NCBI GenBank assembly: GCA_029263455.1
Contig: JAJCXM010000023.1
Span: forward strand, 1 to 64,000
Length of the DNA: 64,000 nt
Origin: Holophagae bacterium
Lineage (GTDB): Bacteria > Acidobacteriota > Holophagae > Acanthopleuribacterales > Acanthopleuribacteraceae
Direction: 5' to 3'
Shown: in pieces, positions 1 to 64,000 of the stretch
How positions within the stretch are numbered: position 1 is the first letter of the stretch
How the letters are laid out: each line of letters starts with the position of its first letter
Notes under the pieces: model-generated
Seen by the model: only the letters and a program-made list of their open reading frames with translations
Database searches by the model: none
Told to the model about the DNA's origin: nothing
Made by a program: the position numbers and the translations under genes

Positions 1-345
1 TGTATTGAAAACGGTCATCGGGTAGAGGGTCTCGATGACGTCGGAACCAGCCTCTCCCGTCCCTTGACCCACCGCCCAGCCACCAGGGTTGACGGAAACA
101 GGTGCGCCAAAAACCGCACCGGTGCAGTCGGCAATCGAGACCTCAGTCACCAGCATGCTGCCTTGATCGACGGTGGTGATCAGGATCTGTTCGGCACCCA
201 GAAAAGTGCCGTCAACCGTGACCACCGGACAGCCGGTGTTAGGATCATCGTCCAAATCAAGCGGGATGCGGAACTCCACCGTTTGAGCAAAAACCAAACA
301 TGAAGACAATAAAGTTCCCACAGCCAGCCTAATGAATAGACGCAT
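1..345 (-). CDS. Secreted protein of unknown function, 3' end beyond the left edge
   Basis: An open frame of 115 codons runs off the left edge. The ATG at 345 follows a strong ribosome binding site (TTGAGGAGG, about 6 bases upstream). The first 21 residues (MRLFIRLAVGTLLSSCLVFAQ) form a signal peptide with a cleavage site near FAQ. The mature part starts TVEFRIPLDLDDDPNTGCPV, rich in Asp and Thr, which suits an extracellular beta-rich protein, but I do not recognise a family. Only the N-terminal region is visible, so the full length and C-terminal domains are unknown. The frame and start are well supported; the function is not. Confidence 0.6.
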   Translation of the reverse strand, partial: MRLFIRLAVGTLLSSCLVFAQTVEFRIPLDLDDDPNTGCPVVTVDGTFLGAEQILITTVDQGSMLVTEVSIADCTGAVFGAPVSVNPGGWAVGQGTGEAGSDVIETLYPMTVFNT

Positions 346-550
346 CCAATCCTCCTCAAAATAACCACGAACGATTTGTCATTCTAGCGCACGTTTTAGA
401 GCCGTGACGCCAACATCGAAATCTTTACAGTGGTAACAAGGCAGTCAAGATTAGTTGGGCCCGGACCGCAAGCTTAAACGCTGGCTCTTAAGTGCATGAG
501 GCCGCATGGCTTAACGTCATTTGACTTCAGTGTTCAGGACCAGCCCGTCA

Positions 551-1315
551 TTAATCCATTAATCCCAATGACACAGGACAGTGATCTGAACCCAATGTTT
601 GAGGGTGATGTTGTACGGAATTAACACGGCTAACTAAGCCGCGATCGACGCAGTGGTAATCCAGACGCCATCCAACATTGCGTTCACGTACGCCTTTTCG
701 ATTACTCCACCAGGTATAGTGACCGCCATCGGGGTTTCGTTCCCGGAAGATGTCGACATAGTCGTCCGCTAGGAAATCCGACATCCACTGTCTCTCTTCA
801 GGCAGGAAGCCTGCGTTTTTGCGGTTGGACTTAGGGTTGGCTAGGTCAATTTCTTGGTGCGCGATATTGTAGTCGCCACAAAGGACCACATGTTTGCCTT
901 TAGCCCGCCATTGATCCAGGAAGAGCTTTATCTGATCACAGAAGCGCAATTTGTAGGGCAAGCGAGCGTGTTCCCTTTGGCTATTTGGGAAGTAGGCATT
1001 GACCACAACACATTGGGGGAATTCTAGCCACTGAACGCGTCCCTCGTCGTCGAACTCATCAATGCCAAGCCCCGTTCCTACCTGCAGCGGTGTTCGTTTT
1101 GAGTAGGTAACCAAACCGCTATACCCTGGCTTTTTGGCCGGACACCAAAAGGACTCAAAAGGATGCGGCCGCAGCAAATCATCGGTCAATTGTTCAGGTT
1201 TAGCCTTGATTTCTTGCACGCAGATGACATCGCCGTTTGAACCTGCCATCCACTGCAGATAGCCCTTCTTGGCTGCTGCCCGAATGCCGTTTACATTCCA
1301 TGAGTACATTAACAA
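551..1315 (-). CDS. xthA: Exodeoxyribonuclease III (AP endonuclease family)
   Basis: This 254-residue protein has the length and motif order of the ExoIII/AP endonuclease family, which acts on abasic sites and 3' blocked ends during base excision repair in the cytoplasm. Visible motifs are SWNVNGIRA at residues 5-13 (Asn7), QEIK with the metal-binding Glu35, CGDYNIAH in the middle (catalytic Asp/Asn), and GSDHCPV near the C-terminus (Asp-His pair). The protein is collinear with the family from end to end, with no truncation. It stands alone, about 70 bases downstream of nadR on the same strand, so the two could be co-transcribed. The bacterial xthA/exoA subtype cannot be told apart by eye. 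Confidence 0.93.
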   Translation of the reverse strand: MLMYSWNVNGIRAAAKKGYLQWMAGSNGDVICVQEIKAKPEQLTDDLLRPHPFESFWCPAKKPGYSGLVTYSKRTPLQVGTGLGIDEFDDEGRVQWLEFPQCVVVNAYFPNSQREHARLPYKLRFCDQIKLFLDQWRAKGKHVVLCGDYNIAHQEIDLANPKSNRKNAGFLPEERQWMSDFLADDYVDIFRERNPDGGHYTWWSNRKGVRERNVGWRLDYHCVDRGLVSRVNSVQHHPQTLGSDHCPVSLGLMD

Positions 1316-1387
1316 TTTAGCTCCCTAGCGACGTCAATTCGGTCGATGGTAACAGCTTTAAATTAGCGTCTGAACGTTATTTCTGCC

Positions 1388-2410
1388 TTAGAGAAAAGGG
1401 TAATCGCCTTTGGCTAGCTGACGCAAACGGTATGGTGAATGCAACAAGGCGTCAATGGCGTTGGTGGCTTGCTCAAATCTTGAACTCCAGCTTCCTGTAA
1501 CTTCAACAAGCGGAGCGCCAATCTTGCGAAGCACGACGGAAAAACGACGATCCATATCTTGTCTCACGTGCTCCCCATCGCGGGTGCCATCCTGAGTGAA
1601 GGGCACATCACAGCGCAAGAACAGGTACAAATGCGGCATTCGTGGTCGTGCGAATTCCACTAAAGAACGCGAACTAAAGGCCAGGTAGCGCTCATGCCAC
1701 ACAGCGGTTGCGAGTGGGTCGGTGTCACAAATTAGCAAGCCTGAGCATTGTCCAGCTTGGGCGTCCTCGTGTTGCGCTTGTTTGTGCGCAATGTGAAGGA
1801 ACTCGTCGCTGTGCCACTGGTTGCTTTCTAACGTCGCCTCACCGTTAGCTAACTTCTGTGCCCAATAATCGCGCCCATACTCGGGCACCCAACTCGTCGC
1901 ATAGTGTTGGCTAAGTCTCTCTGCCAGCACCGTCTTGCCAGTCGATTCGGCGCCGATCAGCACTACACGCAGGGCTAAGAACGCGCGTGGCCCCGGCCCG
2001 ATATGTGACCAATGAGCGAGTGGGTCCTGCCTAATTTGCGTCGCCGATATGGGAATACGAGTGCGCTGAGGGTCGACACTAATATGCTTACAGCCCATAA
2101 AGTGCGCATAGCGTTCTCCATAGTCTTCAGAAGTGAAGACCACATCGGGAGCCATACCTAGCCGTTCAATCGTGTGTTGTGCCCACAGTTCGGAATTATC
2201 GTCTTCGCCCAAATCGAGCACGCTGTGTACCAAGGCCTGTAGGAAGCGTTTCTGGACCCAGTCGACACGCATGTGGCCCGGAATCCATTGGTCCGGCAGA
2301 TGAATGACAAATATGTCTAGATGATCGCAGTGATCAAGCGCGTAGTTGATCAGATATTCGTGGCCAAGGTGGGGCGGATAAAACTTTCCAACCACTAAGC
2401 CGCGAGTCAT
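1388..2410 (-). CDS. nadR: NadR-like nicotinamide-nucleotide adenylyltransferase / ribosylnicotinamide kinase
   Basis: This bifunctional NAD salvage enzyme is about 340 residues from the chosen start. The N-terminal nucleotidyltransferase has GKFYPPHLGH (HxGH at 14-17) and ISATQIR, the two signature motifs of the NMN adenylyltransferase fold. The C-terminal kinase has a P-loop GAESTGKT (153-160) followed by a YGRDYW segment typical of the ribosylnicotinamide kinase. There is no N-terminal helix-turn-helix as in the enterobacterial repressor form, so it is probably enzymatic only. The frame stays open upstream to 2503, but the extra 31 residues are basic and low in complexity. The start at MTRGLVVGKFY matches the usual start of the family. 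No strong ribosome binding site decides between them. Confidence 0.88.
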   Translation of the reverse strand: MTRGLVVGKFYPPHLGHEYLINYALDHCDHLDIFVIHLPDQWIPGHMRVDWVQKRFLQALVHSVLDLGEDDNSELWAQHTIERLGMAPDVVFTSEDYGERYAHFMGCKHISVDPQRTRIPISATQIRQDPLAHWSHIGPGPRAFLALRVVLIGAESTGKTVLAERLSQHYATSWVPEYGRDYWAQKLANGEATLESNQWHSDEFLHIAHKQAQHEDAQAGQCSGLLICDTDPLATAVWHERYLAFSSRSLVEFARPRMPHLYLFLRCDVPFTQDGTRDGEHVRQDMDRRFSVVLRKIGAPLVEVTGSWSSRFEQATNAIDALLHSPYRLRQLAKGDYPFL

Positions 2411-2596
2411 GGGTGTTGTATTTGGGCGTTCATTTCTACGCCTTCCGCTATTTGAGTTGTTGACGGCTACGACCCGCGGTCGAATCGCTATGTAACATAG
2501 CAAATCTTTCGCTGGAAGCGCGTGATGTTGCTTGAATTACGCGCGCGATCGACCTAGGGTTATGAAAACGCAGGTCCAACTATTCGAGGTAAGTTC

Positions 2597-4174
2597 ATGC
2601 CAGATTCGCCCTTTCAGCATATATCTGATTCGCCCACCTTGCCCAAGTCCAAATCCGAACGGGACGTTTATGATGTGTCCAGCCTCTATGAAGGCCCAAT
2701 CACCACGGCAAGCGAGGTGTCGGGCGATATTGAATTGGACGAGAAACTCCGGCAAGCCTATTTCTGGATCGTCAACTTCGCCATTATCAGTCCCCACTAC
2801 GATCTGGAATACCATGATGGCCCCAGCACCCAACTCAGAATAGGCGATGGCAAAACCGCCATCAGTCTCCCTTCGGGACAGAGTTATTCGAGTTTTGTGC
2901 TCATGCCGCTACTCACCTTTGCGGTGCGTAAGCGCTGTTTGTTTATTGGCGGACCTGGACGCGGAAAAACGGCTTCCGCGATTTTGATGGGTCTTTTGGC
3001 AGGTTATTCGTTAAAAGACGTACGGCGATCGATCCAACACGGTCAGCCCCAGATGACCATTTCTGACCTGCTCGGTAACCCCCTACCTTCAGATCTCATC
3101 AACGCAAAAAACATGGATGACATTCAAATCGCCTGGCGGAAATGGTTGTCCATGCGCGTCAAGATTATTGATGAATACAACCGCATTCCCACGCGCACGC
3201 AGTCCGCTTTGCTGACGGTTCTGGCCGATAATTACGCGGAGATCATGGACCAAATATATGAGTGTCCCGACGCCGCTTGGTTCTTGACGGCAAACGATGA
3301 TGCCGGTGGTGGCACTTATCCTGTGATTGAAGCTCTGCGTGACAGAATTGATGTGGTCGTCAAAGCGCTTGCCTTTAACCATCGTTTCTTGGATACGTTG
3401 TTGACACGGATTGAGGAAGACATTAGGCCCGAAGAAGTGATGCCAAGCCGCATCATCTTTACCGAATCTGAGTTAGACCAGATGAATCACGCAATTCGCG
3501 GCGTAAAGGTGCCCCCATTGCTCAGGCGTCGACTTGAATTTTTTGCCAGCCAATTTGAGTACCTGGACTTTGGCGGCGAGCAGTTGGAGTACAAAACCAA
3601 AGATACGGCACGGATTGCAGGCCTAGACGTTTCGCAGCTTTCAGCCAAAGCATCGGGTGTGGATAGGCTCAAGGATTTGGGCTCTCAAACCATGAATGGC
3701 TTGTCGGTCCGTGCGCTGTTAACCACTTTGAGTTACGTCAAAGCGCTGGCTTACTTTCGCGGAAACAACGAGGTGGAGATCGACGATTTGCGCCAGATCC
3801 TGCCATTTGTGCTGCACGATCGCTTGGTTATGAACGCGGATTCGCCCTTTTTTGAGACGGCAGAGAATGAGCGTCTGCGTTCCGATCGCGTCAGTTGGAT
3901 TCGACGTTTGTTTGACCTAGCCTGCGCTGAATATGACCGGCTGGACCTGGACCAGTCTGACCCGGTAGCTGACTACAGCAAAACCTTTGAGCTAGGTCTG
4001 GAAGGCCTCACCGCGTCCGTGGTGGAAACGCGGCTTGTGCAAATCGAAAACACGCTGCGCGATTGGACAAAGGGGCGGAAATTGTACGGGCATTTGTATG
4101 AAGACATTCTAAAGCTCAAGTACTTACACCAACGTTACACGAATTACCTACGCTGGCTGAAATGGCAATCTTAA
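2597..4174 (+). CDS. MoxR-family AAA+ ATPase, first gene of a MoxR-vWA operon
   Basis: A 525-residue AAA+ ATPase of the MoxR branch. Walker A is GGPGRGKT at residues 118-125. Walker B is KIIDEYNRIP with Asp192-Glu193, followed by the FLTANDD sensor-1 region and EALRDRID, all typical of MoxR chaperone-like ATPases that act with von Willebrand A proteins. The C-terminal ~130 residues are helical and have no family I know. GAGG lies 7 bases before the ATG. The next gene overlaps the stop by 13 bases, and the whole operon to 8859 is overlapped end to end. By family knowledge it should remodel or insert a cofactor in a partner protein using ATP; the partner here is presumably the vWA protein at 5196. 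Confidence 0.9.
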   Translation: MPDSPFQHISDSPTLPKSKSERDVYDVSSLYEGPITTASEVSGDIELDEKLRQAYFWIVNFAIISPHYDLEYHDGPSTQLRIGDGKTAISLPSGQSYSSFVLMPLLTFAVRKRCLFIGGPGRGKTASAILMGLLAGYSLKDVRRSIQHGQPQMTISDLLGNPLPSDLINAKNMDDIQIAWRKWLSMRVKIIDEYNRIPTRTQSALLTVLADNYAEIMDQIYECPDAAWFLTANDDAGGGTYPVIEALRDRIDVVVKALAFNHRFLDTLLTRIEEDIRPEEVMPSRIIFTESELDQMNHAIRGVKVPPLLRRRLEFFASQFEYLDFGGEQLEYKTKDTARIAGLDVSQLSAKASGVDRLKDLGSQTMNGLSVRALLTTLSYVKALAYFRGNNEVEIDDLRQILPFVLHDRLVMNADSPFFETAENERLRSDRVSWIRRLFDLACAEYDRLDLDQSDPVADYSKTFELGLEGLTASVVETRLVQIENTLRDWTKGRKLYGHLYEDILKLKYLHQRYTNYLRWLKWQS

Positions 4175-5199
4175 AAGCCTTAGACCCGGCTACTAACGCG
4201 TTTGCACAAGCGCTCCAGCGCAACCGTCAGCGCTGTAATACTTTGTTTCGCATGCAGCGCCATCAACATCCTCATTTGGATGGCAAAGTACTCAATCAAT
4301 GGTTGTTAGATGTGATTGAGCCAGTTGTGCGTGAATTGGTAGATCAAGGTGTGGATGCCAACGAGTTAAGTCTCGCTTTTTTCGAGCTTAGTCTGGAATT
4401 GGCCGTGCACCGTCAGCTGGGTACGCAGCGCGACGACAGTATGCGGAGGCTCTGGACACGATTGATTCCTCGCTGGGGTCAACGGTTGAAATCAGATGCC
4501 GCTGCGCAGGTCGGCAAGCTCATTAATGCCAGCCTGTTTATGCGTCAATTTGGAAACTCGGCCGTTGATTTGTGGTTGGACTTGATGGAGCAGGCAACGG
4601 TGTTGGAGATGAATGCGGTTGATCTCTTCGAGTTTGGACAGGTGAATAGTTGGCGCTGCGGTGCCGCTCAATTTAGACAGTCTGCTTTAGATCTGTGTCA
4701 ATCAATGCGTGCCGATTCGCTGGTTCTCTTATTTGGTGATCGGGTCGATTGGACTGTCGCCAACGCTAAGAAAGAGGCATTGACACGCATGAATTCAGAT
4801 CCCTGGTGGAATGCGAACAAGCTGGCAGAAGACCGATCGCTGAAACTGGTGAATCGAATAGATGGTTACCGTGGCTTTGGAGGCCATTTTCAAGCGCCTC
4901 CGATCGTGCAATTGCAAGGCACAGATTTTGCCATCAGTGATGGACACCGTTGGTGGAGACTGTATGCGGATTGTTATGGGCATAACTTACAAAGATTCGA
5001 CTACAAGAATGAAGATTTTGAGCCGCTCGAGATTCGACCGCCGTGGAAATGTAAATTGGATGGATCACCAATCGAGTGTGATAGCGAAGAGCTAATACCG
5101 CCCGACTGGAAATCGGCCCGCAGTGTGGCCGCCAACCCAACCACACTTGTCTATACGACGCCTTTTAGCCATCAACTTATGCTGGTCGCCAAATCATGA
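4162..5199 (+). CDS. Unknown protein of the MoxR-vWA operon
   Basis: A 345-residue protein whose ATG lies inside the end of the MoxR gene (13-base overlap); its stop overlaps the next ATG as ATGA. I do not recognise a named domain. The first ~230 residues look all-helical with many Arg, Gln and Leu. The last ~100 residues turn beta-like and contain an aromatic stretch (DGHRWWRLYADCYGH) and two Pro-rich loops. No signal peptide or membrane segment is evident. In described MoxR-vWA ternary systems a third component, often with a bpX domain, sits between the ATPase and the vWA protein. Position makes this the candidate third component, but I cannot confirm the homology. Confidence 0.75.
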   Translation: MAILKALDPATNAFAQALQRNRQRCNTLFRMQRHQHPHLDGKVLNQWLLDVIEPVVRELVDQGVDANELSLAFFELSLELAVHRQLGTQRDDSMRRLWTRLIPRWGQRLKSDAAAQVGKLINASLFMRQFGNSAVDLWLDLMEQATVLEMNAVDLFEFGQVNSWRCGAAQFRQSALDLCQSMRADSLVLLFGDRVDWTVANAKKEALTRMNSDPWWNANKLAEDRSLKLVNRIDGYRGFGGHFQAPPIVQLQGTDFAISDGHRWWRLYADCYGHNLQRFDYKNEDFEPLEIRPPWKCKLDGSPIECDSEELIPPDWKSARSVAANPTTLVYTTPFSHQLMLVAKS

Positions 5200-6911
5200 A
5201 AACGCTTAGCGAAGAATGGACTCAGGCTTGGCCCGCGGCGCTTAATTGTTGGAGTCGTTTCACCCAAATCCGCGAACCTATGTTTTGCCAAGATGATAAG
5301 GAAGCGAAAGCGCAAGGCTTGACCTCGAGTTTTGCCATGATCCGTTTGAACGATCACGCCATCGTCATCAATCTGGCTCATATCAAGTCACTGGGTTTAG
5401 AAAACTATCCGCTAGAGGTGATGGCCCACGAAATAGGGCACCATGTCTTCTGTCCTGGCGATTTAGGCGACCATGGCCGCATGTTAGCCGTGGTTCGTCA
5501 TAACTTGCCACTGCGAGAGGAAGATGCTGGCTTGGTGGCCAACCTGTATTCTGATCTGTTGATTAATGATCGCTTGAAACGTGTTTCCGGGTTACGCATG
5601 GAAGAAGTCTATCGTCGCTTAGCAACAACAAGCGATGGTTTGTGGCGTGTCTACATGCGCATCTACGAAATATTATGGGCGCAAAAGACGGGTAGCCTCA
5701 GTGGCGCGGAACTGAGCGATCTTGAGGAAGGAGACGCTCAGCTCGGGTCGCGCATTATTCGCGTCTACGCCCATGATTGGAATCGAGGAGCGGGCTTGTT
5801 TGCGGCCCTGTGTCATCCCTATCTAGACGATGGCAAAGGCGAACAGACGAAGAAGATCATGAAGCGTTGGTTGGATACCGCCAATACGACGGGCGGTGAA
5901 GCCTTCCCGGCGGGTCTCGTTGAACGCGACGACGCCGAATTGGGGCCAGCCATCCACCCCTCGCAAGACCCGAACCTCAATCCACAGGCGAATGAAGTTG
6001 AAGTCACCGACTCAACATCGCAAACGGCAAGCAGCGGACAGGCCCGCGAACCCTTCGAGTACGGTGCCATCTTGAAGGCCATGGGTCTGAAGTTGGATAG
6101 ACACGATGTGGCCGTTCGTTACTACAAGGAGCGTGCGACGCCGCATCTAATCAAGTTCCCAAGACGGCAAATGCCTGAATCCCAAGAACCATTGGCTGAA
6201 GGTTTGGAGCCGTGGGATATCGGTTCGCCCATCGAGTCGGCGGATTGGTTTGAGAGTCTGATCCGAAGTCCGCAAATCATTCCGGGCGTGACCACCGTCC
6301 AACGCGTTTACGGCACGTCCCAAGGTGATCAACCGTCATACGAAGCGGTGGATTTAGATCTGTATATCGACTGTTCGGGCAGTATGCCAAACCCTCAATC
6401 ACAAACATCATATTTGGCTCTGGCCGGTGCAATTATTGCCTTGTCGGCTCTTAAAGTTGGCTCCCGAGTACAAGCTACCTTGTGGAGCGGGCCACGTCAG
6501 TTTCAGACTACGAACGGCTTTGTTGATGATGAACAAGCGATCTTGCGCATCGTGACTGGATATTTGGGCGGTTCGACCGCCTTTCCCATCCATTTGCTTA
6601 GAGACACGTATGAGACGCGCTCCGACGACGCTCGACCGGTGCATATCATGGTGATCTCGGACAGTGGGGTGGATACCATGTTCGCTAAAGACGAAAAGGG
6701 CGCTTCTGGCTGGGATATCGCCGCTGAGGCGCTGAATAAAGCCCGCGGTGGCGGGACACTGGTGCTGCAACTTTGGAAAGGCTGGCAACAAGTTCCTGAC
6801 TTAGTACGGGCCCATGAGCTCGGATTCAACATCCATCAAATCTCTGATTGGCTGGAGCTGGAATCCTTTGCGCGTGCCTTTGCACGTGAGCAATATGAGG
6901 TGGTGCCATGA
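5196..6911 (+). CDS. Metallopeptidase-like / von Willebrand factor A fusion protein (DUF2201-like)
   Basis: This 571-residue protein has two recognisable halves. The N-terminal part carries a zinc-peptidase motif HEIGH at 78-82 followed by H83. The C-terminal part is a vWA domain with a MIDAS motif DCSGS (Asp392, Ser394, Ser396) and a downstream GGSTAF segment that could supply the MIDAS threonine. A metallopeptidase-like domain fused to vWA is the layout of the DUF2201 family, regularly encoded beside MoxR ATPases. A Gln/Ser/Pro-rich linker (about 255-285) separates the halves. Overlaps of four bases on both sides imply translational coupling. Whether it cleaves protein is unknown; the HExxH supports zinc binding only. 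Cytoplasmic, since no signal peptide is seen. Confidence 0.87.
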   Translation: MKTLSEEWTQAWPAALNCWSRFTQIREPMFCQDDKEAKAQGLTSSFAMIRLNDHAIVINLAHIKSLGLENYPLEVMAHEIGHHVFCPGDLGDHGRMLAVVRHNLPLREEDAGLVANLYSDLLINDRLKRVSGLRMEEVYRRLATTSDGLWRVYMRIYEILWAQKTGSLSGAELSDLEEGDAQLGSRIIRVYAHDWNRGAGLFAALCHPYLDDGKGEQTKKIMKRWLDTANTTGGEAFPAGLVERDDAELGPAIHPSQDPNLNPQANEVEVTDSTSQTASSGQAREPFEYGAILKAMGLKLDRHDVAVRYYKERATPHLIKFPRRQMPESQEPLAEGLEPWDIGSPIESADWFESLIRSPQIIPGVTTVQRVYGTSQGDQPSYEAVDLDLYIDCSGSMPNPQSQTSYLALAGAIIALSALKVGSRVQATLWSGPRQFQTTNGFVDDEQAILRIVTGYLGGSTAFPIHLLRDTYETRSDDARPVHIMVISDSGVDTMFAKDEKGASGWDIAAEALNKARGGGTLVLQLWKGWQQVPDLVRAHELGFNIHQISDWLELESFARAFAREQYEVVP

Positions 6912-7507
6912 GTCAAGGTCCCGATGTCGGTGTCTTGTTGCAAAGGCTGGTGGCCACGCCGGCTGATTTCTTGGTGGAAATCCCTATCAAAGTGGAATGG
7001 GGAAGCTTGTCGGTCTTGGCGGTTGTGGCTGATACGCTACGCCTTTGGTCGCAAGCGTCACTGTCGCCTGAATTGGCCAATAACTGGCGTTACCAGTCGA
7101 AACAGGACGTAACCCAATATCGCAATCATATGAGGCTCTGTTTGCTGGCTTGTTGGTTACTGCACGAAGAGTCGTTCGCCGATTTGCCCGAGAACACCAG
7201 CAAGAAGGTCCAACAATGGATGAGCAAGGATTTGAAACTCCTGGCCGAGTTGGTCAAGGCCGACCACGTGGTTCGCGATTCGGATCGAAGAGAGGAGTTC
7301 GTGCGCTCAGCATTACGTGCACTTGATTTGCGTCCGGCCGGCGAAAGCCGTGCGCTGGCCTCAGACCGGCTGCAGACCTTGGATTCTGTGGCACGCGCTC
7401 GCGTCATTCAGGAGACCAAAGCAGCGCAAGACCGGGTGCGTAAGATCCGTGCCGAGATGCAAAAGAAGAGAGCGGCCGAGGCAGCCGCCGCCTGGGGACG
7501 AGAATGA
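6908..7507 (+). CDS. Small coiled-coil protein of the MoxR-vWA operon
   Basis: A 199-residue soluble protein. Residues 1-130 are helical and hydrophobic-patterned. The segment LRPAGESRALASDRLQTLDS (about 139-158) is followed by a charged, Ala-rich C-terminal helix (RVRKIRAEMQKKRAAEAAAA) that should form a coiled coil. ATGA overlaps join it to the vWA gene before and the ligase gene after. I recall similar short proteins with a coiled-coil tail next to MoxR/vWA genes, but I have no firm family name. Its place suggests a scaffold or adaptor between the ATPase-vWA pair and the ligase; that is inference. Confidence 0.75.
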   Translation: MSQGPDVGVLLQRLVATPADFLVEIPIKVEWGSLSVLAVVADTLRLWSQASLSPELANNWRYQSKQDVTQYRNHMRLCLLACWLLHEESFADLPENTSKKVQQWMSKDLKLLAELVKADHVVRDSDRREEFVRSALRALDLRPAGESRALASDRLQTLDSVARARVIQETKAAQDRVRKIRAEMQKKRAAEAAAAWGRE

Positions 7508-8859
7508 CCGACCACCGCTATCCGTGGCTATATGAGGCGGCCCAAAAGAACCTGAATCGTATCCTGGAACATGCGAACGCCCCCCGTTTCAACCATGAGT
7601 GCGGCGACTGTCTGGATGATGAAGATTATCGAGCCTGTATACAGTTTGAGCATCAGCTTAGGTCGACACCGGTAGGGTGGCGAAAAGGTGAGACCCCAGC
7701 TTGGCTGAATAACTTTGCAGATCAGTCGAAAGCGTCCGTACCCATCTATCGCCAGAAAGCGGCCTTAACGCGCGATTTCAGCGAGTTTCCAACCACCAAC
7801 CGCCAGGAAATGGCGTCGGCTCCCTGGTCATTTGTGCCGGACGACCAATCACTGGATAAACTGATGGTTTATTTCACGTCTGGCAGTACAGGCAAGCATA
7901 TGGATGTCTTGTCGCATCCGGTTGTGTCTAACAAATTCCTCGTTTTGATGCGCCACGTTCTGCGTAAACAAGGGATTGAGTTGGATGCTGGACCTGATCA
8001 AATGGCGATGGCTTTGGTTTGTGCACAATCGTCCACTTACACCTATGCATCTGTATCGCGCTACCTGAAAGGCTCGGCCTTTGTTAAGTTGAACCTCAAC
8101 CCCAAGGAATGGCGGCAGCCCCAAGATATGGGCGCTTTTTTGAACGATGTCCAACCACAGATCATTAGTGGTGATCCCATCTCGTTGGCTGAGTTGGCTC
8201 GCCTTGATCTGAAGTTGCTGCCGCGCGCGCTTATTTCCACTGCAATGACGCTCAGTCCGGCGCTGTGTCAGCAACTTAGCGAACGGTTCCTATGTCCAGT
8301 GATAGACGTGTATTCCATGAATGAATCTCGATTGATGGCTGTTGCAGACGATAAGGGTTTGCGCTGGGTTGCGCCAGACTGTTTTGTGGAGATCTTCGCC
8401 GAGCACGATGAGCCAGTGCAGCATGGCGAGTGGGGCGAGATAACCATAACGTCAAATAGAAACCCGCTTTCTCCTTTGATTCGATACCGAACCGGTGACT
8501 TTGGTCGCCTGAGTTTTGCCGATTCGGTCGTCCGCATCATTGATTTCCAAGGTCGCCCGCCGGTCGTTTTTCGCGTGGGCCAGCGTGTGATCAACAATAT
8601 CGAAATCGCGGTAGGGCTGCGGGCGTTCCCGCTGTTGGAATATGGTCTGCATCAACAACAAGACGGTGGGTTTGTTCTAAAAGTGCGAGCCGAAGCATCG
8701 GCCATCAAAGATGCATCGACTTGCTTACAGAGTATGGGAATCAGTCCTCTGAAGATAGAGCCCTTGCTCGACCTCCCAAACAAGAAACTCATTCAGTTCT
8801 CAACAGATCTGAAGCAAAAAAACGTGGCCTTAAGCTATGATCCGCTCGCTCCGCCGTAG
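7504..8859 (+). CDS. PaaK-like adenylate-forming ligase in the MoxR-vWA operon
   Basis: A 451-residue member of the ANL (acyl-CoA synthetase-like) superfamily, closest in pattern to phenylacetate-CoA ligases and LuxE-type acyl-protein synthetases. The P-loop YFTSGSTGK is at 123-131, and RTGD (ribose-binding Asp332) at 329-332. The adenine-loop position reads YSMNES rather than the usual Y-x-x-TE, a substitution at a conserved Thr-Glu. The C-terminal swivel domain is short and ends without a clear catalytic Lys motif. It is the last gene of the operon, coupled by an ATGA overlap. By family it should activate a carboxylate as an adenylate; the acyl acceptor (CoA, protein or amine) cannot be read from the sequence. 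Confidence 0.82.
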   Translation: MTDHRYPWLYEAAQKNLNRILEHANAPRFNHECGDCLDDEDYRACIQFEHQLRSTPVGWRKGETPAWLNNFADQSKASVPIYRQKAALTRDFSEFPTTNRQEMASAPWSFVPDDQSLDKLMVYFTSGSTGKHMDVLSHPVVSNKFLVLMRHVLRKQGIELDAGPDQMAMALVCAQSSTYTYASVSRYLKGSAFVKLNLNPKEWRQPQDMGAFLNDVQPQIISGDPISLAELARLDLKLLPRALISTAMTLSPALCQQLSERFLCPVIDVYSMNESRLMAVADDKGLRWVAPDCFVEIFAEHDEPVQHGEWGEITITSNRNPLSPLIRYRTGDFGRLSFADSVVRIIDFQGRPPVVFRVGQRVINNIEIAVGLRAFPLLEYGLHQQQDGGFVLKVRAEASAIKDASTCLQSMGISPLKIEPLLDLPNKKLIQFSTDLKQKNVALSYDPLAPP

Positions 8860-8960
8860 CTATACCGCGATTGGCCCATGAAGAGCCTTCGGGCTTGATC
8901 AATTAGCGAATTTTGTGAGGCCCGCAATAACTAGACATAAAAAAGAAGCGGTGTGAGGGA

Positions 8961-9231
8961 CTAGTCTTTTGAATCGAGATTGCCGACGCTGCTAATGTCA
9001 CGATGTAAGTGCAAGACAGCTCCGACCATGATGGCGTGATCGTCAAGTTCGCTCGACCAGTGACGCGCACGTTCTGAACTTGGCTTTTCGGGCTGAAGGC
9101 TGATGCCGTCCAATGGTCGCTCTTCCACAATGGGCAGCAGTCAGTCGGCTAAAAGTTGCCATTTATAAGTCACGTTGGCTTTAACGGTTTCGATCAATCG
9201 TTTACCGATTTACGGGCGCTATCACAAAATG
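8961..9231 (-). pseudogene. Decayed 3' remnant of a winged-helix/TPR regulator paralogue
   Basis: On the minus strand an interrupted reading frame ends at a TAG at 8961-8963. It encodes LLPIVEERPLDGISLQP, preceded after an in-frame TGA by YKWQLLAD. This matches the TPR regulator at 19491-21866, which has EWQRFGDC then MLAIVEGRPLDGIGRLP. The DNA behind the shared core differs at only a few of about 36 bases, and the TGA corresponds to a Cys codon there. Further upstream a second frame carries DSARKSVND, so at least one frameshift is needed as well. There is no start codon or N-terminal domain. It is best read as the eroded end of a former paralogue. Confidence 0.5.
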
Positions 9232-9579
9232 CCAAATTCTTACCCAATCTCGTCTCAATCCATATCCGATAAGTAAGAATGATGGACATAATCAGTGGCT
9301 TGGACGAAATACTTATCCCTTGGGGTTCTATTGGTTCATGCCCCAAACATCAGTCCAGAATTCAATCCCACACTATTTTTCCGGACAATGTGTCCGATTC
9401 CCCTTTGACATCATCCGAAGCTAGGCTAAATGTGTCATCGGTCGGTGGGAAAAAGCAAATATTTTTTCCACATTCACACAATCCCAGCGAGGACTACGAC
9501 AAATAAGCTCTTACCTGCCTAGTCTTAATATCGGAACACTTGGCATTGTCTTTCGATTGTTGATATGCGATGTTGAGAT
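9232..9579. other. Intergenic stretch without a supportable gene
   Basis: About 350 bases, AT-richer than its surroundings, lie between the decayed remnant and the MORN/ankyrin/TPR gene. A short plus-strand open frame exists at 9279-9506, but it has no ribosome binding site, biased composition or recognisable motif. The segment presumably holds the promoter of the gene at 9580. A TTGGCAT box at 9540-9546 vaguely resembles a sigma54 -24 element but lacks a proper TTGC partner. Confidence 0.5.
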
Positions 9580-11694
9580 GTGGAATATATGCTTCTTGCT
9601 TTGATATCAATTGGTAATGGTGGGCAACCGTCTGACCAAGCTTTCATACGCGGTACTGCGCATAACCGTCAAATCGTGGATTGGCTGGTCGCCTATGATC
9701 GCGTCGCGTGGGTTACATCTGACGAGGCCATGAAAGCACCGAAAGAAAAACTCAAACAATTGGGCCGGGTATGGTTCTGTCTCGAAGTCGATGGTCGCTG
9801 GCACGCATTCTACGGCAAGCAAAATCATGATCAAGACGTTTTTCAATTGGTTCTCCAATATCATATCGATCACGAAGACAAAGTCATTGAATGCGACACC
9901 AAGGTTGACAAGCAGGAGTTGGATGCGTTTTCTCGTGCAATGAGCGTAACGAGCCAGAAAATCCGATCCGTTTTGCGGTGGGAAAATGTACGCGTGAATC
10001 ACTATTTACGTCGCTTGGGTGATCACAACATTGAAGTTTGGGTATTGCCAGCAGCACAACCTGATGGGACATACGTCTGGGGCGGAGAGTTCCGTTTTGT
10101 CTATTCCAGTGACGGCCGTCAAGAATTGCACCGCGAAGATACATATACACGATTTCACCAGGTGAAACCCAAAGAGAACCCAATCATCGAAATAGACAAC
10201 TGGTCACGTGACTTCCCGACCGTTGAGCAGATCTTCTTCCTGATGGTGCATGGCCATGTCTTTGAGAGAGTCACCATTCTAAACAAGCATTCCCATACAC
10301 TCAAACCTGGTGGGGCGATGAGGACTTCTTTGCTACACGTCCAAAACGAAAGACGCAAAAGAGGTGAACTCATTCCGTCAAAAGATACCGGCTGTCTAGT
10401 CTTCGATGACCGTCAAGAAGACAGGGCAGGCGAGATTCTATGGGAGGGACCGTGTTTGGATGGTGTCGCCCAAGGTCTGGGTCGTTTGACCTGGCTCGAT
10501 GGTGAAAAAGTACCGTCCGTATTTGAAGGGTTCCTCAAAGCCGGGAAAGAACATGGTTACGGTAAGTACACCATGTCAAGCGGAGACATAGTCTGGACGT
10601 ATTGGGTTGACGGCGCCATGACAGGGCCGCAAACCATTGTCTCAACAGAGCACACGACGTGGGGATATGCTTTGGACTCACAGCTTGTTGGTTGGTGGCG
10701 ATCTATCGGTTCCGATGGAAGAGTTCTTGATTGGTACCAACACGACAGCCCGTTGGCGAATGATCTTTCCGACTTATGTCGCGGTGCCTATCTGGGCGTG
10801 AAGAATTTGATCGATCATACATTAGCAAAGGGAATACCGATCAATTTACAAGGGCCTGATGGCGGAAGTGCACTTATGTGTGCTGTGCTAGCGAACCGTC
10901 CTGAAGTCGCAGCCTATTTGTTGGAACACGGCGCAGACGGCGAGGTCTTGCACTATGGTCACCATTTCAATGCATATCAGTTAGCCAATGCACTTGGAAA
11001 CACCGACATGATGTACCTCCTATCGGAGAACAAAGCTGCAGATGAGATCAATTCCGATTGTGTACCTTCGCCGGTCACCCTATGGATCGAGATGATGAAG
11101 GGTTGGCAAACGATCAATGAATCATCCTTAGTTTGGTTTGGAAATGAGCAGACTAAGGAACTAACACCTGCAACGCCAGACGAATGGTATCGGCTGGGTG
11201 AAGTCTACCTGGAATTTGGTTGGTTGGAGCAGGCTGAGGCTCCGCTGACAAAGGCTGCCCGTGCGATGGGGACGGCAGAAGCATGGAATAGCCTTGGATA
11301 TACGCTTCAGGGGCTCAAGAAAGTACAGGCCGCCAAACGAGCTTATGAACGAGTGCTCGAAATTGATCCACACCACCTTTCCGCCAAAGTTAATGACGCC
11401 TATCTGTCTACGAATTCGGGCGACTATCAATCGGCAATAGTTTCATTCAAAGACGTCTTAAAGCAAGAACCTGGCTACGTCAACGCAGCCACTGGCCTGG
11501 CGCAATGTTATGTGTTGAGCGGTGACACAAATGCCGCTTTGCAATGGATTGAAGAAATGACAAAGGATTATCCAAAACAACCGATTTTCTGGAGAGTAAA
11601 ATCCTGGGTGTTGAAGAAGGTCGGCCGTGATGACGAGGCAGCGCAAGCGCAGTCACGCGCCGAGCATTTAGAGACGACGAAATCTGACGATTAA
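9580..11694 (+). CDS. Multidomain MORN-like / ankyrin / TPR protein
   Basis: A ~700-residue protein starting with GTG at 9580 or, equally possible, ATG at 9589 (MLLALISIGNGG, a weak signal-peptide-like start). The N-terminal ~280 residues are unique and beta-rich. Two MORN-like repeats follow, WEGPCLDGVAQGLGRLTW and FEGFLKAGKEHGYGKYT (about 287-330). Then come ankyrin-type repeats containing GGSALMCAVLANRPEVAAYL and LLEHGAD (about 425-490). At least four TPR units fill the C-terminus, for example AWNSLGYTLQGLKKVQAAKR and AAKRAYERVLEIDPHH. All three repeat families bind proteins or membranes, so a scaffold role is likely. No enzyme motif is visible. It is monocistronic and followed in frame by the amidohydrolase remnant. 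Confidence 0.8.
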   Translation: MEYMLLALISIGNGGQPSDQAFIRGTAHNRQIVDWLVAYDRVAWVTSDEAMKAPKEKLKQLGRVWFCLEVDGRWHAFYGKQNHDQDVFQLVLQYHIDHEDKVIECDTKVDKQELDAFSRAMSVTSQKIRSVLRWENVRVNHYLRRLGDHNIEVWVLPAAQPDGTYVWGGEFRFVYSSDGRQELHREDTYTRFHQVKPKENPIIEIDNWSRDFPTVEQIFFLMVHGHVFERVTILNKHSHTLKPGGAMRTSLLHVQNERRKRGELIPSKDTGCLVFDDRQEDRAGEILWEGPCLDGVAQGLGRLTWLDGEKVPSVFEGFLKAGKEHGYGKYTMSSGDIVWTYWVDGAMTGPQTIVSTEHTTWGYALDSQLVGWWRSIGSDGRVLDWYQHDSPLANDLSDLCRGAYLGVKNLIDHTLAKGIPINLQGPDGGSALMCAVLANRPEVAAYLLEHGADGEVLHYGHHFNAYQLANALGNTDMMYLLSENKAADEINSDCVPSPVTLWIEMMKGWQTINESSLVWFGNEQTKELTPATPDEWYRLGEVYLEFGWLEQAEAPLTKAARAMGTAEAWNSLGYTLQGLKKVQAAKRAYERVLEIDPHHLSAKVNDAYLSTNSGDYQSAIVSFKDVLKQEPGYVNAATGLAQCYVLSGDTNAALQWIEEMTKDYPKQPIFWRVKSWVLKKVGRDDEAAQAQSRAEHLETTKSDD

Positions 11695-12351
11695 CAACGC
11701 CCTGGCGGTATCAATGATGGGCGAGAAGGTTTTCGTCACCGCATTGAGCACAACGCGATTGTCAGGCCCGACCAGCGAGTGCGCTACAGCGAAACAGGGG
11801 CTGTCGCTACATTAGTTGGGTTCTTCCCCGTCTGTGACATGCTGCCCTGGACCGACTTCTACAAAGACTATGGCGAAGATGCGCGCGCAATGATTGATGC
11901 CAACCCTCAGGGTCATTTTGCCTGGCATGGCGACGATCCATGGATGCCGCCCATCAGCCCCTTGAAGGAAATGGCTTCACTGGTAACCCGCCAAGAGTAC
12001 ACCGCCGATGGCGATGTGTGCGAGCCACCTGACTGGCTGCGTGCCAAGGCCATAACCGTGAATGAATTCCTTCATCTGATGACCCTGGGCGCGGCCTACG
12101 CGCTCTTTCGAGAGCAAGAAGTGGGTTCGGTGGAGGTGGGCAAGTTTGCAGATTTTGTCGTCATCAGCGACGATCCCACCAGCGTTGATGCCACTGATAT
12201 GTGGAACCTGCAACTGCTGATGACGATGGTAAACGGTGAGATCGTCTTTTGCCGAGAAGCCGATTTGGATGCGGACCTCCGGCTTCAAAAAAGGAACATG
12301 GACGCGACAGCGGTTGGGCGACCCAAGATCTGCGCATCCGTTGTCCAATAG
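11695..12351 (+). pseudogene. Amidohydrolase (family 3 type), C-terminal remnant
   Basis: Immediately after the stop of the preceding gene, in the same frame, the sequence encodes GREGFRHRIEHNAIVRPDQ and later LMTLGAAYALFREQEVGSVEVGKFADFVVIS in one continuous frame to a TAG at 12349-12351. This is the C-terminal third of a metal-dependent amidohydrolase: the RHRIEH metal-ligand strand and the final G-x-ADFVVI strand of the composite beta-sandwich. Full-length relatives are roughly 500-600 residues. The N-terminal barrel with the HxH motif is absent, and there is no start codon with a ribosome binding site. A GTG at 11779 would give 190 residues, still without the metal site. I read it as a truncated pseudogene. 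Confidence 0.7.
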
Positions 12352-12402
12352 AAAGCCCGGGCTGTGAACATGTTTTTACCTTGTTATTTCGCGGGCATAT
12401 AC

Positions 12403-13899
12403 CTATCGGCCAATGAACGTGTTGGGGAATTCGTCGTCGGCGGGTGAGTCGGTCAGCCGAATGAGGCTACCGCTCTCTACGGACAACGCGTATATCTCAA
12501 AATCACCGTCTCGAAACGAAGAGAACCTGAGCCATTTCCCGTCAGGCGACCATTTGGGATTCTCGTCTGAGGCTAAATGGTTGGTTAGCCTAATAACGTT
12601 GGTGCCGTCTGCGTTCATGACGTAGATTTCGTTGTTGCCGTGGCGATCGGATTCAAAGGCGATCAACGTGCCATCAGGTGACCAATCGGGTGCCTCGTCA
12701 AAAGCGACACTATCTGTAAGCCGCGTCAATGAGCCGTCGATTAGGGAAAGAATCGATAAATCATTGTTATTACCAAATAGGGTTTGGAAGACGATTTGCG
12801 ATCCCGACGGTGACCAGGAAGGCGAGACACCTAACGCAAAGGTCAATTGAGTCACCATTTGGCTTTCAACATCAATCACAAAGACTTCTGGTCGACCGGA
12901 ATCGGACCTCAGAGACGAAAAGGCAATCTGTTGACCGTCGGGCGACCAAACCGGCTGACCGTCTAATGCTGGGTGGCTGGTGAGCTGTTGAAGATTGGAA
13001 CCGTCAGTGTCCATCACATACAAGTCGCCGTCGCCGCTTCGATGTGATCGAAAGACGATCTTGTGACCATCAGGCGACCACTCGGGTTCCGTGTCCTGTG
13101 CTGGATGTGTTGTTAGACGGCGTAGCTCTCCGTCCTCTTCATTCAAGATATAGATCTCTTCGTTGCCATCGCGCGTCGACGAGAACACCGTTTTGGTGGC
13201 TAAGGGCGATGTCATGGGGATGGCCGCGTTTGACCATAAGAAACGTGACCCATCCAGATCCCCTCTTAAGGCTGTAATGGTTATGTCGCCGGTGCTTTGA
13301 ACTTCGTAGAAAGAACCTTCTACCGGGCTAAACGCTTGAGAGAAAACAAGTAACCCTTTTCCGCTGGGCGCGATGCCTGACAAGGACGCAGGCGAGCGAT
13401 CATTAAGCAATCGCCCTTGACCATCGAACTGAACGACGCGGATATCGACTGCTCCATCATCCAGGTTGACGACGGCAATGCCATCCCAAGTTACCGATGC
13501 GGAGCCGGCGGGCACTCGCCAGGCCTGTGCAAACCGATCCTCTTCAACCACATGAGCGATGCCTGAGGCTTCGCCGGTCGCTTGGTAGCCCGCGGTAAAC
13601 ATGACCTCATCGCCTTCAACAATTCGAATATGTGACACCTCATCAATCCCAAAGAGATCCGCGATGCTTGAGCTTTGGAAGCCGCCTGCGGCGATGGTTC
13701 CCTCCGCTGCGGCCAATAGCAGACCTTGCGCATCAAACGCTTCGAGAGCCCAATCATGGGCACTGCTATCCAAGCCGTGGATTTGGATGTGGGTGCTGAA
13801 GCCACCTGCCGCCCGAGTGACGTGGGGAATCATACGCGTTTGCGCCCATCCGCTTACCCACATAAATAGACCTATTAAAAATACATTTGTTTTTGACAT
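12403..13899 (-). CDS. Secreted TolB-like six-bladed propeller protein
   Basis: A 498-residue exported protein with a signal peptide ending at GWAQ (about residues 1-19) and a GGAGG ribosome binding site seven bases before the ATG. Residues ~20-245 form a beta-rich N-terminal domain beginning TRMIPHVTRAAGGFSTHIQI. Residues ~250-498 hold six PD40/TolB-type repeats, each with a WSPDG-like turn, an IAFSS-like strand, an EIYVMN-like strand and a RLT(N/D)-like end. The propeller resembles the TolB C-terminal domain, but the N-terminal domain and lack of Pal-system neighbours argue against true TolB. It probably binds protein or glycan in the periplasm or outside the cell. It converges with the amidohydrolase remnant. 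Confidence 0.82.
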   Translation of the reverse strand: MSKTNVFLIGLFMWVSGWAQTRMIPHVTRAAGGFSTHIQIHGLDSSAHDWALEAFDAQGLLLAAAEGTIAAGGFQSSSIADLFGIDEVSHIRIVEGDEVMFTAGYQATGEASGIAHVVEEDRFAQAWRVPAGSASVTWDGIAVVNLDDGAVDIRVVQFDGQGRLLNDRSPASLSGIAPSGKGLLVFSQAFSPVEGSFYEVQSTGDITITALRGDLDGSRFLWSNAAIPMTSPLATKTVFSSTRDGNEEIYILNEEDGELRRLTTHPAQDTEPEWSPDGHKIVFRSHRSGDGDLYVMDTDGSNLQQLTSHPALDGQPVWSPDGQQIAFSSLRSDSGRPEVFVIDVESQMVTQLTFALGVSPSWSPSGSQIVFQTLFGNNNDLSILSLIDGSLTRLTDSVAFDEAPDWSPDGTLIAFESDRHGNNEIYVMNADGTNVIRLTNHLASDENPKWSPDGKWLRFSSFRDGDFEIYALSVESGSLIRLTDSPADDEFPNTFIGR

Positions 13900-14088
13900 T
13901 TAAGACCTCCGAGTCTGTTCGCAACCTTGTTGCTCGGCTGTCTAAATACAAAATCGGTGCCTGGAATTTGGTAGACTATGCGCGTCCGTTAACTTGTTTA
14001 ATTTAAGCTAGATACGGAAACAACCAAGCGTAGGGTGCCTAAATGCCTTTTACGATATATGCAAACTTCGCGATATATGGCAAAAAAC

Positions 14089-15642
14089 CTAGCTCTTTTT
14101 GTTGGGCTTAATGGCTAACTTGCGTAGCCTAGACTCCAGCGTCGATGGATTGAGGCCCAGAATACGGGCAGCGCCCCTGGGTCCACTTACGCGACCGCCA
14201 GTAAGTTCCAATGTCTCAAGAATATGCCGACGTTCCACGTACTCAAGTGTTTGGGAAGTTATCGTAGCTGCAGACTTCTTTTCAGGCAGCCAACTTCCCG
14301 GACTTAACACCGGTCCATCGTTGAGGATCAATGCGCGTTCGAGCAGGTTTTCCAATTCACGGATGTTACCGGGCCAATCGTACGCGCTTAAGGCGTCTAT
14401 CACTTTTGCATCTACTTTCTCGATGGACCTGCCCATTTTGCGACCGTGTTTGTTAAGCAGATCAAAAACCAGGTTGGGGATGTCCTCCAATCGATCGCGT
14501 AGGGGCGGCAACGTGATGGGAAAAACATTCAATCGATAAAACAAATCTTCACGGAAGCGGCCTTCACGTACGGCGAGCTCAAGGTCAACATGCGTGGCTG
14601 CCACCACTCGCACATCACACTTGATGGGCTTGGGGTTGCCGACCCGATTGAACTCGCCCTCCTGTAACACGCGCAATAGACTGGCCTGCAAATTCGCGGG
14701 TAGATCGCCGATTTCGTCCAGAAACAAGGTGCCGCCGTCAGCGACTTCAAAGCGACCTAGTTTTCGAGAGACGGCGCCAGTAAATGCACCGCGTTCGTGA
14801 CCGAACAGCTCGCTTTCGATGAGTTCCGCAGGCATGGCGGCACAGTTCACGGTCACCATCGCCGACTTGTGACGAGCGCTACGGTTGTGGAGCGCTTGTG
14901 CCACCATCTCCTTTCCGGTTCCCGTTTCACCGCGAATGAGCACGGTGGTGGAGGTCTTGGCGACTTTATCGAGCTGCGAGAGAACGTCCTGAAACCCACG
15001 ATTCTTGGTTTCGAACTCGTTAAACTGATTGAAGGGACGCGCTTCGATGCGCAAATACGTGTTCTCGGCCTGCAGGCGGTCACGAAGATCTTGCAATTGC
15101 AGATGCGCCTCATTGAGAGCCGTGTTACGTGCCGAGAGCTCGGCTGTTCGGGCGGCGACGCGATTCTCGAGTTCGCTATTCAAGGATTCAAGATCCGATT
15201 GCGCCTGTTGACGTTTTTGGATCTCTTGATGGAGTCGAATATTGTGTTCGGCAAGGTCTTTTCGTAGTTGGTACAGGTCGATATGTGTGCGCACGCGCGC
15301 CAGTACTTCATCCACCTGGATGGGTTTGGTGATGTAGTCAACCGCGCCACTTTGGAAGGCCTTTATCTTGTGTTCGGTTTCAACCAGGGAGGTCATGAAG
15401 ATAATCGGAACATCCCGTATATGCGGTAGAGCAAGCAAACGCCGTGCGGTTTCGAATCCGTCCCATCCTGGCATCACCACATCCATCAGAATCAGTGCCG
15501 GTGTGATCAATGCGGCCTGTTTAACTGAAGTTGGACCGTCGTTGGCGACAGATATGTCATAGCCTGCCGTTCCCAGGCAACGGACCAAGACGTCAAGGTT
15601 GGTGGGTGTGTCATCGACAATGAGAATGGTTGATGGGCTCAT
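14089..15642 (-). CDS. Sigma54-dependent response regulator (NtrC-type: REC-AAA+-Fis)
   Basis: A 517-residue response regulator. REC domain: phospho-acceptor Asp54 in LILMDVVMPG and Lys106 in YITKP. A coiled coil follows at about 125-200. The AAA+ domain has Walker A GETGTGKE at 238-245 and the sigma54-contact loop GAFTGA at 285-290, then DGGTLFLDEIGDLP (Walker B). The last ~50 residues are a Fis-type helix-turn-helix (LELTGGRVSGPRGAARILGL). It should activate sigma54 promoters after phosphorylation. Its start overlaps the stop of the upstream sensor kinase gene by four bases, so the two form a coupled two-component pair. The target genes are not shown by the sequence. Confidence 0.93.
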   Translation of the reverse strand: MSPSTILIVDDTPTNLDVLVRCLGTAGYDISVANDGPTSVKQAALITPALILMDVVMPGWDGFETARRLLALPHIRDVPIIFMTSLVETEHKIKAFQSGAVDYITKPIQVDEVLARVRTHIDLYQLRKDLAEHNIRLHQEIQKRQQAQSDLESLNSELENRVAARTAELSARNTALNEAHLQLQDLRDRLQAENTYLRIEARPFNQFNEFETKNRGFQDVLSQLDKVAKTSTTVLIRGETGTGKEMVAQALHNRSARHKSAMVTVNCAAMPAELIESELFGHERGAFTGAVSRKLGRFEVADGGTLFLDEIGDLPANLQASLLRVLQEGEFNRVGNPKPIKCDVRVVAATHVDLELAVREGRFREDLFYRLNVFPITLPPLRDRLEDIPNLVFDLLNKHGRKMGRSIEKVDAKVIDALSAYDWPGNIRELENLLERALILNDGPVLSPGSWLPEKKSAATITSQTLEYVERRHILETLELTGGRVSGPRGAARILGLNPSTLESRLRKLAIKPNKKS

Positions 15643-17744
15643 GAAAAGTTTTCCTGGGTTTCATCGACCAGTTTGCGTAGTCCGGCCAAGTCAAAGGAGT
15701 CGGCGTATAACTTGAAACGGGTGGTTAGTGGATTAAGATCGGGATTCAATTGCTCCATGGCGGCAATACATTCTCGCACGCCCAAAATACGACCGCTGGC
15801 GCAGGCATCAGATAAGCGCTTCAACAATTCGCGAGGCAGTTGTGAGATAAGCAGATTAGTCGCTGCGGGCTGCGGTTGAATGCCCTCGTCGATGGCAAAA
15901 CGCACGCTGAAGTGGAATCGGCTTCCCTTTCCTACCTCGCTCTCAACTCCAATTTCACTGCCCATCAGTCGACAGAGATTGCGGCAAATGGCTAATCCTA
16001 AGCCCGTGCCTTCGTTTTGCGTTTGGCTCTCCGGAGTCACCTGATGAAAGGGCAGGAAAACATGTTCCAGCTCGTCAGGCGGAATCCCACGGCCCGTGTC
16101 CGAAACCTCAAAACCAATCTCGATGTGACCATCCAAAGGCGCGCCATAAGTTAGCTGGACACGAATATCACCTTGCGAGGTGAATTTGATGGCGTTCATG
16201 CCGAGGTTAAGCAGGATCTGGCGTAAGCGCGTATGGTCTGCGATGACTCTTTGAGGTGGGTTGCCGATGGTGACGCGTTCATACGAAAGCCCTTTGGCTT
16301 TGGCAGGCATGGACAGGAAGCGATCAATTTCATCCATGAACGGTTCCCACTCGATGAGGCAGGCATTGAGTTTGATGTTGGCCATGTCTAGTTTCGAATA
16401 GTCGAGGATTTCATCGATCAGAGAGAGTAAATGGCGGCCACTCTGTTCAATGCTCAATATGTCGCGTTCCTGGGTATTGCTGGGCTTGGATTGGATGAGC
16501 ATTTGTGTCATGCCTAGGATGCCGTTCAGCGGGGTGCGTAATTCATGACTCATTTGGGCTAGAAAGGTACCTTTTGCTCGATTAGCGGTCTCGGCCGCCA
16601 AGCGCGCGATCCTGCCTTTGTGCATGCCTGCGAATTCCGAAGCAATGAACAGCGACATGAAAAAAAGAAGCAATAGGCTGCTACTGCCATAAATGAGTGG
16701 CAGCGAAAAATGAGTGTCCGTTATCACGTCAATATGAGCGAGGATGACAAAAACGAGGCTGATAATGAAGATATTCCAACCCAAGACGATGAGCATTAAA
16801 CCTGGTCGTTTGCGCCTGAATTCGAACCTCAAAACAAGTCCAATCTCTAGTAGCGCAATCAGCAGCAGCGGCATGATCATGGATGTGGTCAGCCAGGGGC
16901 TTAAAGCAGCCAGAACGCAGGCGGTCGCTACATAGATTTTGATTCGGCGCGGCAGCGGCTGACTGCTGAATTCGTAAAAGAATAGGATGGCTGAAATACC
17001 TAGCGTCAAGATCGCGATTTTGGCCGCTGTGTTATAGCTCTCCAACAGCCAAGCATCCGTTTCAAACCTCAATTGAAGAGGCAAATAGCCTAGCGCGGCC
17101 ATTGCCAGCGCGAAAAGCGCGAAATAGGCATTGGAACGTTGTGGCAGGTAGTAGAGGTAGAGCACAAAGTGCAGGACCGCAACGGCCAGTGCCAATCCCG
17201 TGAAGAGCCATTGAATGACGCTGTGTTGACGGACCTGACGCTTGTAATCGGCCATGGCTTGGTCCCATGAGGTTATGTACAAGGTGAACCCAGCGGCGAC
17301 GCCTTCGCGCCATGCCTTTTTAGCGTGAGGGTTCGCGAAACGTATGGCTAACACACCTTTTTCGCCGAATTCGGGTCGAAAAATCAAGGGTTCGGGCAGG
17401 TTCGCGTTATTACGAGTGATGACATCGGGAGCCAGCTGTCCCCAAACATGGATCAACTCGCCGTTCTGATAAATTTCAGCCGCTCCAGCGCAACCGAATA
17501 CCAATGCCAAATCGGTATCGGCCATGGTGGCGGGCAGGAAATAGTCCAGCTTGAACCAAGCCACCGATTCGAAACCGGTTTGCGGTAATTGATCATGTGT
17601 GAGCGCAGGGTTGACGCCGGTCTCCCATTCACCCTCATCGAAGCGTGCCCATTCGGCTTGATCGCCGGACCGATATCGCCATGGCCCAAATTGGGGTTCT
17701 TCAAAAGCGATCGACCATATGGGCACGATCCAAAGTAAAAACAC
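15639..17744 (-). CDS. Sensor histidine kinase with periplasmic jelly-roll and 7TM region
   Basis: This 701-residue kinase begins with a signal-like hydrophobic stretch, then a ~150-residue periplasmic domain with a GCAGAAEIYQNGELIHVWG pattern typical of a galactose-binding-like jelly roll. Seven or so membrane helices follow (about 180-375), a 7TMR-DISM layout. The cytoplasmic part has a HisKA box, QMSHELRTPLNG with phospho-acceptor His400, and an ATPase domain with NAIKFT, DTGRGIP and GTGLGLAI boxes. A ~60-residue helical tail follows, reminiscent of a small receiver-interaction or Hpt-like region but without a clear motif. It is coupled to the NtrC-type regulator gene by an ATGA overlap. 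The ligand is unknown. Confidence 0.9.
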   Translation of the reverse strand: MFLLWIVPIWSIAFEEPQFGPWRYRSGDQAEWARFDEGEWETGVNPALTHDQLPQTGFESVAWFKLDYFLPATMADTDLALVFGCAGAAEIYQNGELIHVWGQLAPDVITRNNANLPEPLIFRPEFGEKGVLAIRFANPHAKKAWREGVAAGFTLYITSWDQAMADYKRQVRQHSVIQWLFTGLALAVAVLHFVLYLYYLPQRSNAYFALFALAMAALGYLPLQLRFETDAWLLESYNTAAKIAILTLGISAILFFYEFSSQPLPRRIKIYVATACVLAALSPWLTTSMIMPLLLIALLEIGLVLRFEFRRKRPGLMLIVLGWNIFIISLVFVILAHIDVITDTHFSLPLIYGSSSLLLLFFMSLFIASEFAGMHKGRIARLAAETANRAKGTFLAQMSHELRTPLNGILGMTQMLIQSKPSNTQERDILSIEQSGRHLLSLIDEILDYSKLDMANIKLNACLIEWEPFMDEIDRFLSMPAKAKGLSYERVTIGNPPQRVIADHTRLRQILLNLGMNAIKFTSQGDIRVQLTYGAPLDGHIEIGFEVSDTGRGIPPDELEHVFLPFHQVTPESQTQNEGTGLGLAICRNLCRLMGSEIGVESEVGKGSRFHFSVRFAIDEGIQPQPAATNLLISQLPRELLKRLSDACASGRILGVRECIAAMEQLNPDLNPLTTRFKLYADSFDLAGLRKLVDETQENFS

Positions 17745-17947
17745 GAGTTAGCGAATCTCCCTTTTTAGTGCTCCTATTCTACGCTTATGCCAAATTGAGT
17801 CACCAGTCTTGATCGCGATTGCGCTTTTCGCAAGATCTGGATCTGACCGTCTCAACACGCGCTTTAGTTGCAATAAAAACCAGAGACCCCGCATCTAATC
17901 CGTATATCTAATAAACAAGCTTGTTTGTCCTTTGACGGAGGAATGAC

Positions 17948-18436
17948 ATGAGGGTTCTCGTGTGTGTGATCTTATTACTGGCTACCGCATGTGGTGCGGT
18001 GCATCAAAAATCGAACAAGTCAGCTGCGCAAAAAACGACTACGCCAGCTCGACCGCTTAATCCGAACCAGCAAGAGAACGACCGCTTCGAGCAACAAATT
18101 TTAAAAGAAATTGCCGGTCGTGAACGGGAGCCGGCCGAAAAAGTGTTTGAGAATATTCGCTTGGACGCGCTTAAAAACATCCCGGCCAAACGCTTCCTGC
18201 GCATCATGAATGCGGGTTACAGCCGAGCGCTGGGTGTGGAGTGCACCCATTGTCACGATGACGGCGATTTCGCCAGCGACGATAAACGGCCCAAACGCGC
18301 CGCACGCGAAATGGCAGCCATGCACCGTAAGATCAACGCACAACTAGCAGAAATGGAGCATTTGGAACCGCAGGCTGAACAACGATTTATCAATTGCACA
18401 ACCTGCCATCGTGGCTCCATTGATCCCATGAATTAG
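17948..18436 (+). CDS. Diheme c-type cytochrome, reaction-centre cytochrome-like lipoprotein
   Basis: A 162-residue periplasmic cytochrome. The first 15 residues form a lipoprotein-type signal ending LLATAC, although Ala at -3 is less usual. Two heme motifs are visible: CTHCH at 99-103 and CTTCH at 150-154. The segment ALGVECTHCH and the MAAMHRKIN helix between the hemes follow the pattern of the photosynthetic-reaction-centre cytochrome c subunit family, which occurs widely in non-phototrophic Acidobacteriota. A GGAGG box precedes the ATG. The gene is monocistronic, divergent from the sensor kinase, and ends inside a perfect inverted repeat. It probably shuttles electrons in the periplasm; the partner is not apparent here. 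Confidence 0.87.
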   Translation: MRVLVCVILLLATACGAVHQKSNKSAAQKTTTPARPLNPNQQENDRFEQQILKEIAGREREPAEKVFENIRLDALKNIPAKRFLRIMNAGYSRALGVECTHCHDDGDFASDDKRPKRAAREMAAMHRKINAQLAEMEHLEPQAEQRFINCTTCHRGSIDPMN

Positions 18437-18460
18437 GGCGCTTTTGTTGTCGCCCTAATT
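18431..18460. terminator. Perfect 10-bp inverted repeat between convergent genes
   Basis: AATTAGGGCG and CGCCCTAATT pair perfectly around a 10-base loop. The left arm contains the TAG stop of the cytochrome gene, and the repeat lies between two convergent genes. There is no long T run on either side, so it may act as a bidirectional terminator or transcript-protecting hairpin rather than a classic intrinsic terminator. Confidence 0.55.
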
Positions 18461-18471
18461 CTGTTTCGGGA

Positions 18472-19287
18472 TTAGGGTGTACTTGCGTCCGCGGTCGCAC
18501 CCTCTGGCGCAATCAGTCGGGACTCGTCGAAAGCCTTGTCAAAAGCCCAGTTTGAGACTTCGCCCGTCACCACCAGATCGTGGCTTTCAGACCAATACAC
18601 GTTGTACCTGGTCGGTACAATCATGCCGCTTACGCTTTGATCACCGTCCCAGATGAGGACGGAGGCTGGTGAAGAATTGGCGCCGTTCTGCATCATCGAC
18701 GCATAAGTCATTACATACTCGTAGCCTTTAAGGCGATAACTTTGGGGATCGATGTAGAGCGCGTAAACGTCGCCCGGTGTATCGCCCACCTCGGCTTCAA
18801 AGGTCATTTCAATCTTGATGTAGCTCTTATCGTCGTGTGGGATTTGGCCGTGGGTAGGTTTGCCCAAGATGACGCCCGGGTCCTGCGTCAACCACGGCAA
18901 GTTGAAGAGGTAGAAATTCCGCCAGGCAGAGAAACGGGCCGGGGCCCGGGCGAGGCCGCGCAAGTCGCCGGCACTCCACGCCTCTTGACCGTCAAAAGCG
19001 ATCTGACCGGCGCTACCATCGGGGTTAGGTAGCTTTGCGTAGGCGCGACGCGATTGGCGTTCCACGGTCACCTGCTCCCAGTATTCGAGCCAGTTGTCGT
19101 TGCCGACATGCAGTTTCAGGTGACAGTCGAAGCTGATGGATGGTGCTGCCAGCCAAGGCTGCATTCCGCCATGGGCATCTATCATTTTTGTGATGATCTC
19201 TTGGGTTTGTGGTGAAGCGTAGCTGGGTCCCGTTGCGGGAGTTACGGCAAAAAGAGCGCTGGACAATAGCGTTATGAAAGGGGTCAA
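18472..19287 (-). CDS. Exported DUF6503-like protein
   Basis: A 271-residue protein whose start is a TTG: a GGAGG box lies seven bases upstream and no better ATG exists. A signal peptide covers about residues 1-24 (cleavage near SYA). The body contains MIDAHGGMQPW, then alternating beta strands such as VTVERQSRRAYAKL and IAFDGQEAWSAGD, and ends with ADASTP. This matches the outline of DUF6503-type exported proteins, related to lipoprotein-carrier (LolA-like) folds. Residues HGG and the Trp-rich middle are typical. It converges on the diheme cytochrome and is divergent from the winged-helix/TPR regulator. The molecular role is unknown. Confidence 0.75.
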   Translation of the reverse strand: MTPFITLLSSALFAVTPATGPSYASPQTQEIITKMIDAHGGMQPWLAAPSISFDCHLKLHVGNDNWLEYWEQVTVERQSRRAYAKLPNPDGSAGQIAFDGQEAWSAGDLRGLARAPARFSAWRNFYLFNLPWLTQDPGVILGKPTHGQIPHDDKSYIKIEMTFEAEVGDTPGDVYALYIDPQSYRLKGYEYVMTYASMMQNGANSSPASVLIWDGDQSVSGMIVPTRYNVYWSESHDLVVTGEVSNWAFDKAFDESRLIAPEGATADASTP

Positions 19288-19490
19288 GATTTACCTCCGA
19301 GTTGAATTCGTCGATCGATCGACGTCAGACATTTCGAAACCTAAAGCCTGAGCTGGCTTTAAATCCTTAAATTTGCCATTCAATTTCGATTAAATTCATT
19401 CAATCAAGCGTTTGTGCACTTCAACGAACCTGGCCAGGTGACGTTCGTATACTCTATCTACACGCACTGAATTTGGGACAGGGATTGTCA

Positions 19491-21866
19491 ATGGTTGACG
19501 TCAATTGCATCCGCTTTGGAGCCTTTAGCTTCGATTTGGACGAAAAACAATTGTTCAAGGATGGGCAGGAGGTTGCGCTCCGTCTCAAGAACCGCGAGAT
19601 GTTGTGGGCGCTGATTAGCCAAGCGGACAGGGTTGTCGAGAAGAATGAGTTGCTCGAAACACTGTGGGACGGGACCGCCGTACAAGAGCAAGCGGTCGCA
19701 CGTTGTATCAACGAATTGCGTGCCGTCTTCAACGACGACAGCAAGTCGCCCACCTACATCAGAACCGTGGCCAAACGCGGTTACCAGTGGATCTATCCCC
19801 TTGATAAGCAGACGCCTGAACAATCGTCAAATGCCGCAAGTGGCATAAACAAGTGGGTTTGGGCCTCGTTGGTGACGTTTTCATTACTTGTTGCGATTGC
19901 GCTAGCCTATTTTGCCTACAAGCCAGAAGTGGCCGAAAGCTTGGTCGCTGAGAACGAGCGCGTTTCGCTCTTGGTTCTGGATTGTCGAAATGAAACCGGT
20001 CTAGCTGAGCTGGAGAGCTTGTCTGGCATGATCATTACGGCGCTGGAACAACGGCCAGGTCTCAGTGTGATGACACGTTCACGGCTGCTAGATGCTCTGC
20101 CAGCGGTGGGTCAACCTGTGTCGCTTCCACTCGATGAGTCGCAGGCCGTGAAGTTGGCATTAGAGACGCGCACACATGCGGTTGTTTTACCCACCATCCG
20201 CCATTTTGACGATCACTTCTATTTAGATATCAAAGTGCTTGATCCGTTAACACGCAACTACCTGTTTGCCAGTTCGCGTAAGGGTGGAAACATTCCAGAC
20301 ATGATCGACCGCTTATCCGAGGAACTGAATCAGCAACTGTTTCAAGGTTCCAGTGCGCCCGCAAACGCGGTGGCTGGCTTAACCACTTCAAACTTAAAGG
20401 CTTACCTTGTTTATTATCGAGGCGAATCATTGTCTGCCGAGGGCCGTGTCGCTGAGGCGCTGGCTGCCTATCAGCAAGCGATCGACCTTGATGCTAACTT
20501 CTCATTGGCCCACTTCAAATCTGGGCATACACTCTTCCTCAATGGCTTAATCAACGATTCTGGCGTTCGTGAACACGCTCTCAAGTCATACGAAACGGCC
20601 TTGAGCAAAGCGGAGAATCTACCCGCCAAAGAACGAGCCTTACTACAAGCCGAATACGCCATTGTCTCGCAGCGTGACTACAACGCGGCATTGGACATTC
20701 TTTCAAAGCTGGAGCAGCGTTTTCCCTTTGAAAAGGACATGTTGTTCTTTCTGGGTCAATGTCACTATCGAGGGAGTCGTCTCAAACAGGCAGAATCCTA
20801 TTTCAGTCAAGTCCTAAGCATGGACCCCAACCATGTTCATGCCTTGCGATTGATGGTGTGGACGATTCGTGAATCGGGCCGCTTTGCCGATTGCCAACCG
20901 TTGGCGGCTGAGTGGCACGCGGTCCAGCCTGAAAGCCCAACCGCTAAAGCTTTGTACGGCTGGTGTTTGGCCGTCAACGAGGATTGGCAAAGCGGCCGTC
21001 AAATCGTTGCCTCTGCCCTAGCAACCGCTCCTGGCGATGGCTACATCACCAGCCTGCTCTTTGGGCTCTACTTCAGTCATGATCGCTTGCAAGACGTCCA
21101 GCAATTGGAGATCGCCTATGATTTTCCCGAAGTGGTTCAGCTGTATTTAGGTCAGTACGGGAAGGCTAAGGACTTTTTTTCGCCCGACGCTTATGAGGCG
21201 CGACAAGAGAGCCAAGTACGACGTGAATTAGGTGACCTCACCAAATCGCTCATCGACTACTGGGGTTACCGACAACCATTAGGCTTGCAGAGCGAAAACC
21301 CAAAGCCGGTTGCTGAACATCTGGTTGCGCCCTTTGAGGATAAACTGGATGTGATGGCGCGTTATTACTGGGAACAACGCTTGATGTTGCAGGTAGTTAA
21401 CGGCGATGCAAAAGGCGCTCGACGGATAGCGGCTCTCAAGGGCTCTTTATTCGCGACCGATGAATGGCAACGTTTCGGCGATTGTATGTTGGCCATTGTG
21501 GAGGGGCGACCATTGGACGGCATCGGCCGTCTGCCCGCTACGCCCAGGTTCCGAACGCGGGTGTCGCTGCCCTTAGCTTGGAGCCTCTATGAGGCAGGCG
21601 AACCTAGTGAAGGCTTGTCTTTGATTGAGGAATTACAGCGAACGCCAGACGTTCACGTCGATTGGGCTCGAGCTTTGTTCTACCCCAAGAGTTTCTATCT
21701 ACAAGGACGCATTTACGAAGATCTGGGCAAGCCGCAAGAAGCCGCCGAATGTTATCGTCGCCTTCTAAAAATGTGGCAAGAGAGCGACGAGTTACCCGAA
21801 AAAACCGACGCCAAGTTACGCCTAGCTCGACTGACAGGACAAAGCCAAGCAACCGCCATCCGCTGA
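19491..21866 (+). CDS. Winged-helix (OmpR-type) / transmembrane / TPR regulator
   Basis: About 791 residues from the ATG at 19491, preceded by an AGGGA box; an in-frame TTG at 19473 is less likely. Residues ~1-95 are an OmpR/ToxR-type DNA-binding winged helix (CIRFGAFSFDLDEKQLF, the recognition-helix region RCINELRAVF, then YIRTVAKRGYQW). One membrane helix (WVWASLVTFSLLVAIAL) follows at about 122-140, so the DNA-binding domain is cytoplasmic and the rest periplasmic. The distal ~640 residues hold a TolB-N-like beta domain and many TPR units (VAEALAAYQQAIDLDANFSL). ToxR/CadC-like TPR regulators of this layout are common in Acidobacteriota. A decayed paralogue fragment lies at 8961-9231. Targets are unknown. 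Confidence 0.88.
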   Translation: MVDVNCIRFGAFSFDLDEKQLFKDGQEVALRLKNREMLWALISQADRVVEKNELLETLWDGTAVQEQAVARCINELRAVFNDDSKSPTYIRTVAKRGYQWIYPLDKQTPEQSSNAASGINKWVWASLVTFSLLVAIALAYFAYKPEVAESLVAENERVSLLVLDCRNETGLAELESLSGMIITALEQRPGLSVMTRSRLLDALPAVGQPVSLPLDESQAVKLALETRTHAVVLPTIRHFDDHFYLDIKVLDPLTRNYLFASSRKGGNIPDMIDRLSEELNQQLFQGSSAPANAVAGLTTSNLKAYLVYYRGESLSAEGRVAEALAAYQQAIDLDANFSLAHFKSGHTLFLNGLINDSGVREHALKSYETALSKAENLPAKERALLQAEYAIVSQRDYNAALDILSKLEQRFPFEKDMLFFLGQCHYRGSRLKQAESYFSQVLSMDPNHVHALRLMVWTIRESGRFADCQPLAAEWHAVQPESPTAKALYGWCLAVNEDWQSGRQIVASALATAPGDGYITSLLFGLYFSHDRLQDVQQLEIAYDFPEVVQLYLGQYGKAKDFFSPDAYEARQESQVRRELGDLTKSLIDYWGYRQPLGLQSENPKPVAEHLVAPFEDKLDVMARYYWEQRLMLQVVNGDAKGARRIAALKGSLFATDEWQRFGDCMLAIVEGRPLDGIGRLPATPRFRTRVSLPLAWSLYEAGEPSEGLSLIEELQRTPDVHVDWARALFYPKSFYLQGRIYEDLGKPQEAAECYRRLLKMWQESDELPEKTDAKLRLARLTGQSQATAIR

Positions 21867-22059
21867 AGGTGTTAGTTACGATTGCCTGAAGATCTAACCC
21901 CAATCCACTAAACTATTAACCTCGAACCTTACGTTGTCTCTACTGGGGCCGAATAGACACGCCTGGCGCGCGACGATGCTCGTTTAGTAGAATCGCACTT
22001 TTCGGGGAGTCAATACGTGACCTTGACACGGCATACACGAAAGCGTACGTTTTAACGAA

Positions 22060-22368
22060 ATGGCACGAATATTCACTAGCTTACTCTGGGTCGCATGCAT
22101 GATCGCTGTGGGGATCTCGGGTTTGTTCTTTGTGTTTGGGATGTCATCAGCCGAGAGCTCACCGCAGGAAGCGGTTGTTGCCTCCATTGCTTTGGTTATC
22201 GTTGTTCTTCCGTACGTGTTAGCGAGGTCATTTAGTGAAATGTACTGGCTTAGCTCTAACGGAAAAGACCATCGAAAACGGATCGAGTGCCCACATTGTA
22301 AGGAAAAGATAATTAGAGGCGCTGCTGTCTGCAGGTTCTGCAACATTAATCTAGAGTACGAAGATTAA
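22060..22368 (+). CDS. Small membrane protein with C-terminal zinc ribbon
   Basis: A 102-residue protein with two membrane helices (LLWVACMIAVGISGLFFVFG and VASIALVIVVLPYVLA) and a C-terminal zinc ribbon made of CPHC and CRFC. The helical part strongly resembles a family of short two-helix proteins common in integron cassette arrays; the zinc ribbon is an added tail. There is no clear ribosome binding site before the ATG, which is also usual for cassette genes. It opens the accessory island. The function is unknown. Confidence 0.75.
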   Translation: MARIFTSLLWVACMIAVGISGLFFVFGMSSAESSPQEAVVASIALVIVVLPYVLARSFSEMYWLSSNGKDHRKRIECPHCKEKIIRGAAVCRFCNINLEYED

Positions 22369-22511
22369 CCTTAGCCCTCTTTCGTTCGATTCGTAAATTT
22401 AGTTTCTAAACTGAAGTTCACGTGATATGACACCAATAACGCACCATGAAATCTAAATCGGAGGAGAGTTTTGGAATGAGGTCTAATCTTGCCCAGAGGG
22501 AATGAGCATTG

Positions 22512-22763
22512 ATGCCGATAGACTTGAAAAAACGAGCCGTCAAAGAACGCATCAAGAGTCTCGAAGATGCGCTGGCCAAAGCATATGAGTACCTGGATAA
22601 CGGCTCGCATGCACATTTTCACGGATTTCAGCCGTGGTTTATTCGGAAGTTTCGGGACGAAAAGGTGGCGCCTCCACATAGGGACTGGATAAAGAATGTA
22701 TTTATTCCAAGTCGCGAAAAGGCTATTCGTAAAGCAGAAAAGATACTTGATAGACTGGGGTGA
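22512..22763 (+). CDS. Small hypothetical protein
   Basis: An 83-residue basic protein (MPIDLKKRAVKERIK start), predicted helical, with a central HAHFHGFQPWF segment and a Lys-rich C-terminal helix. The ATG at 22512 is preferred over the TTG three bases earlier. A purine-rich AGAGGGA stretch lies some 14 bases upstream, too far to be decisive. No known family is recognised. It is followed by a hairpin that resembles a degenerate attC site. Confidence 0.6.
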   Translation: MPIDLKKRAVKERIKSLEDALAKAYEYLDNGSHAHFHGFQPWFIRKFRDEKVAPPHRDWIKNVFIPSREKAIRKAEKILDRLG

Positions 22764-22785
22764 ATTCATCATATATTTGATTTCA

Positions 22786-22851
22786 GTCTGGCAACAAGAG
22801 CATGTAGACCCGGATGCGGCAAAGCCGTGCCGCTGATGCAGGGCATTAGAA
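22786..22851 (+). other. Degenerate attC-like hairpin between two small genes
   Basis: A 66-base imperfect palindrome lies between small collinear genes. The ends read GTCTGGC and ATTAGAA, one or two changes from the integron core forms RYYYAAC and GTTRRRY. Inside, GCGGCA (22816-22821) pairs with TGCCGC (22828-22833) and GCAT (22800-22803) with ATGC (22836-22839). It ends 15 bases before the next ATG, as attC sites do. The cores are degenerate, so it may be inactive or coincidental. Confidence 0.3.
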
Positions 22852-22866
22852 GTCGAAAGGAATCCA

Positions 22867-23319
22867 ATGGGCAGTTCATTTGTGGGACTGAACGGCAAGG
22901 GCTTCTGGATGCGGGATGGTATTCTCGAGCTATGGTTACGTCTGCTGTCTTTGCACATTGAGGATTCAAGCGATCACAATTCGCCAAACACCTCCATTCG
23001 TAACCAGTGGTTGTTGGCTTCTCGCGGCTTCTTTAGTGGATGTGTCCCGACTGAAATGGAGAGTGCGGTCTCAACAGAGGAAGGAAAAGCGGTTGTCATT
23101 AAGGCAATCAACAGTCTGCTGGAAGGGTTGAAGGACGCGCCAGATCTATTGAGCAAAGATTTTTTGAACTTGTTGGGGTTTCAGTCTCCATGGACGATGG
23201 ACATTGAGACAGCAAGAATGGCTGAAGTGTGTCAGGCATTCCTGGATTTGATCGACGGAAAAATAACGATGGAAGCCAGAGACATGTCTTTCAAGCCTGG
23301 GTGTCGCACAGATCACTAG
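22867..23319 (+). CDS. Hypothetical cassette-type protein
   Basis: A 150-residue soluble protein beginning MGSSFVGLNGKGFWMRDGIL. The GKGFW-x-RDG-x-LE-x-WL opening resembles short hypothetical proteins I associate with mobile cassettes and possible immunity proteins, but I have no family name for it. The second half is helical (INSLLEGLKDAPDLLSKDFL). AAAGG lies 7 bases before the ATG. It is the last of three plus-strand genes in this part of the island. Function unknown. Confidence 0.65.
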   Translation: MGSSFVGLNGKGFWMRDGILELWLRLLSLHIEDSSDHNSPNTSIRNQWLLASRGFFSGCVPTEMESAVSTEEGKAVVIKAINSLLEGLKDAPDLLSKDFLNLLGFQSPWTMDIETARMAEVCQAFLDLIDGKITMEARDMSFKPGCRTDH

Positions 23320-23519
23320 CCACAAAACGCAACGGACTGACTATCGGTTTACCGCGGTTTTCAATTCCCGTGGCATAGCCGCATCGTTGTTAATCGGTTT
23401 GATAACGGCTCTTTCAGTCAATGTAGTCATGGTAGGTACTGAAGAAATCATCATGCAGAGAAGTGCCATATTTAGGCGGTTCAGCTGAAATCGAAGCGCC
23501 GAACCACAGTCCGGCTGGA

Positions 23520-23723
23520 TTAAGACAAAACTTTACGCATTGCCGAACCTGATGGACCGTAAAGGTCTAGAGCCGACAACACAGCACGCTCCTCGTCCGT
23601 TAACTCTACGCCTGGCGGGTAGCTCAGGGATTGGGAAGCTATAAAACCCATCGTTGCATCGACGCACTCGTCGATTGCCCGATGACATTCAAGCAACAAG
23701 GTGTGCTCCACTGCCTGACTCAT
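23520..23723 (-). CDS. Small acidic hypothetical protein, third gene of a minus-strand trio
   Basis: A 67-residue acidic helical protein (MSQAVEHTLLLECHRAIDEC). AAGGAG lies nine bases before its ATG, and the start overlaps the stop of the gene before it by four bases, so it is very likely translated. No motif or membrane segment is visible. It is the distal member of the operon 24180-23520, whose small size and coupling are reminiscent of immunity or modifier genes, though nothing in the sequence proves this. Confidence 0.6.
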   Translation of the reverse strand: MSQAVEHTLLLECHRAIDECVDATMGFIASQSLSYPPGVELTDEERAVLSALDLYGPSGSAMRKVLS

Positions 23724-23881
23724 GCTGTCACTCCTTTTTTATACAGACAGATCAGGGACCCTAAAACAGAGCTTGCAATTGCACCTATTTTCGCCAATTC
23801 GGCGTAAATGATCATATTTGGATCAATGGGAAGAACTCCCCTGCAGTCCGATTTCAGCAGCTGGTAATGTGTTCTTGTCAT
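23720..23881 (-). CDS. 53-residue single-helix membrane protein
   Basis: A short frame starting at 23881 with GGAGAGG immediately upstream and an ATGA overlap with the preceding gene. It encodes a polar N-terminus and one membrane helix (AKIGAIASSVLGSLICLY), ending KKGVTA. Its stop overlaps the next start. A longer open frame in the same register reaches 24103, but the ribosome binding site and overlap favour this short product. No family is recognised. Confidence 0.55.
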   Translation of the reverse strand: MTRTHYQLLKSDCRGVLPIDPNMIIYAELAKIGAIASSVLGSLICLYKKGVTA

Positions 23882-24180
23882 GGCCTCTCCAGCAAACGAC
23901 TTAGGAATTCTACGCCACCAACCCGATGTTCTGAAAGAATGTCGAGGATGACATCTCCGTGTATCGTATCTTCGAGAATAATATTTTCCTGGAACTGCCA
24001 AGGGGAACCCCGTTTGTTCGCCCTCCAGGAGGAGACAAAGTGGACGTAATACCTGGAGGAACTGACACTGCGTGTACAGTTTCCAAGGGCTTTGGAAAGC
24101 CAAGGGTATTCATCCTCGACATGCTTGGCGGCTTCGATCAACCAAGAAGGATCGTAGGTTTTGGAAAACAGACCGAACAT
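23878..24180 (-). CDS. Hypothetical protein, first gene of a minus-strand trio
   Basis: About 100 residues from ATG 24180 (MFGLFSKTYDPSWLIEAAKH); a GTG at 24192 would add four residues. It is soluble, Trp-rich and mixed alpha/beta (YYVHFVSSWRANKRGSPW, then FLSRLLERP at the end). The stop overlaps the next start. No clear ribosome binding site is seen. It resembles other compact island proteins beginning MF-x-x-F-S-K, but no domain is recognised. Confidence 0.55.
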   Translation of the reverse strand: MFGLFSKTYDPSWLIEAAKHVEDEYPWLSKALGNCTRSVSSSRYYVHFVSSWRANKRGSPWQFQENIILEDTIHGDVILDILSEHRVGGVEFLSRLLERP

Positions 24181-24269
24181 ATTAGCGCACACGACGATTG
24201 GCTAAGGTGCCGCAGGGCCTGTCGTACTTGGATGTCCCAGGGTGTAATCCGACCACACAGAGCGACAAT

Positions 24270-24776
24270 TTATGGTAAAAACCATAAGAGCCCTCGTTTT
24301 GAACCAATAAACGGATTTTTGTCTGGTGTGTAGCCTGCAAGGGCTTTTTCAACGGTGAGATCGAAGGAGTACATACCTGAATCCATTGCCATAGCCTGAG
24401 TTTTGGATAGACGGCGAACTGTTTTGTAGGTGGTGTTTGGATCCTGAACTTTGGAAAGAAACCAGCGTTTGGCAGTTTGACCCAGCTCATGTTCATGACA
24501 CGATTTTACTAGGTTTGAAACCAAATAGGCCATTGGATCCGGGACTCTGGTGATACGGTTAACTTGGCCCTCCCGTTTCGGCAAGATGAAGTCGGTGCAT
24601 ATATTGAAACCAGGCAATTCTGGCGAAGGCGCGAACCCTTCAATACGACTGCCATCACCGTGAAATACGTATACGATGTTGCCGCCGAACATGAATATCT
24701 TCGTGACCACGACGAGGCAAATCCAGCGATCTTCAAAGCAGATCTCAAGTACGTCTCCGGGGCTCTGTCTAATCAT
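24270..24776 (-). CDS. Possible Imm26-like immunity protein
   Basis: A 168-residue soluble protein. It opens IRQSPGDVLEICFEDRWICL, a pattern like the GD-x-(F/L)-x-IPL start of immunity protein 26 and related toxin-immunity families, followed by a beta-rich core (GGNIVYVFHGD) and a PxP-containing middle. The C-terminal third is basic. The likeness is short and judged by eye. No toxin gene is adjacent, so an orphan immunity gene or an unrelated protein are both possible. It lies 8 bases downstream of the DUF2314 gene, so the two are probably co-transcribed. Confidence 0.5.
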   Translation of the reverse strand: MIRQSPGDVLEICFEDRWICLVVVTKIFMFGGNIVYVFHGDGSRIEGFAPSPELPGFNICTDFILPKREGQVNRITRVPDPMAYLVSNLVKSCHEHELGQTAKRWFLSKVQDPNTTYKTVRRLSKTQAMAMDSGMYSFDLTVEKALAGYTPDKNPFIGSKRGLLWFLP

Positions 24777-24783
24777 TTCTTGC

Positions 24784-25371
24784 TTACGATTCCCCTTTAC
24801 GTAGCCTAGCCTGCGAAGGTGTAGGAATGACGGGGTTGTTAGACGTTTTCTCGCCCTTTTTTAAAGGCATGCCTTGCCCAAGCATTGGCTCCCAGGATGT
24901 CACGCCAACATACTTGTCATAGCTTGGCCACTCTTTCTCTGATAGGCGCGCCCGAGCTACGCGAAAGGTATACCCACCAAAGAGGTGCCCGTCGTTGTTC
25001 ACCATCCAGTCGAAGACGTCTTCACGGTGGAAGCCAAGGCGTTCGCCAACCTTGTGCCATTTCGAGAACTCAAGTGGTACCTCGAAAAAGAGGCCAGAAT
25101 ATATGCCTTCGTTGGCGTGGAAGTGAACATCGCTGAGCCAGAGAAAGAGGAACTGGTCCTCACCAAGTTCTTCGGACAGATCAGGATCTTTAAAACGGAG
25201 CTTGGCACTGCACTTGTGTTCGCCTATTCGTAGTACATGATTATGAAAGCGAGGCATCGATGCGGCAGCCGATACGTGTGCCTTCTCCATTTCTGCGTCG
25301 TTACCACTGATCGCTGTGAACAATGGTTCTTTCGGCTCGTCTGACCTACTCCGCTTCTTGCTCCAGAACAT
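24784..25371 (-). CDS. DUF2314 domain protein
   Basis: A 195-residue cytoplasmic protein with AAGGAG six bases before the ATG. Residues ~28-150 match the DUF2314 (YegJ-like) pattern: MEKAHVSAAASMPRFHNHV at the start, an AKLRFKD strand, an FLWLSDV strand and a conserved late segment GGYTFRVARARLSEKEWPSY. The first 27 residues are charged and probably disordered; the last ~35 are a Lys/Pro-rich tail. The function of the family is not established. It is followed at 8 bases by the Imm26-like gene on the same strand. Confidence 0.72.
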   Translation of the reverse strand: MFWSKKRSRSDEPKEPLFTAISGNDAEMEKAHVSAAASMPRFHNHVLRIGEHKCSAKLRFKDPDLSEELGEDQFLFLWLSDVHFHANEGIYSGLFFEVPLEFSKWHKVGERLGFHREDVFDWMVNNDGHLFGGYTFRVARARLSEKEWPSYDKYVGVTSWEPMLGQGMPLKKGEKTSNNPVIPTPSQARLRKGES

Positions 25372-25422
25372 TCAGACTCCTTGATTCGCTCGTCGTGGTG
25401 CCGATTATCTTGACGGTAGCTC

Positions 25423-25866
25423 CTAATCGAAAAACCATGAGAACGATGCTCTACCTACGGTACAGGGTAGCCGATAGTTGAGTTCTTTCAACTTGTTAGC
25501 TTTGAGGTTCGAACAATTAGCGCTTCCGATTTTCTGAGATAGCTCTGATTGAGTAAGAACCACAATCTCTGGATCTAGGGATTCAACGGCCTGAACTAAT
25601 GCGGGTTTGTTTACAAAACGCTGTGCTCGATCGGCACTATCACCACGCGTCATCACCGGACGGAAACAATTCATGTATAGGTTGAAGTCGCCATCCGAAT
25701 CGACGACCGCAGCCTCATAGTAGTTTCTGGGGTACGAATACCCACGAATGCTTTTGACCTCAATAACGCCCAAGCCTTGCAGCGAATAGAGTAAGGTCTT
25801 GAAGCGCTCAACACCCATTTCCTTTGCATCACAACCTGTGAATTTTGATGGTAACTTGTACATCAT
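25423..25866 (-). CDS. Hypothetical protein with a duplicated 5' end
   Basis: A 147-residue protein (MMYKLPSKFTGCDAKEMGVE) with a winged-helix-like N-terminal half (FKTLLYSLQGLGVIEVKS) and a mixed C-terminal half. No family is recognised. Its first 14 codons and the whole upstream region recur at 27521-27561 and beyond in front of an unrelated membrane protein gene. No ribosome binding site is visible before the ATG pair. The 5' end is therefore part of a duplicated segment that includes a divergent leader. Confidence 0.6.
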   Translation of the reverse strand: MMYKLPSKFTGCDAKEMGVERFKTLLYSLQGLGVIEVKSIRGYSYPRNYYEAAVVDSDGDFNLYMNCFRPVMTRGDSADRAQRFVNKPALVQAVESLDPEIVVLTQSELSQKIGSANCSNLKANKLKELNYRLPCTVGRASFSWFFD

Positions 25867-26010
25867 GATTAATATAACGGAGGTCGAATTTTAGCGGCTG
25901 TCGATTCCCGAAAGGTAAGGGTGGCAAGGTATTATAGATTAGACGTATCGTGCATATTTTGCTTCTGACGTGCCATGCCTGAACCAGGGACGCTTTGTAT
26001 TGGATAGGCT
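25826..26010. repeat. Leader repeat, copy 1 (uninterrupted)
   Basis: A ~185-base segment containing the first codons of the minus-strand gene at 25866 and the sequence upstream, ending in GGACGCTTTGTATTGGATAG. It is about 85 percent identical by eye to copy 2 at 27521-27673 plus 27911-27942. In this copy the junction at 25980/25981 reads ATGCCT-GAACC without interruption, so it represents the empty site of the insertion seen in copy 2. Confidence 0.75.
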
Positions 26011-26022
26011 TGAATTGTCACC

Positions 26023-26916
26023 TTAGGGTTGAATGGGGTACTTCCAGGATATGTTGAAGCGATCAACGTTGGTGTCTATGTCCACACGGCATGTCATCAA
26101 CATACGTACGTCGGCGGGCTCGCCACCTACAGTGCCTGCCTGGTACGTCCATTGCGCAAGAGCATCAATGAGGTGTTGGTGATAGGAAAAAACACCAAGT
26201 TCTTCGGTACGCGCTTCGCTGGGACGGATGATTTCAATAGTCCCGTTGGCACTAAAAACAACCTCAAAGGTGATGGCTTCGTTGATCGCACTATGCCAGC
26301 CTGAGTCACGTGCCCAATTAAACGGTTTCACTTCGTTAATTATCGTGGGTGGAGTCACGTTAGGTTCGCTGACCAAGGGAACCCTCGATGTTGGGTAGCT
26401 GCTTTGTGTTTGCTCCAGGAGATGAGGCATCACGTTCGCTACCTTTGTCAATAGAGAGAGATAATGGCATCCGGAAGCCAATGTGTAGCTTACGGCGATC
26501 CACAACACAAACTGGGGACCCCATCGACGGTGGGGTTTCCAAAGAAAACAAAGATAAACGTAGATGCAGCTTATAAACCCCAACAGGTAAAAGTGATTCT
26601 TTGCAACCCTATCTGTTGCCATAATGATTTCGTCGGCAAGAGTGAAAAGCAGATAACCCTCTCCATGGCTAAAGTCCAAACCTTTTTCTTGGAATGGTAC
26701 GGTTATCATGAGAAACGACCAGTCATATAGGTAAAAATTCCCAAAAAAAGTCAGTGTGAGCAAGAGCAGAGAGACGAGGGGAATCGTCGGCGATCTAGTC
26801 GATTTGTGACATGACGAGCAACGCATGTTTTCGGCAGCTGTTTGCGTGCCGCATTGTCGACAAAAGAGTAACCGATCCTTGTCTTTGTTCAATGAATTCC
26901 AAAACCAGCCCAACAT
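26023..26916 (-). CDS. Zinc-ribbon membrane protein with a TonB-C-like tail
   Basis: A 297-residue protein with a GAGGGGG ribosome binding site. Residues 19-36 form a zinc ribbon (CRQCG and CSSCH). About four membrane helices follow (IPLVSLLLLTLTFFGNFYL, FYLLGFISCIYVYLCF and others up to ~170). The C-terminal ~100 residues read ITFEVVFSANGTIEIIRPSE, then LAQWTYQAGTVGG, the pattern of a TonB C-terminal-like domain (an FxVxxNGxV strand and a W-x-Y/F-x-P-like helix end). It lies 9 bases downstream of the gene at 27492 and forms an operon with it. The role is unknown; the combination is unusual. Confidence 0.65.
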   Translation of the reverse strand: MLGWFWNSLNKDKDRLLFCRQCGTQTAAENMRCSSCHKSTRSPTIPLVSLLLLTLTFFGNFYLYDWSFLMITVPFQEKGLDFSHGEGYLLFTLADEIIMATDRVAKNHFYLLGFISCIYVYLCFLWKPHRRWGPQFVLWIAVSYTLASGCHYLSLLTKVANVMPHLLEQTQSSYPTSRVPLVSEPNVTPPTIINEVKPFNWARDSGWHSAINEAITFEVVFSANGTIEIIRPSEARTEELGVFSYHQHLIDALAQWTYQAGTVGGEPADVRMLMTCRVDIDTNVDRFNISWKYPIQP

Positions 26917-26925
26917 GTTTCCCCC

Positions 26926-27492
26926 TCAACCCAATAGATCCCCTACAAAATAAAATCCCATAACCAACGCAAACACCGCCGTTGTGAGAGCTGTCGGGAT
27001 GAAGCACCATATGAATAGCGACCTACCGAACGAAAATCCGTAGGTTCTGCATGTTATCGAAAGGATGGCACGCCATAGCAAAATAGACGATAAGAACGTC
27101 GACACGGCGAGTAATGTGTAAAGGATCTGAAGTGGCCTGCTCGTAGCGTCGAGTAGCTGGCCAATGCCTAAGAGGCAGCCCTCCAGGATCCACCAGGCAA
27201 CGAGGACATGGGTTAAACGCCATCGCGCCTGCTTCAAAGCTGGAGGACCGCCCAACTTAACCGCTATGTAGTTGAAGAGAGGCCAGAATAGAGTGATCCA
27301 AAAAAGGCAGAAACCCAAGAGAAACAGGGCGTTCGGTAGGTATATAGACCGGGAAGATATCAATCCATATAGGCCACCTGTCAGAAAGAAAACCAAAATA
27401 AAGACAACTGAAATACGCGGTTGCTTCAGGACATCAACGGCACGAAGAGGCATCAACAGTAACCTAAACCCTGTAAACACGTGTCCCTCCAT
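26926..27492 (-). CDS. Yip1-like five-helix membrane protein
   Basis: About 188 residues from the ATG at 27492, which has GGAG seven bases upstream. It is almost entirely membrane-embedded: helices at ISVVFILVFFLTGGLYGLI, ALFLLGFCLFWITLFWPLF, a third near LLGIGQLLDA, and two more. The pattern VLKQPRIS before the first helix resembles Yip1-domain proteins. The open frame continues upstream to 27561 as MMYKLPPKFTGCDA, but that part is copy 2 of the duplicated 5' end of the gene at 25866. The longer frame is probably a chimera created by the duplication. Confidence 0.65.
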   Translation of the reverse strand: MEGHVFTGFRLLLMPLRAVDVLKQPRISVVFILVFFLTGGLYGLISSRSIYLPNALFLLGFCLFWITLFWPLFNYIAVKLGGPPALKQARWRLTHVLVAWWILEGCLLGIGQLLDATSRPLQILYTLLAVSTFLSSILLWRAILSITCRTYGFSFGRSLFIWCFIPTALTTAVFALVMGFYFVGDLLG

Positions 27493-27681
27493 CCCGTATC
27501 TCCATCTTACCAGCGTGGCTGCATCACAACCTGTGAATTTAGGTGGTAACTTGTACATCATTTAATATGTCTGAGGTCGTATTTAGACGGCTGTTGGTTC
27601 CCGAAAGGTAAGGGTGGCTAGGTATTATGGGTTAGATGTATTGTGCATATTTTGCTTCTGACGCGCCATGCCTGCAGCCTT

Positions 27682-27719
27682 GGGATCGCTCGTGCGCGAG
27701 CCCGGCGGTTGCACTCGGC
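27682..27719 (+). repeat. REP element A1
   Basis: A 38-base palindromic element with a perfect hairpin GCTCG-TGCG-CGAGC (27688-27701), followed by GGCGGTTGCACTCGGC. It matches REP A2 inside the RAYT gene at 37 of 38 positions. Confidence 0.8.
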
Positions 27720-27873
27720 TGACGAACTCTTCAGCGAAGTACTGCGGCGTCGATTAAACGTTGAAACTGAGATTTCTGCATCGCTTTTCAGGTCCCTGGC
27801 CCTGACGTACTTATGAAATAAGAAAGAGCTTTCGCGGAAACGGATGTTGCTCATGTGGTTCGTTGTTGGAGGT

Positions 27874-27913
27874 GGGTCGATGCCGAGTGCAACTCGGCGA
27901 TCCCAGGCCTGAT
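27874..27913 (+). repeat. REP element B1
   Basis: A 40-base element with a perfect hairpin GCCGAGT-GCA-ACTCGGC (27882-27898), then GATCCCAGGCCTGAT. It matches REP B2 at 39 of 40 positions. Its left half is the inverse complement of the end of REP A, so A and B together form a BIME-like pair. Confidence 0.8.
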
Positions 27914-27945
27914 CCGGGGACGCTTGTATTGGATAGGTTAGAATA

Positions 27946-28647
27946 GTGTTCGAGGGGGTTGTGTTGAACCGGAATACTCGCGACCTGGAAACCGGCTGGA
28001 CGTCTCGGGGTTATCTGCCACATTTTTCTGAGACCGGTGCACTGCAACACGTGACATATCACTTGGCAGACTCACTGCCATTGTTATCCATTAAGCGGAT
28101 GGAACTTCAATTGACACTTCAACCACAGGAACGTCGCTCCGTGAATCGTCATCGACGGATTCAAGCGTTGCTAGATGCAGGGCATGGGGCATGTGTTCTG
28201 AGGGATCCGGCTTGTGCGGCTATTGTCGAAAACTCGTTATTCCATGGAGACGATAGCCGCTATCGGCTGCTAGCCTGGGTGGTGATGCCCAATCATGTAC
28301 ATGTGCTCTTGGAGCAACTACAAGACTGGCCATTGAGCAAAATAATACAGAGTTGGAAACGCCATACGTCGCGTCAGATCCGCGCACGGCACAAGACGGA
28401 GGGTCCGGGATCGCTCGTGCGCAAGCCCGGCGGTTGCACTCGGCATTTACCCAGCAAGACCGAAGAACGGCAGGAAGCAGATGCGGATGCACAACAGGGA
28501 AGGTCAAGCCTCTGGCAACGGGATTATTGGGATCGGTATATCCGAGACCAGGACCACTTTGCGACGGTGGTAGATTACATTGAAATGAACCCTGTAATGG
28601 CGGGACTGGTTTCTCTGCCTCAGGATTGGCGGTTCGGCAGTGCTTAG
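27946..28647 (+). CDS. REP-associated tyrosine transposase (RAYT, Y1 family)
   Basis: A 233-residue HUH-type single-strand transposase. The catalytic HUH pair is in PNHVHVLLE (middle of the protein), and the tyrosine region is RDYWDRYIRDQDHF near the C-terminus, followed by YIEMNPVMAGL. RAYT proteins recognise REP hairpins, and four REP copies lie in and around this gene. The start is uncertain: GTG 27946, GTG 27961 and TTG 27964 are all possible, with GAGGGGG just before the latter two. Between the HUH and Tyr motifs the protein contains GPGSLVRKPGGCTRH, which is the translation of an in-frame REP element and is absent from ordinary family members as I know them. The gene may or may not still be active. 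Confidence 0.88.
   Translation: MFEGVVLNRNTRDLETGWTSRGYLPHFSETGALQHVTYHLADSLPLLSIKRMELQLTLQPQERRSVNRHRRIQALLDAGHGACVLRDPACAAIVENSLFHGDDSRYRLLAWVVMPNHVHVLLEQLQDWPLSKIIQSWKRHTSRQIRARHKTEGPGSLVRKPGGCTRHLPSKTEERQEADADAQQGRSSLWQRDYWDRYIRDQDHFATVVDYIEMNPVMAGLVSLPQDWRFGSA
28407..28444 (+). repeat. REP element A2 inside the RAYT gene
   Basis: This 38-base element is identical to REP A1 except for one base (CGAGC becomes CAAGC, weakening one hairpin pair). It lies in frame within the transposase coding sequence, with no stop. Confidence 0.82.
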
Positions 28648-28727
28648 CGTCGGGGTACAAGCTGATCGAAAGGCGAGGCACTATTGTGGGGATTGTGATT
28701 TCGTGACGGCCGTTCTTTGGTTTGGCT

Positions 28728-28767
28728 GGGTCGATGCCGAGTACAACTCGGCGATCCCAGGCCTGAT
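28728..28767 (+). repeat. REP element B2 downstream of the RAYT gene
   Basis: This 40-base element differs from REP B1 by one base (GTGCAAC becomes GTACAAC). It lies about 80 bases after the RAYT stop and gives an A-B, A-B order across the locus. Confidence 0.8.
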
Positions 28768-28843
28768 GCGAGTCGCGCGGGTCGGTTTTGGAGAAGTGGA
28801 ATTGTCAAAATGAGTCAGCTTTTTTCCTCACGTCGCCATGAAC

Positions 28844-29284
28844 CTAAGACCCCTTGGAAATATCAAATGAGTACATCACCGCTGGTGACTCGCTACCACC
28901 TAGTGACTTGTAGAACTGTCTTGCGCGGGAGTTATCCTCGTCGGCCAGAACCCAAGCTTCCGAGCAACCAAGCAGCTTGCCGTGCCGAAGTAGCGCGCGC
29001 ATGAGCTCTTTGCCGACTCCCTGACTCTGGCACGGAGGAGCAACACCAATTTCGTTAATCCAGAGCTCGCTTGGCTTGTCAGGATGAACATAGTGCACGG
29101 CTGAGGCAAAGCCAACGACCTTGCCATCGCGAAGGGCCACGGCCAAATGGTGACGTGGATCTTCAAGAAACTCACCGACCAGGTCGGGCCGAACCGGTTT
29201 GTCGAAAACCCCGTCCGCTACCTTGGAGAGAAGCTCAGCCTCATCGGGCTGCAGAATTGAGATCGTGAAGTTACCTATACCCAT
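28844..29284 (-). CDS. GNAT-family N-acetyltransferase
   Basis: A 146-residue GCN5-related acetyltransferase of full domain length. The acetyl-CoA signature is INEIGVAPPCQSQGVGKELM (V-x-P-x-x-Q-x-x-G-x-G), followed by a LGCSEAWVLADEDN strand and an ARQFYKSLGG helix, typical of the fold. The segment HHLAVALRDGKVVGFASAVHYVHPDKP is common in GNAT enzymes near the AAC(3)-I group, but substrate specificity cannot be read. The ribosome binding site is weak. It stands alone in the accessory island, convergent with the RAYT. Confidence 0.85.
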   Translation of the reverse strand: MGIGNFTISILQPDEAELLSKVADGVFDKPVRPDLVGEFLEDPRHHLAVALRDGKVVGFASAVHYVHPDKPSELWINEIGVAPPCQSQGVGKELMRALLRHGKLLGCSEAWVLADEDNSRARQFYKSLGGSESPAVMYSFDISKGS

Positions 29285-29432
29285 ACGACGTGCCGCCTAG
29301 TCACTAATTAGCTTATTGAATTGACCTCATGAATGTCATAAGAGCCTGTATTGACTTCAAGCTTACCTGCTTAAACAAGAATATTATGGTGACCTATTGT
29401 CGTAAAGTTTAAAGAAACACGAGAAAGCCTAT

Positions 29433-29505
29433 GTTCAACCAAGATTACGAACGGCGTGCGCTACACTGCGCTCACGGTTGGGCGCAATTTGACGGGGCGT
29501 TAGTC
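29433..29505 (+). other. attC-like site abutting a start codon
   Basis: A 73-base segment begins with GTTCAAC (a full match to RYYYAAC) and ends with GTTAGTC (one mismatch to GTTRRRY) immediately before the ATG at 29506. It contains a hairpin: CGTG-CGC (29455-29461), loop TACACT, GCG, a two-base bulge, and CACG. The end GGGGCGTTAG looks like a typical attC right end. The outer arms pair poorly, so the call is tentative. Confidence 0.3.
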
Positions 29506-29991
29506 ATGGATAAATGGAAGAAAACGATTCGTCGTCACGTTGGCACCTTAGCCGCCGTTTTTGGTGCCATCGTCCTTGGTTGGCTGGCTCATGTTTGGGA
29601 CAGGTATGCTGAATTCATAGATCAAGGAGAACTCCTGTGGCCCATTGTTGAGCTTTTGGGCTTGGTGGATCTGATCGAAGACTGGTGCAAAGACGTAAGC
29701 ATGATCACCGCCATGTCTTTTGTCTATGCTGGCGCACTATTCACTTGGCTCGCTCCGCCCGTGATGTTGGCTGGCTTACTGAATCGCGCAAAGCCATGGC
29801 TGGAATTGCCCATTCTCGTGATCCTGCTGTTGCCAATTTTTGTCCTTTTCCTAGCTGCAAACGCAGCTGGACTATTGTTGGTCGTATATTATTTCTGCTT
29901 CTGCTGGTTGCTGGCGCTGCCATATTTTCTTGGTTACGGCACGCGGAAGCTTGGCATGTACCTAAGGGTCGATCGACGGCCAAAATGTTGA
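29506..29991 (+). CDS. Hypothetical multi-helix membrane protein
   Basis: About 161 residues from the ATG at 29506 (MDKWKKTIRRHVGTLAAVFG); the frame is open back to an ATG at 29431, but that extension overlaps the attC-like site. Four membrane helices are visible (TLAAVFGAIVLGWLAH, AMSFVYAGALFTWLAP, LPILVILLLPIFVLFLAA and LLVVYYFCFCWLLALPYF). No motif or family is recognised. No ribosome binding site precedes the chosen start, as in many cassette genes. Confidence 0.6.
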   Translation: MDKWKKTIRRHVGTLAAVFGAIVLGWLAHVWDRYAEFIDQGELLWPIVELLGLVDLIEDWCKDVSMITAMSFVYAGALFTWLAPPVMLAGLLNRAKPWLELPILVILLLPIFVLFLAANAAGLLLVVYYFCFCWLLALPYFLGYGTRKLGMYLRVDRRPKC

Positions 29992-30121
29992 ACCCATAGG
30001 CTATGACTATCGTTCAGATATAGATTTGGGCTGATGACATCGTTTCACAGTGCCGTTTGACAGACAACTTGGTCGTTGGGAAGGGCTAAAGAGTGCTCCC
30101 TATTTATCCCCTTATTCGATC

Positions 30122-30195
30122 TTGAGCTATAACGATTGGAGTTATAGCTCAAAAATAGGCTATATTGTGAGTTATAAAAGGAACGCATATAACTC
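30122..30195 (+). promoter_or_regulatory. Paired inverted repeats, likely operator of the Fic gene
   Basis: A perfect 12-base inverted repeat TTGAGCTATAAC / GTTATAGCTCAA (30122-30133 and 30141-30152) is followed by a second one, GAGTTATA (30169-30176) and TATAACTC (30188-30195), ending directly against the ATG. All four half-sites share GAG(C/T)TATA, so one protein probably binds both palindromes. An autoregulatory operator read by the C-terminal helix-turn-helix of the Fic protein is the simplest reading. Confidence 0.7.
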
Positions 30196-31326
30196 ATGGG
30201 ATGGAATTGGCAAAAAGGCGATTGGCCCCGTTTCCGCTGGGATAAGGCGGCGCTAGATGCGGCCGAAACGATGTTCCTGCATCAATCCGGTGTATTGATC
30301 GGGGCAACCATGCATTTCAGCGAAAACGAAGAGAAACTGTTGGTTGTTGACCTGATCACGGGAGAAGCCATGAAGACATCGGAGATTGAGGGAGAATACC
30401 TCAATCGGGACAATGTTCAATCTTCCATACGGCGTAATTTTGGACTGGACACGGATAGTCGTCGGATCGAGCCTGCCGAGCGCGGCATATCCGATATGAT
30501 GAGCGATTTATTCAATAACTTTGATCGACCACTTAATCATGCCTCGCTATTTCAATGGCATCAGATGCTCACTATCGGCAGGCGTGACCTAGAGGATATT
30601 GGCCGATACCGCACTCATGACGAACCCATGCGAATTGTCTCTGGCAGAATCGACAAACCAACCGTCCACTTTCAAGCGCCGCTTTCGAATGTCCTAATCA
30701 AAGAAATGGACCGGTTCATGGCATGGTGGCATGGCACTGCGCCCGGGAGCAGGAAGCCGCTTCAGGCTCTGACACGCGCCGGGATGGCGCATTTATACTT
30801 TGTCTGCATTCACCCGTTTGAGGATGGAAACGGACGCATTGGGCGCGCGCTTGCCGAAAAAGCGCTGGCAGAATGTTTGGGAAAACCGACCTTAATTGCA
30901 CTGTCCCAAACCATTGCACGGAACCGCAAGGCCTACTACAACGCCCTGGAAGAGAGCAACAAGGATAATGAAATCACGGAATGGCTTGCCTATTTTGCCA
31001 AAACGATCCTGGAGGCGCAGGCCTATTCAATGGATATGATCGACTTCCTGATCGAGAAAACGAAACTATACGATCGGGTGAGTGGCCATCTCAATGGACG
31101 TCAGATAAAAGTCATGGAGCGCATGTTCCGCGAAGGGTTGGAGGGTTTCATGGGCGGATTGAGCGCACAAAACTATGTCAGTTTGACTACCACGTCCCGC
31201 GCAACGGCTACCCGCGATTTGTTGGACCTGGTTGAAAAGGGCGCCCTACTCAAAACTGGCGAACTGAAAGGCACACGCTACCATCTCAACATCAAACGAC
31301 GGCGTAAGACAAAGCTGGGTCACTAG
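30196..31326 (+). CDS. fic: Fic-family protein with DUF4172 N-terminus and C-terminal winged helix
   Basis: A 376-residue Fic protein. The N-terminal WNWQKGDWPRFRWD is the DUF4172 signature. An inhibitory-helix motif TSEIEG at 61-66 matches (S/T)xxxE(G/N), so this is a class II enzyme whose activity is held in check by its own N-terminal glutamate. The Fic core HPFEDGNGRIGR at 206-217 is complete, with catalytic His206, implying AMPylation (or another NMP transfer) of target hydroxyls. The C-terminal ~90 residues form a winged helix (TTTSRATATRDLLDLVEKGA), suited to DNA binding at the palindromes just upstream. Monocistronic and cytoplasmic. The target protein is unknown. Confidence 0.93.
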   Translation: MGWNWQKGDWPRFRWDKAALDAAETMFLHQSGVLIGATMHFSENEEKLLVVDLITGEAMKTSEIEGEYLNRDNVQSSIRRNFGLDTDSRRIEPAERGISDMMSDLFNNFDRPLNHASLFQWHQMLTIGRRDLEDIGRYRTHDEPMRIVSGRIDKPTVHFQAPLSNVLIKEMDRFMAWWHGTAPGSRKPLQALTRAGMAHLYFVCIHPFEDGNGRIGRALAEKALAECLGKPTLIALSQTIARNRKAYYNALEESNKDNEITEWLAYFAKTILEAQAYSMDMIDFLIEKTKLYDRVSGHLNGRQIKVMERMFREGLEGFMGGLSAQNYVSLTTTSRATATRDLLDLVEKGALLKTGELKGTRYHLNIKRRRKTKLGH

Positions 31327-31401
31327 TTCAGAACCTAAAGAGCCATATGCTGCGTTTCCACTCAACCGCGACCTGGTGAGTCAGAGGCTTTACCTGCGAC
31401 G

Positions 31402-31489
31402 GCAATGCTCGACGAGCAAGCTCATCGATGTCATGTCTTCACCACCCGCCAATACTTCGATCAAAGCTGCGGCGAGCCGTAGCACTCCA
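31402..31489 (-). repeat. Dispersed 88-bp repeat, copy 1 (coding remnant)
   Basis: This segment matches 35999-36086 at 81 of 88 positions without gaps. Read on the minus strand it encodes VLRLAAALIEVLAGGED-type sequence ending SLLVEHCRRR and a stop. Five of the seven differences fall at the wobble position of that frame, so both copies seem to descend from the same protein-coding sequence. No start or complete gene is present. The rest of 31327-31628 holds nothing I can support. Confidence 0.6.
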
Positions 31490-31628
31490 CATCGGAACTC
31501 TGAGTAAGCCCCGGCGCGCCTATTGGTCTGGTCCTTTGGCGAGCTGCTTGGGGATTCATATTCAAAAAGATATTAGTCACGGGTTAACGGTGGGTTGATT
31601 ACGACTAATTTCAATAGTTGAAATTCGA

Positions 31629-32330
31629 TTACGAAAAGAAGCGTTCTTTGACTTCTCTATACCTTGTGCGTCCGACCGGCAAGCATTCACCGTCTGTGAA
31701 TTCCAACTCATACCGGCTCCCTACATAGACTTGAAGGCGCCGCGCTTTCTGCATGTTAACAATATAGGATTTGTGGACTCGGGCAAATCGCGTAGGTAAC
31801 ACCACGATTAGTTTGCTCAACGTCTTGCTGTGGATTTCGCAGTCGCCATTATCTAATACGATTTCTGAATAATAATCAGCACCTCGAATAAACTTAATAC
31901 GGTCAAGGCTGATGCGCTCAATGGCGCCTGATTTCTTGTAGGCGAGATATTTCGTATGGCTGCCATGGTGAGCGTGCTGATCCAGAATCCTTTGAAACGC
32001 TTTGCTTAACCTTTTCTTTGTGAAGGGTTTAGGAACGAAGTCCAACACGCCGTAAGCAAAGGCATCGACTGCCTTTTCTTCGTAAGCAGAAATGATGATC
32101 GTGTGGTACGAACCCGCTGCCGTCATTTTCAATAGGTCAAAACCATCGCTCCCGTGAATGTTCAAATCGAGCAGAAGAAGATCGATGGGTGTTTTCTCGA
32201 GATAGTCAATCGCCTCATCAAAGTGATGAAAGACCTTGAGGTGGGTTAAATACTCATTGAGTAGGTCACGCGTCAAACGTTCGATTCGATTAGCAACCGT
32301 GACCTCATCCTCTACGATCACGACGATCAC
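31629..32330 (-). CDS. LytTR-type response regulator
   Basis: A 233-residue regulator. The receiver domain has an acidic cluster at EDE (7-9), phospho-acceptor Asp55 in LLLLDLNIHG, and the Lys of FVPKPFT. A LytTR DNA-binding domain occupies about 130-233: YLAYKKSGAIERISLDRI, FIRGADYYSEIVL, LSKLIVVLPTRFARVHKSYIVN. The LytTR class binds DNA through a beta fold and pairs with LytS/AlgZ-type kinases, as here: the start overlaps the stop of the kinase gene upstream by four bases. Targets are unknown; the neighbouring astacin gene is a possible candidate by location only. Confidence 0.93.
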   Translation of the reverse strand: MIVVIVEDEVTVANRIERLTRDLLNEYLTHLKVFHHFDEAIDYLEKTPIDLLLLDLNIHGSDGFDLLKMTAAGSYHTIIISAYEEKAVDAFAYGVLDFVPKPFTKKRLSKAFQRILDQHAHHGSHTKYLAYKKSGAIERISLDRIKFIRGADYYSEIVLDNGDCEIHSKTLSKLIVVLPTRFARVHKSYIVNMQKARRLQVYVGSRYELEFTDGECLPVGRTRYREVKERFFS

Positions 32331-34096
32331 GAGATCTCCTCCCCTGAACTCCTAATATCAATCAAAGTCAACCAATGGTTACCTTCTGCCGCAGCCTTCA
32401 TTTGCCATGCGGCAGGAAACGCACGCTCTAATTGGGCCTTGATGTATTTAAGGCCCATGCCTGACCCAGATTCGTCGCCACCAGGCTTGACCTTTTTCAA
32501 GCCAACAAATGGCGTCTTAAATTGGTAACGAATGCGGTCACCCTTGCGCTCGGCCGATAAATGGAAGGTCACGATCGGGTCCGTGTAACTATTGTGGCTG
32601 ATACCGTTTTCAGCCAATGTATGAAAGACCGCGGGTGGAATTCGTTCCTGAGTGTCAACGCCGTTTAACTCCAATCGGAATTGTTTCTGGAGTCTAAAAC
32701 CCATTATCTGCAAATGAAGGCGGCACAATTCTAGTTCTTGTCCAAGAGAAATAAGCGGCCGATCGGCAACCAGGGTTAATAGACGGAACTCACTGCCCAG
32801 AGCCTCGACAAATTCGGCACCCTTTTCCGGGTCTACTTCCACCCATTCCATCAAGCTGGTTAAAGAGTTCATTAGGAAGTGGGGCTGGATGTGTTTTCGG
32901 AGTAACTCCGTCTCAAGTCTGCTTGCATTCACAAGACTCATCAAATAGCTCCGTTGTTGCTGGAAATGTTCCATTGCCAGCTGGGCCAATATGAGCGTAA
33001 GTAAGATACCAAAACACAGGAAAAAGGCACCCATGTGCATCATGATCCCAATCAAACAACTCAACACGCCCAAGAACGACGGCAACAGACCCTTGCCGCC
33101 ACCCAAAAACGCCACCACATGGATCGCTAATGACGTCATCAAGACTAAGATAATGATCAATTGGCCTTCGTCATCCATGCCGAATACGACAATCGGTTGC
33201 GCGGCAACCAGCGTCGCCGCGATGAACAAGCCACCTAACCAAACCCATTTTCGCTTGAGGTTGTATTTAACGAGGAAGTAGGTGGGGAAGAGTAAGGTGA
33301 TCAACCCAATACAGAACGTCAAAGTCCACCAATGAAGAATGTATTTGTCGTAGGAATAACCGATGGCCCACCAAAAAATATCCGCCAATCCCAGCACAAA
33401 AAAGCTAAAACAAAGCACACTGAACACCAAATAATGCCGTGATTTTCTGTGGCCGATAAACAGAAAGAAAAAATAGAGACCGACGATGATCGGCACCGCA
33501 ACGAACATCAATTCCAGCAAATCATGTGGGTCCAATTTACCGTGCCCAATCACGGCCTCCTGGAAGTTCCAATGTTGAAAGATGCGGTTATTAGCCAGGC
33601 GCTGAAGGGGGTCAAAATAGAGACGATCCCCATATTGGCGATGCCAACTGGAGAGCCGTAGGCTAAGAACAACCGAATCCTCTTCTACAATATGTCGTGG
33701 TATCCGAAAGATATTTTCATAGCGACCGGGAACCTCTTCCTGGGCAACGCGACCAACCTGTCCGTTCATGCCAATCAATTCGCCATTCAAGAAGAGTTCG
33801 TACGAGGCCAGCATCCTCATTTTGAAATCAAAATGGTGACCAACTTGTCGCGCCTCATCTCCGATGATGAGCCTCGACCTCACCCAATAAACGCCTTGGA
33901 TGTTTCTAAGCTGATCACTTGATAACAGAGCCCAATCGGAGTCGTCATAGTCGGGATTCGACCAACTAGGGTCGTCACCAGCCTTGAATTTGATTTCCGG
34001 CATCGAAAATGGGTCATCGAAAAAACAGGATTCGCATGCGATGACATCCGATGCGAATATGCTTAAAACGGATAGCACTATCCCAAGCCGTATCAC
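32327..34096 (-). CDS. LytS/AlgZ-type sensor kinase with periplasmic jelly-roll and membrane domain
   Basis: A 589-residue kinase with a signal peptide ending near IACES. Residues ~25-190 are a periplasmic beta domain (YWVRSRLIIGDE, YELFLNGELIGMNGQVG), similar in layout to the one in the sensor at 15639-17744. Seven membrane helices follow at about 195-390. The cytoplasmic part has the His_kinase box KHIQPHFLMNSLTSLMEWVE with the phospho-acceptor His, then a degenerate ATPase domain with a HTLAENGISHN N-box and GSGMGLKYIK. It is the upstream gene of the coupled pair with the LytTR regulator. The ligand is unknown. Confidence 0.9.
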   Translation of the reverse strand: MIRLGIVLSVLSIFASDVIACESCFFDDPFSMPEIKFKAGDDPSWSNPDYDDSDWALLSSDQLRNIQGVYWVRSRLIIGDEARQVGHHFDFKMRMLASYELFLNGELIGMNGQVGRVAQEEVPGRYENIFRIPRHIVEEDSVVLSLRLSSWHRQYGDRLYFDPLQRLANNRIFQHWNFQEAVIGHGKLDPHDLLELMFVAVPIIVGLYFFFLFIGHRKSRHYLVFSVLCFSFFVLGLADIFWWAIGYSYDKYILHWWTLTFCIGLITLLFPTYFLVKYNLKRKWVWLGGLFIAATLVAAQPIVVFGMDDEGQLIIILVLMTSLAIHVVAFLGGGKGLLPSFLGVLSCLIGIMMHMGAFFLCFGILLTLILAQLAMEHFQQQRSYLMSLVNASRLETELLRKHIQPHFLMNSLTSLMEWVEVDPEKGAEFVEALGSEFRLLTLVADRPLISLGQELELCRLHLQIMGFRLQKQFRLELNGVDTQERIPPAVFHTLAENGISHNSYTDPIVTFHLSAERKGDRIRYQFKTPFVGLKKVKPGGDESGSGMGLKYIKAQLERAFPAAWQMKAAAEGNHWLTLIDIRSSGEEIS

Positions 34097-34300
34097 GTAT
34101 CCCCCATCGCCAACCGCTCGATTGGCCTAGAAACCAGATTACTGGTGAAACTGGTCATTGATTTGGCATCTGATTCACCATAATATCCCATCGGTGTTTT
34201 GATTAAGTTTGTTCTCTTGCGGAATTAATCTTGGCCCAATGACTTCCGACTGGCTTCGTGGTTGGACTTGGTTGGCCGCCTTTTCTATGGAACCCGTTTT

Positions 34301-35698
34301 CTATTGGACAATCAGAGGCTCTGTTTGGTACAGGTACCTTGTGCCTTCGCGAGAGCCGCGAAGAAACAGCAGCACACTCTCTTGGCTGCTGATAATTTGG
34401 ATTTGTTGTTCTGGGTCGTCGTCAAACAGGTCATCAAAAACCATAATGTGTTTACCGTTTGGCGCCAAATCACTAATGATGGTTGCCCGGAAGGTTTCGT
34501 CCCCTTGCTTATTCTTACGTACACCTTCGATGTGAGAAGGTTCATTACCCAAATTGACAATGGCCATTCCTTCCCACGATTTATCCCACTCGCTGGCATA
34601 GGAAATGAATAGGGTTCCAGTGTTTGTGACTTCTTGAACATGGGCTGTGACGCCTTGGTCACTATCGAACCTGTAGGATGCCGTGGTTCGAACAAACCCG
34701 CTTCCGTCGATTTGAAAATGGCTGGGTTGGGTTCCAGGATTAAGCAGCCGATAGTCGTTCACATTGATTTTCCCGTATTCAAATGCGACCAATTCCAACG
34801 TAATTCCTGGGAGTGGTACACCGTTCTTGTCAAAAACGAATAGACTCAGATATCCCGGTTCATTTCGCGTATTGGTAAAAGTGACCTCGGTTTGAAATCC
34901 CCCTTCAGGTGTCGTCAAATGAGGGATCCAACGTATCGATTGTGGGTTCGACTCAAAATTGTAGTACTGGTTGATGCCTTGAATGTCGAGGTCACTCAAA
35001 ACCATACCGCCCATGGTTCGCGCAAATTGTTCAAATCCGGGCTTGGGTACGATCGTCGCTCCTCCGTCACGTGAAAAGGCATTCCATCGGTAATGCATAA
35101 TCGACATAAAATCATAGTCAGAATATGTTTCAGCCCCCCGACTGATATCAAAATTCCCAGCATAGTTTTCAAAGATACGATCCCACTGAATGTCAATGAA
35201 TTGGTCACGGTCCGGTCGTGATTGTTCATGCAACAGGCCAAGTGTATGGCCTATTTCGTGTTGCATGGTCCAGTTACTCCAGTCAGAAAGAAGGATAATC
35301 TGTTGGCCTCCAACCATGCCAAGCTCTGAAAATCCACCGAAAAAGTTAGGATCAGGATGGTTGCGAACTTCAACGAAGTTTACCTGGTCGGTTCGCTCAA
35401 CAAGAGTAATCACCGTGATGTTAGACATGGCTTCCGCAGCTTCCATAAATAGGTCTTGATTTGTTTGTGTTACGTCATCGGCGAAGCGATGATATACGAC
35501 GCCATTCGGCCAGCGGCGAACAGACGTTGTTGATTTATGGTTGGCGGTTCGAAAAAGGATATCCCCTGACGCATGGTAACCATCTAAACCAGGCACATTC
35601 TCAAGGTCAGATAGTGATAAAGGACCCTTGGACACGGTCCCAGCCAGTAAATTTGCTGCGAATAAAGTCATACAGATTACACGTTTTATATTGGTCAT
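34301..35698 (-). CDS. Secreted astacin-family (M12A) metalloprotease
   Basis: About 465 residues from the ATG at 35698, which has GAGGAGG seven bases upstream; five codons of open frame lie before it. A signal peptide covers ~1-20 (ending NLLAG), followed by a short propeptide. The zinc motif HEIGHTLGLLHEQSRPDRD starts at His147 with ligands His147, His151 and His157, the complete astacin signature, and the Met-turn SIMHY follows about 50 residues later. The C-terminal ~210 residues are a beta-rich accessory domain of the kind also seen at the N-terminus of the TolB-like protein at 12403-13899 (GGFQTEVTFTN versus GGFSTHIQI). Secreted and probably degrading extracellular protein. Confidence 0.92.
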   Translation of the reverse strand: MTNIKRVICMTLFAANLLAGTVSKGPLSLSDLENVPGLDGYHASGDILFRTANHKSTTSVRRWPNGVVYHRFADDVTQTNQDLFMEAAEAMSNITVITLVERTDQVNFVEVRNHPDPNFFGGFSELGMVGGQQIILLSDWSNWTMQHEIGHTLGLLHEQSRPDRDQFIDIQWDRIFENYAGNFDISRGAETYSDYDFMSIMHYRWNAFSRDGGATIVPKPGFEQFARTMGGMVLSDLDIQGINQYYNFESNPQSIRWIPHLTTPEGGFQTEVTFTNTRNEPGYLSLFVFDKNGVPLPGITLELVAFEYGKINVNDYRLLNPGTQPSHFQIDGSGFVRTTASYRFDSDQGVTAHVQEVTNTGTLFISYASEWDKSWEGMAIVNLGNEPSHIEGVRKNKQGDETFRATIISDLAPNGKHIMVFDDLFDDDPEQQIQIISSQESVLLFLRGSREGTRYLYQTEPLIVQ

Positions 35699-36269
35699 AA
35701 TAGGCCTCCTCAATGGAGATTAACCTCATCTTTTCAGTCTCGAGTTATTCTCCCGTCAACTGCTCAGTTAATTAGGGAACGACTCATTTGCCTCCCTTCG
35801 CGACGTACCCCACGGAAGTTGCGCCAATTAGAATGAGCGTTCCCACTCCGTTCGCCCAAAGCATTCCTTCATTGGAATGCGGTGGCTCACGATCGTTTTG
35901 GGGCGACGCTATCCAAAGGTCACGGCTTTCACGGCGAAGCTTGCTTCGTGAGCGCTGATGTGGGGACTTTGATATAGACATTAATAAGCGATTCGGCTGC
36001 AACGCTCGACGAGCAAGCTCATCGATGTCACGTCTTCACCACCCGCAAACACTTCGATCAAAGCTGCTGCAAGCCGCAGCACTCCATATAGGAGCCCCAT
36101 CTCACCTGGCGTGGTGAAAATTTGGTGGGACATTCCCTGTCTATTGAGGATAGTTTTACTGGAGTCTTTTTGCCTGCCGCTTAGTTCAGTCAGTCGACTG
36201 AGCATCGTTGCTTATGGTGAATTTGTTTTCGGTGAACTACTGTTAATGCTAGCCGGAGGTTATTCACTC
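35699..36269. other. Intergenic region with a repeat and no convincing gene
   Basis: This ~570-base region separates the astacin and beta-lactamase-fold genes. It contains copy 2 of the 88-bp dispersed repeat (35999-36086). A minus-strand frame at 35784-36002 could encode 72 residues with a hydrophobic end (GTLILIGATSVGYVAKGG) but lacks a ribosome binding site and starts inside the repeat. It may be debris of a deleted gene. Confidence 0.5.
35999..36086 (-). repeat. Dispersed 88-bp repeat, copy 2 (coding remnant)
   Basis: Partner of copy 1 at 31402-31489, with seven differences in 88 bases. The minus-strand reading is VLRLAAALIEVFAGGED and then SLLVERC, continuing to a stop at 35981. An ATG at 36097 (MGLLYGVLRL) sits just upstream on that strand, but no ribosome binding site accompanies it. 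Confidence 0.6.
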
Positions 36270-37430
36270 ATGTTGAAACAGGCTTGTGTTCGCCGACTCA
36301 TTTGGGTTCTCATTCTGACGTTAACGTTCAGCTGCTCCAATGATTCATCCTCTCCTGAAGCTGACGCATTTGCCAACCTGGCTGCCGACATCAAGGCCGT
36401 CATGGAGCGCCAAGGCGTGCCGCAACTCTCTGCGATTATCACCGATAAAGATGGCTTAATTTGGCAGAGCCATCAAGCCAGCAACGGCTTGACGCCACCG
36501 CGCTCCGACGCTTTGTTTGCCATGGGATCAATCTCTAAATTGGTGACAGCGGTGGCCTTGATGCAACTCGTCGAAGCGGGCCAGGTGGATTTGCAGGCGG
36601 ACATCAATCAGTACCTAGGCTTTAATGTGCGCAACCGCCATTTCCCTGATTCCCCGATCACAGCCTTCCACTTGCTTACCCACAATTCCGGCATGGCGAG
36701 TAACCCGCCCGGCGATGTCGCCGAAGGCCAGTTGGTGTTTGAAGGCACGGTCGATCTGGACTGGATCCCACATTTCTTGGCCACCGAGGGACAACAGAGT
36801 TCGGATAGCTTGTGGCGCTCCGTCAATCCTGGTGACGGTCAAGCCACCTCCATCCAAAGCTCAAACATGGGCGTCGCCCTCGTTGGCGCGTTGGTTGAGG
36901 CGGTGAGCGGCCAGGACTTTGGTGTCTATGCAAAACAGGAGATTTTTGAGCCGTTGGGCATGCAGGACAGTGGTTTTAGGTTGTCTGATATAGTTGTTAA
37001 TCGGCTGTTGGCGCTGTATGGCGATAGCTTAAACGAAACGGTTGCCCCCTATGACGTCTATGTTTATCCGGCCTTCTCTCTGAAATGCAGTATGCCGGAT
37101 TTGCAACGTTTCTTAATGGCGATCATGAACGGAGGTTCGTTGAATGGGAATCGGATTTTGCGGACCGAGACCGTCGCGCAAATGTTAGAGAACCAGTTTG
37201 TGGCGACCAATTTGCCTTTTTCATCTTCGATCTCATTGATGTGGCGCCAGCCCTTTAATCAAGCCTGGATTGGGCATACAGGCGGCGTACCAGGAGCAAG
37301 CACGGTCATGGATTTTCATCCACAAAGGGGATTCGGGGTCATTATCTTGACGAACCAAGCGGGTCATAGCTCGATCTATCCGGGCGGCGAGATATATAAC
37401 CTAATCCACACAGCGGCTTTGGCCAACTGA
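36270..37430 (+). CDS. Beta-lactamase-fold serine hydrolase lipoprotein
   Basis: About 386 residues from the ATG at 36270 with GGAGGT nine bases upstream; the frame is open for 53 more codons but lacks support there. The N-terminus is a signal with a lipoprotein-like Cys (LTFSC, Cys22). The nucleophile motif FAMGSISK places Ser87 and Lys90 as the SxxK pair of class C beta-lactamase/esterase-like proteins, and HTGG appears near the end as the KTG equivalent. The usual YSN motif reads QSSNMG: the tyrosine is replaced by serine, so catalysis may be altered. Role unknown, perhaps esterase or peptidase activity in the periplasm. It lies 173 bases before the biosynthetic cluster. Confidence 0.85.
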   Translation: MLKQACVRRLIWVLILTLTFSCSNDSSSPEADAFANLAADIKAVMERQGVPQLSAIITDKDGLIWQSHQASNGLTPPRSDALFAMGSISKLVTAVALMQLVEAGQVDLQADINQYLGFNVRNRHFPDSPITAFHLLTHNSGMASNPPGDVAEGQLVFEGTVDLDWIPHFLATEGQQSSDSLWRSVNPGDGQATSIQSSNMGVALVGALVEAVSGQDFGVYAKQEIFEPLGMQDSGFRLSDIVVNRLLALYGDSLNETVAPYDVYVYPAFSLKCSMPDLQRFLMAIMNGGSLNGNRILRTETVAQMLENQFVATNLPFSSSISLMWRQPFNQAWIGHTGGVPGASTVMDFHPQRGFGVIILTNQAGHSSIYPGGEIYNLIHTAALAN

Positions 37431-37603
37431 TCCAATAATTATATGGCTGAGGCAATGGCCTGTCTTTTTTGAATGGTTGGCAATACCCCGAACATGTATG
37501 GAATATTTGGTGTAACGGATCACTCGGGTGATAATCACCGTAACCTCCAATATTCCCTAGTGACATGATCGATCGGGCCTGTAATTGACCCGACGGGGCC
37601 AAA

Positions 37604-38569
37604 ATGAATCAAGCCAACCGTTTCTTGAGTCAACCTAAAGCTGCCTTGCCACGCTGCCCGCAATCCTGGTACATCCTCGGGCCGTCTAGTATTAGGCCAG
37701 GCAGGGTACATCACTTTGACATGTTAGGTCGCAGCTTGGTGTGGTTTAGGCCCTTAGATAAATCGCCTCCTCAAGTGTTGTCAGGTCACTGTCCGCATAT
37801 GGGTGTGCATCTGAAGAATGGCACAGTCGTAGACGCAGGAATCCGCTGCCCGCTCCACCATTGGGTTGTCTCTAAGGACGGCGTGGTTTCGCCGCGTTGT
37901 GATGTTGCATTTGACGATGTCCCCCAGCTTTCCAAGTACGGCGTTGTTTTCGCACATGTCGGCGACGATCCCTGTTTTGAAGCACCTGCCTTTTTGGATG
38001 ATGTGCAGCGTACCTATTTACCGGGTCGGCCGATCGAGTTTTCAGTTCCCTGGTATGTCCCATTGGTTAATGCCTTTGATATGAATCATTTACACACAAT
38101 CCACGGTCGCATTTTGACCCAGCCACCCAAAATCGAATATTTAGGGCCCTGGACTTTTCGACTGACCTACGTTTCTCGAGTCACAGGGCGAGGGTTATCC
38201 AATCGTTTAATGGCATGGTTATCAGGTAACGAAATTCGAATTAGCATGACCTGTCACGGCGGCACGACCCTGATTGCTGAATCTGAGATTGGTCAGTTTA
38301 AGACGTGCATGATGATGAGTTTCCGTCCCACCGAAGAAGGCGTAAGTCTCTTCCCTTTTTATGGCATTCAAGGAACCGGCCTAGGCCGGAAATTTGCCGT
38401 ACGTTTGACGCGATTCCTTTTCAATTCGTTCCTACGGAAAGATATTCAAATACTTGACGGTATTCGTTTTCGCGCCGACCACCTTGGTCCTGGAGACGAG
38501 ACCCTGGCTAGGTTCTTGGAATTCCTGCAAGGTCTTCCATTCAATGAAACACAAGAGGTAGCAGTATGA
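37604..38569 (+). CDS. Rieske non-heme iron oxygenase, first gene of the isoprenoid/lipid cluster
   Basis: A 321-residue Rieske oxygenase. The 2Fe-2S motif is C63-P-H65 with 16 residues to C82-P-L-H85. The mononuclear iron site follows as NAFDMNHLHTIH with Asp159, His162 and His167 (DxxHxxxxH). The length and single-chain layout resemble oxygenases acting on sterols, chlorophyll or other hydrophobic rings (KshA/PaO-like) rather than multi-subunit dioxygenases. No membrane anchor is clear. It needs an external reductase, not seen nearby. Its stop overlaps the next start by four bases. A hydroxylation or oxidative cleavage of the pathway's hydrophobic intermediate is a reasonable inference. Confidence 0.9.
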   Translation: MNQANRFLSQPKAALPRCPQSWYILGPSSIRPGRVHHFDMLGRSLVWFRPLDKSPPQVLSGHCPHMGVHLKNGTVVDAGIRCPLHHWVVSKDGVVSPRCDVAFDDVPQLSKYGVVFAHVGDDPCFEAPAFLDDVQRTYLPGRPIEFSVPWYVPLVNAFDMNHLHTIHGRILTQPPKIEYLGPWTFRLTYVSRVTGRGLSNRLMAWLSGNEIRISMTCHGGTTLIAESEIGQFKTCMMMSFRPTEEGVSLFPFYGIQGTGLGRKFAVRLTRFLFNSFLRKDIQILDGIRFRADHLGPGDETLARFLEFLQGLPFNETQEVAV

Positions 38570-39147
38570 GAACTTTTATTGCATTGTTATTTGCCACAAC
38601 CGTTTATGCGCAGGTCAGTTCCGAGGATGAGGTGCATGATGCTTTGCGCTCACTGAAACAGAAAATGTCTGACGCACTGAATCAACGTGACCTTGAGGAA
38701 CTGCTCAAACATGTGACCGATGACGTCGTTTTCACAACTATGAACAGTGATGTGTGCCACGGATCGCAGGAGATCCGCGACTATTTCGACAAGATGATGA
38801 CCGGTCCTGACGCCATTGTTAAAGATTTGAAACTGTCGTTTGAGGCGGGCGCGTTGGCACGGCTCTATTCAGATACGACCGGCATGGCCTATGGCAGCTC
38901 GGCAGACAAGTACGTCTTAACAAGTGGCCGTGAGTTTGAGATTCAAGGTCGCTGGACATGTGTCATTGTCAAACAAGATGATCAATGGAAGGTTAGCGCG
39001 TTCCACTATTCGGCCAACCTGTTTGACAATGCAATCCTCAACACGCTGCAAGGGCTTCTGCTCAAAGTGGGCATTGCGGCGGCAGGCATTGGCTTGCTGG
39101 TAGGCGGACTAATTGGCTGGTTTGGAGGAAAGAGACGCAAGGCGTGA
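38566..39147 (+). CDS. Exported NTF2/SnoaL-like protein with C-terminal membrane anchor
   Basis: A 193-residue protein with a signal peptide (ATTVYAQ). Its central domain is NTF2-like: a KQKMSDALNQRDLEELLKHV helix pair, the strand DDVVFTTMNSDVCHG, then GREFEIQGRWTCVIVKQDDQW. A C-terminal membrane helix (GIAAAGIGLLVGGLIGWFGG) is followed by a short basic tail, so the domain is anchored on the periplasmic face. NTF2-like folds serve as binding proteins or as isomerases/cyclases (SnoaL). Four-base overlaps on both sides tie it to the Rieske and desaturase genes. The catalytic role is unknown. Confidence 0.78.
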   Translation: MRTFIALLFATTVYAQVSSEDEVHDALRSLKQKMSDALNQRDLEELLKHVTDDVVFTTMNSDVCHGSQEIRDYFDKMMTGPDAIVKDLKLSFEAGALARLYSDTTGMAYGSSADKYVLTSGREFEIQGRWTCVIVKQDDQWKVSAFHYSANLFDNAILNTLQGLLLKVGIAAAGIGLLVGGLIGWFGGKRRKA

Positions 39148-40076
39148 TCAACCACCCCATTCCAAAACAGTTAAACCTGCTGCTCGGATATTTGGTCCCC
39201 AGTTTGGCTCTTTTTTGGCTATGGTTGGCCGCACACAGTGGCGGCTGGTTGTTTGCGTTGGCTGTGCTGGCATTTGGCTTCACAAATAATACGGTCTTTT
39301 CGCTCTTACACGAAGCTGTACACCGTAACTTTCACCCGAGCACGGGTATCAATGAATTCTTTGGCCGCTTCTTTGCCGCTTTCTTCCCCACCGGCCTGAC
39401 CATGCAACGCGTGTTTCACCTTAGCCACCATCAACGCAACCGGACCGAATCAGAACAGTTTGACTATATTCGCCCGGGCGATAATAAGTGGCTTAAGCGC
39501 GCTCAGTGGTATTGCATCCTGACCGGTTTTTATTGGCCCTTTCTACCCTTAGGCGCAGCCGTCTTTGCCCTATGGCCCGGGTTCTTCTTTCTGCCCATAT
39601 TCTCATCACCGCATGGCCGTCAAACGGGAGCTGCCGACATGTTCAGCGGGCTCAAAAAACACGCGCCTGGGAAGATTCGACTGGAGAATTTACTGAGTTT
39701 CGCTTTTCAGTTCGCGGTCTTTTTTGTGCTCGACCTTAGTCTCTTAAGTTGGGCGGCGTGTTATGTATGTTTCGCTCTGATGTGGAGTTCATTGCAGTAC
39801 GCAGATCATGCTTTTAGCCCGCTCGACGTCAAGAACGGGGCCTGGAATTTGCGCATTCACCCCTGGATTCGTTGGATTTACCTGAACTACCACTTCCATC
39901 GGACTCACCATCAAAGGCCGGAACTGAGTTGGTTCTATTTGCCCAGATACACGGAGAAGTCAAACTCAGACCCTTCCTTTCTAGGCGTGTATTTGGCGAT
40001 GTGGCGTGGTCCGCGGCCGCTGCCCGTTAATACGCCAGCTTCAAGTGTTCAAACAACGAGACATACAGATGGGTAA
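39144..40076 (+). CDS. Membrane fatty-acid desaturase-family enzyme
   Basis: A 310-residue integral membrane di-iron enzyme beginning with a GTG that overlaps the previous stop. The three histidine boxes are present: HEAVH at 56-60, HLSHH at 92-96 and HFHRTHH near 252-258. Four or so membrane helices separate them. The family includes acyl-lipid desaturases and carotenoid ketolases/hydroxylases, so in this context it may act on an isoprenoid or an acyl chain. The stop overlaps the next gene by eight bases. Confidence 0.9.
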   Translation: MINHPIPKQLNLLLGYLVPSLALFWLWLAAHSGGWLFALAVLAFGFTNNTVFSLLHEAVHRNFHPSTGINEFFGRFFAAFFPTGLTMQRVFHLSHHQRNRTESEQFDYIRPGDNKWLKRAQWYCILTGFYWPFLPLGAAVFALWPGFFFLPIFSSPHGRQTGAADMFSGLKKHAPGKIRLENLLSFAFQFAVFFVLDLSLLSWAACYVCFALMWSSLQYADHAFSPLDVKNGAWNLRIHPWIRWIYLNYHFHRTHHQRPELSWFYLPRYTEKSNSDPSFLGVYLAMWRGPRPLPVNTPASSVQTTRHTDG

Positions 40077-41484
40077 ACGTCTACAACTGTGCCTCGCGTT
40101 TTCTGGCTGGTTTGCTGTCCTGTTTGTTGGGTCAGATATGTTGGCTCACGGAAGAGCGACTCCTGCGCCGCATTTTCAATGGGAACTGGAACTACCGTTT
40201 TTGGTTTCAGCCGTATGGATCTATTTAAGTCTTAACTTGGTCTTGTTGATCTCTGCTTGGCGACTTCCCTACTCGATTCTGCGTAGTCTTGTTTTGTGTG
40301 CGGGCCTGCAGGTGCTGATAGCGGCGCTTCTTTTCACACTTTGGCCAATGACGCTGGCGTACCCATCACCGGAACACAACGGAACGGCATATCAACTAGC
40401 GGATTGGCTTAATCTCACCTATAACCTTGTGCCTTCGTTGCATGTGAGTTTTGCGATCACTTTGGCTTTTGCTTGGTTTGTGTATCGTCGCCAATTGAAG
40501 TGGGTCGTGTCCATATGGGCGGCGGCTGTTGTTTTGTCGACGGTCTTTACCCATCAACACCACTTAGTAGATGTCTTGACGGGAGCAGTCATGGCGGCTT
40601 TGTTTTGTGGTTACCTGTTCAGGTCGGCTTGTGATGAGCTGTTCTGGCAAACCGCCAGAGCCGAGTGGTTGTGTCAAAAGGCGTTTTGTCACTTTACGCT
40701 ACGACACCGCAGGTATGCGCTCATTTGGTTGATGATGATGGTGCAAAGTGTCAGATCCTGGCGAAGAACAAGAAAAGTTCGGTATGCGTTTTGTTGGGCT
40801 CAATGGATTGATGACTTGTTGGATGGTGATTGGCGATGTTCGGAGGAACCACTCTACCTAATAAATTCGCTGGTAAACAGCTGGGACCAGGGTCAGTTTG
40901 ATGACAACGATTTGTCGTTCCTAGCTTCTATGCTCTATCGGGAATGCGAATCATTGGACCATGCAATGGAGGTTCGGGGATTGTTTTCCCAACTGATTAA
41001 GACAATGTCAAAAGATAGAGTCAGGGTTTTGGGCCAAGAAGCTTGGCCGCAAGATCAGCTCGTAGAACACCTGGGTACGACCTTTACCTTGAGTCTGGAC
41101 TTGCTGTTAATCTTCAGTGCATCTAGCTCGCGTGCTTCCAGGTGGAACGAGCTCATAAAAGCGTTGGCTTGGTGTTCAGTGGCCCGCGACCTGGAAGAGG
41201 ATTTGGCAAAAGGCCTGATAAATATTCCCCAACGAGTATGGCAGTCCTTTGCTGTTAAGCCGTGCACCTGGTCCGAATGTTTGAGTAACACGGACTTTTG
41301 CGAATGGTACTTCCCTTATCAAAGAGATGCTCTTGAAAACTTGGCACTTGCCGATGCTGCTGTGATGATATGTGACGACCCGCAAACGAAACGTGTGCTT
41401 AGACTGTTCACGAAAAGTATCGGCCGTTACCGAGTTCGGGAACCACGTCTTGATGCGATACGTCGACTTGAGGAAAGCACATGA
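40069..41484 (+). CDS. PAP2 phosphatase fused to a squalene/phytoene-synthase-like domain
   Basis: About 471 residues from the ATG at 40069; an in-frame upstream start at 40006 is unlikely because it lies inside the desaturase gene. Residues ~1-185 are membrane helices with PAP2/AUR1-type motifs: PSLHVS (122-127) and HHLVD (His164, Asp168). The rest is a soluble helical domain with two Asp-rich motifs: DDLLD at 248-252 and RDLEEDLAKGLINIPQ (Asp374, Asp378), the spacing and wording of squalene/phytoene synthases. A single chain would thus handle isoprenoid diphosphates by condensation and/or dephosphorylation. I know of no established example of this fusion. The first PAP2 motif (KxxxxxxRP) is not evident. 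Coupled to both neighbours. Confidence 0.8.
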   Translation: MGKRLQLCLAFSGWFAVLFVGSDMLAHGRATPAPHFQWELELPFLVSAVWIYLSLNLVLLISAWRLPYSILRSLVLCAGLQVLIAALLFTLWPMTLAYPSPEHNGTAYQLADWLNLTYNLVPSLHVSFAITLAFAWFVYRRQLKWVVSIWAAAVVLSTVFTHQHHLVDVLTGAVMAALFCGYLFRSACDELFWQTARAEWLCQKAFCHFTLRHRRYALIWLMMMVQSVRSWRRTRKVRYAFCWAQWIDDLLDGDWRCSEEPLYLINSLVNSWDQGQFDDNDLSFLASMLYRECESLDHAMEVRGLFSQLIKTMSKDRVRVLGQEAWPQDQLVEHLGTTFTLSLDLLLIFSASSSRASRWNELIKALAWCSVARDLEEDLAKGLINIPQRVWQSFAVKPCTWSECLSNTDFCEWYFPYQRDALENLALADAAVMICDDPQTKRVLRLFTKSIGRYRVREPRLDAIRRLEEST

Positions 41485-42845
41485 AGATAGCTTTGATCTC
41501 ACCCAAGGGACCGCTTTACCGTTTTCGCAAGGGTATATTCAAGAAATCACTGCGTTATATGCCACTGACGCTTCCAACACTGGCCGCCTTGGTGCCTGCA
41601 GATCTCAATGCCGAAATCGTCTGCATCGATGAAGGTATTCAAGAGGTTGATTTGAATCTGGCCGTCGATATCGTGGCCATGACCGTGATCACTGGAACAG
41701 CACCTCGCTGTTATGAACTGGCAGCCCATTTCCGATCAAGAGGCATGGTCGTGGTTTTAGGTGGACCGCACGTCACTCTTCTGCCCGACGAGGCTCAGAA
41801 ACATGCGGATGCGGTTGTTTTGGGTTACGCGGAAAACAGCTGGCCAAATCTTTTACGCGACTTCGCTAAGGGACAAATGGAGAGCCGTTATAAACAAGAA
41901 ACCGATTTGGTTCTTAGCGGCTACCCTTTACCTGATCGATCGGTGCTTCCCAAGCATCGTTATCTAACGGATAACGTGTTTGAGGCCACGCGAGCCTGCA
42001 TCCATAATTGCAATTTTTGTGTGGTTCCCAGCGCTTGGGGTCGACGTCCGTTTCAAAAACCAATCGAAGCCGTGGTTGACGATCTGAAACGAAGTGGTGC
42101 GCGCCGAGCGATATTTGTTGATCTAAATCTGATTGCTGACCGTGATTACGCGGCACGGTTCTTTGAAGCGCTCATTCCGCTGCGTATTTCTTGGTATGGA
42201 CTTGCTACAACCTTACTGTGTAAGGACGAGCCTCTATTAGAGCTTGCCGCTCGATCTGGATGTCGCGGTTTGCTGATGGGTTTCGAATCCATTTCAAGCC
42301 ATGCATTGCGAGCGAGTGGCAAAGGCTTTAATAGACCTGATGACTATGCCTCCATCGTGCAATCGCTACACAAACACGGCATCGCGTTGCAAGCATGTTT
42401 TGTATTCGGGTTAGATGACGACAAACCAGATGTCTTCTCAAAGACAGCCGATCTGGTGGTCAAGCTAGGCATCGATTTACCCAGATTCGCGGTGCTGACG
42501 CCGTTTCCTGGGACGCCTATTTTTGAGCAACTGGAGAGACAAGGTCGTATTTTGCATCAGGATTGGGGATCGTACGATGGACAGCATGTGGTCTTTCAGC
42601 CAGCGCAGATGACGATCGAAGAATTACAAAAAGGGACCGAACACGCGTGGCGCAAGAGTTACAGTTTGCCGAATATCTGGCAGCGCTTGCGTAAAACAGC
42701 GGCTCCGCTCGCAACTGCTTTAGCGACCAATCTCGCCTATCGCCATTACGCGTACCATTTGAGCCAATTCTATACCTGCGACATAATGATGCCAACAAAC
42801 GAGAGAGAACCATGGTCCCGTCAAAAATCCGACCTTTCCGCCTGA
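41481..42845 (+). CDS. Cobalamin-binding radical SAM enzyme 1
   Basis: A 454-residue class B-type radical SAM enzyme. The N-terminal ~140 residues form a B12-binding Rossmann-like domain (MKIALISPKG, VVVLGGPHVTLLPDEA). The iron-sulfur motif is C173-IHN-C177-NF-C180. The barrel continues with LLMGFESISSHAL and LQACFVFGLDDD, typical of the P-methyltransferase/BchE-like superfamily. Such enzymes methylate or cyclise unactivated carbons, often in lipid, hopanoid or pigment synthesis (for example hopanoid methylases). ATGA overlap with the previous gene. It is a tandem paralogue of the next gene. Confidence 0.93.
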   Translation: MKIALISPKGPLYRFRKGIFKKSLRYMPLTLPTLAALVPADLNAEIVCIDEGIQEVDLNLAVDIVAMTVITGTAPRCYELAAHFRSRGMVVVLGGPHVTLLPDEAQKHADAVVLGYAENSWPNLLRDFAKGQMESRYKQETDLVLSGYPLPDRSVLPKHRYLTDNVFEATRACIHNCNFCVVPSAWGRRPFQKPIEAVVDDLKRSGARRAIFVDLNLIADRDYAARFFEALIPLRISWYGLATTLLCKDEPLLELAARSGCRGLLMGFESISSHALRASGKGFNRPDDYASIVQSLHKHGIALQACFVFGLDDDKPDVFSKTADLVVKLGIDLPRFAVLTPFPGTPIFEQLERQGRILHQDWGSYDGQHVVFQPAQMTIEELQKGTEHAWRKSYSLPNIWQRLRKTAAPLATALATNLAYRHYAYHLSQFYTCDIMMPTNEREPWSRQKSDLSA

Positions 42846-44218
42846 CATTCGTTCACCCGTGCGTTGGTCGTCACCTCGGGATGAAGAAGTATATTCGCAC
42901 TTGGCAAATGGAACCACTATCAGTGGCCACCTTGGCAGCATTGGTACCGTCCGATGTGGAAGTGCGTTTTTATGATGACCGCCTTGAGGCGATACCCTTT
43001 GACGAAGCAACCGACTTGGTCTGCATCAGTGTAGAAACTTATACGGCCAAACGAGCCTATCAAATCTCGTCTAGTTTTCGAGCGCATGGAGTTCCAGTCG
43101 TGATGGGCGGCTACCACGCCACGCTGTGCCCTGAGGAGGTGGCCGGCTATTGCGAGAGTCTGGTCACTGGCGAAGCAGAGAGCGTTTTTCTAGAACTGCT
43201 TGATGACTATCGTTTTGGGCGTCCCAAGGCAAAATACGTTGGTAGCCCTAAACATGATCTAGCTATCCTGCCTAAGCGCGAGATTTACGGTCAAAAGAAA
43301 TATTTGCCCCTCGATTTGGTGGAGTTCGCGCGTGGCTGCCGCTTTCGCTGCGACTTTTGCGCGGTTATGAGCTTCCACAATTCGACCCATCACCATCGTC
43401 CCATCGATGTTGTGGTGAAAGAAATTGAGTCGCTTAAGCGCAACCGTCTGATCTTCTTCATCGACGACAACATGACGTGCAATATTGAGGCGGCAAAAGA
43501 ATTCATGCGCGCGATCGAACCGCTCAAGATCAAGTGGGTAAGCCAAACGGCGATCCATGTTGCGCATGACGAGGAAGCACTACAGCTCATGAAGCGATCT
43601 GGCTGCCAGGGTGTGTTAGTTGGACTGGAATCGTTGAATCCGGAGACGTTGAAAACGATGCGTAAGGGGTTCAACTTGATGCAGGGCGGAGCGGCAACAG
43701 CCTTGGCAAATCTCAGGAATCACGGACTGCGTATCTATGGAACTTTTGTATTTGGTTACGATACGGATACGGAAACCACCATCTCTGAGACCGTCGATTT
43801 TGCGCGAGAACAAGGGCTGTTTATCGGAGCTTTTAATCACATCACGCCATTTCCCGGCACACCCTTATACAAGCGTATGCAGCAAGAGAATCGGCTTGTC
43901 TACGATGCTTGGTGGTTGGATGATCGCTATCGCTATAACGAAATTCCATTCCTGCCGTCAAAAATGAGCCGCGAGGAACTGGCGGACCGTTGTGTACAGG
44001 CGCGCACCGATTTTTATTGTTGGTCAAGCATACTGCAACGCGTTAAACACAAAGTACAATGGCAATCTGGTCATATGTTGTTTAACTACTTCCTGATTAA
44101 TTGGATGCATCAACGCGATATATCGGGACGAAACGGGCTTCCACTCGGAGATATGAATTGGCAAGGAGAATGGCTGCCCAGTGAACACGCCGAGACAGCA
44201 ATCAGCATGGGCCGTTGA
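42812..44218 (+). CDS. Cobalamin-binding radical SAM enzyme 2
   Basis: A 468-residue paralogue of the preceding enzyme with a B12-binding N-terminal domain (VPVVMGGYHATLCPEEV) and an iron-sulfur motif C176-RFR-C180-DF-C183. LVGLESLNPETLKTMRKGFN and IYGTFVFGYDTDTE mark the barrel. The C-terminal extension is Trp-rich. The start lies 34 bases inside the previous gene, with a purine-rich GAGAGA stretch before it. Two different radical SAM steps on the same product, or a heteromeric enzyme, are both possible. Confidence 0.93.
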   Translation: MVPSKIRPFRLTFVHPCVGRHLGMKKYIRTWQMEPLSVATLAALVPSDVEVRFYDDRLEAIPFDEATDLVCISVETYTAKRAYQISSSFRAHGVPVVMGGYHATLCPEEVAGYCESLVTGEAESVFLELLDDYRFGRPKAKYVGSPKHDLAILPKREIYGQKKYLPLDLVEFARGCRFRCDFCAVMSFHNSTHHHRPIDVVVKEIESLKRNRLIFFIDDNMTCNIEAAKEFMRAIEPLKIKWVSQTAIHVAHDEEALQLMKRSGCQGVLVGLESLNPETLKTMRKGFNLMQGGAATALANLRNHGLRIYGTFVFGYDTDTETTISETVDFAREQGLFIGAFNHITPFPGTPLYKRMQQENRLVYDAWWLDDRYRYNEIPFLPSKMSREELADRCVQARTDFYCWSSILQRVKHKVQWQSGHMLFNYFLINWMHQRDISGRNGLPLGDMNWQGEWLPSEHAETAISMGR

Positions 44219-45299
44219 GCCCGCTTGTCCGCTTGATGAGCCCTCCATTCAGGAATTACTAGCCGAAAAGCCCATGCGTGGTCAGATGTGGCTGAGCCTG
44301 CAACGGTCGCCATCATTTCTCGATTCACTGACGATTGAAGGTCATAGAAATACGTGCCATGTGGCTAGAGATAAGACAGGTCGTGTGTTGGGAATGTGCA
44401 GTCGCTCTGTTCGCCGGGTGTGGTTCAACGGAGAACCAGCCGAGCTTGGTTATCTGGGTAACCTTCGGACAAGCAACGCAATAAAAGGACGGATTGCCCC
44501 ATTGGCTGCGGGATTCGCTGCCTGTATGAACGATCACCAAGCAAATGAGCTTGAGTTTGATATCACCTCAATATTGGCCGATAACAAGGAAGCTCAGCGA
44601 CTATTGGAGCGAGGTCTGTCGGCGTTACCGCGCTATTCGTATCTAGCTCCCTTTCGCACATTTGTCATGCCGGTGAAGCAAATGCGGATGCTGAAAGCAG
44701 GGCGGGAAGTTGCTGCGGTCGATTCGCTATGGCTGACGCCGTACGTGCAATTCTTGAATCACAGGAACCGCGATTACCAGTTTGCACCAATATGGAGAGA
44801 AGACGATTTCAGTAAACCACTATTGCGCAATCTCCCAGTCACAAATTGCTACATGATTCGTGACAATGAAAGAGTCCTGGCCACAGGGGCACTTTGGGAT
44901 CAGCGCGCCTTTAAGCAAACACGAATCCTGGGTTACGAACCGCGGATCAGGCACTTCCGACACCTCATTAATGTCGGCTTAACGATGTTGCGGCAACCGC
45001 GATTACCTGCCGTTGGCTCGTCCATCAATTTGGCCTATGTCTTTCAACTCCAGGTGCTTGACAACGATCCCAGTCTGTTCGTTCACATGTTGGACCATCT
45101 TGTTGCGTCGGCCCGATCTAAAGGCTTAGATTATCTAGTGATAGGCATGGACCCGAGGCAGACCTTAGCTGAAACCATCATCAAGCGTTGCAAGGCACGT
45201 ATCATTGAGAGCCGTATTTATGCGGTCAGTCGGACCTGCAATCAGGTGCCCCAATTAGACCCTGAAGACAGGGTTGGGTTGGAGGTTGCTACGCTATGA
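44181..45299 (+). CDS. GNAT-fold protein 1 of the cluster
   Basis: A 372-residue protein beginning with GTG 38 bases inside the previous gene. The N-terminal half has the GNAT outline: HVARDKTGRVLGMCSRSVRR, then AELGYLGNLRTSNAIKGR and LLERGLSALP. The C-terminal half (SINLAYVFQLQVLDNDP, LDYLVIGMDPRQTLAE) looks like a second GNAT-like fold. The classical acyl-CoA loop (RGxG/A) is weak, so acyl transfer is inferred rather than proved. ATGA overlap with the next gene. Confidence 0.72.
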   Translation: MNTPRQQSAWAVEPACPLDEPSIQELLAEKPMRGQMWLSLQRSPSFLDSLTIEGHRNTCHVARDKTGRVLGMCSRSVRRVWFNGEPAELGYLGNLRTSNAIKGRIAPLAAGFAACMNDHQANELEFDITSILADNKEAQRLLERGLSALPRYSYLAPFRTFVMPVKQMRMLKAGREVAAVDSLWLTPYVQFLNHRNRDYQFAPIWREDDFSKPLLRNLPVTNCYMIRDNERVLATGALWDQRAFKQTRILGYEPRIRHFRHLINVGLTMLRQPRLPAVGSSINLAYVFQLQVLDNDPSLFVHMLDHLVASARSKGLDYLVIGMDPRQTLAETIIKRCKARIIESRIYAVSRTCNQVPQLDPEDRVGLEVATL

Positions 45300-46003
45300 A
45301 GGGCCAATTTATCGCTCGCGCAGCGTTGAGCGCAACCGCCATCCATGAACTCTATCGTCTGTTTGAGCAGCATTTTGATGGCGTTGACGAAGCAGGATTC
45401 ATGGAGGATCTGAATCAGAAAACCGGTGTTTTGGTGGTGTATGACGACGATGACCAGCTGGTTGGATTCTCAACCATTTTGTTCGAACAACTCACCATCA
45501 GGAAGCAAGCGATCGCGATGGTCTATTCCGGCGATACGATCATGGACCCACGTGCATGGAACAGCTCAGCCCTGGCGCGCTGCTGGATTCGCACCGTATT
45601 GAGCTTCCAAGATCAATGTCCTGATCGACGCTTGTACTGGCTATTGATTTCGTCTGGCATACGGACCTATCGATTCCTGCCTGCATTTTGGCAACGATTT
45701 TTCCCTCACCCATTTCAGGTAGAAACCGAGCTCGGCGAACTGGCTACTGCGTTGGCAAAGCGCTTGTTTGTAGAACAGTATGATCAGGTGACAGGCGTGA
45801 TTCGCTTCAAACAACCACACATGCTCAAAGCACACTTGCAGGACCTGCCACCACGTTTGCTCAAAGACGAATTCGTCACCTTTTTTCAACAAGCTAATCC
45901 CAACCATCGAGCAGGTGACGAATTGGTATGTCTTACCGAAATCTCAGAATCCAACTTGACCCGAGCTGGCTGGCGCATGGTCAAGGGTAAATCACCGGTC
46001 TAG
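45296..46003 (+). CDS. GNAT-like protein 2 of the cluster
   Basis: A 235-residue soluble protein coupled to the previous gene by four bases. It starts KGQFIARAALSATAIHELYR and has a GNAT-like central strand pair (GVLVVYDDDDQLVGFSTILF, then AIAMVYSGDTIMDPRAW) and a long helical C-terminal half with FLPAFWQRFFPHP. No catalytic residues stand out. A hydrophobic-substrate acyltransferase-like role would suit the neighbours but is speculative. Confidence 0.65.
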   Translation: MKGQFIARAALSATAIHELYRLFEQHFDGVDEAGFMEDLNQKTGVLVVYDDDDQLVGFSTILFEQLTIRKQAIAMVYSGDTIMDPRAWNSSALARCWIRTVLSFQDQCPDRRLYWLLISSGIRTYRFLPAFWQRFFPHPFQVETELGELATALAKRLFVEQYDQVTGVIRFKQPHMLKAHLQDLPPRLLKDEFVTFFQQANPNHRAGDELVCLTEISESNLTRAGWRMVKGKSPV

Positions 46004-46036
46004 TTTTATGGTTAAAGTCGCAGGGTTCATTCATCT

Positions 46037-47581
46037 ATGGTTCTAAAGCTGGCAGTTAATAAGGTTTGGAAGCGCTTTGCGAAGCGATCAGCAACTCAAT
46101 TTGTCCGTGCATTGCAAGAGCCTCAATTGACGCAAGACCTGCTGCTGACGAATCTCGTTGAGCAAAATGTGGGCACCCGCTTTGGGCGAGAGCACGGATT
46201 CAGTGACATCAAAGACTACGATGATTTTCAAGACAAAGTGCCGATTCGCCGTTACGAGGATTTTCTACCTTGGATAGATCGAATTCGGGCGGGTTCGCTC
46301 GCTGAACTCACCAAAGACGCGGTGACGCGGTTGCAGCCTAGTTCAGGCAGTGTGGGACCCGTCAAATGGATTCCCATGAACAAGTCCCTATTGCGATCTT
46401 TTCAAGAAGCAGTCTCTGCTTGGATATTTGACCTTTATCAACAACAGCCGCTAGTAATGGATGGCAGTGCCTATTGGTCACTTTCGCCGCAAATGAAAAT
46501 TCCAGAAACACAATCAGCCATCCCCTTGGGCTTTGAAGATGATTCCGCTTATGGCGGTCGATGGCTACAGCCTTTGATTAGAACACTTTGGCCCGTGCCT
46601 AAGGAGGTCCAATTTGCAGATGATCTCGAAGCTTTCCAAGAACTAACGCTTCTTTACCTGTTACAGGCTCAAGACCTTAGATTGATTAGTATTTGGCATC
46701 CCTCGTTCATGAAGCTTTTGTTAGACATGATGATGGCTCGCTGGGATTCATTGGTGAGAGGTTTGTACGACGGTAAGCGTTTCATTTGCGGTGACCGCCA
46801 ACTCGAAATAAGGAATAGGAAGGTGGCCAGACGACTCTTGAAACTTGACCCTGCTAACACTCAGTCGGTATGGCCAAAACTACTGCATATTAGTTGTTGG
46901 GCAGATGGTCATGCGCACACCGCCGCTGCCGATCTGCAGCGGATCTTTCCAGAAGCCGTACTTGCTCCAAAGAGTCTGCTCGCCACAGAAGGTTGTGTGT
47001 CGGTCCCATTCAACGGCGCTTGGCCGCTGGCCATCCGCAGCACTTTTTTGGAGTTTGAGGACCCTGAAGGCGTGATATTACGAGCACACCAACTTAGTCA
47101 AGCTGGCACTTACAAAGTGATTATGACAACGCCAGGCGGGCTCTACCGTTATCGACTGGATGATCAAATTACGGTTACCGGCTGGGCCGGTGCAACGCCT
47201 TCGGTTCGGTTCACGGGTAAGAGCGATTTTGTTTCGGATCTTGTAGGTGAGAAGTTGAACGAGGCTTTTGTGGCGTGTACGCTGAAGAACCTCAAGCTGG
47301 GTGGTTCATTGTTGGTTCCGGTGCGTGACCCGGCTCACTATCGACTTTTGCTTCATTCGAACGACATAGATGAAACAGGTCAGCTGGCTGCTCGTTTGGA
47401 CGGATTACTGCGTGAGAATCCCTATTACGCGCAGGCCCGTGATTTGGGTCAACTAAAAGCCATCGAAGTCGAGACGATTAACTACGACCCACAAAAGAAA
47501 CAGCTTATGCAAGCAGCCACGGACGGACGAGTCATGGGCAGCGTGAAGCTGTTGGCGCTTGCGAAAGCCGTTGACCGTTAG
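46037..47581 (+). CDS. GH3-family acyl-adenylating amide synthetase-like enzyme
   Basis: A 514-residue member of the GH3 family (ANL superfamily), known best from plant enzymes that adenylate jasmonate, auxin or benzoates and couple them to amino acids. The ATP-binding loop is LQPSSGSVGPVKWIPM (about 98-113), the second motif is LLATEGCVSVPF, and the third is GGLYRYRLDDQI. Length and motif order are standard. It follows the GNAT-like gene by 33 bases and closes the cluster. By analogy it would join a carboxylate made by the pathway to an amine. No ribosome binding site is obvious. Confidence 0.88.
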   Translation: MVLKLAVNKVWKRFAKRSATQFVRALQEPQLTQDLLLTNLVEQNVGTRFGREHGFSDIKDYDDFQDKVPIRRYEDFLPWIDRIRAGSLAELTKDAVTRLQPSSGSVGPVKWIPMNKSLLRSFQEAVSAWIFDLYQQQPLVMDGSAYWSLSPQMKIPETQSAIPLGFEDDSAYGGRWLQPLIRTLWPVPKEVQFADDLEAFQELTLLYLLQAQDLRLISIWHPSFMKLLLDMMMARWDSLVRGLYDGKRFICGDRQLEIRNRKVARRLLKLDPANTQSVWPKLLHISCWADGHAHTAAADLQRIFPEAVLAPKSLLATEGCVSVPFNGAWPLAIRSTFLEFEDPEGVILRAHQLSQAGTYKVIMTTPGGLYRYRLDDQITVTGWAGATPSVRFTGKSDFVSDLVGEKLNEAFVACTLKNLKLGGSLLVPVRDPAHYRLLLHSNDIDETGQLAARLDGLLRENPYYAQARDLGQLKAIEVETINYDPQKKQLMQAATDGRVMGSVKLLALAKAVDR

Positions 47582-47673
47582 TTGGAATCGAGGCGTTTGT
47601 GTGACCAAACCCGGACCTTGAACGGTGTGGCGATGCTAATGGATGGCTAAAAATGGCTTCTTCGCGATCTGAA

Positions 47674-47958
47674 TCAATGGGCGTAATTCTCTATGGTGTT
47701 TAACATAAGACAGCATGTTTGATGGCCTGCAATGGCACCAAGAGCCAAGCCAATGGGTGCATATGGTCCAGATGCCTGTGCGCCGAGTGCCCCTCCAAGA
47801 GCTCCCGTAGCGGAGCATGCAACCATCTTGACCCAGGCATTTTTCATTTCGGTGCTTCTTCCAAAATCGGAGAGGATCAGCTCCGCATCTCGGGGGTTGC
47901 AAGCTAGAATGCGTGCGGTTGATTCAACGAGTCTTCTCCGTGACGAATGGTCTGACAT
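47674..47958 (-). CDS. Small glycine-zipper protein
   Basis: A 94-residue protein with AGGAG eight bases before its ATG. The first 45 residues are charged and helical (RRRLVESTARILACNPRDAE). The second half is a glycine-zipper hydrophobic stretch (SATGALGGALGAQASGPYAP, then IGLALGAIAGHQTCC) framed by cysteines. Such stretches insert into membranes and occur in glycine-zipper outer-membrane proteins and in bacteriocin-like peptides, but no leader peptide, export signal or partner gene is evident. It converges with the GH3 gene. Confidence 0.6.
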   Translation of the reverse strand: MSDHSSRRRLVESTARILACNPRDAELILSDFGRSTEMKNAWVKMVACSATGALGGALGAQASGPYAPIGLALGAIAGHQTCCLMLNTIENYAH

Positions 47959-48150
47959 AAAAGTGCTCCTATATGTTCAGCTTAATCAGAGTGATGTGAC
48001 CACTTTTTGGTTAACTTTATGGACGAACTGGGTTTAGGTAATTCTCTATCCATTGGTGAATCGATTCAAGGGTTAAGTTGATTCGAGTGCAGCAGGAAAA
48101 ACAAGTCGTATGCATCCCAACATCACCCGACTAATCTCAGCGCTATGAAA

Positions 48151-48591
48151 TCAGTCTGTTGTGATTGCGGCTCGCACGGCTTTTTTTAAGGCTTGCCACG
48201 ATGTGTCGGAGTAGCCAGAGTGTTGATAGAGAATCGAGCCTGTGCCATCGAGCACCATGGTTGTTGGCATGGCTGGCGGATCGAACTTAGCGATCCAGGA
48301 TTGATCTCGATCCCAAAGGACGGGCACAGTCAACTGATGGCGCTTGATAAGTGAGCGATAATTCTCTTCTTTATTGTCCACAGAAACAACGATGACACGT
48401 AAAGCGGGGAACTCCTCGCTGAGTGCCTGCATGTGGGGAAGCACTTTGTGGCAGGGCGCGCACCATGATGCGGCGAAATCCAAAACCACGACTTGATTGT
48501 TCAGGTCTTGCAAGCTGTACGATTTTCCAGATTGATCCTGTAACGTTCCTGGCTCCCCACTGATTATGATTAATAGGAGTAATGCAATCAT
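48151..48591 (-). CDS. TlpA-like thioredoxin-fold protein
   Basis: A 146-residue exported thioredoxin-fold protein with a hydrophobic N-terminus (MIALLLLIIISG). The active site is ASWCAPCHK, and the cis-Pro region is PPAMPTTMVLDG. The segment VVVLDFAASWCAPC is typical of TlpA/ResA-like reductases that keep periplasmic thiols reduced, for example for heme attachment. Its start overlaps the stop of the DUF3570 gene by four bases, so it is the last gene of the ApbE operon. Confidence 0.9.
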   Translation of the reverse strand: MIALLLLIIISGEPGTLQDQSGKSYSLQDLNNQVVVLDFAASWCAPCHKVLPHMQALSEEFPALRVIVVSVDNKEENYRSLIKRHQLTVPVLWDRDQSWIAKFDPPAMPTTMVLDGTGSILYQHSGYSDTSWQALKKAVRAAITTD

Positions 48592-49691
48592 TGTCGACTC
48601 CAGCCGAATCCAAGCGAGAGGGTCATGCTGTTGAGACCTTCGTCTCGTTTATAATATGAAAGGCGGACTTTGTAGCGATCCATGTAGCGATGGTTGGAAG
48701 GCGCTTTGTAGGCGATGCTTACGCGATAACTATCAAAAGTGGAAAGGTCGCGATCGGCGGTGTAGAAATCGTCATCGAGGTTGGCTTCAGACGGGAGGAA
48801 AAAGTATGGGCTGCCGTCTTGGATGTGATAGCGCAAAGTCAGGCTGAACCAAGAACCCTGCTTGGATCCAATTTTTATGTAGGGTTCCAATTCAATCGTT
48901 TCGGCTTGAATATCAAAATCGTCGTCGTAGTGTCTGAGGCTGTGCCGCACGATGAAACGGTCGCTGTAAGCATGGTTGAGCTTAAGGGTTAGCGCAGTTC
49001 GAGTACGTGCATCGGGCAGTCGTTCGGCGGTAATGGTGCCGTCCTGGAACTCGACTTCTTGGAATGGGGAGGAAAGGAATCCTGACTGGTCGCTGATGAA
49101 GAATTCGCCCGTGACAACCGTCTTTCGGCCTAGCACTTGAGTCAAGGCGAAAGTTAAGTCGGTGGTGTCTCGATTGGTGTCGCCTTGATTCACGCCTTCG
49201 ATATCGTAGAGATCCACGGTATCAGCGTAGTGGGTCAAGCCGACGATTGCAGTCGTGTTCTTCTGATTAAAATCCATGGCGTAACTTAAGCCGCCATGTG
49301 CTGAAAAGTAATCATATTCTGTGGAGAAACCCAAAATACCACTGATTCGTGACTTGCCAAGGTCTCGTACGCTGGTGACATCCAAGAACGCGCGCGTATC
49401 TACACGCGAAGCACCACTTACGTGATCCATGGCATCGATGGAAGCGGATGTCACATTATCAAAGCCCAGGTGTGCTGAATGTGACCAAGCCGAGTCCGGG
49501 TTGAACTTGATGTCAACAATAGGCGATGCGGACTGCAAATCCTCGGTCCCAACGCCTCCCGTAACGGCGGAATGATCACCCGTTTGATCATAATAGCCTA
49601 CCAAAAAATCCACCGACCAACGGGCATCATCTTCTTGGGCAATGGCTATTAAGCTCAGCGTTAGCCCCAAAATTAGTCTACGAACAGCCAC
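48588..49691 (-). CDS. DUF3570 outer-membrane beta-barrel-like protein
   Basis: About 367 residues from a GTG at 49691 (VAVRRLILGLTLSLIAIA signal peptide), overlapping the end of the DUF4266 gene by 14 bases. An upstream in-frame start at 49760 would lie wholly within that gene. The mature part is a long series of amphipathic beta strands with alternating aromatic residues (DFLVGYYDQTGDHSAVTGG, YRVSIAYKAP) and a C-terminal aromatic strand, as in outer-membrane barrels. DUF3570 proteins are regularly encoded with DUF4266, ApbE and thioredoxin-like proteins, as here. Molecular function is not established. Confidence 0.88.
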   Translation of the reverse strand: MAVRRLILGLTLSLIAIAQEDDARWSVDFLVGYYDQTGDHSAVTGGVGTEDLQSASPIVDIKFNPDSAWSHSAHLGFDNVTSASIDAMDHVSGASRVDTRAFLDVTSVRDLGKSRISGILGFSTEYDYFSAHGGLSYAMDFNQKNTTAIVGLTHYADTVDLYDIEGVNQGDTNRDTTDLTFALTQVLGRKTVVTGEFFISDQSGFLSSPFQEVEFQDGTITAERLPDARTRTALTLKLNHAYSDRFIVRHSLRHYDDDFDIQAETIELEPYIKIGSKQGSWFSLTLRYHIQDGSPYFFLPSEANLDDDFYTADRDLSTFDSYRVSIAYKAPSNHRYMDRYKVRLSYYKRDEGLNSMTLSLGFGWSRQ

Positions 49692-49896
49692 ATCCGCCTC
49701 CAGATTTACCGCCATTTCCACCAACTGCGCCTTCTCGATAGACTTCCATATTTCGGTCAAACACGCCTAAGTCGATGGTCTCGACTTGCATGGGTTCTAA
49801 GGCTAAAGTCTCACGTTCCCATGGTTTTAGTTTGGCGCAACTACTAAGAGCAAATGTCATGCTGAGCAGAAACAGAATCAAAATTAGACGCTTCAT
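49678..49896 (-). CDS. DUF4266 lipoprotein with Gly/Cys-rich C-terminus
   Basis: A 72-residue lipoprotein (FALSSC lipobox, Cys20) with the conserved segment LKPWERETLALEPMQ and a C-terminus GGKSGGGCGCS, both typical of DUF4266. The Gly-Cys tail could bind metal or a cofactor or be modified. The start overlaps the ApbE stop by four bases. The presence of ApbE next to it raises the idea that the operon makes a covalently flavinylated or otherwise modified envelope component. Confidence 0.88.
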   Translation of the reverse strand: MKRLILILFLLSMTFALSSCAKLKPWERETLALEPMQVETIDLGVFDRNMEVYREGAVGGNGGKSGGGCGCS

Positions 49897-50900
49897 GGCG
49901 TTTCGTTTCCTAGTCTGATTTTTAGGTCACGGGTCATATGAACTTCCCCCTCCCAGTCTACTACAATAGCTGAGAAGCCGGTCAACCTATCCACTAAATC
50001 CAATCCCTCGACGCCGAGCACAAATAGTGCCGTTGCCAGCGCGTCTGCAACTTCCGCGTCCGGGCAAATCAAAGTCGCACTTTGTAAGCTGCGCGTAGGC
50101 GAGCCCGTGCGTGGATCAATGATGTGGCTATAGCGCTCTCCATTGACCTTAAAGAATCGCTCATAGTCGCCAGACGTAACAATAGCTTGGTCCAAAAGCC
50201 TAAGTTCAGCTAGTCGTCGATTGCCTTCTCGAGGATGGGCAATACTGATCTTCCAGGGCAAATCGTCCCCGTCTTTTCCGAACACAAACAGGTCGCCGCC
50301 AGCATTGACAACTCCGCCCATGATGCCTGCGGCGCGGATCAACGCGGCGGCACGATTGGCAGCATATCCCTTGCCGATGGCACCAAGCCCGAGTCTCATC
50401 CCCTTTCGAGGTAAGAATACGGTTAGTGCTTCTAAATCCAATTCAATCAACCGGTAGTCGACAAGTTTTAGGGCTTGCTGAATCTGACTGGCGTCCGGTA
50501 CAGCTGGCGCACGTGTTTTGAAGTCCCAAAGTGTTAACACGCTGCCGATGGTGATATCGAATGCGCCATTTGTCAGTTTGGATACCTTTTGGCTGCGGGC
50601 TACCAGGTCAAAGGTTTCGCGAGTAACAACCACTGGGGCAATGCCGGCTTGCGCGTTGATGCGTGAGGTTTCGGAATCGTCGCGCCAACTGCTGATGAGA
50701 CTCTCGATGCGGTCGATTTCGCGAAATGCGTCGTTGATGACTTGCTCACCATGTACGGGATCAGGATCAACCACAGTGATTTCGAACAAGGAACCCATTT
50801 TGGTCTGTTGCACTTTTAACGTATGGTGCCCGGCATCATAGACCTGTGTCGATTGAGCTACCAGCTCAGATGCAATCAAAACCAATACGAGTGCCGTCAT
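49893..50900 (-). CDS. apbE: FAD:protein FMN transferase ApbE
   Basis: A 335-residue exported ApbE-family enzyme that transfers FMN from FAD to a Thr/Ser in a target motif. A signal peptide precedes residue ~16. Recognised elements are KMGSLFEITVVD, EIDRIESLISSWRDDSE, GAFDITIGSV, the LGLGAIGKGYA loop, VNAGGDLFVFG and the catalytic/metal segment HIIDPRTGSPTR, with VADALATALFVLG near the end. Length is normal. It is the first gene of a four-gene coupled operon with DUF4266, DUF3570 and a TlpA-like protein. No typical (D/S)GA(T/S)xA(S/T) target is evident in the neighbours. Confidence 0.94.
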   Translation of the reverse strand: MTALVLVLIASELVAQSTQVYDAGHHTLKVQQTKMGSLFEITVVDPDPVHGEQVINDAFREIDRIESLISSWRDDSETSRINAQAGIAPVVVTRETFDLVARSQKVSKLTNGAFDITIGSVLTLWDFKTRAPAVPDASQIQQALKLVDYRLIELDLEALTVFLPRKGMRLGLGAIGKGYAANRAAALIRAAGIMGGVVNAGGDLFVFGKDGDDLPWKISIAHPREGNRRLAELRLLDQAIVTSGDYERFFKVNGERYSHIIDPRTGSPTRSLQSATLICPDAEVADALATALFVLGVEGLDLVDRLTGFSAIVVDWEGEVHMTRDLKIRLGNETP

Positions 50901-51116
50901 TCGTTCTCACCCAATTCCGTGACCAATCGCTGGTTTTAGGCCAGCTATGTTAACGGCGTTGCTTGTGTTTCGTTCACTAGCCCTACCTGCGACGTCGATA
51001 TCTTACTGCAAACAAATCAACGCTGACAGGCATTCCATGCTTATGTAACTTCTCCTTATTGATTGGTGATCATTCGAGGTGTGCGCTTTTTATGTCACGG
51101 GCTGAACTTGGCGGGT

Positions 51117-52088
51117 TCACTTAATGGCAGGATGGATTCCACCGCGCAGTTCGCCAGCGCCAGTTGCACCATAAAGTGGGGCGAAGACAGGGTCCAACTC
51201 GCGACTGTTCGGGGTAGAAAGCCAAACTCTTAGAAGTAATCTCCTTTTGTCGCGATCGTCCGAATCGTTGAATTCCGTGCGTGAATGGAGCACGACATAG
51301 TTATTCAAGAAGAGCATATCGCCAGGTTTTTGGTGGAACCTGACGTGATGGTCCGGGCGGCGTGCCGTTGCTTCCAAGTAGTCAAGCGCCTCCAGTTGGC
51401 TTTGCGTGAGGTCAGGACATTGATCTGATTGATGGGCACGTAATATCAGGACACGCATGATATTAGCCATGAATCGTCCTTTATAGGGTGCGAAGACGGG
51501 AAGTTGGTACCAGGGCCGTTGATTGCCTTGGTCGATAGTATGGCGTTTCCAATAATAAGGTCGATAGAGTTCTGCCAATAGATCAGGTCGTTCTTCCTGC
51601 ATGGTTTCGTGGACTGCAATTGAAGAAACCAAGAGATTTTCACCGCCGTAAATGGCTTGACGAATACAAAAGAAACCGATGACATCACAGCGATCGCTGT
51701 GGAAGGAAAGCGCCCGTCTGGTATTGGGACCACGGACCCGTGCGTCATGTTCTGACAAAGCTTCGTTCTGAACCTTAAAGAGACGTTCACCATTTGTACT
51801 CTGAGATATAGGCGTCCCTATCTGACGATAGACTTTTTCAAAAACCGCCAACTGTTCTTCAAGCGTGTCTGGCAGTAGGCCGCTTGCCAAGAAAACGCCA
51901 CAACCGCTTTCCAGTTGCTGGGCGGCCTGCTGCAAGATATGAGAGACGGTTGTCGAGCCGTAGGCTGACTTAAGTGTCAGTTCGGCAATTTGATCGTCGC
52001 TCCAGGGGTGGCGTGTGAATTGATGACGCCAGAGTTCGTCCGCACGCCAGACCACGTTATCATTGAATTTATTCTGATTAGACTGCAT
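51117..52088 (-). CDS. TauD/TfdA-like Fe(II)/2-oxoglutarate dioxygenase
   Basis: About 323 residues from the ATG at 52088 with GAGGT five bases upstream; the frame extends eight more codons to 52112. The metal motif HSD is in ALSFHSDRCDVIGF, and the distal His is in NYVVLHSRTEF, followed by the 2-oxoglutarate-binding Arg region LLLRVWLS. GMFL-type and GGENLLVS strands complete the jelly roll. The family hydroxylates small molecules such as taurine, amino acids or antibiotic precursors; the substrate here is unknown. Monocistronic, divergent from the GNAT gene. Confidence 0.88.
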   Translation of the reverse strand: MQSNQNKFNDNVVWRADELWRHQFTRHPWSDDQIAELTLKSAYGSTTVSHILQQAAQQLESGCGVFLASGLLPDTLEEQLAVFEKVYRQIGTPISQSTNGERLFKVQNEALSEHDARVRGPNTRRALSFHSDRCDVIGFFCIRQAIYGGENLLVSSIAVHETMQEERPDLLAELYRPYYWKRHTIDQGNQRPWYQLPVFAPYKGRFMANIMRVLILRAHQSDQCPDLTQSQLEALDYLEATARRPDHHVRFHQKPGDMLFLNNYVVLHSRTEFNDSDDRDKRRLLLRVWLSTPNSRELDPVFAPLYGATGAGELRGGIHPAIK

Positions 52089-52155
52089 GACTACCTCACG
52101 TGTAACATACACTAGTTATCGGTGACGATAGCCGCGATTCGATGTGGGGTGAAAG

Positions 52156-52671
52156 GTGATTGTGTTAGAAACCGACCGGTTGGTCCTAAAGAAGCTGACG
52201 TTGGATGATGCGCCCTATATTCAGCAGCTATTGAATGAGCCGTCGTTTTTGGCCCATATTGGTGATAAGGGTGTCAGAGACAAAGAAAGTGCTTGTGCCT
52301 ATCTTGAGTCAGGTCCCATCGCCAGTTATCGCCAACATGGGTTTGGGCTGAATCTGTGTACGCTTAAGGATGACACAGCGATCGGTATGTGTGGCTTATT
52401 GAAGCGCGACACACTTGAAGATGTGGACCTGGGTTTTGCCTTCTCGCCGGCTTATTGGGGTAAAGGCTATGCGACAGAAGCCGCTTTAGCGTCGTTAAAC
52501 TATGGCCACCAGGTTTTAGGACTGACGCGCATTGTCGCCATTACCAACTTAGAAAATGAGGCATCGGCGAATGTTTTGTTACGCATTGGGATGGCGTTTG
52601 AAGGTTACATACGTCTAAAGGGTGAAGAGCAGGATGTCTCCCTTTACGCTTGCCATCGGATCGCAGGTTAA
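52156..52671 (+). CDS. RimJ/RimL-type GNAT acetyltransferase
   Basis: A 171-residue acetyltransferase with the typical opening LETDRLVLKKLTLDDAPYI, the acetyl-CoA motif AYWGKGYATEAALASLNYG and the C-terminal ITNLENEASANVLLRIGM. This is the alanine-acetyltransferase-like (RimJ/L) branch, acting on protein N-termini or small amines. The start is GTG 52156 or GTG 52162. Its stop overlaps the convergent FG-GAP gene by four bases. Confidence 0.9.
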   Translation: MIVLETDRLVLKKLTLDDAPYIQQLLNEPSFLAHIGDKGVRDKESACAYLESGPIASYRQHGFGLNLCTLKDDTAIGMCGLLKRDTLEDVDLGFAFSPAYWGKGYATEAALASLNYGHQVLGLTRIVAITNLENEASANVLLRIGMAFEGYIRLKGEEQDVSLYACHRIAG

Positions 52672-53996
52672 GGGTCTGGCGTATTGACCCAAATGTCGAC
52701 CAAGTCGGTTGCGCCATTGCCGTAGGTAGTGGTCACCAAATCCCAACGGCCATCGCCTGTCACGTCCCCGCAAGCGATGTGATTGATACCGGAAGGTGGA
52801 CTTTGAAGCAGTAAAGCGGGGCCCCAAGTCATCGCATCACGCATATAGAAGCGTCCGTCCGACAAATCATAACTTACCACCGCCAAGTCGTTTTCAAGGT
52901 TGAAGTCAAAGTCGGCGGCGCAGAAATGTACCTCGCCAACGCCAAAACTATTGTCAATGGCCATCAAGGTCCAGAGATTGTCGGGATTGGCAGGCGCATC
53001 GAACCAAGCGAGCGCCCCGTCGCCGTTGGCATGTTCATAACCCACAATGACTTCAAGAGTGGCATCGGCGTCCAGTTGTGTGGCAATGACGTAATGCGGC
53101 GCGGAAACGTTGGCTAGAATGTGTTTCATGAAGACAGGCGAAGGGTCGACGCCGATACGCGTATTTTCGTACCAGGCAACTTGGTCGCTACCCCAACCTG
53201 CCCCTACCAAATCCAGATCACCGTCATTGTCAATGTCGTCCGTCCATACATTGTTGACGGTGTTCAAAGTATCATCGACCACCATTCGTGCAGACCACGT
53301 CAAAGGTGTCCCGCCTTCATTGCGAAACCACCAAATACCAGAGGCCTGAGGTGTTCCGCCGATATCGGTGAGTTCAATCGCCGAAACCACCAAATCGGCC
53401 CGACCTTCGCCGGTGAGATCAGCGGCCCGTACATGAATGGCGCCCCAAAATGTTAGGCCTGTGAAATGGTCGGCGTCCCATGTTGCGAAAACATCGCCAG
53501 GATTCTTGTACCACGCCACCTCGCCGGCTGAGGTGAAGCCGCCACTACGATCAAAAAGCCCTACGGCCGCGATATCTGGTCCATCTTGGCCATCAAAGTC
53601 GGCTATGGTGACGTCTGTGGCGACAATCGTGTTGGGTGCGGCAACTTCGATTGTTGCCCAGATACTGCCATCTCCGCCGCCCAAACTGTCACCGCCATTT
53701 ATATAGGCAACCACTTGGTCAGATAGGCTATAAGCCACAATCACATCAAGGTCCAAGTCCTGATCCAAGTCCGCTATGCGTAGATTCTGTCCGTGCACGA
53801 AACTGGCGTCCAAGTTTTGCGACACAAAACTTATGGGTTGTGGTGGCAGTCCAGCAAAAAGACAATCGACCAGGTCTTGCACATCCAGCAAACCGTTTCC
53901 GTTTACGTCGAGGGGGCCTGTTAGCGAGCTTTGCCACTGGTCCCAAGTTAGCGGACAACCGGCGAAAACGAAACTCAGGCAAAATAAATGAAGCAT
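52668..53996 (-). CDS. Secreted FG-GAP/VCBS repeat protein with an EF-hand-like segment
   Basis: About 442 residues from the ATG at 53996, which follows GGGAG; nine extra codons of open frame lie upstream. A signal peptide (LFCLSFVFA) is followed by a calcium-binding dockerin-like loop, DVNGNGLLDVQDL. The remainder is a propeller of FG-GAP/VCBS-type repeats with D-x-D-x-D-G-x-D loops (DLDQDLDLDVIV, DIDNDGDLDLVG, DVTGDGRWDLVTT). Probably extracellular and calcium-binding; no enzymatic motif. Confidence 0.85.
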   Translation of the reverse strand: MLHLFCLSFVFAGCPLTWDQWQSSLTGPLDVNGNGLLDVQDLVDCLFAGLPPQPISFVSQNLDASFVHGQNLRIADLDQDLDLDVIVAYSLSDQVVAYINGGDSLGGGDGSIWATIEVAAPNTIVATDVTIADFDGQDGPDIAAVGLFDRSGGFTSAGEVAWYKNPGDVFATWDADHFTGLTFWGAIHVRAADLTGEGRADLVVSAIELTDIGGTPQASGIWWFRNEGGTPLTWSARMVVDDTLNTVNNVWTDDIDNDGDLDLVGAGWGSDQVAWYENTRIGVDPSPVFMKHILANVSAPHYVIATQLDADATLEVIVGYEHANGDGALAWFDAPANPDNLWTLMAIDNSFGVGEVHFCAADFDFNLENDLAVVSYDLSDGRFYMRDAMTWGPALLLQSPPSGINHIACGDVTGDGRWDLVTTTYGNGATDLVDIWVNTPDP

Positions 53997-54063
53997 GTCA
54001 TCTCCCTTAGATGACGACCTCAACTAGGTTACCACTTTTCACCTGTGCGGTTGCCTGTCAAGC

Positions 54064-55164
54064 CTAATTTGCTTGGTTAAAGTACCAAAGAAGAGTGCCC
54101 ACCACAGAGGCAGCTGCCAATACGGCTAGGGTTATTTTGATCCAGCTGTAGGGACGCTCGCCTTGAACTTCTCCCGTTTGGCCGTTAACAAGAAAGGTGT
54201 AGACCTTTTTCTTGTACCGATAAGCACTTATCCAAATCGGTAAAAGAATATGCTTAAAAGTGATGCCTCTATAGTTGGTATGCATCCAGGAAATACGTTG
54301 ATGGTCGCCACCTATATCCTGTCGAATCGAGGCACGGATATGCGTGTCCATGATTTTACTGGCTTCGTCGAATCCTTGTTCAAGGTTGATTTGATAAACT
54401 TCACAGCCAAAGCCAGCTACATAGGAGTCGGAATAACCTGCTACCTTGGTCAAATCCCAGGGTTCCAAGGCGTCGGCATAACGTTTCGGCAAAGACTTGC
54501 TGGCCAGAACTAGAATGTCATCGAATAGGTTTCGTACGTGACCCGAGACCGAGCGCCAACGAGTCTTTCTTACTTGGCGAGTACGCCTGACGGATTTCCC
54601 GTTTTCAGTGGCGGTATAGGATTCAGTCACGTAATAGTCATCGCCGCGCATGCCTCGATAATCACTGGCGGTATCAGAGTCATAGGTCCAGTAGGGGGCA
54701 TATACGCCTTTTAGCCCGGCGTCGTGGCGTGCGTGCCGTTTGAAAGAGTTGGGTGCAAACCAGCGACTCTTCAACCAAGCCGCGAATCTCTCTCGAGCGG
54801 TTCGTGACTCAATCACAAACGGCAATAAATGCGATGGTTTAATAAGCGTGCGATTGCTGGGTTCAACGACGATGGGCGTATCGCAGTAGGCGCAGCGCTC
54901 TGACGTTTGATGACCCTTGACTTCGAATTCTGCCGCGCAAGTGCTGCATTTAACCACTCGGTCCTGAACGGTATCGCTTTTTGAAACGCGTTCCGCTAAA
55001 ACGGCCCTGAAATCATGTTCCACGACTTCGGTGTTTTCGAAGCCTTCGATGGGATTCAGGTGACCGCAGTAGGCACACTGAAGCGCTTCCTTGCCCGGGG
55101 CGAAGGTAAGTTCTGCGCCACATTGGTGACACGGAAATTGGACCGCTGTTTGAACTTCGTTCAT
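54064..55164 (-). CDS. Zinc-ribbon membrane protein, partner of the SPFH protein
   Basis: A 366-residue protein with two zinc-ribbon units at the N-terminus: CHQC/CAYC (12-33) and CSTC/CAYC (about 73-94). A mixed middle domain follows (GVYAPYWTYDSDTASDYRG, then FDDILVLASKSLP), and one C-terminal membrane helix (ITLAVLAAASVVGTLLWYF). Such proteins are often mis-named as primosomal helicase-like. They are commonly encoded next to SPFH/GYF proteins, as here with one base between the genes. The role is unknown; a membrane-stress or membrane-organising complex is a guess. Confidence 0.78.
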   Translation of the reverse strand: MNEVQTAVQFPCHQCGAELTFAPGKEALQCAYCGHLNPIEGFENTEVVEHDFRAVLAERVSKSDTVQDRVVKCSTCAAEFEVKGHQTSERCAYCDTPIVVEPSNRTLIKPSHLLPFVIESRTARERFAAWLKSRWFAPNSFKRHARHDAGLKGVYAPYWTYDSDTASDYRGMRGDDYYVTESYTATENGKSVRRTRQVRKTRWRSVSGHVRNLFDDILVLASKSLPKRYADALEPWDLTKVAGYSDSYVAGFGCEVYQINLEQGFDEASKIMDTHIRASIRQDIGGDHQRISWMHTNYRGITFKHILLPIWISAYRYKKKVYTFLVNGQTGEVQGERPYSWIKITLAVLAAASVVGTLLWYFNQAN

Positions 55165-56280
55165 TTAGCTAGGAGGGAAAGGCGGAGGTCCGTCATCGAA
55201 TAGATCGGCCAGCTCATCGACCAAGCTGGCTTTTGTCCAGTTAGCCATACCCTTGGTCCAAACCAAGGTTGACGCGGTCAAATTACCAGCTGAAATCTGT
55301 TGCTGGAGTGCTGCCCTATCGAAGGGTCCGAGTTGTTGATTGTTCACGCCGATATGATATTTTTTTGCGGCTGGAAGCGGAGGTGGTGCTGATTGCGGTG
55401 CTGGCTGTGCTTGCTGCGCGGGTTGTTGCATGGCATTTCCCATTTGATTTGCCATGGCAAAGCCCATGCCCATTCCCATGCCTTGCCCGGCAGCGGATCC
55501 GCCCGGTTGACTGGCCGCGTTTTCAATGGCTTGGGCCGTTTGGAATTGGGTAAATTTGTTCATATCGCCCAAGATGCCCATGCTGGTGCGTTTGTCCAAC
55601 ATCTTCTCAACTTCAGGCGGCAATGACACGTTTTCGATCAACATGGAGGTCAATTCCAAGCCCAGTGCTTGAATGTCAGGCATGATTTGATCGCTGACGC
55701 GGGCGCCTAATTCATCGTAGTTCGATGCCAAGTCGAGGATGGGAATTTTGTTTTCGCCTACCGCATCGGTGAAGCGCGCCACAATCACATTTCTTAGTTG
55801 CCCAATGATGTCATCCGTCGAGAAGTGCGCGTTGGTGCCAACGATCTCCTGAATGAAGGTTTCCGGAAAGCCGACACGTACTGCATAGGAGCCAAATGCG
55901 CGTAAGCGCACGGGTCCAAATTCTGGGTCGCGCAACATGATGGGATTTTTTGTACCCCATTTAAGGTCTGTAAATTGACGTGTGCTCACAAAATAGACTT
56001 CGGCTTTGAAGGGACTATTGAAGCCGTGTGGCCATGCTTTCAAAGTAGAAAGGATGGGCAGGTTGCGCGTCTCTAGTTCATAGGTTCCTGGGTAAAAGCA
56101 ATCGGCAATTTGTCCTTCATTGACGAACACCGCGTTCTGGCCTTCGCGCACAATCAATTTGGCCCCGTTCTTAATCTCATTGCCCTGTCTCTCGAAACGG
56201 TGAACCAAGGTATCTTTTGAGTCATCTAGCCATTCAATAACGTCTATTAACTGGCCTTTTAGCTTGTCCCACAGACCCAT
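55165..56280 (-). CDS. SPFH-domain protein with C-terminal GYF_2 domain
   Basis: About 371 residues from the ATG at 56280 with GGAGG five bases upstream. Residues ~25-250 are an SPFH (band 7) domain: GAKLIVREGQNAVFVNEGQ, a KAEVYFVS strand, FGSYAVRVGFPETF and the long helix after it. A Gln/Pro/Gly/Met-rich linker follows (about 260-315). The C-terminal GYF_2-type domain is YHIGVNNQQLGPFDRAAL then TLVWTKGMANW. This layout (virion-core-protein-like/YdjI type) forms membrane-associated oligomers. The next gene encodes its zinc-ribbon partner. Confidence 0.88.
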   Translation of the reverse strand: MGLWDKLKGQLIDVIEWLDDSKDTLVHRFERQGNEIKNGAKLIVREGQNAVFVNEGQIADCFYPGTYELETRNLPILSTLKAWPHGFNSPFKAEVYFVSTRQFTDLKWGTKNPIMLRDPEFGPVRLRAFGSYAVRVGFPETFIQEIVGTNAHFSTDDIIGQLRNVIVARFTDAVGENKIPILDLASNYDELGARVSDQIMPDIQALGLELTSMLIENVSLPPEVEKMLDKRTSMGILGDMNKFTQFQTAQAIENAASQPGGSAAGQGMGMGMGFAMANQMGNAMQQPAQQAQPAPQSAPPPLPAAKKYHIGVNNQQLGPFDRAALQQQISAGNLTASTLVWTKGMANWTKASLVDELADLFDDGPPPFPPS

Positions 56281-56334
56281 CTTAACCTCCACAAAATCAT
56301 TGCATCACCAACTTACGTGTCGCGGCCATGACTG

Positions 56335-57420
56335 TCAAGTTGAGGCTGTTTGCTCGTCCGCTGCTTGATCGAAAGTTGGCGGTATTTGGGTTTGTTCTAG
56401 TAAGTGGGTCACAGGCGTATTTAGCCCAATACCCCACTTGAGTGACAGGTCATATGCCGCGCGGTTGAATGCAAACTCTGCAGAAAGCGTTTTGTAAATG
56501 TGACGCACGCCAAAAAAGACACGCCAAGTGACGGCATGGTCACCGTTATTTAGCACGACGACTCGACACTTCACATCAGGATTGATGGCTGACTGGTGCA
56601 CGCAAGCTTCTTTCCAAACGGCCTTAAAGAATTCGACCACTTTGGCGCTCTCCAGGCCATATGCCAGGTTGAAATCTATAAATTGCGTAAGACTCTTGTT
56701 GGGTGAGCTATTCAGGATTTCCAGCTTTGAGTTTCTGAACTTTGAATTTGGAATCAGGATCAAATGTCGCTGACGTAAATCGCGGATGGTTGTCTGTGTA
56801 AGTGAGATTTGCACAACAACGCCCAAGATCTGCAGTTCATTACAGCGAACAATGCTGCCCGACTGAATCGTATCGTTATAGAGCAAAATCAAACCATTGA
56901 TATTGTCTGGTGCCCAAACATCTTTGGTCGAAAAGGCAATGATCAGCAAGGCACCTAAGGCGCTTGTGGTTTTGAGCCAGCTGGTCAGGTCCCAAATGTT
57001 GATCAAAGCAACCAAGGCGGTGATGGCTACCGTGGAGACTGCCAACAGGTGAAAGACTTCTGACTGGTAGCTTTCGCTGAGAATGACCTCACCGTCAATT
57101 TCGCGCACTCTGCCAAACCGATGCAAAAGCACCACATGCAGAAAATGACTCACCAGATAACCGATCAAGAGCGTAATGGCGGTTTTGCCCACTTTCTGCA
57201 GCAGGTCGGGCAAGAGCAGACCGATGAAGTAGAGCAAGAATAGGAGAATGGTGATGGCTCTAAGAGCCATGAGCCGCATTTCGATATCCGCATTTTTGCG
57301 GTCGCTTGGTACGGTGGAGACGATACGCCGAGCAAAAATCAGCACCAACAAGTTAACGACAAAGATGATGTAGTCGAAGATGGTGAACTGAGCTAGATGA
57401 CTGGTGGCGTATTCAAGCAT
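56335..57420 (-). CDS. MscS-family mechanosensitive channel
   Basis: A 361-residue membrane protein with four to five helices (IFDYIIFVVNLLVLIFA, ITILLFLLYFIGLLLPDL and so on), the pore region WLKTTSALGALLIIAFSTKD and the beta domain INGLILLYNDTIQSGSIVRC typical of MscS. The C-terminal domain (VKCRVVVLNNGDHAVTWRVF) completes it. The pore helix lacks the dense Gly/Ala pattern of E. coli MscS, so conductance may differ. It lies 54 bases after the SPFH operon's first gene on the same strand but upstream of it, so it may head the same transcript. Confidence 0.87.
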   Translation of the reverse strand: MLEYATSHLAQFTIFDYIIFVVNLLVLIFARRIVSTVPSDRKNADIEMRLMALRAITILLFLLYFIGLLLPDLLQKVGKTAITLLIGYLVSHFLHVVLLHRFGRVREIDGEVILSESYQSEVFHLLAVSTVAITALVALINIWDLTSWLKTTSALGALLIIAFSTKDVWAPDNINGLILLYNDTIQSGSIVRCNELQILGVVVQISLTQTTIRDLRQRHLILIPNSKFRNSKLEILNSSPNKSLTQFIDFNLAYGLESAKVVEFFKAVWKEACVHQSAINPDVKCRVVVLNNGDHAVTWRVFFGVRHIYKTLSAEFAFNRAAYDLSLKWGIGLNTPVTHLLEQTQIPPTFDQAADEQTAST

Positions 57421-57500
57421 GTCCGGTTCTTAATAGATTTTGACTTGTCTGTTTAAAGTCTACTCTATCCAGACCTCGGTATCCTCAGAAAAGGTGACCG

Positions 57501-58409
57501 ATGATAGGATCAATTAGGCATGAAGCTGATCGAGAAAGGGAGACGAATTTGGATGTCAAGGTGATGATGGATGGGGAGTATGTGCCATCGGATCAGGCGA
57601 AAATCTCCGTTTTTGACCATGGTTTTTTGTTTGGTGACAGCATCTACGAGGTCGTGCGAACGCGTAATCGAAAGCTGTTTGTGGCACGCATGCACTTGAG
57701 CCGATTGCGATATTCTGGCTCACAGACCGGTTTACTCGTGCCTTGGTCAGACGAGTTGTTATTGGCCGAAATGGAAAGCATGGCTCAATTACTAGCTCCC
57801 CAGGAATGCTATTTGAGACTTGTAGTCAGCCGCGGTGTTGGACCCATGAACATCGATCCGGCAGGTTGTGACCATCCTCACCGCATCCTTTTTGGAAGAA
57901 AACTAGAGATCCCAAATGCTGATGTCTATCGCGACGGCATCCGTATTTTCCTCAGTAGTATCCGTAAGAATAGTCTGTCCGACGAAAACGGCAACATAAA
58001 GACAGGCAATTACTTAGATCATGTTCTGGCCATACGCCAGGCACGCGAACAGGGCTGCCAGGAGGCGTTGCTGTTGAATCATCGGTTAGAGGTGGCGGAA
58101 TGTACCACCTCTAACATTTTTTGGTGTCGCGATGGCGTGATGTATACACCTGCCCTGAAGGCAGGCATCCTTAAAGGGGTGACACGGCAAATCGTCTTCC
58201 ATTTAGCGCGCGAACGCGGTCTCCGCTGTGAGGAAGGCCTGTTCCCGTTGGCCGAATTGTTAGACGCAGACGAAGTCTTTATTACCTCTACCACGCGAGA
58301 CGTTTTGGCGGTTAGGCAAGTGGGCCAAAACGAATACGAGGTCGGCGAATTAACGAAAAACTTCATGTCCGATTTTGCAAGCGTGGGTGACCTGAACCTC
58401 GCTTTTTAG
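57501..58409 (+). CDS. PLP class IV aminotransferase
   Basis: A 302-residue fold-type IV PLP enzyme (branched-chain/D-amino-acid aminotransferase and aminodeoxychorismate lyase family). Key parts are SVFDHGFLFGDSIYEVVR, YLRLVVSRGVG, the PLP lysine Lys167 in NIKTGNYLDHVLA, and EVAECTTSNIFW with the downstream TPALKAGILKGVTR phosphate-binding region. The substrate branch cannot be decided by eye. The ATG at 57501 has AAGGTG upstream; a TTG at 57549 after GGGAG is an alternative that would give a more typical length. The stop overlaps the convergent symporter gene by four bases. Confidence 0.92.
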   Translation: MIGSIRHEADRERETNLDVKVMMDGEYVPSDQAKISVFDHGFLFGDSIYEVVRTRNRKLFVARMHLSRLRYSGSQTGLLVPWSDELLLAEMESMAQLLAPQECYLRLVVSRGVGPMNIDPAGCDHPHRILFGRKLEIPNADVYRDGIRIFLSSIRKNSLSDENGNIKTGNYLDHVLAIRQAREQGCQEALLLNHRLEVAECTTSNIFWCRDGVMYTPALKAGILKGVTRQIVFHLARERGLRCEEGLFPLAELLDADEVFITSTTRDVLAVRQVGQNEYEVGELTKNFMSDFASVGDLNLAF

Positions 58410-59998
58410 CTGGGTTCGGTTATTTCTCCTTCAGAGTGAGCGATGACAGCTGTTCCCACCGAATCACTAAACACATTGACGGCGGTACGGTACATATCTA
58501 GCGGCCGGTCGATAGCCAACATGGTGCCGACGATCACGCCTACCATCTCACCTTCGATACCAACCGCGTCAAGCACGATGAAGATCATGACCAGCCCCGC
58601 CGACGGAATGCCAGCTGCGCCGATGGAGGCTAGCAGAGCGGTAATGACGACCACTAACTGCTGGGTGATGGACAGATCGATGCCTAACACTTGAGCGATG
58701 AACAGCACGCCGGCACACTCGTAAAGAGCCGTGCCATCCATGTTGATCGTTGCACCCATTGGCAAAACGAAACTGGATATTTTGTTTGAAACGCCGACGT
58801 TGTTTTCAATGCATTCCATGGTCACCGGCAAGGTCGCAGAACTGGAACTTGTGGAAAAGGCCGTGGTCAGGGCGCTAGCCATTTGTCCGAACAATTTAGC
58901 CGGACTACGCTTGGTAAACAAATAATAGATGATGGGTAAAACAACCAAAATGTGGATGGTGAGGCCGATGCCTATGGTCCCAAAATACATGCCTACGGCG
59001 CGAAAGAGACTTAACGGGTCCTCTTGGGTTGGGTCCACGGTTCGGTTAAATGCGGTGACGATCAAGCCAATAACGCCGATTGGCGCTAAGCGAATGATTT
59101 CTTCGGTGACGCGCATCATGATGTGGAAGAATGAATTCACAAGTGGCAAGACCTTGTCGCGATGAGCTGCGGAAATGCGCGCCATGGCAAAGCCAAAAAA
59201 GAGCGAGAAAAAGATGATACCGAGCATGTCACCTTCACTCGCGGCGGCAACGGGATTGATTGGGATCATGCGGATCACGATATCGAAAACCGAGCCCGGT
59301 TTTTCTAAAGACTCTGAGGTATAGGTCTCGGTCATGGGAATCTCAACACCGACGCCAGGTCGGATGAGGTTGGTTAACATCAGTCCCACAATGATGGCCA
59401 TAAGACTGGTAAGTGTGTAATAAGCAAATGTTTTGAGACCCAGCCGCCCAAGGTTCTTGGCGTCGCTAACGCCGGCCACGCCCACAATGATGGAGCTCAT
59501 AACCAGGGGCACGATCACCATCCTCAGTAAGCGAATGAAGATGGTGCCAAGTGGTTGCATGAACTCTGTTGAGCTGTGCAAAGCCAAACCAGCGCCCCAA
59601 AAAACGGCACCACACGCCATGGCGGTTAAGATGTGCCAGTGCAACTTCATGCCCACGAAGTAGCCCCATATCACCGGTGCAGCGATGAGCGTAAACAGAA
59701 CGCCCTGCCCAAGGATTGCCGGCAACTGCGTGAACACTGCGTAATTGTTCAGAGCAAAGAATGTACCCCAGACAATGGTGCCACAAACTATGGTGGTCAA
59801 TATGAGCCAGTGAAATCTCATGCCCGAGAGGTAACCCCAGATAACCGGCATAGCAATGAGCGAAAACATGACCGTCTGCCCGAGGATCGTCGTGAACCGA
59901 TCGATGACCATTGAATCGACTTGCATACTCAAGGCGACCAATATGAGTACGTATGTTATTAACAAACTAACGATAAGCGGACGAGAGAGGGTGCGCAT
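58406..59998 (-). CDS. Dicarboxylate/amino acid:cation symporter with duplicated N-terminal module
   Basis: A 530-residue DAACS (SDF) symporter with GGAG eight bases before the ATG. The core from about residue 148 on is standard: LLRMVIVPLVMSSIIVGVAG, the Ser-rich TTAFSTSSSSATLPVT re-entrant loop (helical hairpin 1) and PMGATINMDGTALYECAGV (NMDGT motif). These bind Na+ and a dicarboxylate or acidic amino acid. Ordinary members are about 400-450 residues. The extra N-terminus consists of two tandem copies of a 57-residue two-helix unit (ILGQ-x-V-x-F-x-LIA-x-PVIWGY). It converges with the aminotransferase gene. Confidence 0.9.
   Translation of the reverse strand: MRTLSRPLIVSLLITYVLILVALSMQVDSMVIDRFTTILGQTVMFSLIAMPVIWGYLSGMRFHWLILTTIVCGTIVWGTFFALNNYAVFTQLPAILGQGVLFTLIAAPVIWGYFVGMKLHWHILTAMACGAVFWGAGLALHSSTEFMQPLGTIFIRLLRMVIVPLVMSSIIVGVAGVSDAKNLGRLGLKTFAYYTLTSLMAIIVGLMLTNLIRPGVGVEIPMTETYTSESLEKPGSVFDIVIRMIPINPVAAASEGDMLGIIFFSLFFGFAMARISAAHRDKVLPLVNSFFHIMMRVTEEIIRLAPIGVIGLIVTAFNRTVDPTQEDPLSLFRAVGMYFGTIGIGLTIHILVVLPIIYYLFTKRSPAKLFGQMASALTTAFSTSSSSATLPVTMECIENNVGVSNKISSFVLPMGATINMDGTALYECAGVLFIAQVLGIDLSITQQLVVVITALLASIGAAGIPSAGLVMIFIVLDAVGIEGEMVGVIVGTMLAIDRPLDMYRTAVNVFSDSVGTAVIAHSEGEITEPS
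59573..59887 (-). repeat. Tandem duplicated coding unit in the symporter N-terminus
   Basis: Two copies with a 171-base period: 59744-59887 (residues 38-85) and 59573-59716 (residues 95-142). By hand count 28 of 48 residues are identical, including PVIWGY, HW and WG. DNA similarity is also visible, which points to an in-gene duplication rather than convergence. Confidence 0.8.
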
Positions 59999-60152
59999 GC
60001 GGCGAACTCCTGGATTTTATTGGGGCTGCGTTGTTGGTGGATCATATGAATGGCGTTATCGGGCTGTCAAGCCAACCCAATTGGAGCCGTGTGAGCGGGC
60101 AGTGATGCAAAAACGACACACTAGCTGGGCGGCTGTGCGTGCGAATGCGTTG

Positions 60153-60158
60153 TATAAT
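60153..60158 (+). promoter_or_regulatory. Candidate -10 box upstream of glmS
   Basis: A perfect TATAAT lies 57 bases before the glmS start. No good -35 box is visible at the usual spacing, so it is only a candidate for the vegetative promoter. Confidence 0.4.
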
Positions 60159-60173
60159 GGGCTATTCTTGACA

Positions 60174-60189
60174 TGGCACAGCGATTGCT
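60174..60189 (+). promoter_or_regulatory. Sigma54-type promoter sequence upstream of glmS
   Basis: TGGCAC-AGCGA-TTGCT matches the sigma54 consensus TGGCAC-N5-TTGC(A/T) exactly, with GG and GC at the required spacing. Transcription would start near 60200, about 15 bases before the glmS ATG, leaving room for the GGGAGGG ribosome binding site. An NtrC-type activator is encoded in the window (14089-15642), though no link is shown. Confidence 0.6.
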
Positions 60190-60214
60190 CGAGGCCGTTA
60201 CTCGGGAGGGTTTT

Positions 60215-62041
60215 ATGTGTGGCATTATAGGTTATGTAGGCGGCAAGAAAGCCGCTCCCATTCTGATTAACGGGCTTAAACGGTTGGAATATAGGGGATA
60301 CGATTCCGCTGGCATGGTGACGATAGATAAGAATGGGGCCAACCGATTCAGGGTCGTGGGCCGCGTTCAGAACCTTGACAAAGCGGTTAGTGGTTTAGAT
60401 TTGAATATGACCTGCGGCATAGCGCACACCCGTTGGGCAACCCACGGCAAGCCTACCCAGTTGAATGCACATCCACACAGCGACAGTCGCGAACGGTTTT
60501 TTGTCGTACATAACGGAATCATTGAAAACCACAGTAAACTGCGTGCCCAGCTTGAGTCGGAAGGCGTCGTATTCACCTCAGAAACTGACACCGAAGTCTT
60601 GGTACATCTGATCGACAAGTTACACGAGACCAACCTTGAGTCGGCGGTCGAAAAGACCTTGCAACTAGTTGAAGGCACATTTGGGATTGCTGTCGTCTGT
60701 GCTGATGAACCCTCAAAAATTGTGTGTGGTCGGCGTGGGAGTCCTATTGTCCTGGGTGTGGGTAATCAAGAAATGTTTGTGGCTAGTGACGTGAGCGCCA
60801 TTGTGCAATACACCGATCAAGTCATTTATTTGGAAGACAACGAAATGGCGATTGTTACACCCAACGACTATCAAATACGTACCCTGGACAACAAACCCAT
60901 CGCCCGAGAGACGTTGCAAATTGACTGGAACCTTGAAGAGGAAGGTATGGGCACTTTCCCTCACTACATGCTCAAAGAAATTTTCGAGCAGTCAACGACG
61001 GTTGAAAATGCCATGCGTGGGCGAGTGATGCTCAATGAAGGCAGCTCGATGTTGGGCGGTCTGCAATCAAAAATTGATCAAATAAAGAAGCTCAAGAAAA
61101 TTGTCATTGTGTCTTGCGGCACTTCTTACCATGCAGGCATGGTGGGTCGTTGTATTTTTGAACAGCTCACAGATATCTCGGTTGATGTTGAGCTGGCGTC
61201 CGAGTTTCGTTATCGCAAATTGCGATTAGATGAGACGACGGGCGTTTTGGCGATTTCCCAATCTGGTGAAACGGCAGACACTTTGGCGGCCATTCGCGAA
61301 GCGCGACGCAAGGGTGCCTTGACGATTGGCCTCGTCAATGTCGTTGGCTCCACCATTGCCCGAGAAACCGATGTCGGCGTTTATTGTCACGCTGGGCCAG
61401 AGATTGGTGTGGCATCAACAAAAATCTTTGTTTCGCAGTTGGTCATTCTAAATTTGATGGCGCTCCTCATTGGCCGTTACCAGTCCATATCGTTAAGTGA
61501 AGGCGTGGATCTATTGAGGGCCATGGGCGAAATTCCGCGTCAGATACAGCATATTCTGTCGCGTGCCTCTGTATTGGAAGACTTAGCGCGCCAATACTAC
61601 AAGGTCAGCTCGTTCTTATTCATCGGCCGACAGTTGCACTATCCGGTTGCTTTGGAAGGCGCCTTGAAGCTTAAAGAAATTTCGTATATTCACGCGGAAG
61701 GCTATGCGGCCGGTGAAATGAAACACGGGCCCATATCGTTGATCGATGCCCAGTTCCCAACCATGGCTGTGGTCACGCGAGACGCCACCTACGAGAAGAT
61801 GGTCTCGAATATTCAAGAAATTCGTGCCCGCAGCGGACCCGTCATCGCGATTGCTACAGAAGGTGATCTGCATATCGCGGATGTCGCTGATGCGGTGGTA
61901 TACATTCCAGACACCCATGAGCTACTTCAGCCCATCCTTTCGGTTATCCCGCTGCAGCTATTCTCTTATTACTGTGCACTTTATCGCGGTTGCGAAATAG
62001 ATAAACCGCGAAACTTAGCCAAGAGCGTGACCGTAGAATAG
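60215..62041 (+). CDS. glmS: Glutamine--fructose-6-phosphate aminotransferase (isomerizing)
   Basis: A 608-residue GlmS, the first enzyme of UDP-GlcNAc synthesis, making glucosamine-6-phosphate from fructose-6-phosphate and glutamine. The start at 60215 gives MCGIIGYVG with the catalytic N-terminal Cys after Met removal, and GGGAGGG lies upstream; the longer frame from 60173 would block that Cys. The glutaminase domain (RWATHGKP, HNGIIENH) is followed by two SIS domains (VSCGTSYHAG, AISQSGETADTL, STKIFVSQL, FIGRQLHYPVALEGALKLKE) and the canonical end AKSVTVE. No glmS ribozyme-like leader fits in the short upstream region. A terminator follows at 62178. Confidence 0.97.
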   Translation: MCGIIGYVGGKKAAPILINGLKRLEYRGYDSAGMVTIDKNGANRFRVVGRVQNLDKAVSGLDLNMTCGIAHTRWATHGKPTQLNAHPHSDSRERFFVVHNGIIENHSKLRAQLESEGVVFTSETDTEVLVHLIDKLHETNLESAVEKTLQLVEGTFGIAVVCADEPSKIVCGRRGSPIVLGVGNQEMFVASDVSAIVQYTDQVIYLEDNEMAIVTPNDYQIRTLDNKPIARETLQIDWNLEEEGMGTFPHYMLKEIFEQSTTVENAMRGRVMLNEGSSMLGGLQSKIDQIKKLKKIVIVSCGTSYHAGMVGRCIFEQLTDISVDVELASEFRYRKLRLDETTGVLAISQSGETADTLAAIREARRKGALTIGLVNVVGSTIARETDVGVYCHAGPEIGVASTKIFVSQLVILNLMALLIGRYQSISLSEGVDLLRAMGEIPRQIQHILSRASVLEDLARQYYKVSSFLFIGRQLHYPVALEGALKLKEISYIHAEGYAAGEMKHGPISLIDAQFPTMAVVTRDATYEKMVSNIQEIRARSGPVIAIATEGDLHIADVADAVVYIPDTHELLQPILSVIPLQLFSYYCALYRGCEIDKPRNLAKSVTVE

Positions 62042-62131
62042 CTGTTTGAGCAGCCTTCAAAATAAATTCTTAAGGCCCGTAACCCTGTATTAATGCGGTT
62101 CGAGCGAGGTAGGCGGCTAGTTTATTCAAAA

Positions 62132-62154
62132 TTGGCGCTACAGTTTTGGCGCTA
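62132..62154 (+). repeat. Direct repeat TTGGCGCTA upstream of actA
   Basis: TTGGCGCTA occurs at 62132-62140 and 62146-62154 with a 14-base period, about 100 bases before actA and before the glmS terminator. It could be a binding site, but spacing is not a whole helical turn, so the reading is weak. Confidence 0.35.
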
Positions 62155-62177
62155 AATTGGGTAAGATAACCGCGTTT

Positions 62178-62201
62178 GCCCGCAGGCTAGGCGGGCCTTT
62201 T
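62178..62201 (+). terminator. Intrinsic terminator after glmS
   Basis: GCCCGC pairs with GCGGGC around a seven-base loop (AGGCTAG), followed by CTTTT. It lies 137 bases after the glmS stop and 51 bases before actA, separating the two transcripts. Confidence 0.8.
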
Positions 62202-62251
62202 CCACGTATTGACCCACCTTATCCGAATCAATAACCGTTTAGGGACGTCCC

Positions 62252-62809
62252 ATGAAGAATCGTAAGAAGCAGTTCGGAGCTATTTCCCTGCTCGCTTGTC
62301 TCATCGTATTGGCAATTTCATTGACTGGTTTTCAGAACCCGGTCATTCCTTCCTCGAAGAAGGCCGATATTCAATTGAGCCAATATGCACCTGAGCAGCC
62401 GATCGCCTACAGTCACAAGCTACATGCTGGTGACTTGGAGATCCCGTGTGAGTTTTGCCATACCTATGCGCGCCGATCACGGACGGCCGGTATCCCAGCC
62501 ATGGAACAGTGTATGAGTTGCCACAAGATTATGGCGACTGATCGTCCAGCCATCCAAGAAATGGCCTCGTTATACGATCAAAATCAAGCTGTTGAGTGGG
62601 TTAAGGTGCATGATCTCCCAGATTATGTGTATTTTTCTCATAAACGCCATGTCAAGGCGGGATTTGAGTGCCAGGATTGTCATGGTCCAGTGGAGACCAT
62701 GGATGTTGTTGCACGCGAAGCCCCATTGACGATGGGTTGGTGTGTTGATTGTCACAAACAGAATCGCGAACAAGGTGCGTCACTTGACTGCCTCGTCTGT
62801 CACAAATAA
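62252..62809 (+). CDS. actA: Pentaheme cytochrome c, alternative complex III subunit ActA
   Basis: A 185-residue membrane-anchored cytochrome with an N-terminal helix (FGAISLLACLIVLAISLTGF) and five CxxCH motifs: CEFCH, CMSCH, CQDCH, CVDCH and CLVCH. The paired spacing (FSHKRHVKAGFECQDCHG) is that of the class III/cytochrome c7-like ActA subunit of alternative complex III, a quinol:electron-acceptor oxidoreductase replacing cytochrome bc1. ActB follows 12 bases downstream, which supports the assignment. Confidence 0.92.
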   Translation: MKNRKKQFGAISLLACLIVLAISLTGFQNPVIPSSKKADIQLSQYAPEQPIAYSHKLHAGDLEIPCEFCHTYARRSRTAGIPAMEQCMSCHKIMATDRPAIQEMASLYDQNQAVEWVKVHDLPDYVYFSHKRHVKAGFECQDCHGPVETMDVVAREAPLTMGWCVDCHKQNREQGASLDCLVCHK

Positions 62810-62821
62810 GGAGAACGCTTC

Positions 62822-64000
62822 ATGACCAGTGGAATGAAACGTCGAGATTTTTTGACCCTGATGGGTATGAGCGGCGCTGCCGCAACCATGAGCTGTGGCG
62901 ATGCCACCTCCTATGAAGAAACTTGGAAGCCATGGGTACGACCGCACGACGGCATGATTCCGTATGTGCCTCAATATTACGCAACCAGTTCACGTGAAGC
63001 CGGTGACGGCGGCATGTGGATCAAAGTTGTAGATGGCCGGGCCATCAAAGCAGAAGGCAACCCTAATCACCCTATAAATAGTGGCGGCCTAAATGCGCGC
63101 AGCCAGTCTGTTTTGCAGGGTCTCTATGGTAGTGGGCGCATCAAGGCCCCGAGACTCAAAGGCGGCAAAGAGATCAGTTGGTTTGAGGCTCGCAACTTGC
63201 TCAAGAGTAAGTTAGATGCCGCCAAAGGCAAACACGTCCATGCTTTAACAGACGTCATGGCGGGCGCCAACTTAGAAGTCTGGTCAAGCTTTGTCGGACT
63301 CATGGGCGAGGGTCGCGTCACCCAATATCAGGCTTTTAACCATGCACCGTTGGTCATGGCAGGAGAACGGGTCTTTGGTCAAGCCAAGGTGCCGATGTTC
63401 CATATCGCGGATACAGATTTGATCGTTGGCTTTGGTGCTCAGTTTTTGGAGTCGTGGGGACCGGTTGAGAAACTTTCTCGTGAATTTGGTAATGCGGTTG
63501 CACCTGAAAATGGCCTGCGAGCCAAATTTGTTCAAATCGAGCCCAAACGAACCGGAACCGGCGCCAACGCAGATCAGTGGTTGGCGGTTATCCCGGGTAG
63601 CGAAACGGCGATAGCGCTTGCGCTACTTGGCGAAGTTTCGGCACACTCTGCTAATTTGACGTCCGACGAGAAAAGCCTCGTCTCTCAAATCACCAAAGGC
63701 TGGACACTGGACCGTGCGTCTGAACTAAGTGGCATTAAGCGCGAGAAACTACAGCAGCTTGCGGACGAGCTAAGCCACGCAAAATCAGCCGTTGTGCTTC
63801 CTGGCGAAGACTTGGTCCTTGGCCACGACGCCTTAAAGAATCATGTTGCCGTCTTATTGCTTAATAAGGCTGTTGGGGCCATTGGTCCCCGTGTTGACTA
63901 TGCGGGCGGAAAATCCATCGAATATGTCCCTTCCCATGAAGGCATAGCCAAATTGTTGACGGATATGTCGGCACGCAAAGTTGAAGTTCTAATAACGAAA
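62822..64000 (+). CDS. actB: Alternative complex III subunit ActB, 5' part only
   Basis: An open frame of 393 codons runs off the right edge. AAGGAG lies eight bases before the ATG. The N-terminus KRRDFLTLMGMSG is a Tat signal. The following region resembles the molybdopterin-oxidoreductase-like part of ActB: WIKVVDGRAIKAEGNPNHPI, GGLNARSQSVLQGLYGSGRI, ADTDLIVGFGAQFLESWG and VQIEPKRTGTGANADQWL. No molybdenum ligand or CxxC cluster motif is seen before these segments, as in ActB, which has lost the cofactor. The Fe-S cluster-binding ferredoxin domain should lie beyond the window. Confidence 0.92.
   Translation, partial: MTSGMKRRDFLTLMGMSGAAATMSCGDATSYEETWKPWVRPHDGMIPYVPQYYATSSREAGDGGMWIKVVDGRAIKAEGNPNHPINSGGLNARSQSVLQGLYGSGRIKAPRLKGGKEISWFEARNLLKSKLDAAKGKHVHALTDVMAGANLEVWSSFVGLMGEGRVTQYQAFNHAPLVMAGERVFGQAKVPMFHIADTDLIVGFGAQFLESWGPVEKLSREFGNAVAPENGLRAKFVQIEPKRTGTGANADQWLAVIPGSETAIALALLGEVSAHSANLTSDEKSLVSQITKGWTLDRASELSGIKREKLQQLADELSHAKSAVVLPGEDLVLGHDALKNHVAVLLLNKAVGAIGPRVDYAGGKSIEYVPSHEGIAKLLTDMSARKVEVLITK

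What the first reader, a model, noticed from the sequence alone, without database searches (positions are those of the whole stretch)
37604..47581. Nine-gene candidate biosynthetic cluster combining isoprenoid, lipid and radical SAM chemistry
Nine collinear genes, eight of them overlapping or nearly so, encode a Rieske oxygenase, NTF2-like protein, desaturase, PAP2-prenyl synthase fusion, two B12 radical SAM enzymes, two GNAT-like proteins and a GH3 ligase. The combination suggests build-up of a hydrophobic (probably isoprenoid-derived) skeleton, oxidation and methylation or cyclisation of unactivated carbons, and final coupling of a carboxylate to an amine. I know of no described pathway with this set. 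Which molecule is made, and the order of steps, is inference.
Basis: partly seen in the sequence, partly recalled or inferred. Interest (0 to 1): 0.85.

Follow-up and report, generated by a model that had tools for sequence, protein, structure and literature searches.

The report
Cross-phylum lipid-amide biosynthesis gene cluster
Nine neighbouring genes in an uncultured Acidobacteriota genome form one pathway, found almost unchanged in at least five bacterial phyla and even on a Citrobacter plasmid, that probably builds an unknown fatty, amide-linked molecule with oxygen-dependent and oxygen-free versions of one step.

Summary
The nine genes are real, at the stated coordinates, and form one unit. 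A near relative keeps all nine in order. The core rSAM1-rSAM2-GNATa-GNATb-GH3 lies in that order on one strand in 36 loci, and all five genes occur in 39 genomes of Acidobacteriota, Planctomycetota, a Wallbacteria-type phylum and Chloroflexota. A complete version sits on a Citrobacter portucalensis IncF plasmid, which makes five phyla.

New findings. (1) Other genomes carry two more B12 radical-SAM genes (rSAM3, rSAM4) where the window has its Rieske oxygenase. The two options exclude each other across at least seven changes on the tree. This resembles the AcsF/BchE oxygen-dependent/oxygen-free swap. (2) GNATa is a tandem GNAT whose nearest folds are N-myristoyltransferases, and all 48 cluster-type members checked end in leucine. 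(3) GNATb belongs to no Pfam family.

Best reading: an amide-forming module (NMT-like transferase, GNATb, GH3 ligase) plus BchE-like radical enzymes make an acyl or isoprenoid amide. Its isoprenoid claim is weak: a squalene/phytoene-synthase domain occurs in only 4 of 39 genomes. The product is unknown; I found no published description.

The parts
37604..38569 (+). Gene 1: Rieske [2Fe-2S] mononuclear-iron oxygenase (321 aa); the O2-dependent alternative to rSAM3/rSAM4
   Evidence: PF00355 E 1.1e-9; CxH..CxxH motif in 23/23 homologues; related Rieske L120 nearest to curated 4beta-methylsterol monooxygenase SdmA, far below cut-off; mutually exclusive with rSAM4
38566..39147 (+). Gene 2: NTF2/SnoaL-fold protein with N-terminal signal-like stretch and C-terminal membrane anchor (193 aa)
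   Evidence: DUF4440/SnoaL, TIGR02246; hydrophobic C-terminal helix with basic tail in 27/27 homologues
39144..40076 (+). Gene 3: membrane di-iron fatty acid desaturase/hydroxylase family protein (310 aa)
   Evidence: PF00487 E 9.5e-23; histidine boxes in 30/30 homologues
40069..41484 (+). Gene 4: PAP2 phosphatase/phosphotransferase fused to a squalene/phytoene-synthase-like domain; ORF opens at 40006, likely start 40069
   Evidence: PF01569/PF14378; two invariant DxxxD motifs; PAP2 alone in most relatives, adjacent but unfused PAP2 and PSY genes in L184
41481..42845 (+). Gene 5 (rSAM1): B12-binding radical-SAM enzyme (454 aa), core gene
   Evidence: PF02310 + PF04055 above cut-off; CxxxCxxC in 45 of 46 homologues
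42812..44218 (+). Gene 6 (rSAM2): B12-binding radical-SAM enzyme (468 aa), core gene
   Evidence: PF02310 + PF04055; CxxxCxxC in 52 of 53 homologues; 44-77% identity to orthologues across phyla
44181..45299 (+). Gene 7 (GNATa): tandem-GNAT, N-myristoyltransferase-like N-acyltransferase with C-terminal leucine (372 aa), core gene
   Evidence: AF2 model pLDDT 85; nearest PDB and BFVD folds dominated by NMTs; C-terminal Leu in 47/47 complete homologues plus the Citrobacter one
45296..46003 (+). Gene 8 (GNATb): GNAT-fold protein of a family without Pfam model (235 aa), core gene
   Evidence: AF2 pLDDT 90, remote GNAT folds; no Pfam hit in any of 19 members
46037..47581 (+). Gene 9: GH3-family ATP-dependent acyl-acid amido synthetase (514 aa), core gene
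   Evidence: PF03321 E 1.9e-39, GH3_M; motif III GGLYRY invariant in 12 aligned homologues, motif I SGS/T present; OlsH model 56 bits against cut-off 620

Best explanation
The nine genes are one lineage-specific edition of a widely exchanged biosynthetic cassette. Shown: a five-gene core (rSAM1, rSAM2, GNATa, GNATb, GH3) is conserved in order across phyla; desaturase, NTF2 and PAP2 genes join it in most genomes; one slot is filled either by a Rieske oxygenase or by two further B12 radical-SAM enzymes. Inferred: an acyl (or, in the sub-lineage with the PSY domain, isoprenoid) chain is oxidised at unactivated carbons by BchE-like radical-SAM enzymes and membrane oxygenases. GNATa N-acylates an amine, using an acyl-CoA and its own C-terminal carboxylate as base, as in NMT. 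GNATb performs a related acyl transfer. GH3 adenylates a carboxylate and couples it to an amine, giving an amide-linked lipid-like product. The Rieske oxygenase and the rSAM3/rSAM4 pair do the same oxidation with and without O2, like AcsF and BchE in chlorophyll synthesis.
For: Full nine-gene synteny in L021 at 47-75% identity with unrelated flanks. 39 genomes with all five core genes, 36 loci in strict order and strand. Rieske vs rSAM4: 14 Rieske only, 16 rSAM4 only, 8 neither, 1 both; in the one with both, rSAM4 is a remnant lacking the SAM-binding core. rSAM4 is absent genome-wide from Rieske-type genomes. Genomes with a single rSAM2-like match were predicted to be Rieske type, and 3 of 3 were. 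At least 7 changes on the rSAM1+2 tree; every informative independent pair goes opposite ways. X4 membrane protein 8/0 with rSAM4/Rieske. rSAM3 is nearest to BchE (120 bits); BchE takes its oxygen from water and has the O2-dependent counterpart AcsF (PMC7242693). NMT fold and C-terminal Leu; C-terminal carboxylate catalysis is a hallmark of NMT (PMC4964394; PMC7048800). GH3 relative OlsH makes N-acyl ornithine (PMC12493201). In Acinetobacter baumannii GNATb-GH3-GNATa sit with an exporter and no radical-SAM gene, so the trio can act as its own module.
Against: No product is known and no enzyme of this family has been assayed. The substrate class (fatty acyl or isoprenoid) is not fixed by the genes. 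Eight core-complete genomes show neither Rieske nor rSAM4 near the core, two of them with very short or incomplete neighbourhoods, so that step is not universal. The independent-pairs test has low power (p 0.0625). GNATb lacks the usual GNAT acyl-CoA loop by eye, so its reaction is a guess. Foldseek TM-scores of about 0.6 support a fold, not a function. Rieske proteins in the loci are divergent (21-29% in some), so not all may be orthologous.
Confidence: 0.6

Rival explanations
1. Isoprenoid pathway: the PAP2-PSY fusion makes and dephosphorylates a C30/C40 or shorter isoprenoid diphosphate, which is oxidised to an acid and amidated by GH3.
For: PSY-like domain with both DxxxD motifs in G000, G061, G062 (fused) and G1126 (unfused, next to PAP2); in G199/G427 a squalene/phytoene synthase, amine-oxidase-family desaturases, acyltransferase and GT2 lie between the two halves of the cluster; the Rieske is nearest to a sterol 4-methyl monooxygenase.
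Against: PSY in only 4 of 39 core-complete genomes; several cluster genomes have no PF00494 gene at all (G066, G067, G069, G772, G064); the PAP2 motif resembles lipid phosphotransferases (own reading).
Confidence: 0.25
2. Aminolipid pathway like ornithine lipids: GH3 makes an N-acyl amino acid, a GNAT and/or the alpha/beta-hydrolase-like X3 adds a second acyl group, and the radical-SAM enzymes modify the chains.
For: GH3 is related to OlsH, which works with the alpha/beta hydrolase OlsI (PMC12493201); X3, serine-hydrolase-like by eye, in 8 of 39 loci; NMT-like N-acyltransferase.
Against: OlsH model scores 56 of 620 bits; no OlsB, OlsF or OlsG homologue was seen among the recurrent cluster genes; ornithine lipids need no radical-SAM enzymes; X3 hits no Pfam or PDB family.
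Confidence: 0.3
3. Several adjacent but unrelated operons brought together by chance, with no common pathway.
For: Some members drop genes or split into two loci (G191, G427, G225).
Against: Order kept in 36 loci of four phyla plus a plasmid-borne set in a fifth; co-occurrence of split halves in the same genomes.
Confidence: 0.02
4. Rieske and rSAM3/rSAM4 do different reactions that yield different end products (branching), rather than being replacements.
For: 8 core-complete genomes show neither; Rieske copy number varies from 1 to 3; X3 goes mainly with Rieske (7 against 1) and X4 only with rSAM4.
Against: Exclusivity in close sister genomes such as L123/L124 and L023/L024, and an rSAM4 remnant next to a Rieske gene in L153.
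Confidence: 0.35

Closest known systems
OlsH/OlsI GH3-dependent ornithine lipid pathway of Singulisphaera (PMC12493201)
   Same: Bacterial GH3 acyl-acid amido synthetase in a lipid operon; alpha/beta-hydrolase-like partner in some clusters
   Different: No radical-SAM, GNAT, Rieske, PAP2 or desaturase genes are described there; the window GH3 scores 56 bits against the 620-bit OlsH cut-off
BchE/AcsF pair of chlorophyll E-ring cyclases
   Same: A B12 radical-SAM enzyme and an O2-dependent iron oxygenase as alternatives for one step; rSAM3 has BchE as best curated hit
   Different: Here the oxygenase is a Rieske protein, two rSAMs replace it together, and all scores are far below the BchE cut-off; no tetrapyrrole genes seen in the cluster
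HpnJ/HpnR hopanoid and TIGR04072 (rSAM_ladder_B12) lipid B12 radical-SAM enzymes
   Same: B12-binding radical-SAM enzymes working on lipids, 80-100 bits for rSAM2
   Different: Below all equivalog cut-offs; no squalene-hopene cyclase, FabF or ACP genes were found to recur in the cluster
Eukaryotic N-myristoyltransferase
   Same: Tandem-GNAT fold (TM about 0.6) and a fixed C-terminal residue (Leu here and in the fungal enzyme) whose carboxylate is the base in NMT
   Different: Bacterial, 7-12% identity, no Pfam match to NMT, probably acts on a small amine rather than a peptide

Membership tests
GH3 acyl-acid amido synthetases | PF03321 above gathering score and nucleotide-binding motifs I-III | tested here: met
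   136 bits against 23.6; GGLYRY and SGS/T motifs conserved
OlsH lyso-ornithine lipid synthetase | NF052613 equivalog cut-off 620 bits | tested here: not met
   56.4 bits, N-terminal part only
OlsH lyso-ornithine lipid synthetase | Couples fatty acid to ornithine | not testable with these tools
   needs an enzyme assay
B12-dependent radical-SAM enzymes | N-terminal B12-binding domain, radical-SAM core, CxxxCxxC | tested here: met
   PF02310 and PF04055 above cut-offs; motif in 45/46 and 52/53
BchE anaerobic oxidative cyclase | TIGR02026 cut-off 481 bits | tested here: not met
   rSAM1 65, rSAM2 94, rSAM3 120, rSAM4 62 bits
HpnJ / HpnR / TIGR04072 | Equivalog cut-offs 578 / 650 / 360 bits | tested here: not met
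   at most 100 / 65 / 83 bits
N-myristoyltransferase | Tandem-GNAT fold | tested here: met
   NMTs dominate best hits in PDB and BFVD, TM mostly 0.55-0.65
N-myristoyltransferase | Fixed C-terminal residue supplying the catalytic carboxylate | tested here: inconclusive
   47/47 plus Citrobacter end in Leu at the same column; placement in the active site not measured; relatives without rSAM end in Ile or Val
N-myristoyltransferase | Sequence family membership | tested here: not met
   no NMT family hit in Pfam for any of 19 members
Squalene/phytoene synthase | PF00494 above 26 bits and two DxxxD motifs | tested here: inconclusive
   motifs invariant in 4/4; 25.6 bits in G061, window fusion not reported by PF00494
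Ornithine lipid pathway (OlsBA, OlsF) | OlsB/OlsA or OlsF homologues in the cluster | tested here: not met
   no such family among the nine window proteins in Pfam and NCBIfam scans

The most novel reading that the evidence does not exclude
A previously undescribed class of bacterial amide-linked lipid, made by a mobile cassette with two to five BchE-like B12 radical-SAM enzymes, a bacterial counterpart of N-myristoyltransferase that uses its C-terminal carboxylate, and interchangeable O2-dependent and O2-free editions of one oxidation, spread across at least five phyla.
Probability: 0.45. Interest if true: 0.88.

Novelty: new variant of a known kind. Interest (0 to 1): 0.73.

Why it matters
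A pathway this conserved between phyla, with a kept gene order and a plasmid copy in an enterobacterium, must make something useful, yet its product is unknown and no paper found in the library describes it. It offers another natural test, beside chlorophyll, of how a B12 radical-SAM step is exchanged for an oxygenase when O2 is available. It also contains a bacterial tandem GNAT that may share the C-terminal-carboxylate mechanism which a 2016 review calls unique to N-myristoyltransferase. The Citrobacter copy makes the whole pathway testable in laboratory enterobacteria.

Tried and rejected
Ladderane-like pathway: TIGR04072 scores at most 83 bits against 360, no FabF/ACP genes were seen to recur, and no direct comparison with anammox genomes was made; set aside. 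Carotenoid pathway: a carotenoid-type set neighbours the cluster only in G199/G427; treated as a neighbour. Family scans of GNATa and GNATb (Pfam, PDB sequence profiles) gave nothing useful; structure prediction resolved the folds. The 450-490 aa protein beside the cluster in the Wallbacteria-type phylum is a secreted lineage-specific protein by its look, not an enzyme of the pathway. Variant loci with GNATb-GH3-GNATa but no rSAM carry VanA-type Rieske and FG-GAP proteins, which do not reveal a product. No match in phage records or viral contigs, nor in 5,426 E. coli genomes by nucleotide search. Literature searches for the gene combination found no description; only open-access papers are held.
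Full report
OBSERVATION. The window holds nine + strand ORFs from 37604 to 47581, most overlapping by 4 to 38 nt. The SQS/PSY half of gene 4 is too remote for Pfam in the window, but its orthologue in G061 gives 25.6 bits to PF00494, an unfused relative hits HpnC, and both DxxxD motifs are invariant in the four sequences found. Gene 4 probably starts at 40069.

SETTING. The genome (G000) is in the same genus as G001, which is the Acidobacteria MAG HKST-UBA04 (L021; same contig and coordinates as G061); within the family only these two of seven sampled genomes have the cluster, other members giving at best 34% identity to rSAM2.

DISTRIBUTION. rSAM2 as a probe found the cluster in 17 of 398 genomes of the planctomycete class, 6 of 297 Acidobacteriota genomes and 12 of 40 genomes of the Wallbacteria-type phylum at strict thresholds, the last including more distant homologues. 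The GNATb profile found 2 of 301 Chloroflexota and 21 of 392 Planctomycetota genomes. After fetching 20-kb regions and mapping all gene families, 39 genomes hold all five core genes and 36 loci have rSAM1-rSAM2-GNATa-GNATb-GH3 in that order on one strand (one Thermoanaerobaculia genome counts twice there). Desaturase and NTF2 are near the core in 24 and PAP2 in 20 of 39; most Wallbacteria-type genomes have only the radical-SAM, GNAT and GH3 genes.

PLASMID COPY. A tblastn search of plasmid records found a complete set on NZ_CP134684.1, an IncFIB/IncFII plasmid of Citrobacter portucalensis from a gull: GNATb, GH3, rSAM1, rSAM2, GNATa, rSAM3, rSAM4, PAP2, NTF2, and on the other strand a fifth rSAM and the desaturase. 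It has no near copy among E. coli genomes. This adds a fifth phylum and points to horizontal movement.

THE SWAPPED STEP. In the first planctomycete and Wallbacteria loci two extra B12 radical-SAM genes stood where the window has a Rieske oxygenase. From the number of rSAM2-like matches per genome I predicted that G217, G292 and G197 would be Rieske type; all three were. Among 39 core-complete genomes, 14 have Rieske only, 16 rSAM4 only, 8 neither and 1 both (Fisher p 2.5e-4, not corrected for kinship). In the exception (G1069, L153) rSAM4 is an ORF of under 200 codons that keeps the N-terminus and the C-terminal 150 residues but lacks the SAM core. rSAM4 is absent genome-wide from the Rieske-type genomes. 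On the rSAM1+rSAM2 tree the state changes at least seven times, and in every informative independent pair Rieske goes the opposite way (4-5 against 0; p 0.0625, the least such few pairs allow). A membrane protein (X4) accompanies rSAM4 in 8 genomes and Rieske in none. rSAM3's best curated relative is BchE (120 bits, cut-off 481). BchE takes its oxygen from water and is the O2-free counterpart of AcsF (PMC7242693). I infer that rSAM3/rSAM4 and the Rieske oxygenase carry out equivalent oxidations; the eight genomes with neither show that the step is not universal, or is done by others.

THE AMIDE MODULE. GNATa (pLDDT 85) is a tandem GNAT whose best folds in the PDB are the tandem GNAT MAB_4324 and a long series of N-myristoyltransferases, and in the viral library N-myristoyltransferases again. 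All 47 complete homologues, and the Citrobacter one, end exactly in leucine, while the last residue of GNATb, rSAM2 and GH3 proteins varies freely. In NMT the C-terminal carboxylate is the base, and a review calls this unique to NMT among GNATs (PMC4964394; PMC7048800). Relatives in Acinetobacter and Burkholderia without rSAM end in Ile and Val. GNATb (pLDDT 90) is a remote GNAT with no family. GH3 keeps the adenylation motifs; its nearest curated model, OlsH, makes N-acyl ornithine in a planctomycete (PMC12493201), but the score excludes membership. In Acinetobacter baumannii X4-300 GNATb, GH3 and GNATa sit with an HlyD/MFS/outer-membrane-channel exporter and no radical-SAM gene, so the trio is a module of its own and its product may be exported.

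MECHANISM. Shown: gene content, conservation, exclusivity, predicted folds, motifs. Inferred: radical-SAM and membrane oxygenases functionalise unactivated carbons of an acyl or isoprenoid chain; GNATa and GH3 form amide bonds from two kinds of activated acyl group (CoA thioester, acyl adenylate); the NTF2 protein, with a C-terminal hydrophobic helix in 27 of 27 homologues, and PAP2 act at the membrane. Whether the chain is fatty acyl or isoprenoid is open: PSY is in 4 of 39 genomes, and five cluster genomes have no PF00494 gene, but gene 4 of the window suggests that its own lineage uses one.

NOVELTY. No paper found in the open-access library combines these genes. All enzyme superfamilies are known; the combination, the swap and the NMT-like family appear new. 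I rate it a new variant of a known kind, with the stronger reading given separately.

Noticed in passing
L196:16358-28453 (Citrobacter portucalensis plasmid NZ_CP134684.1, 51417-63512): Complete 11-gene version of the cluster on an IncFIB/IncFII plasmid from a gull, near an alpha-2-macroglobulin gene set; a fifth radical-SAM gene is present.
   Followed up: yes
L198:9159-16838 (Acinetobacter baumannii X4-300): HlyD, MFS, GNATb, GH3, outer-membrane channel, GNATa run on one strand downstream of a LuxR-type regulator and an amidase gene: an rSAM-less relative tied to an exporter. The 4-Mb record is filed as a plasmid in PLSDB but is of chromosome size.
   Followed up: partly
L199:12055-19622 (Burkholderia arboris): GNATb, GNATa, desaturase, GH3 and a Rieske-like gene together, another rSAM-less variant.
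   Followed up: no
L153:9328-9880 (Chloroflexota G1069): rSAM4 with an internal deletion that removes the SAM-binding core, beside a Rieske gene and a SPASM radical-SAM gene; an AbiEi/AbiEii pair is inserted in the same cluster.
   Followed up: partly
L115:12382-19900 and L116:1-3555 (G199): Squalene/phytoene synthase, amine-oxidase-family desaturases, acyltransferase, GT2 and ABC transporter lie between the two halves of the cluster; a staphyloxanthin-like set by gene content.
   Followed up: partly
L178:13070-17822, L183:8788-17091: Planctomycetota variants with GNATb-GH3-GNATa, a VanA-type Rieske oxygenase and a very large protein (FG-GAP repeats in L183) but no rSAM genes.
   Followed up: partly
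L137:6229-7689, L138:12552-13955, L134:10585-11943: Conserved secreted-looking protein of 450-490 aa, no Pfam match, beside the cluster in six genomes of the Wallbacteria-type phylum.
   Followed up: partly
window 36111-37430: Serine beta-lactamase-fold protein (PF00144) just upstream on the same strand; not conserved with the cluster.
   Followed up: no
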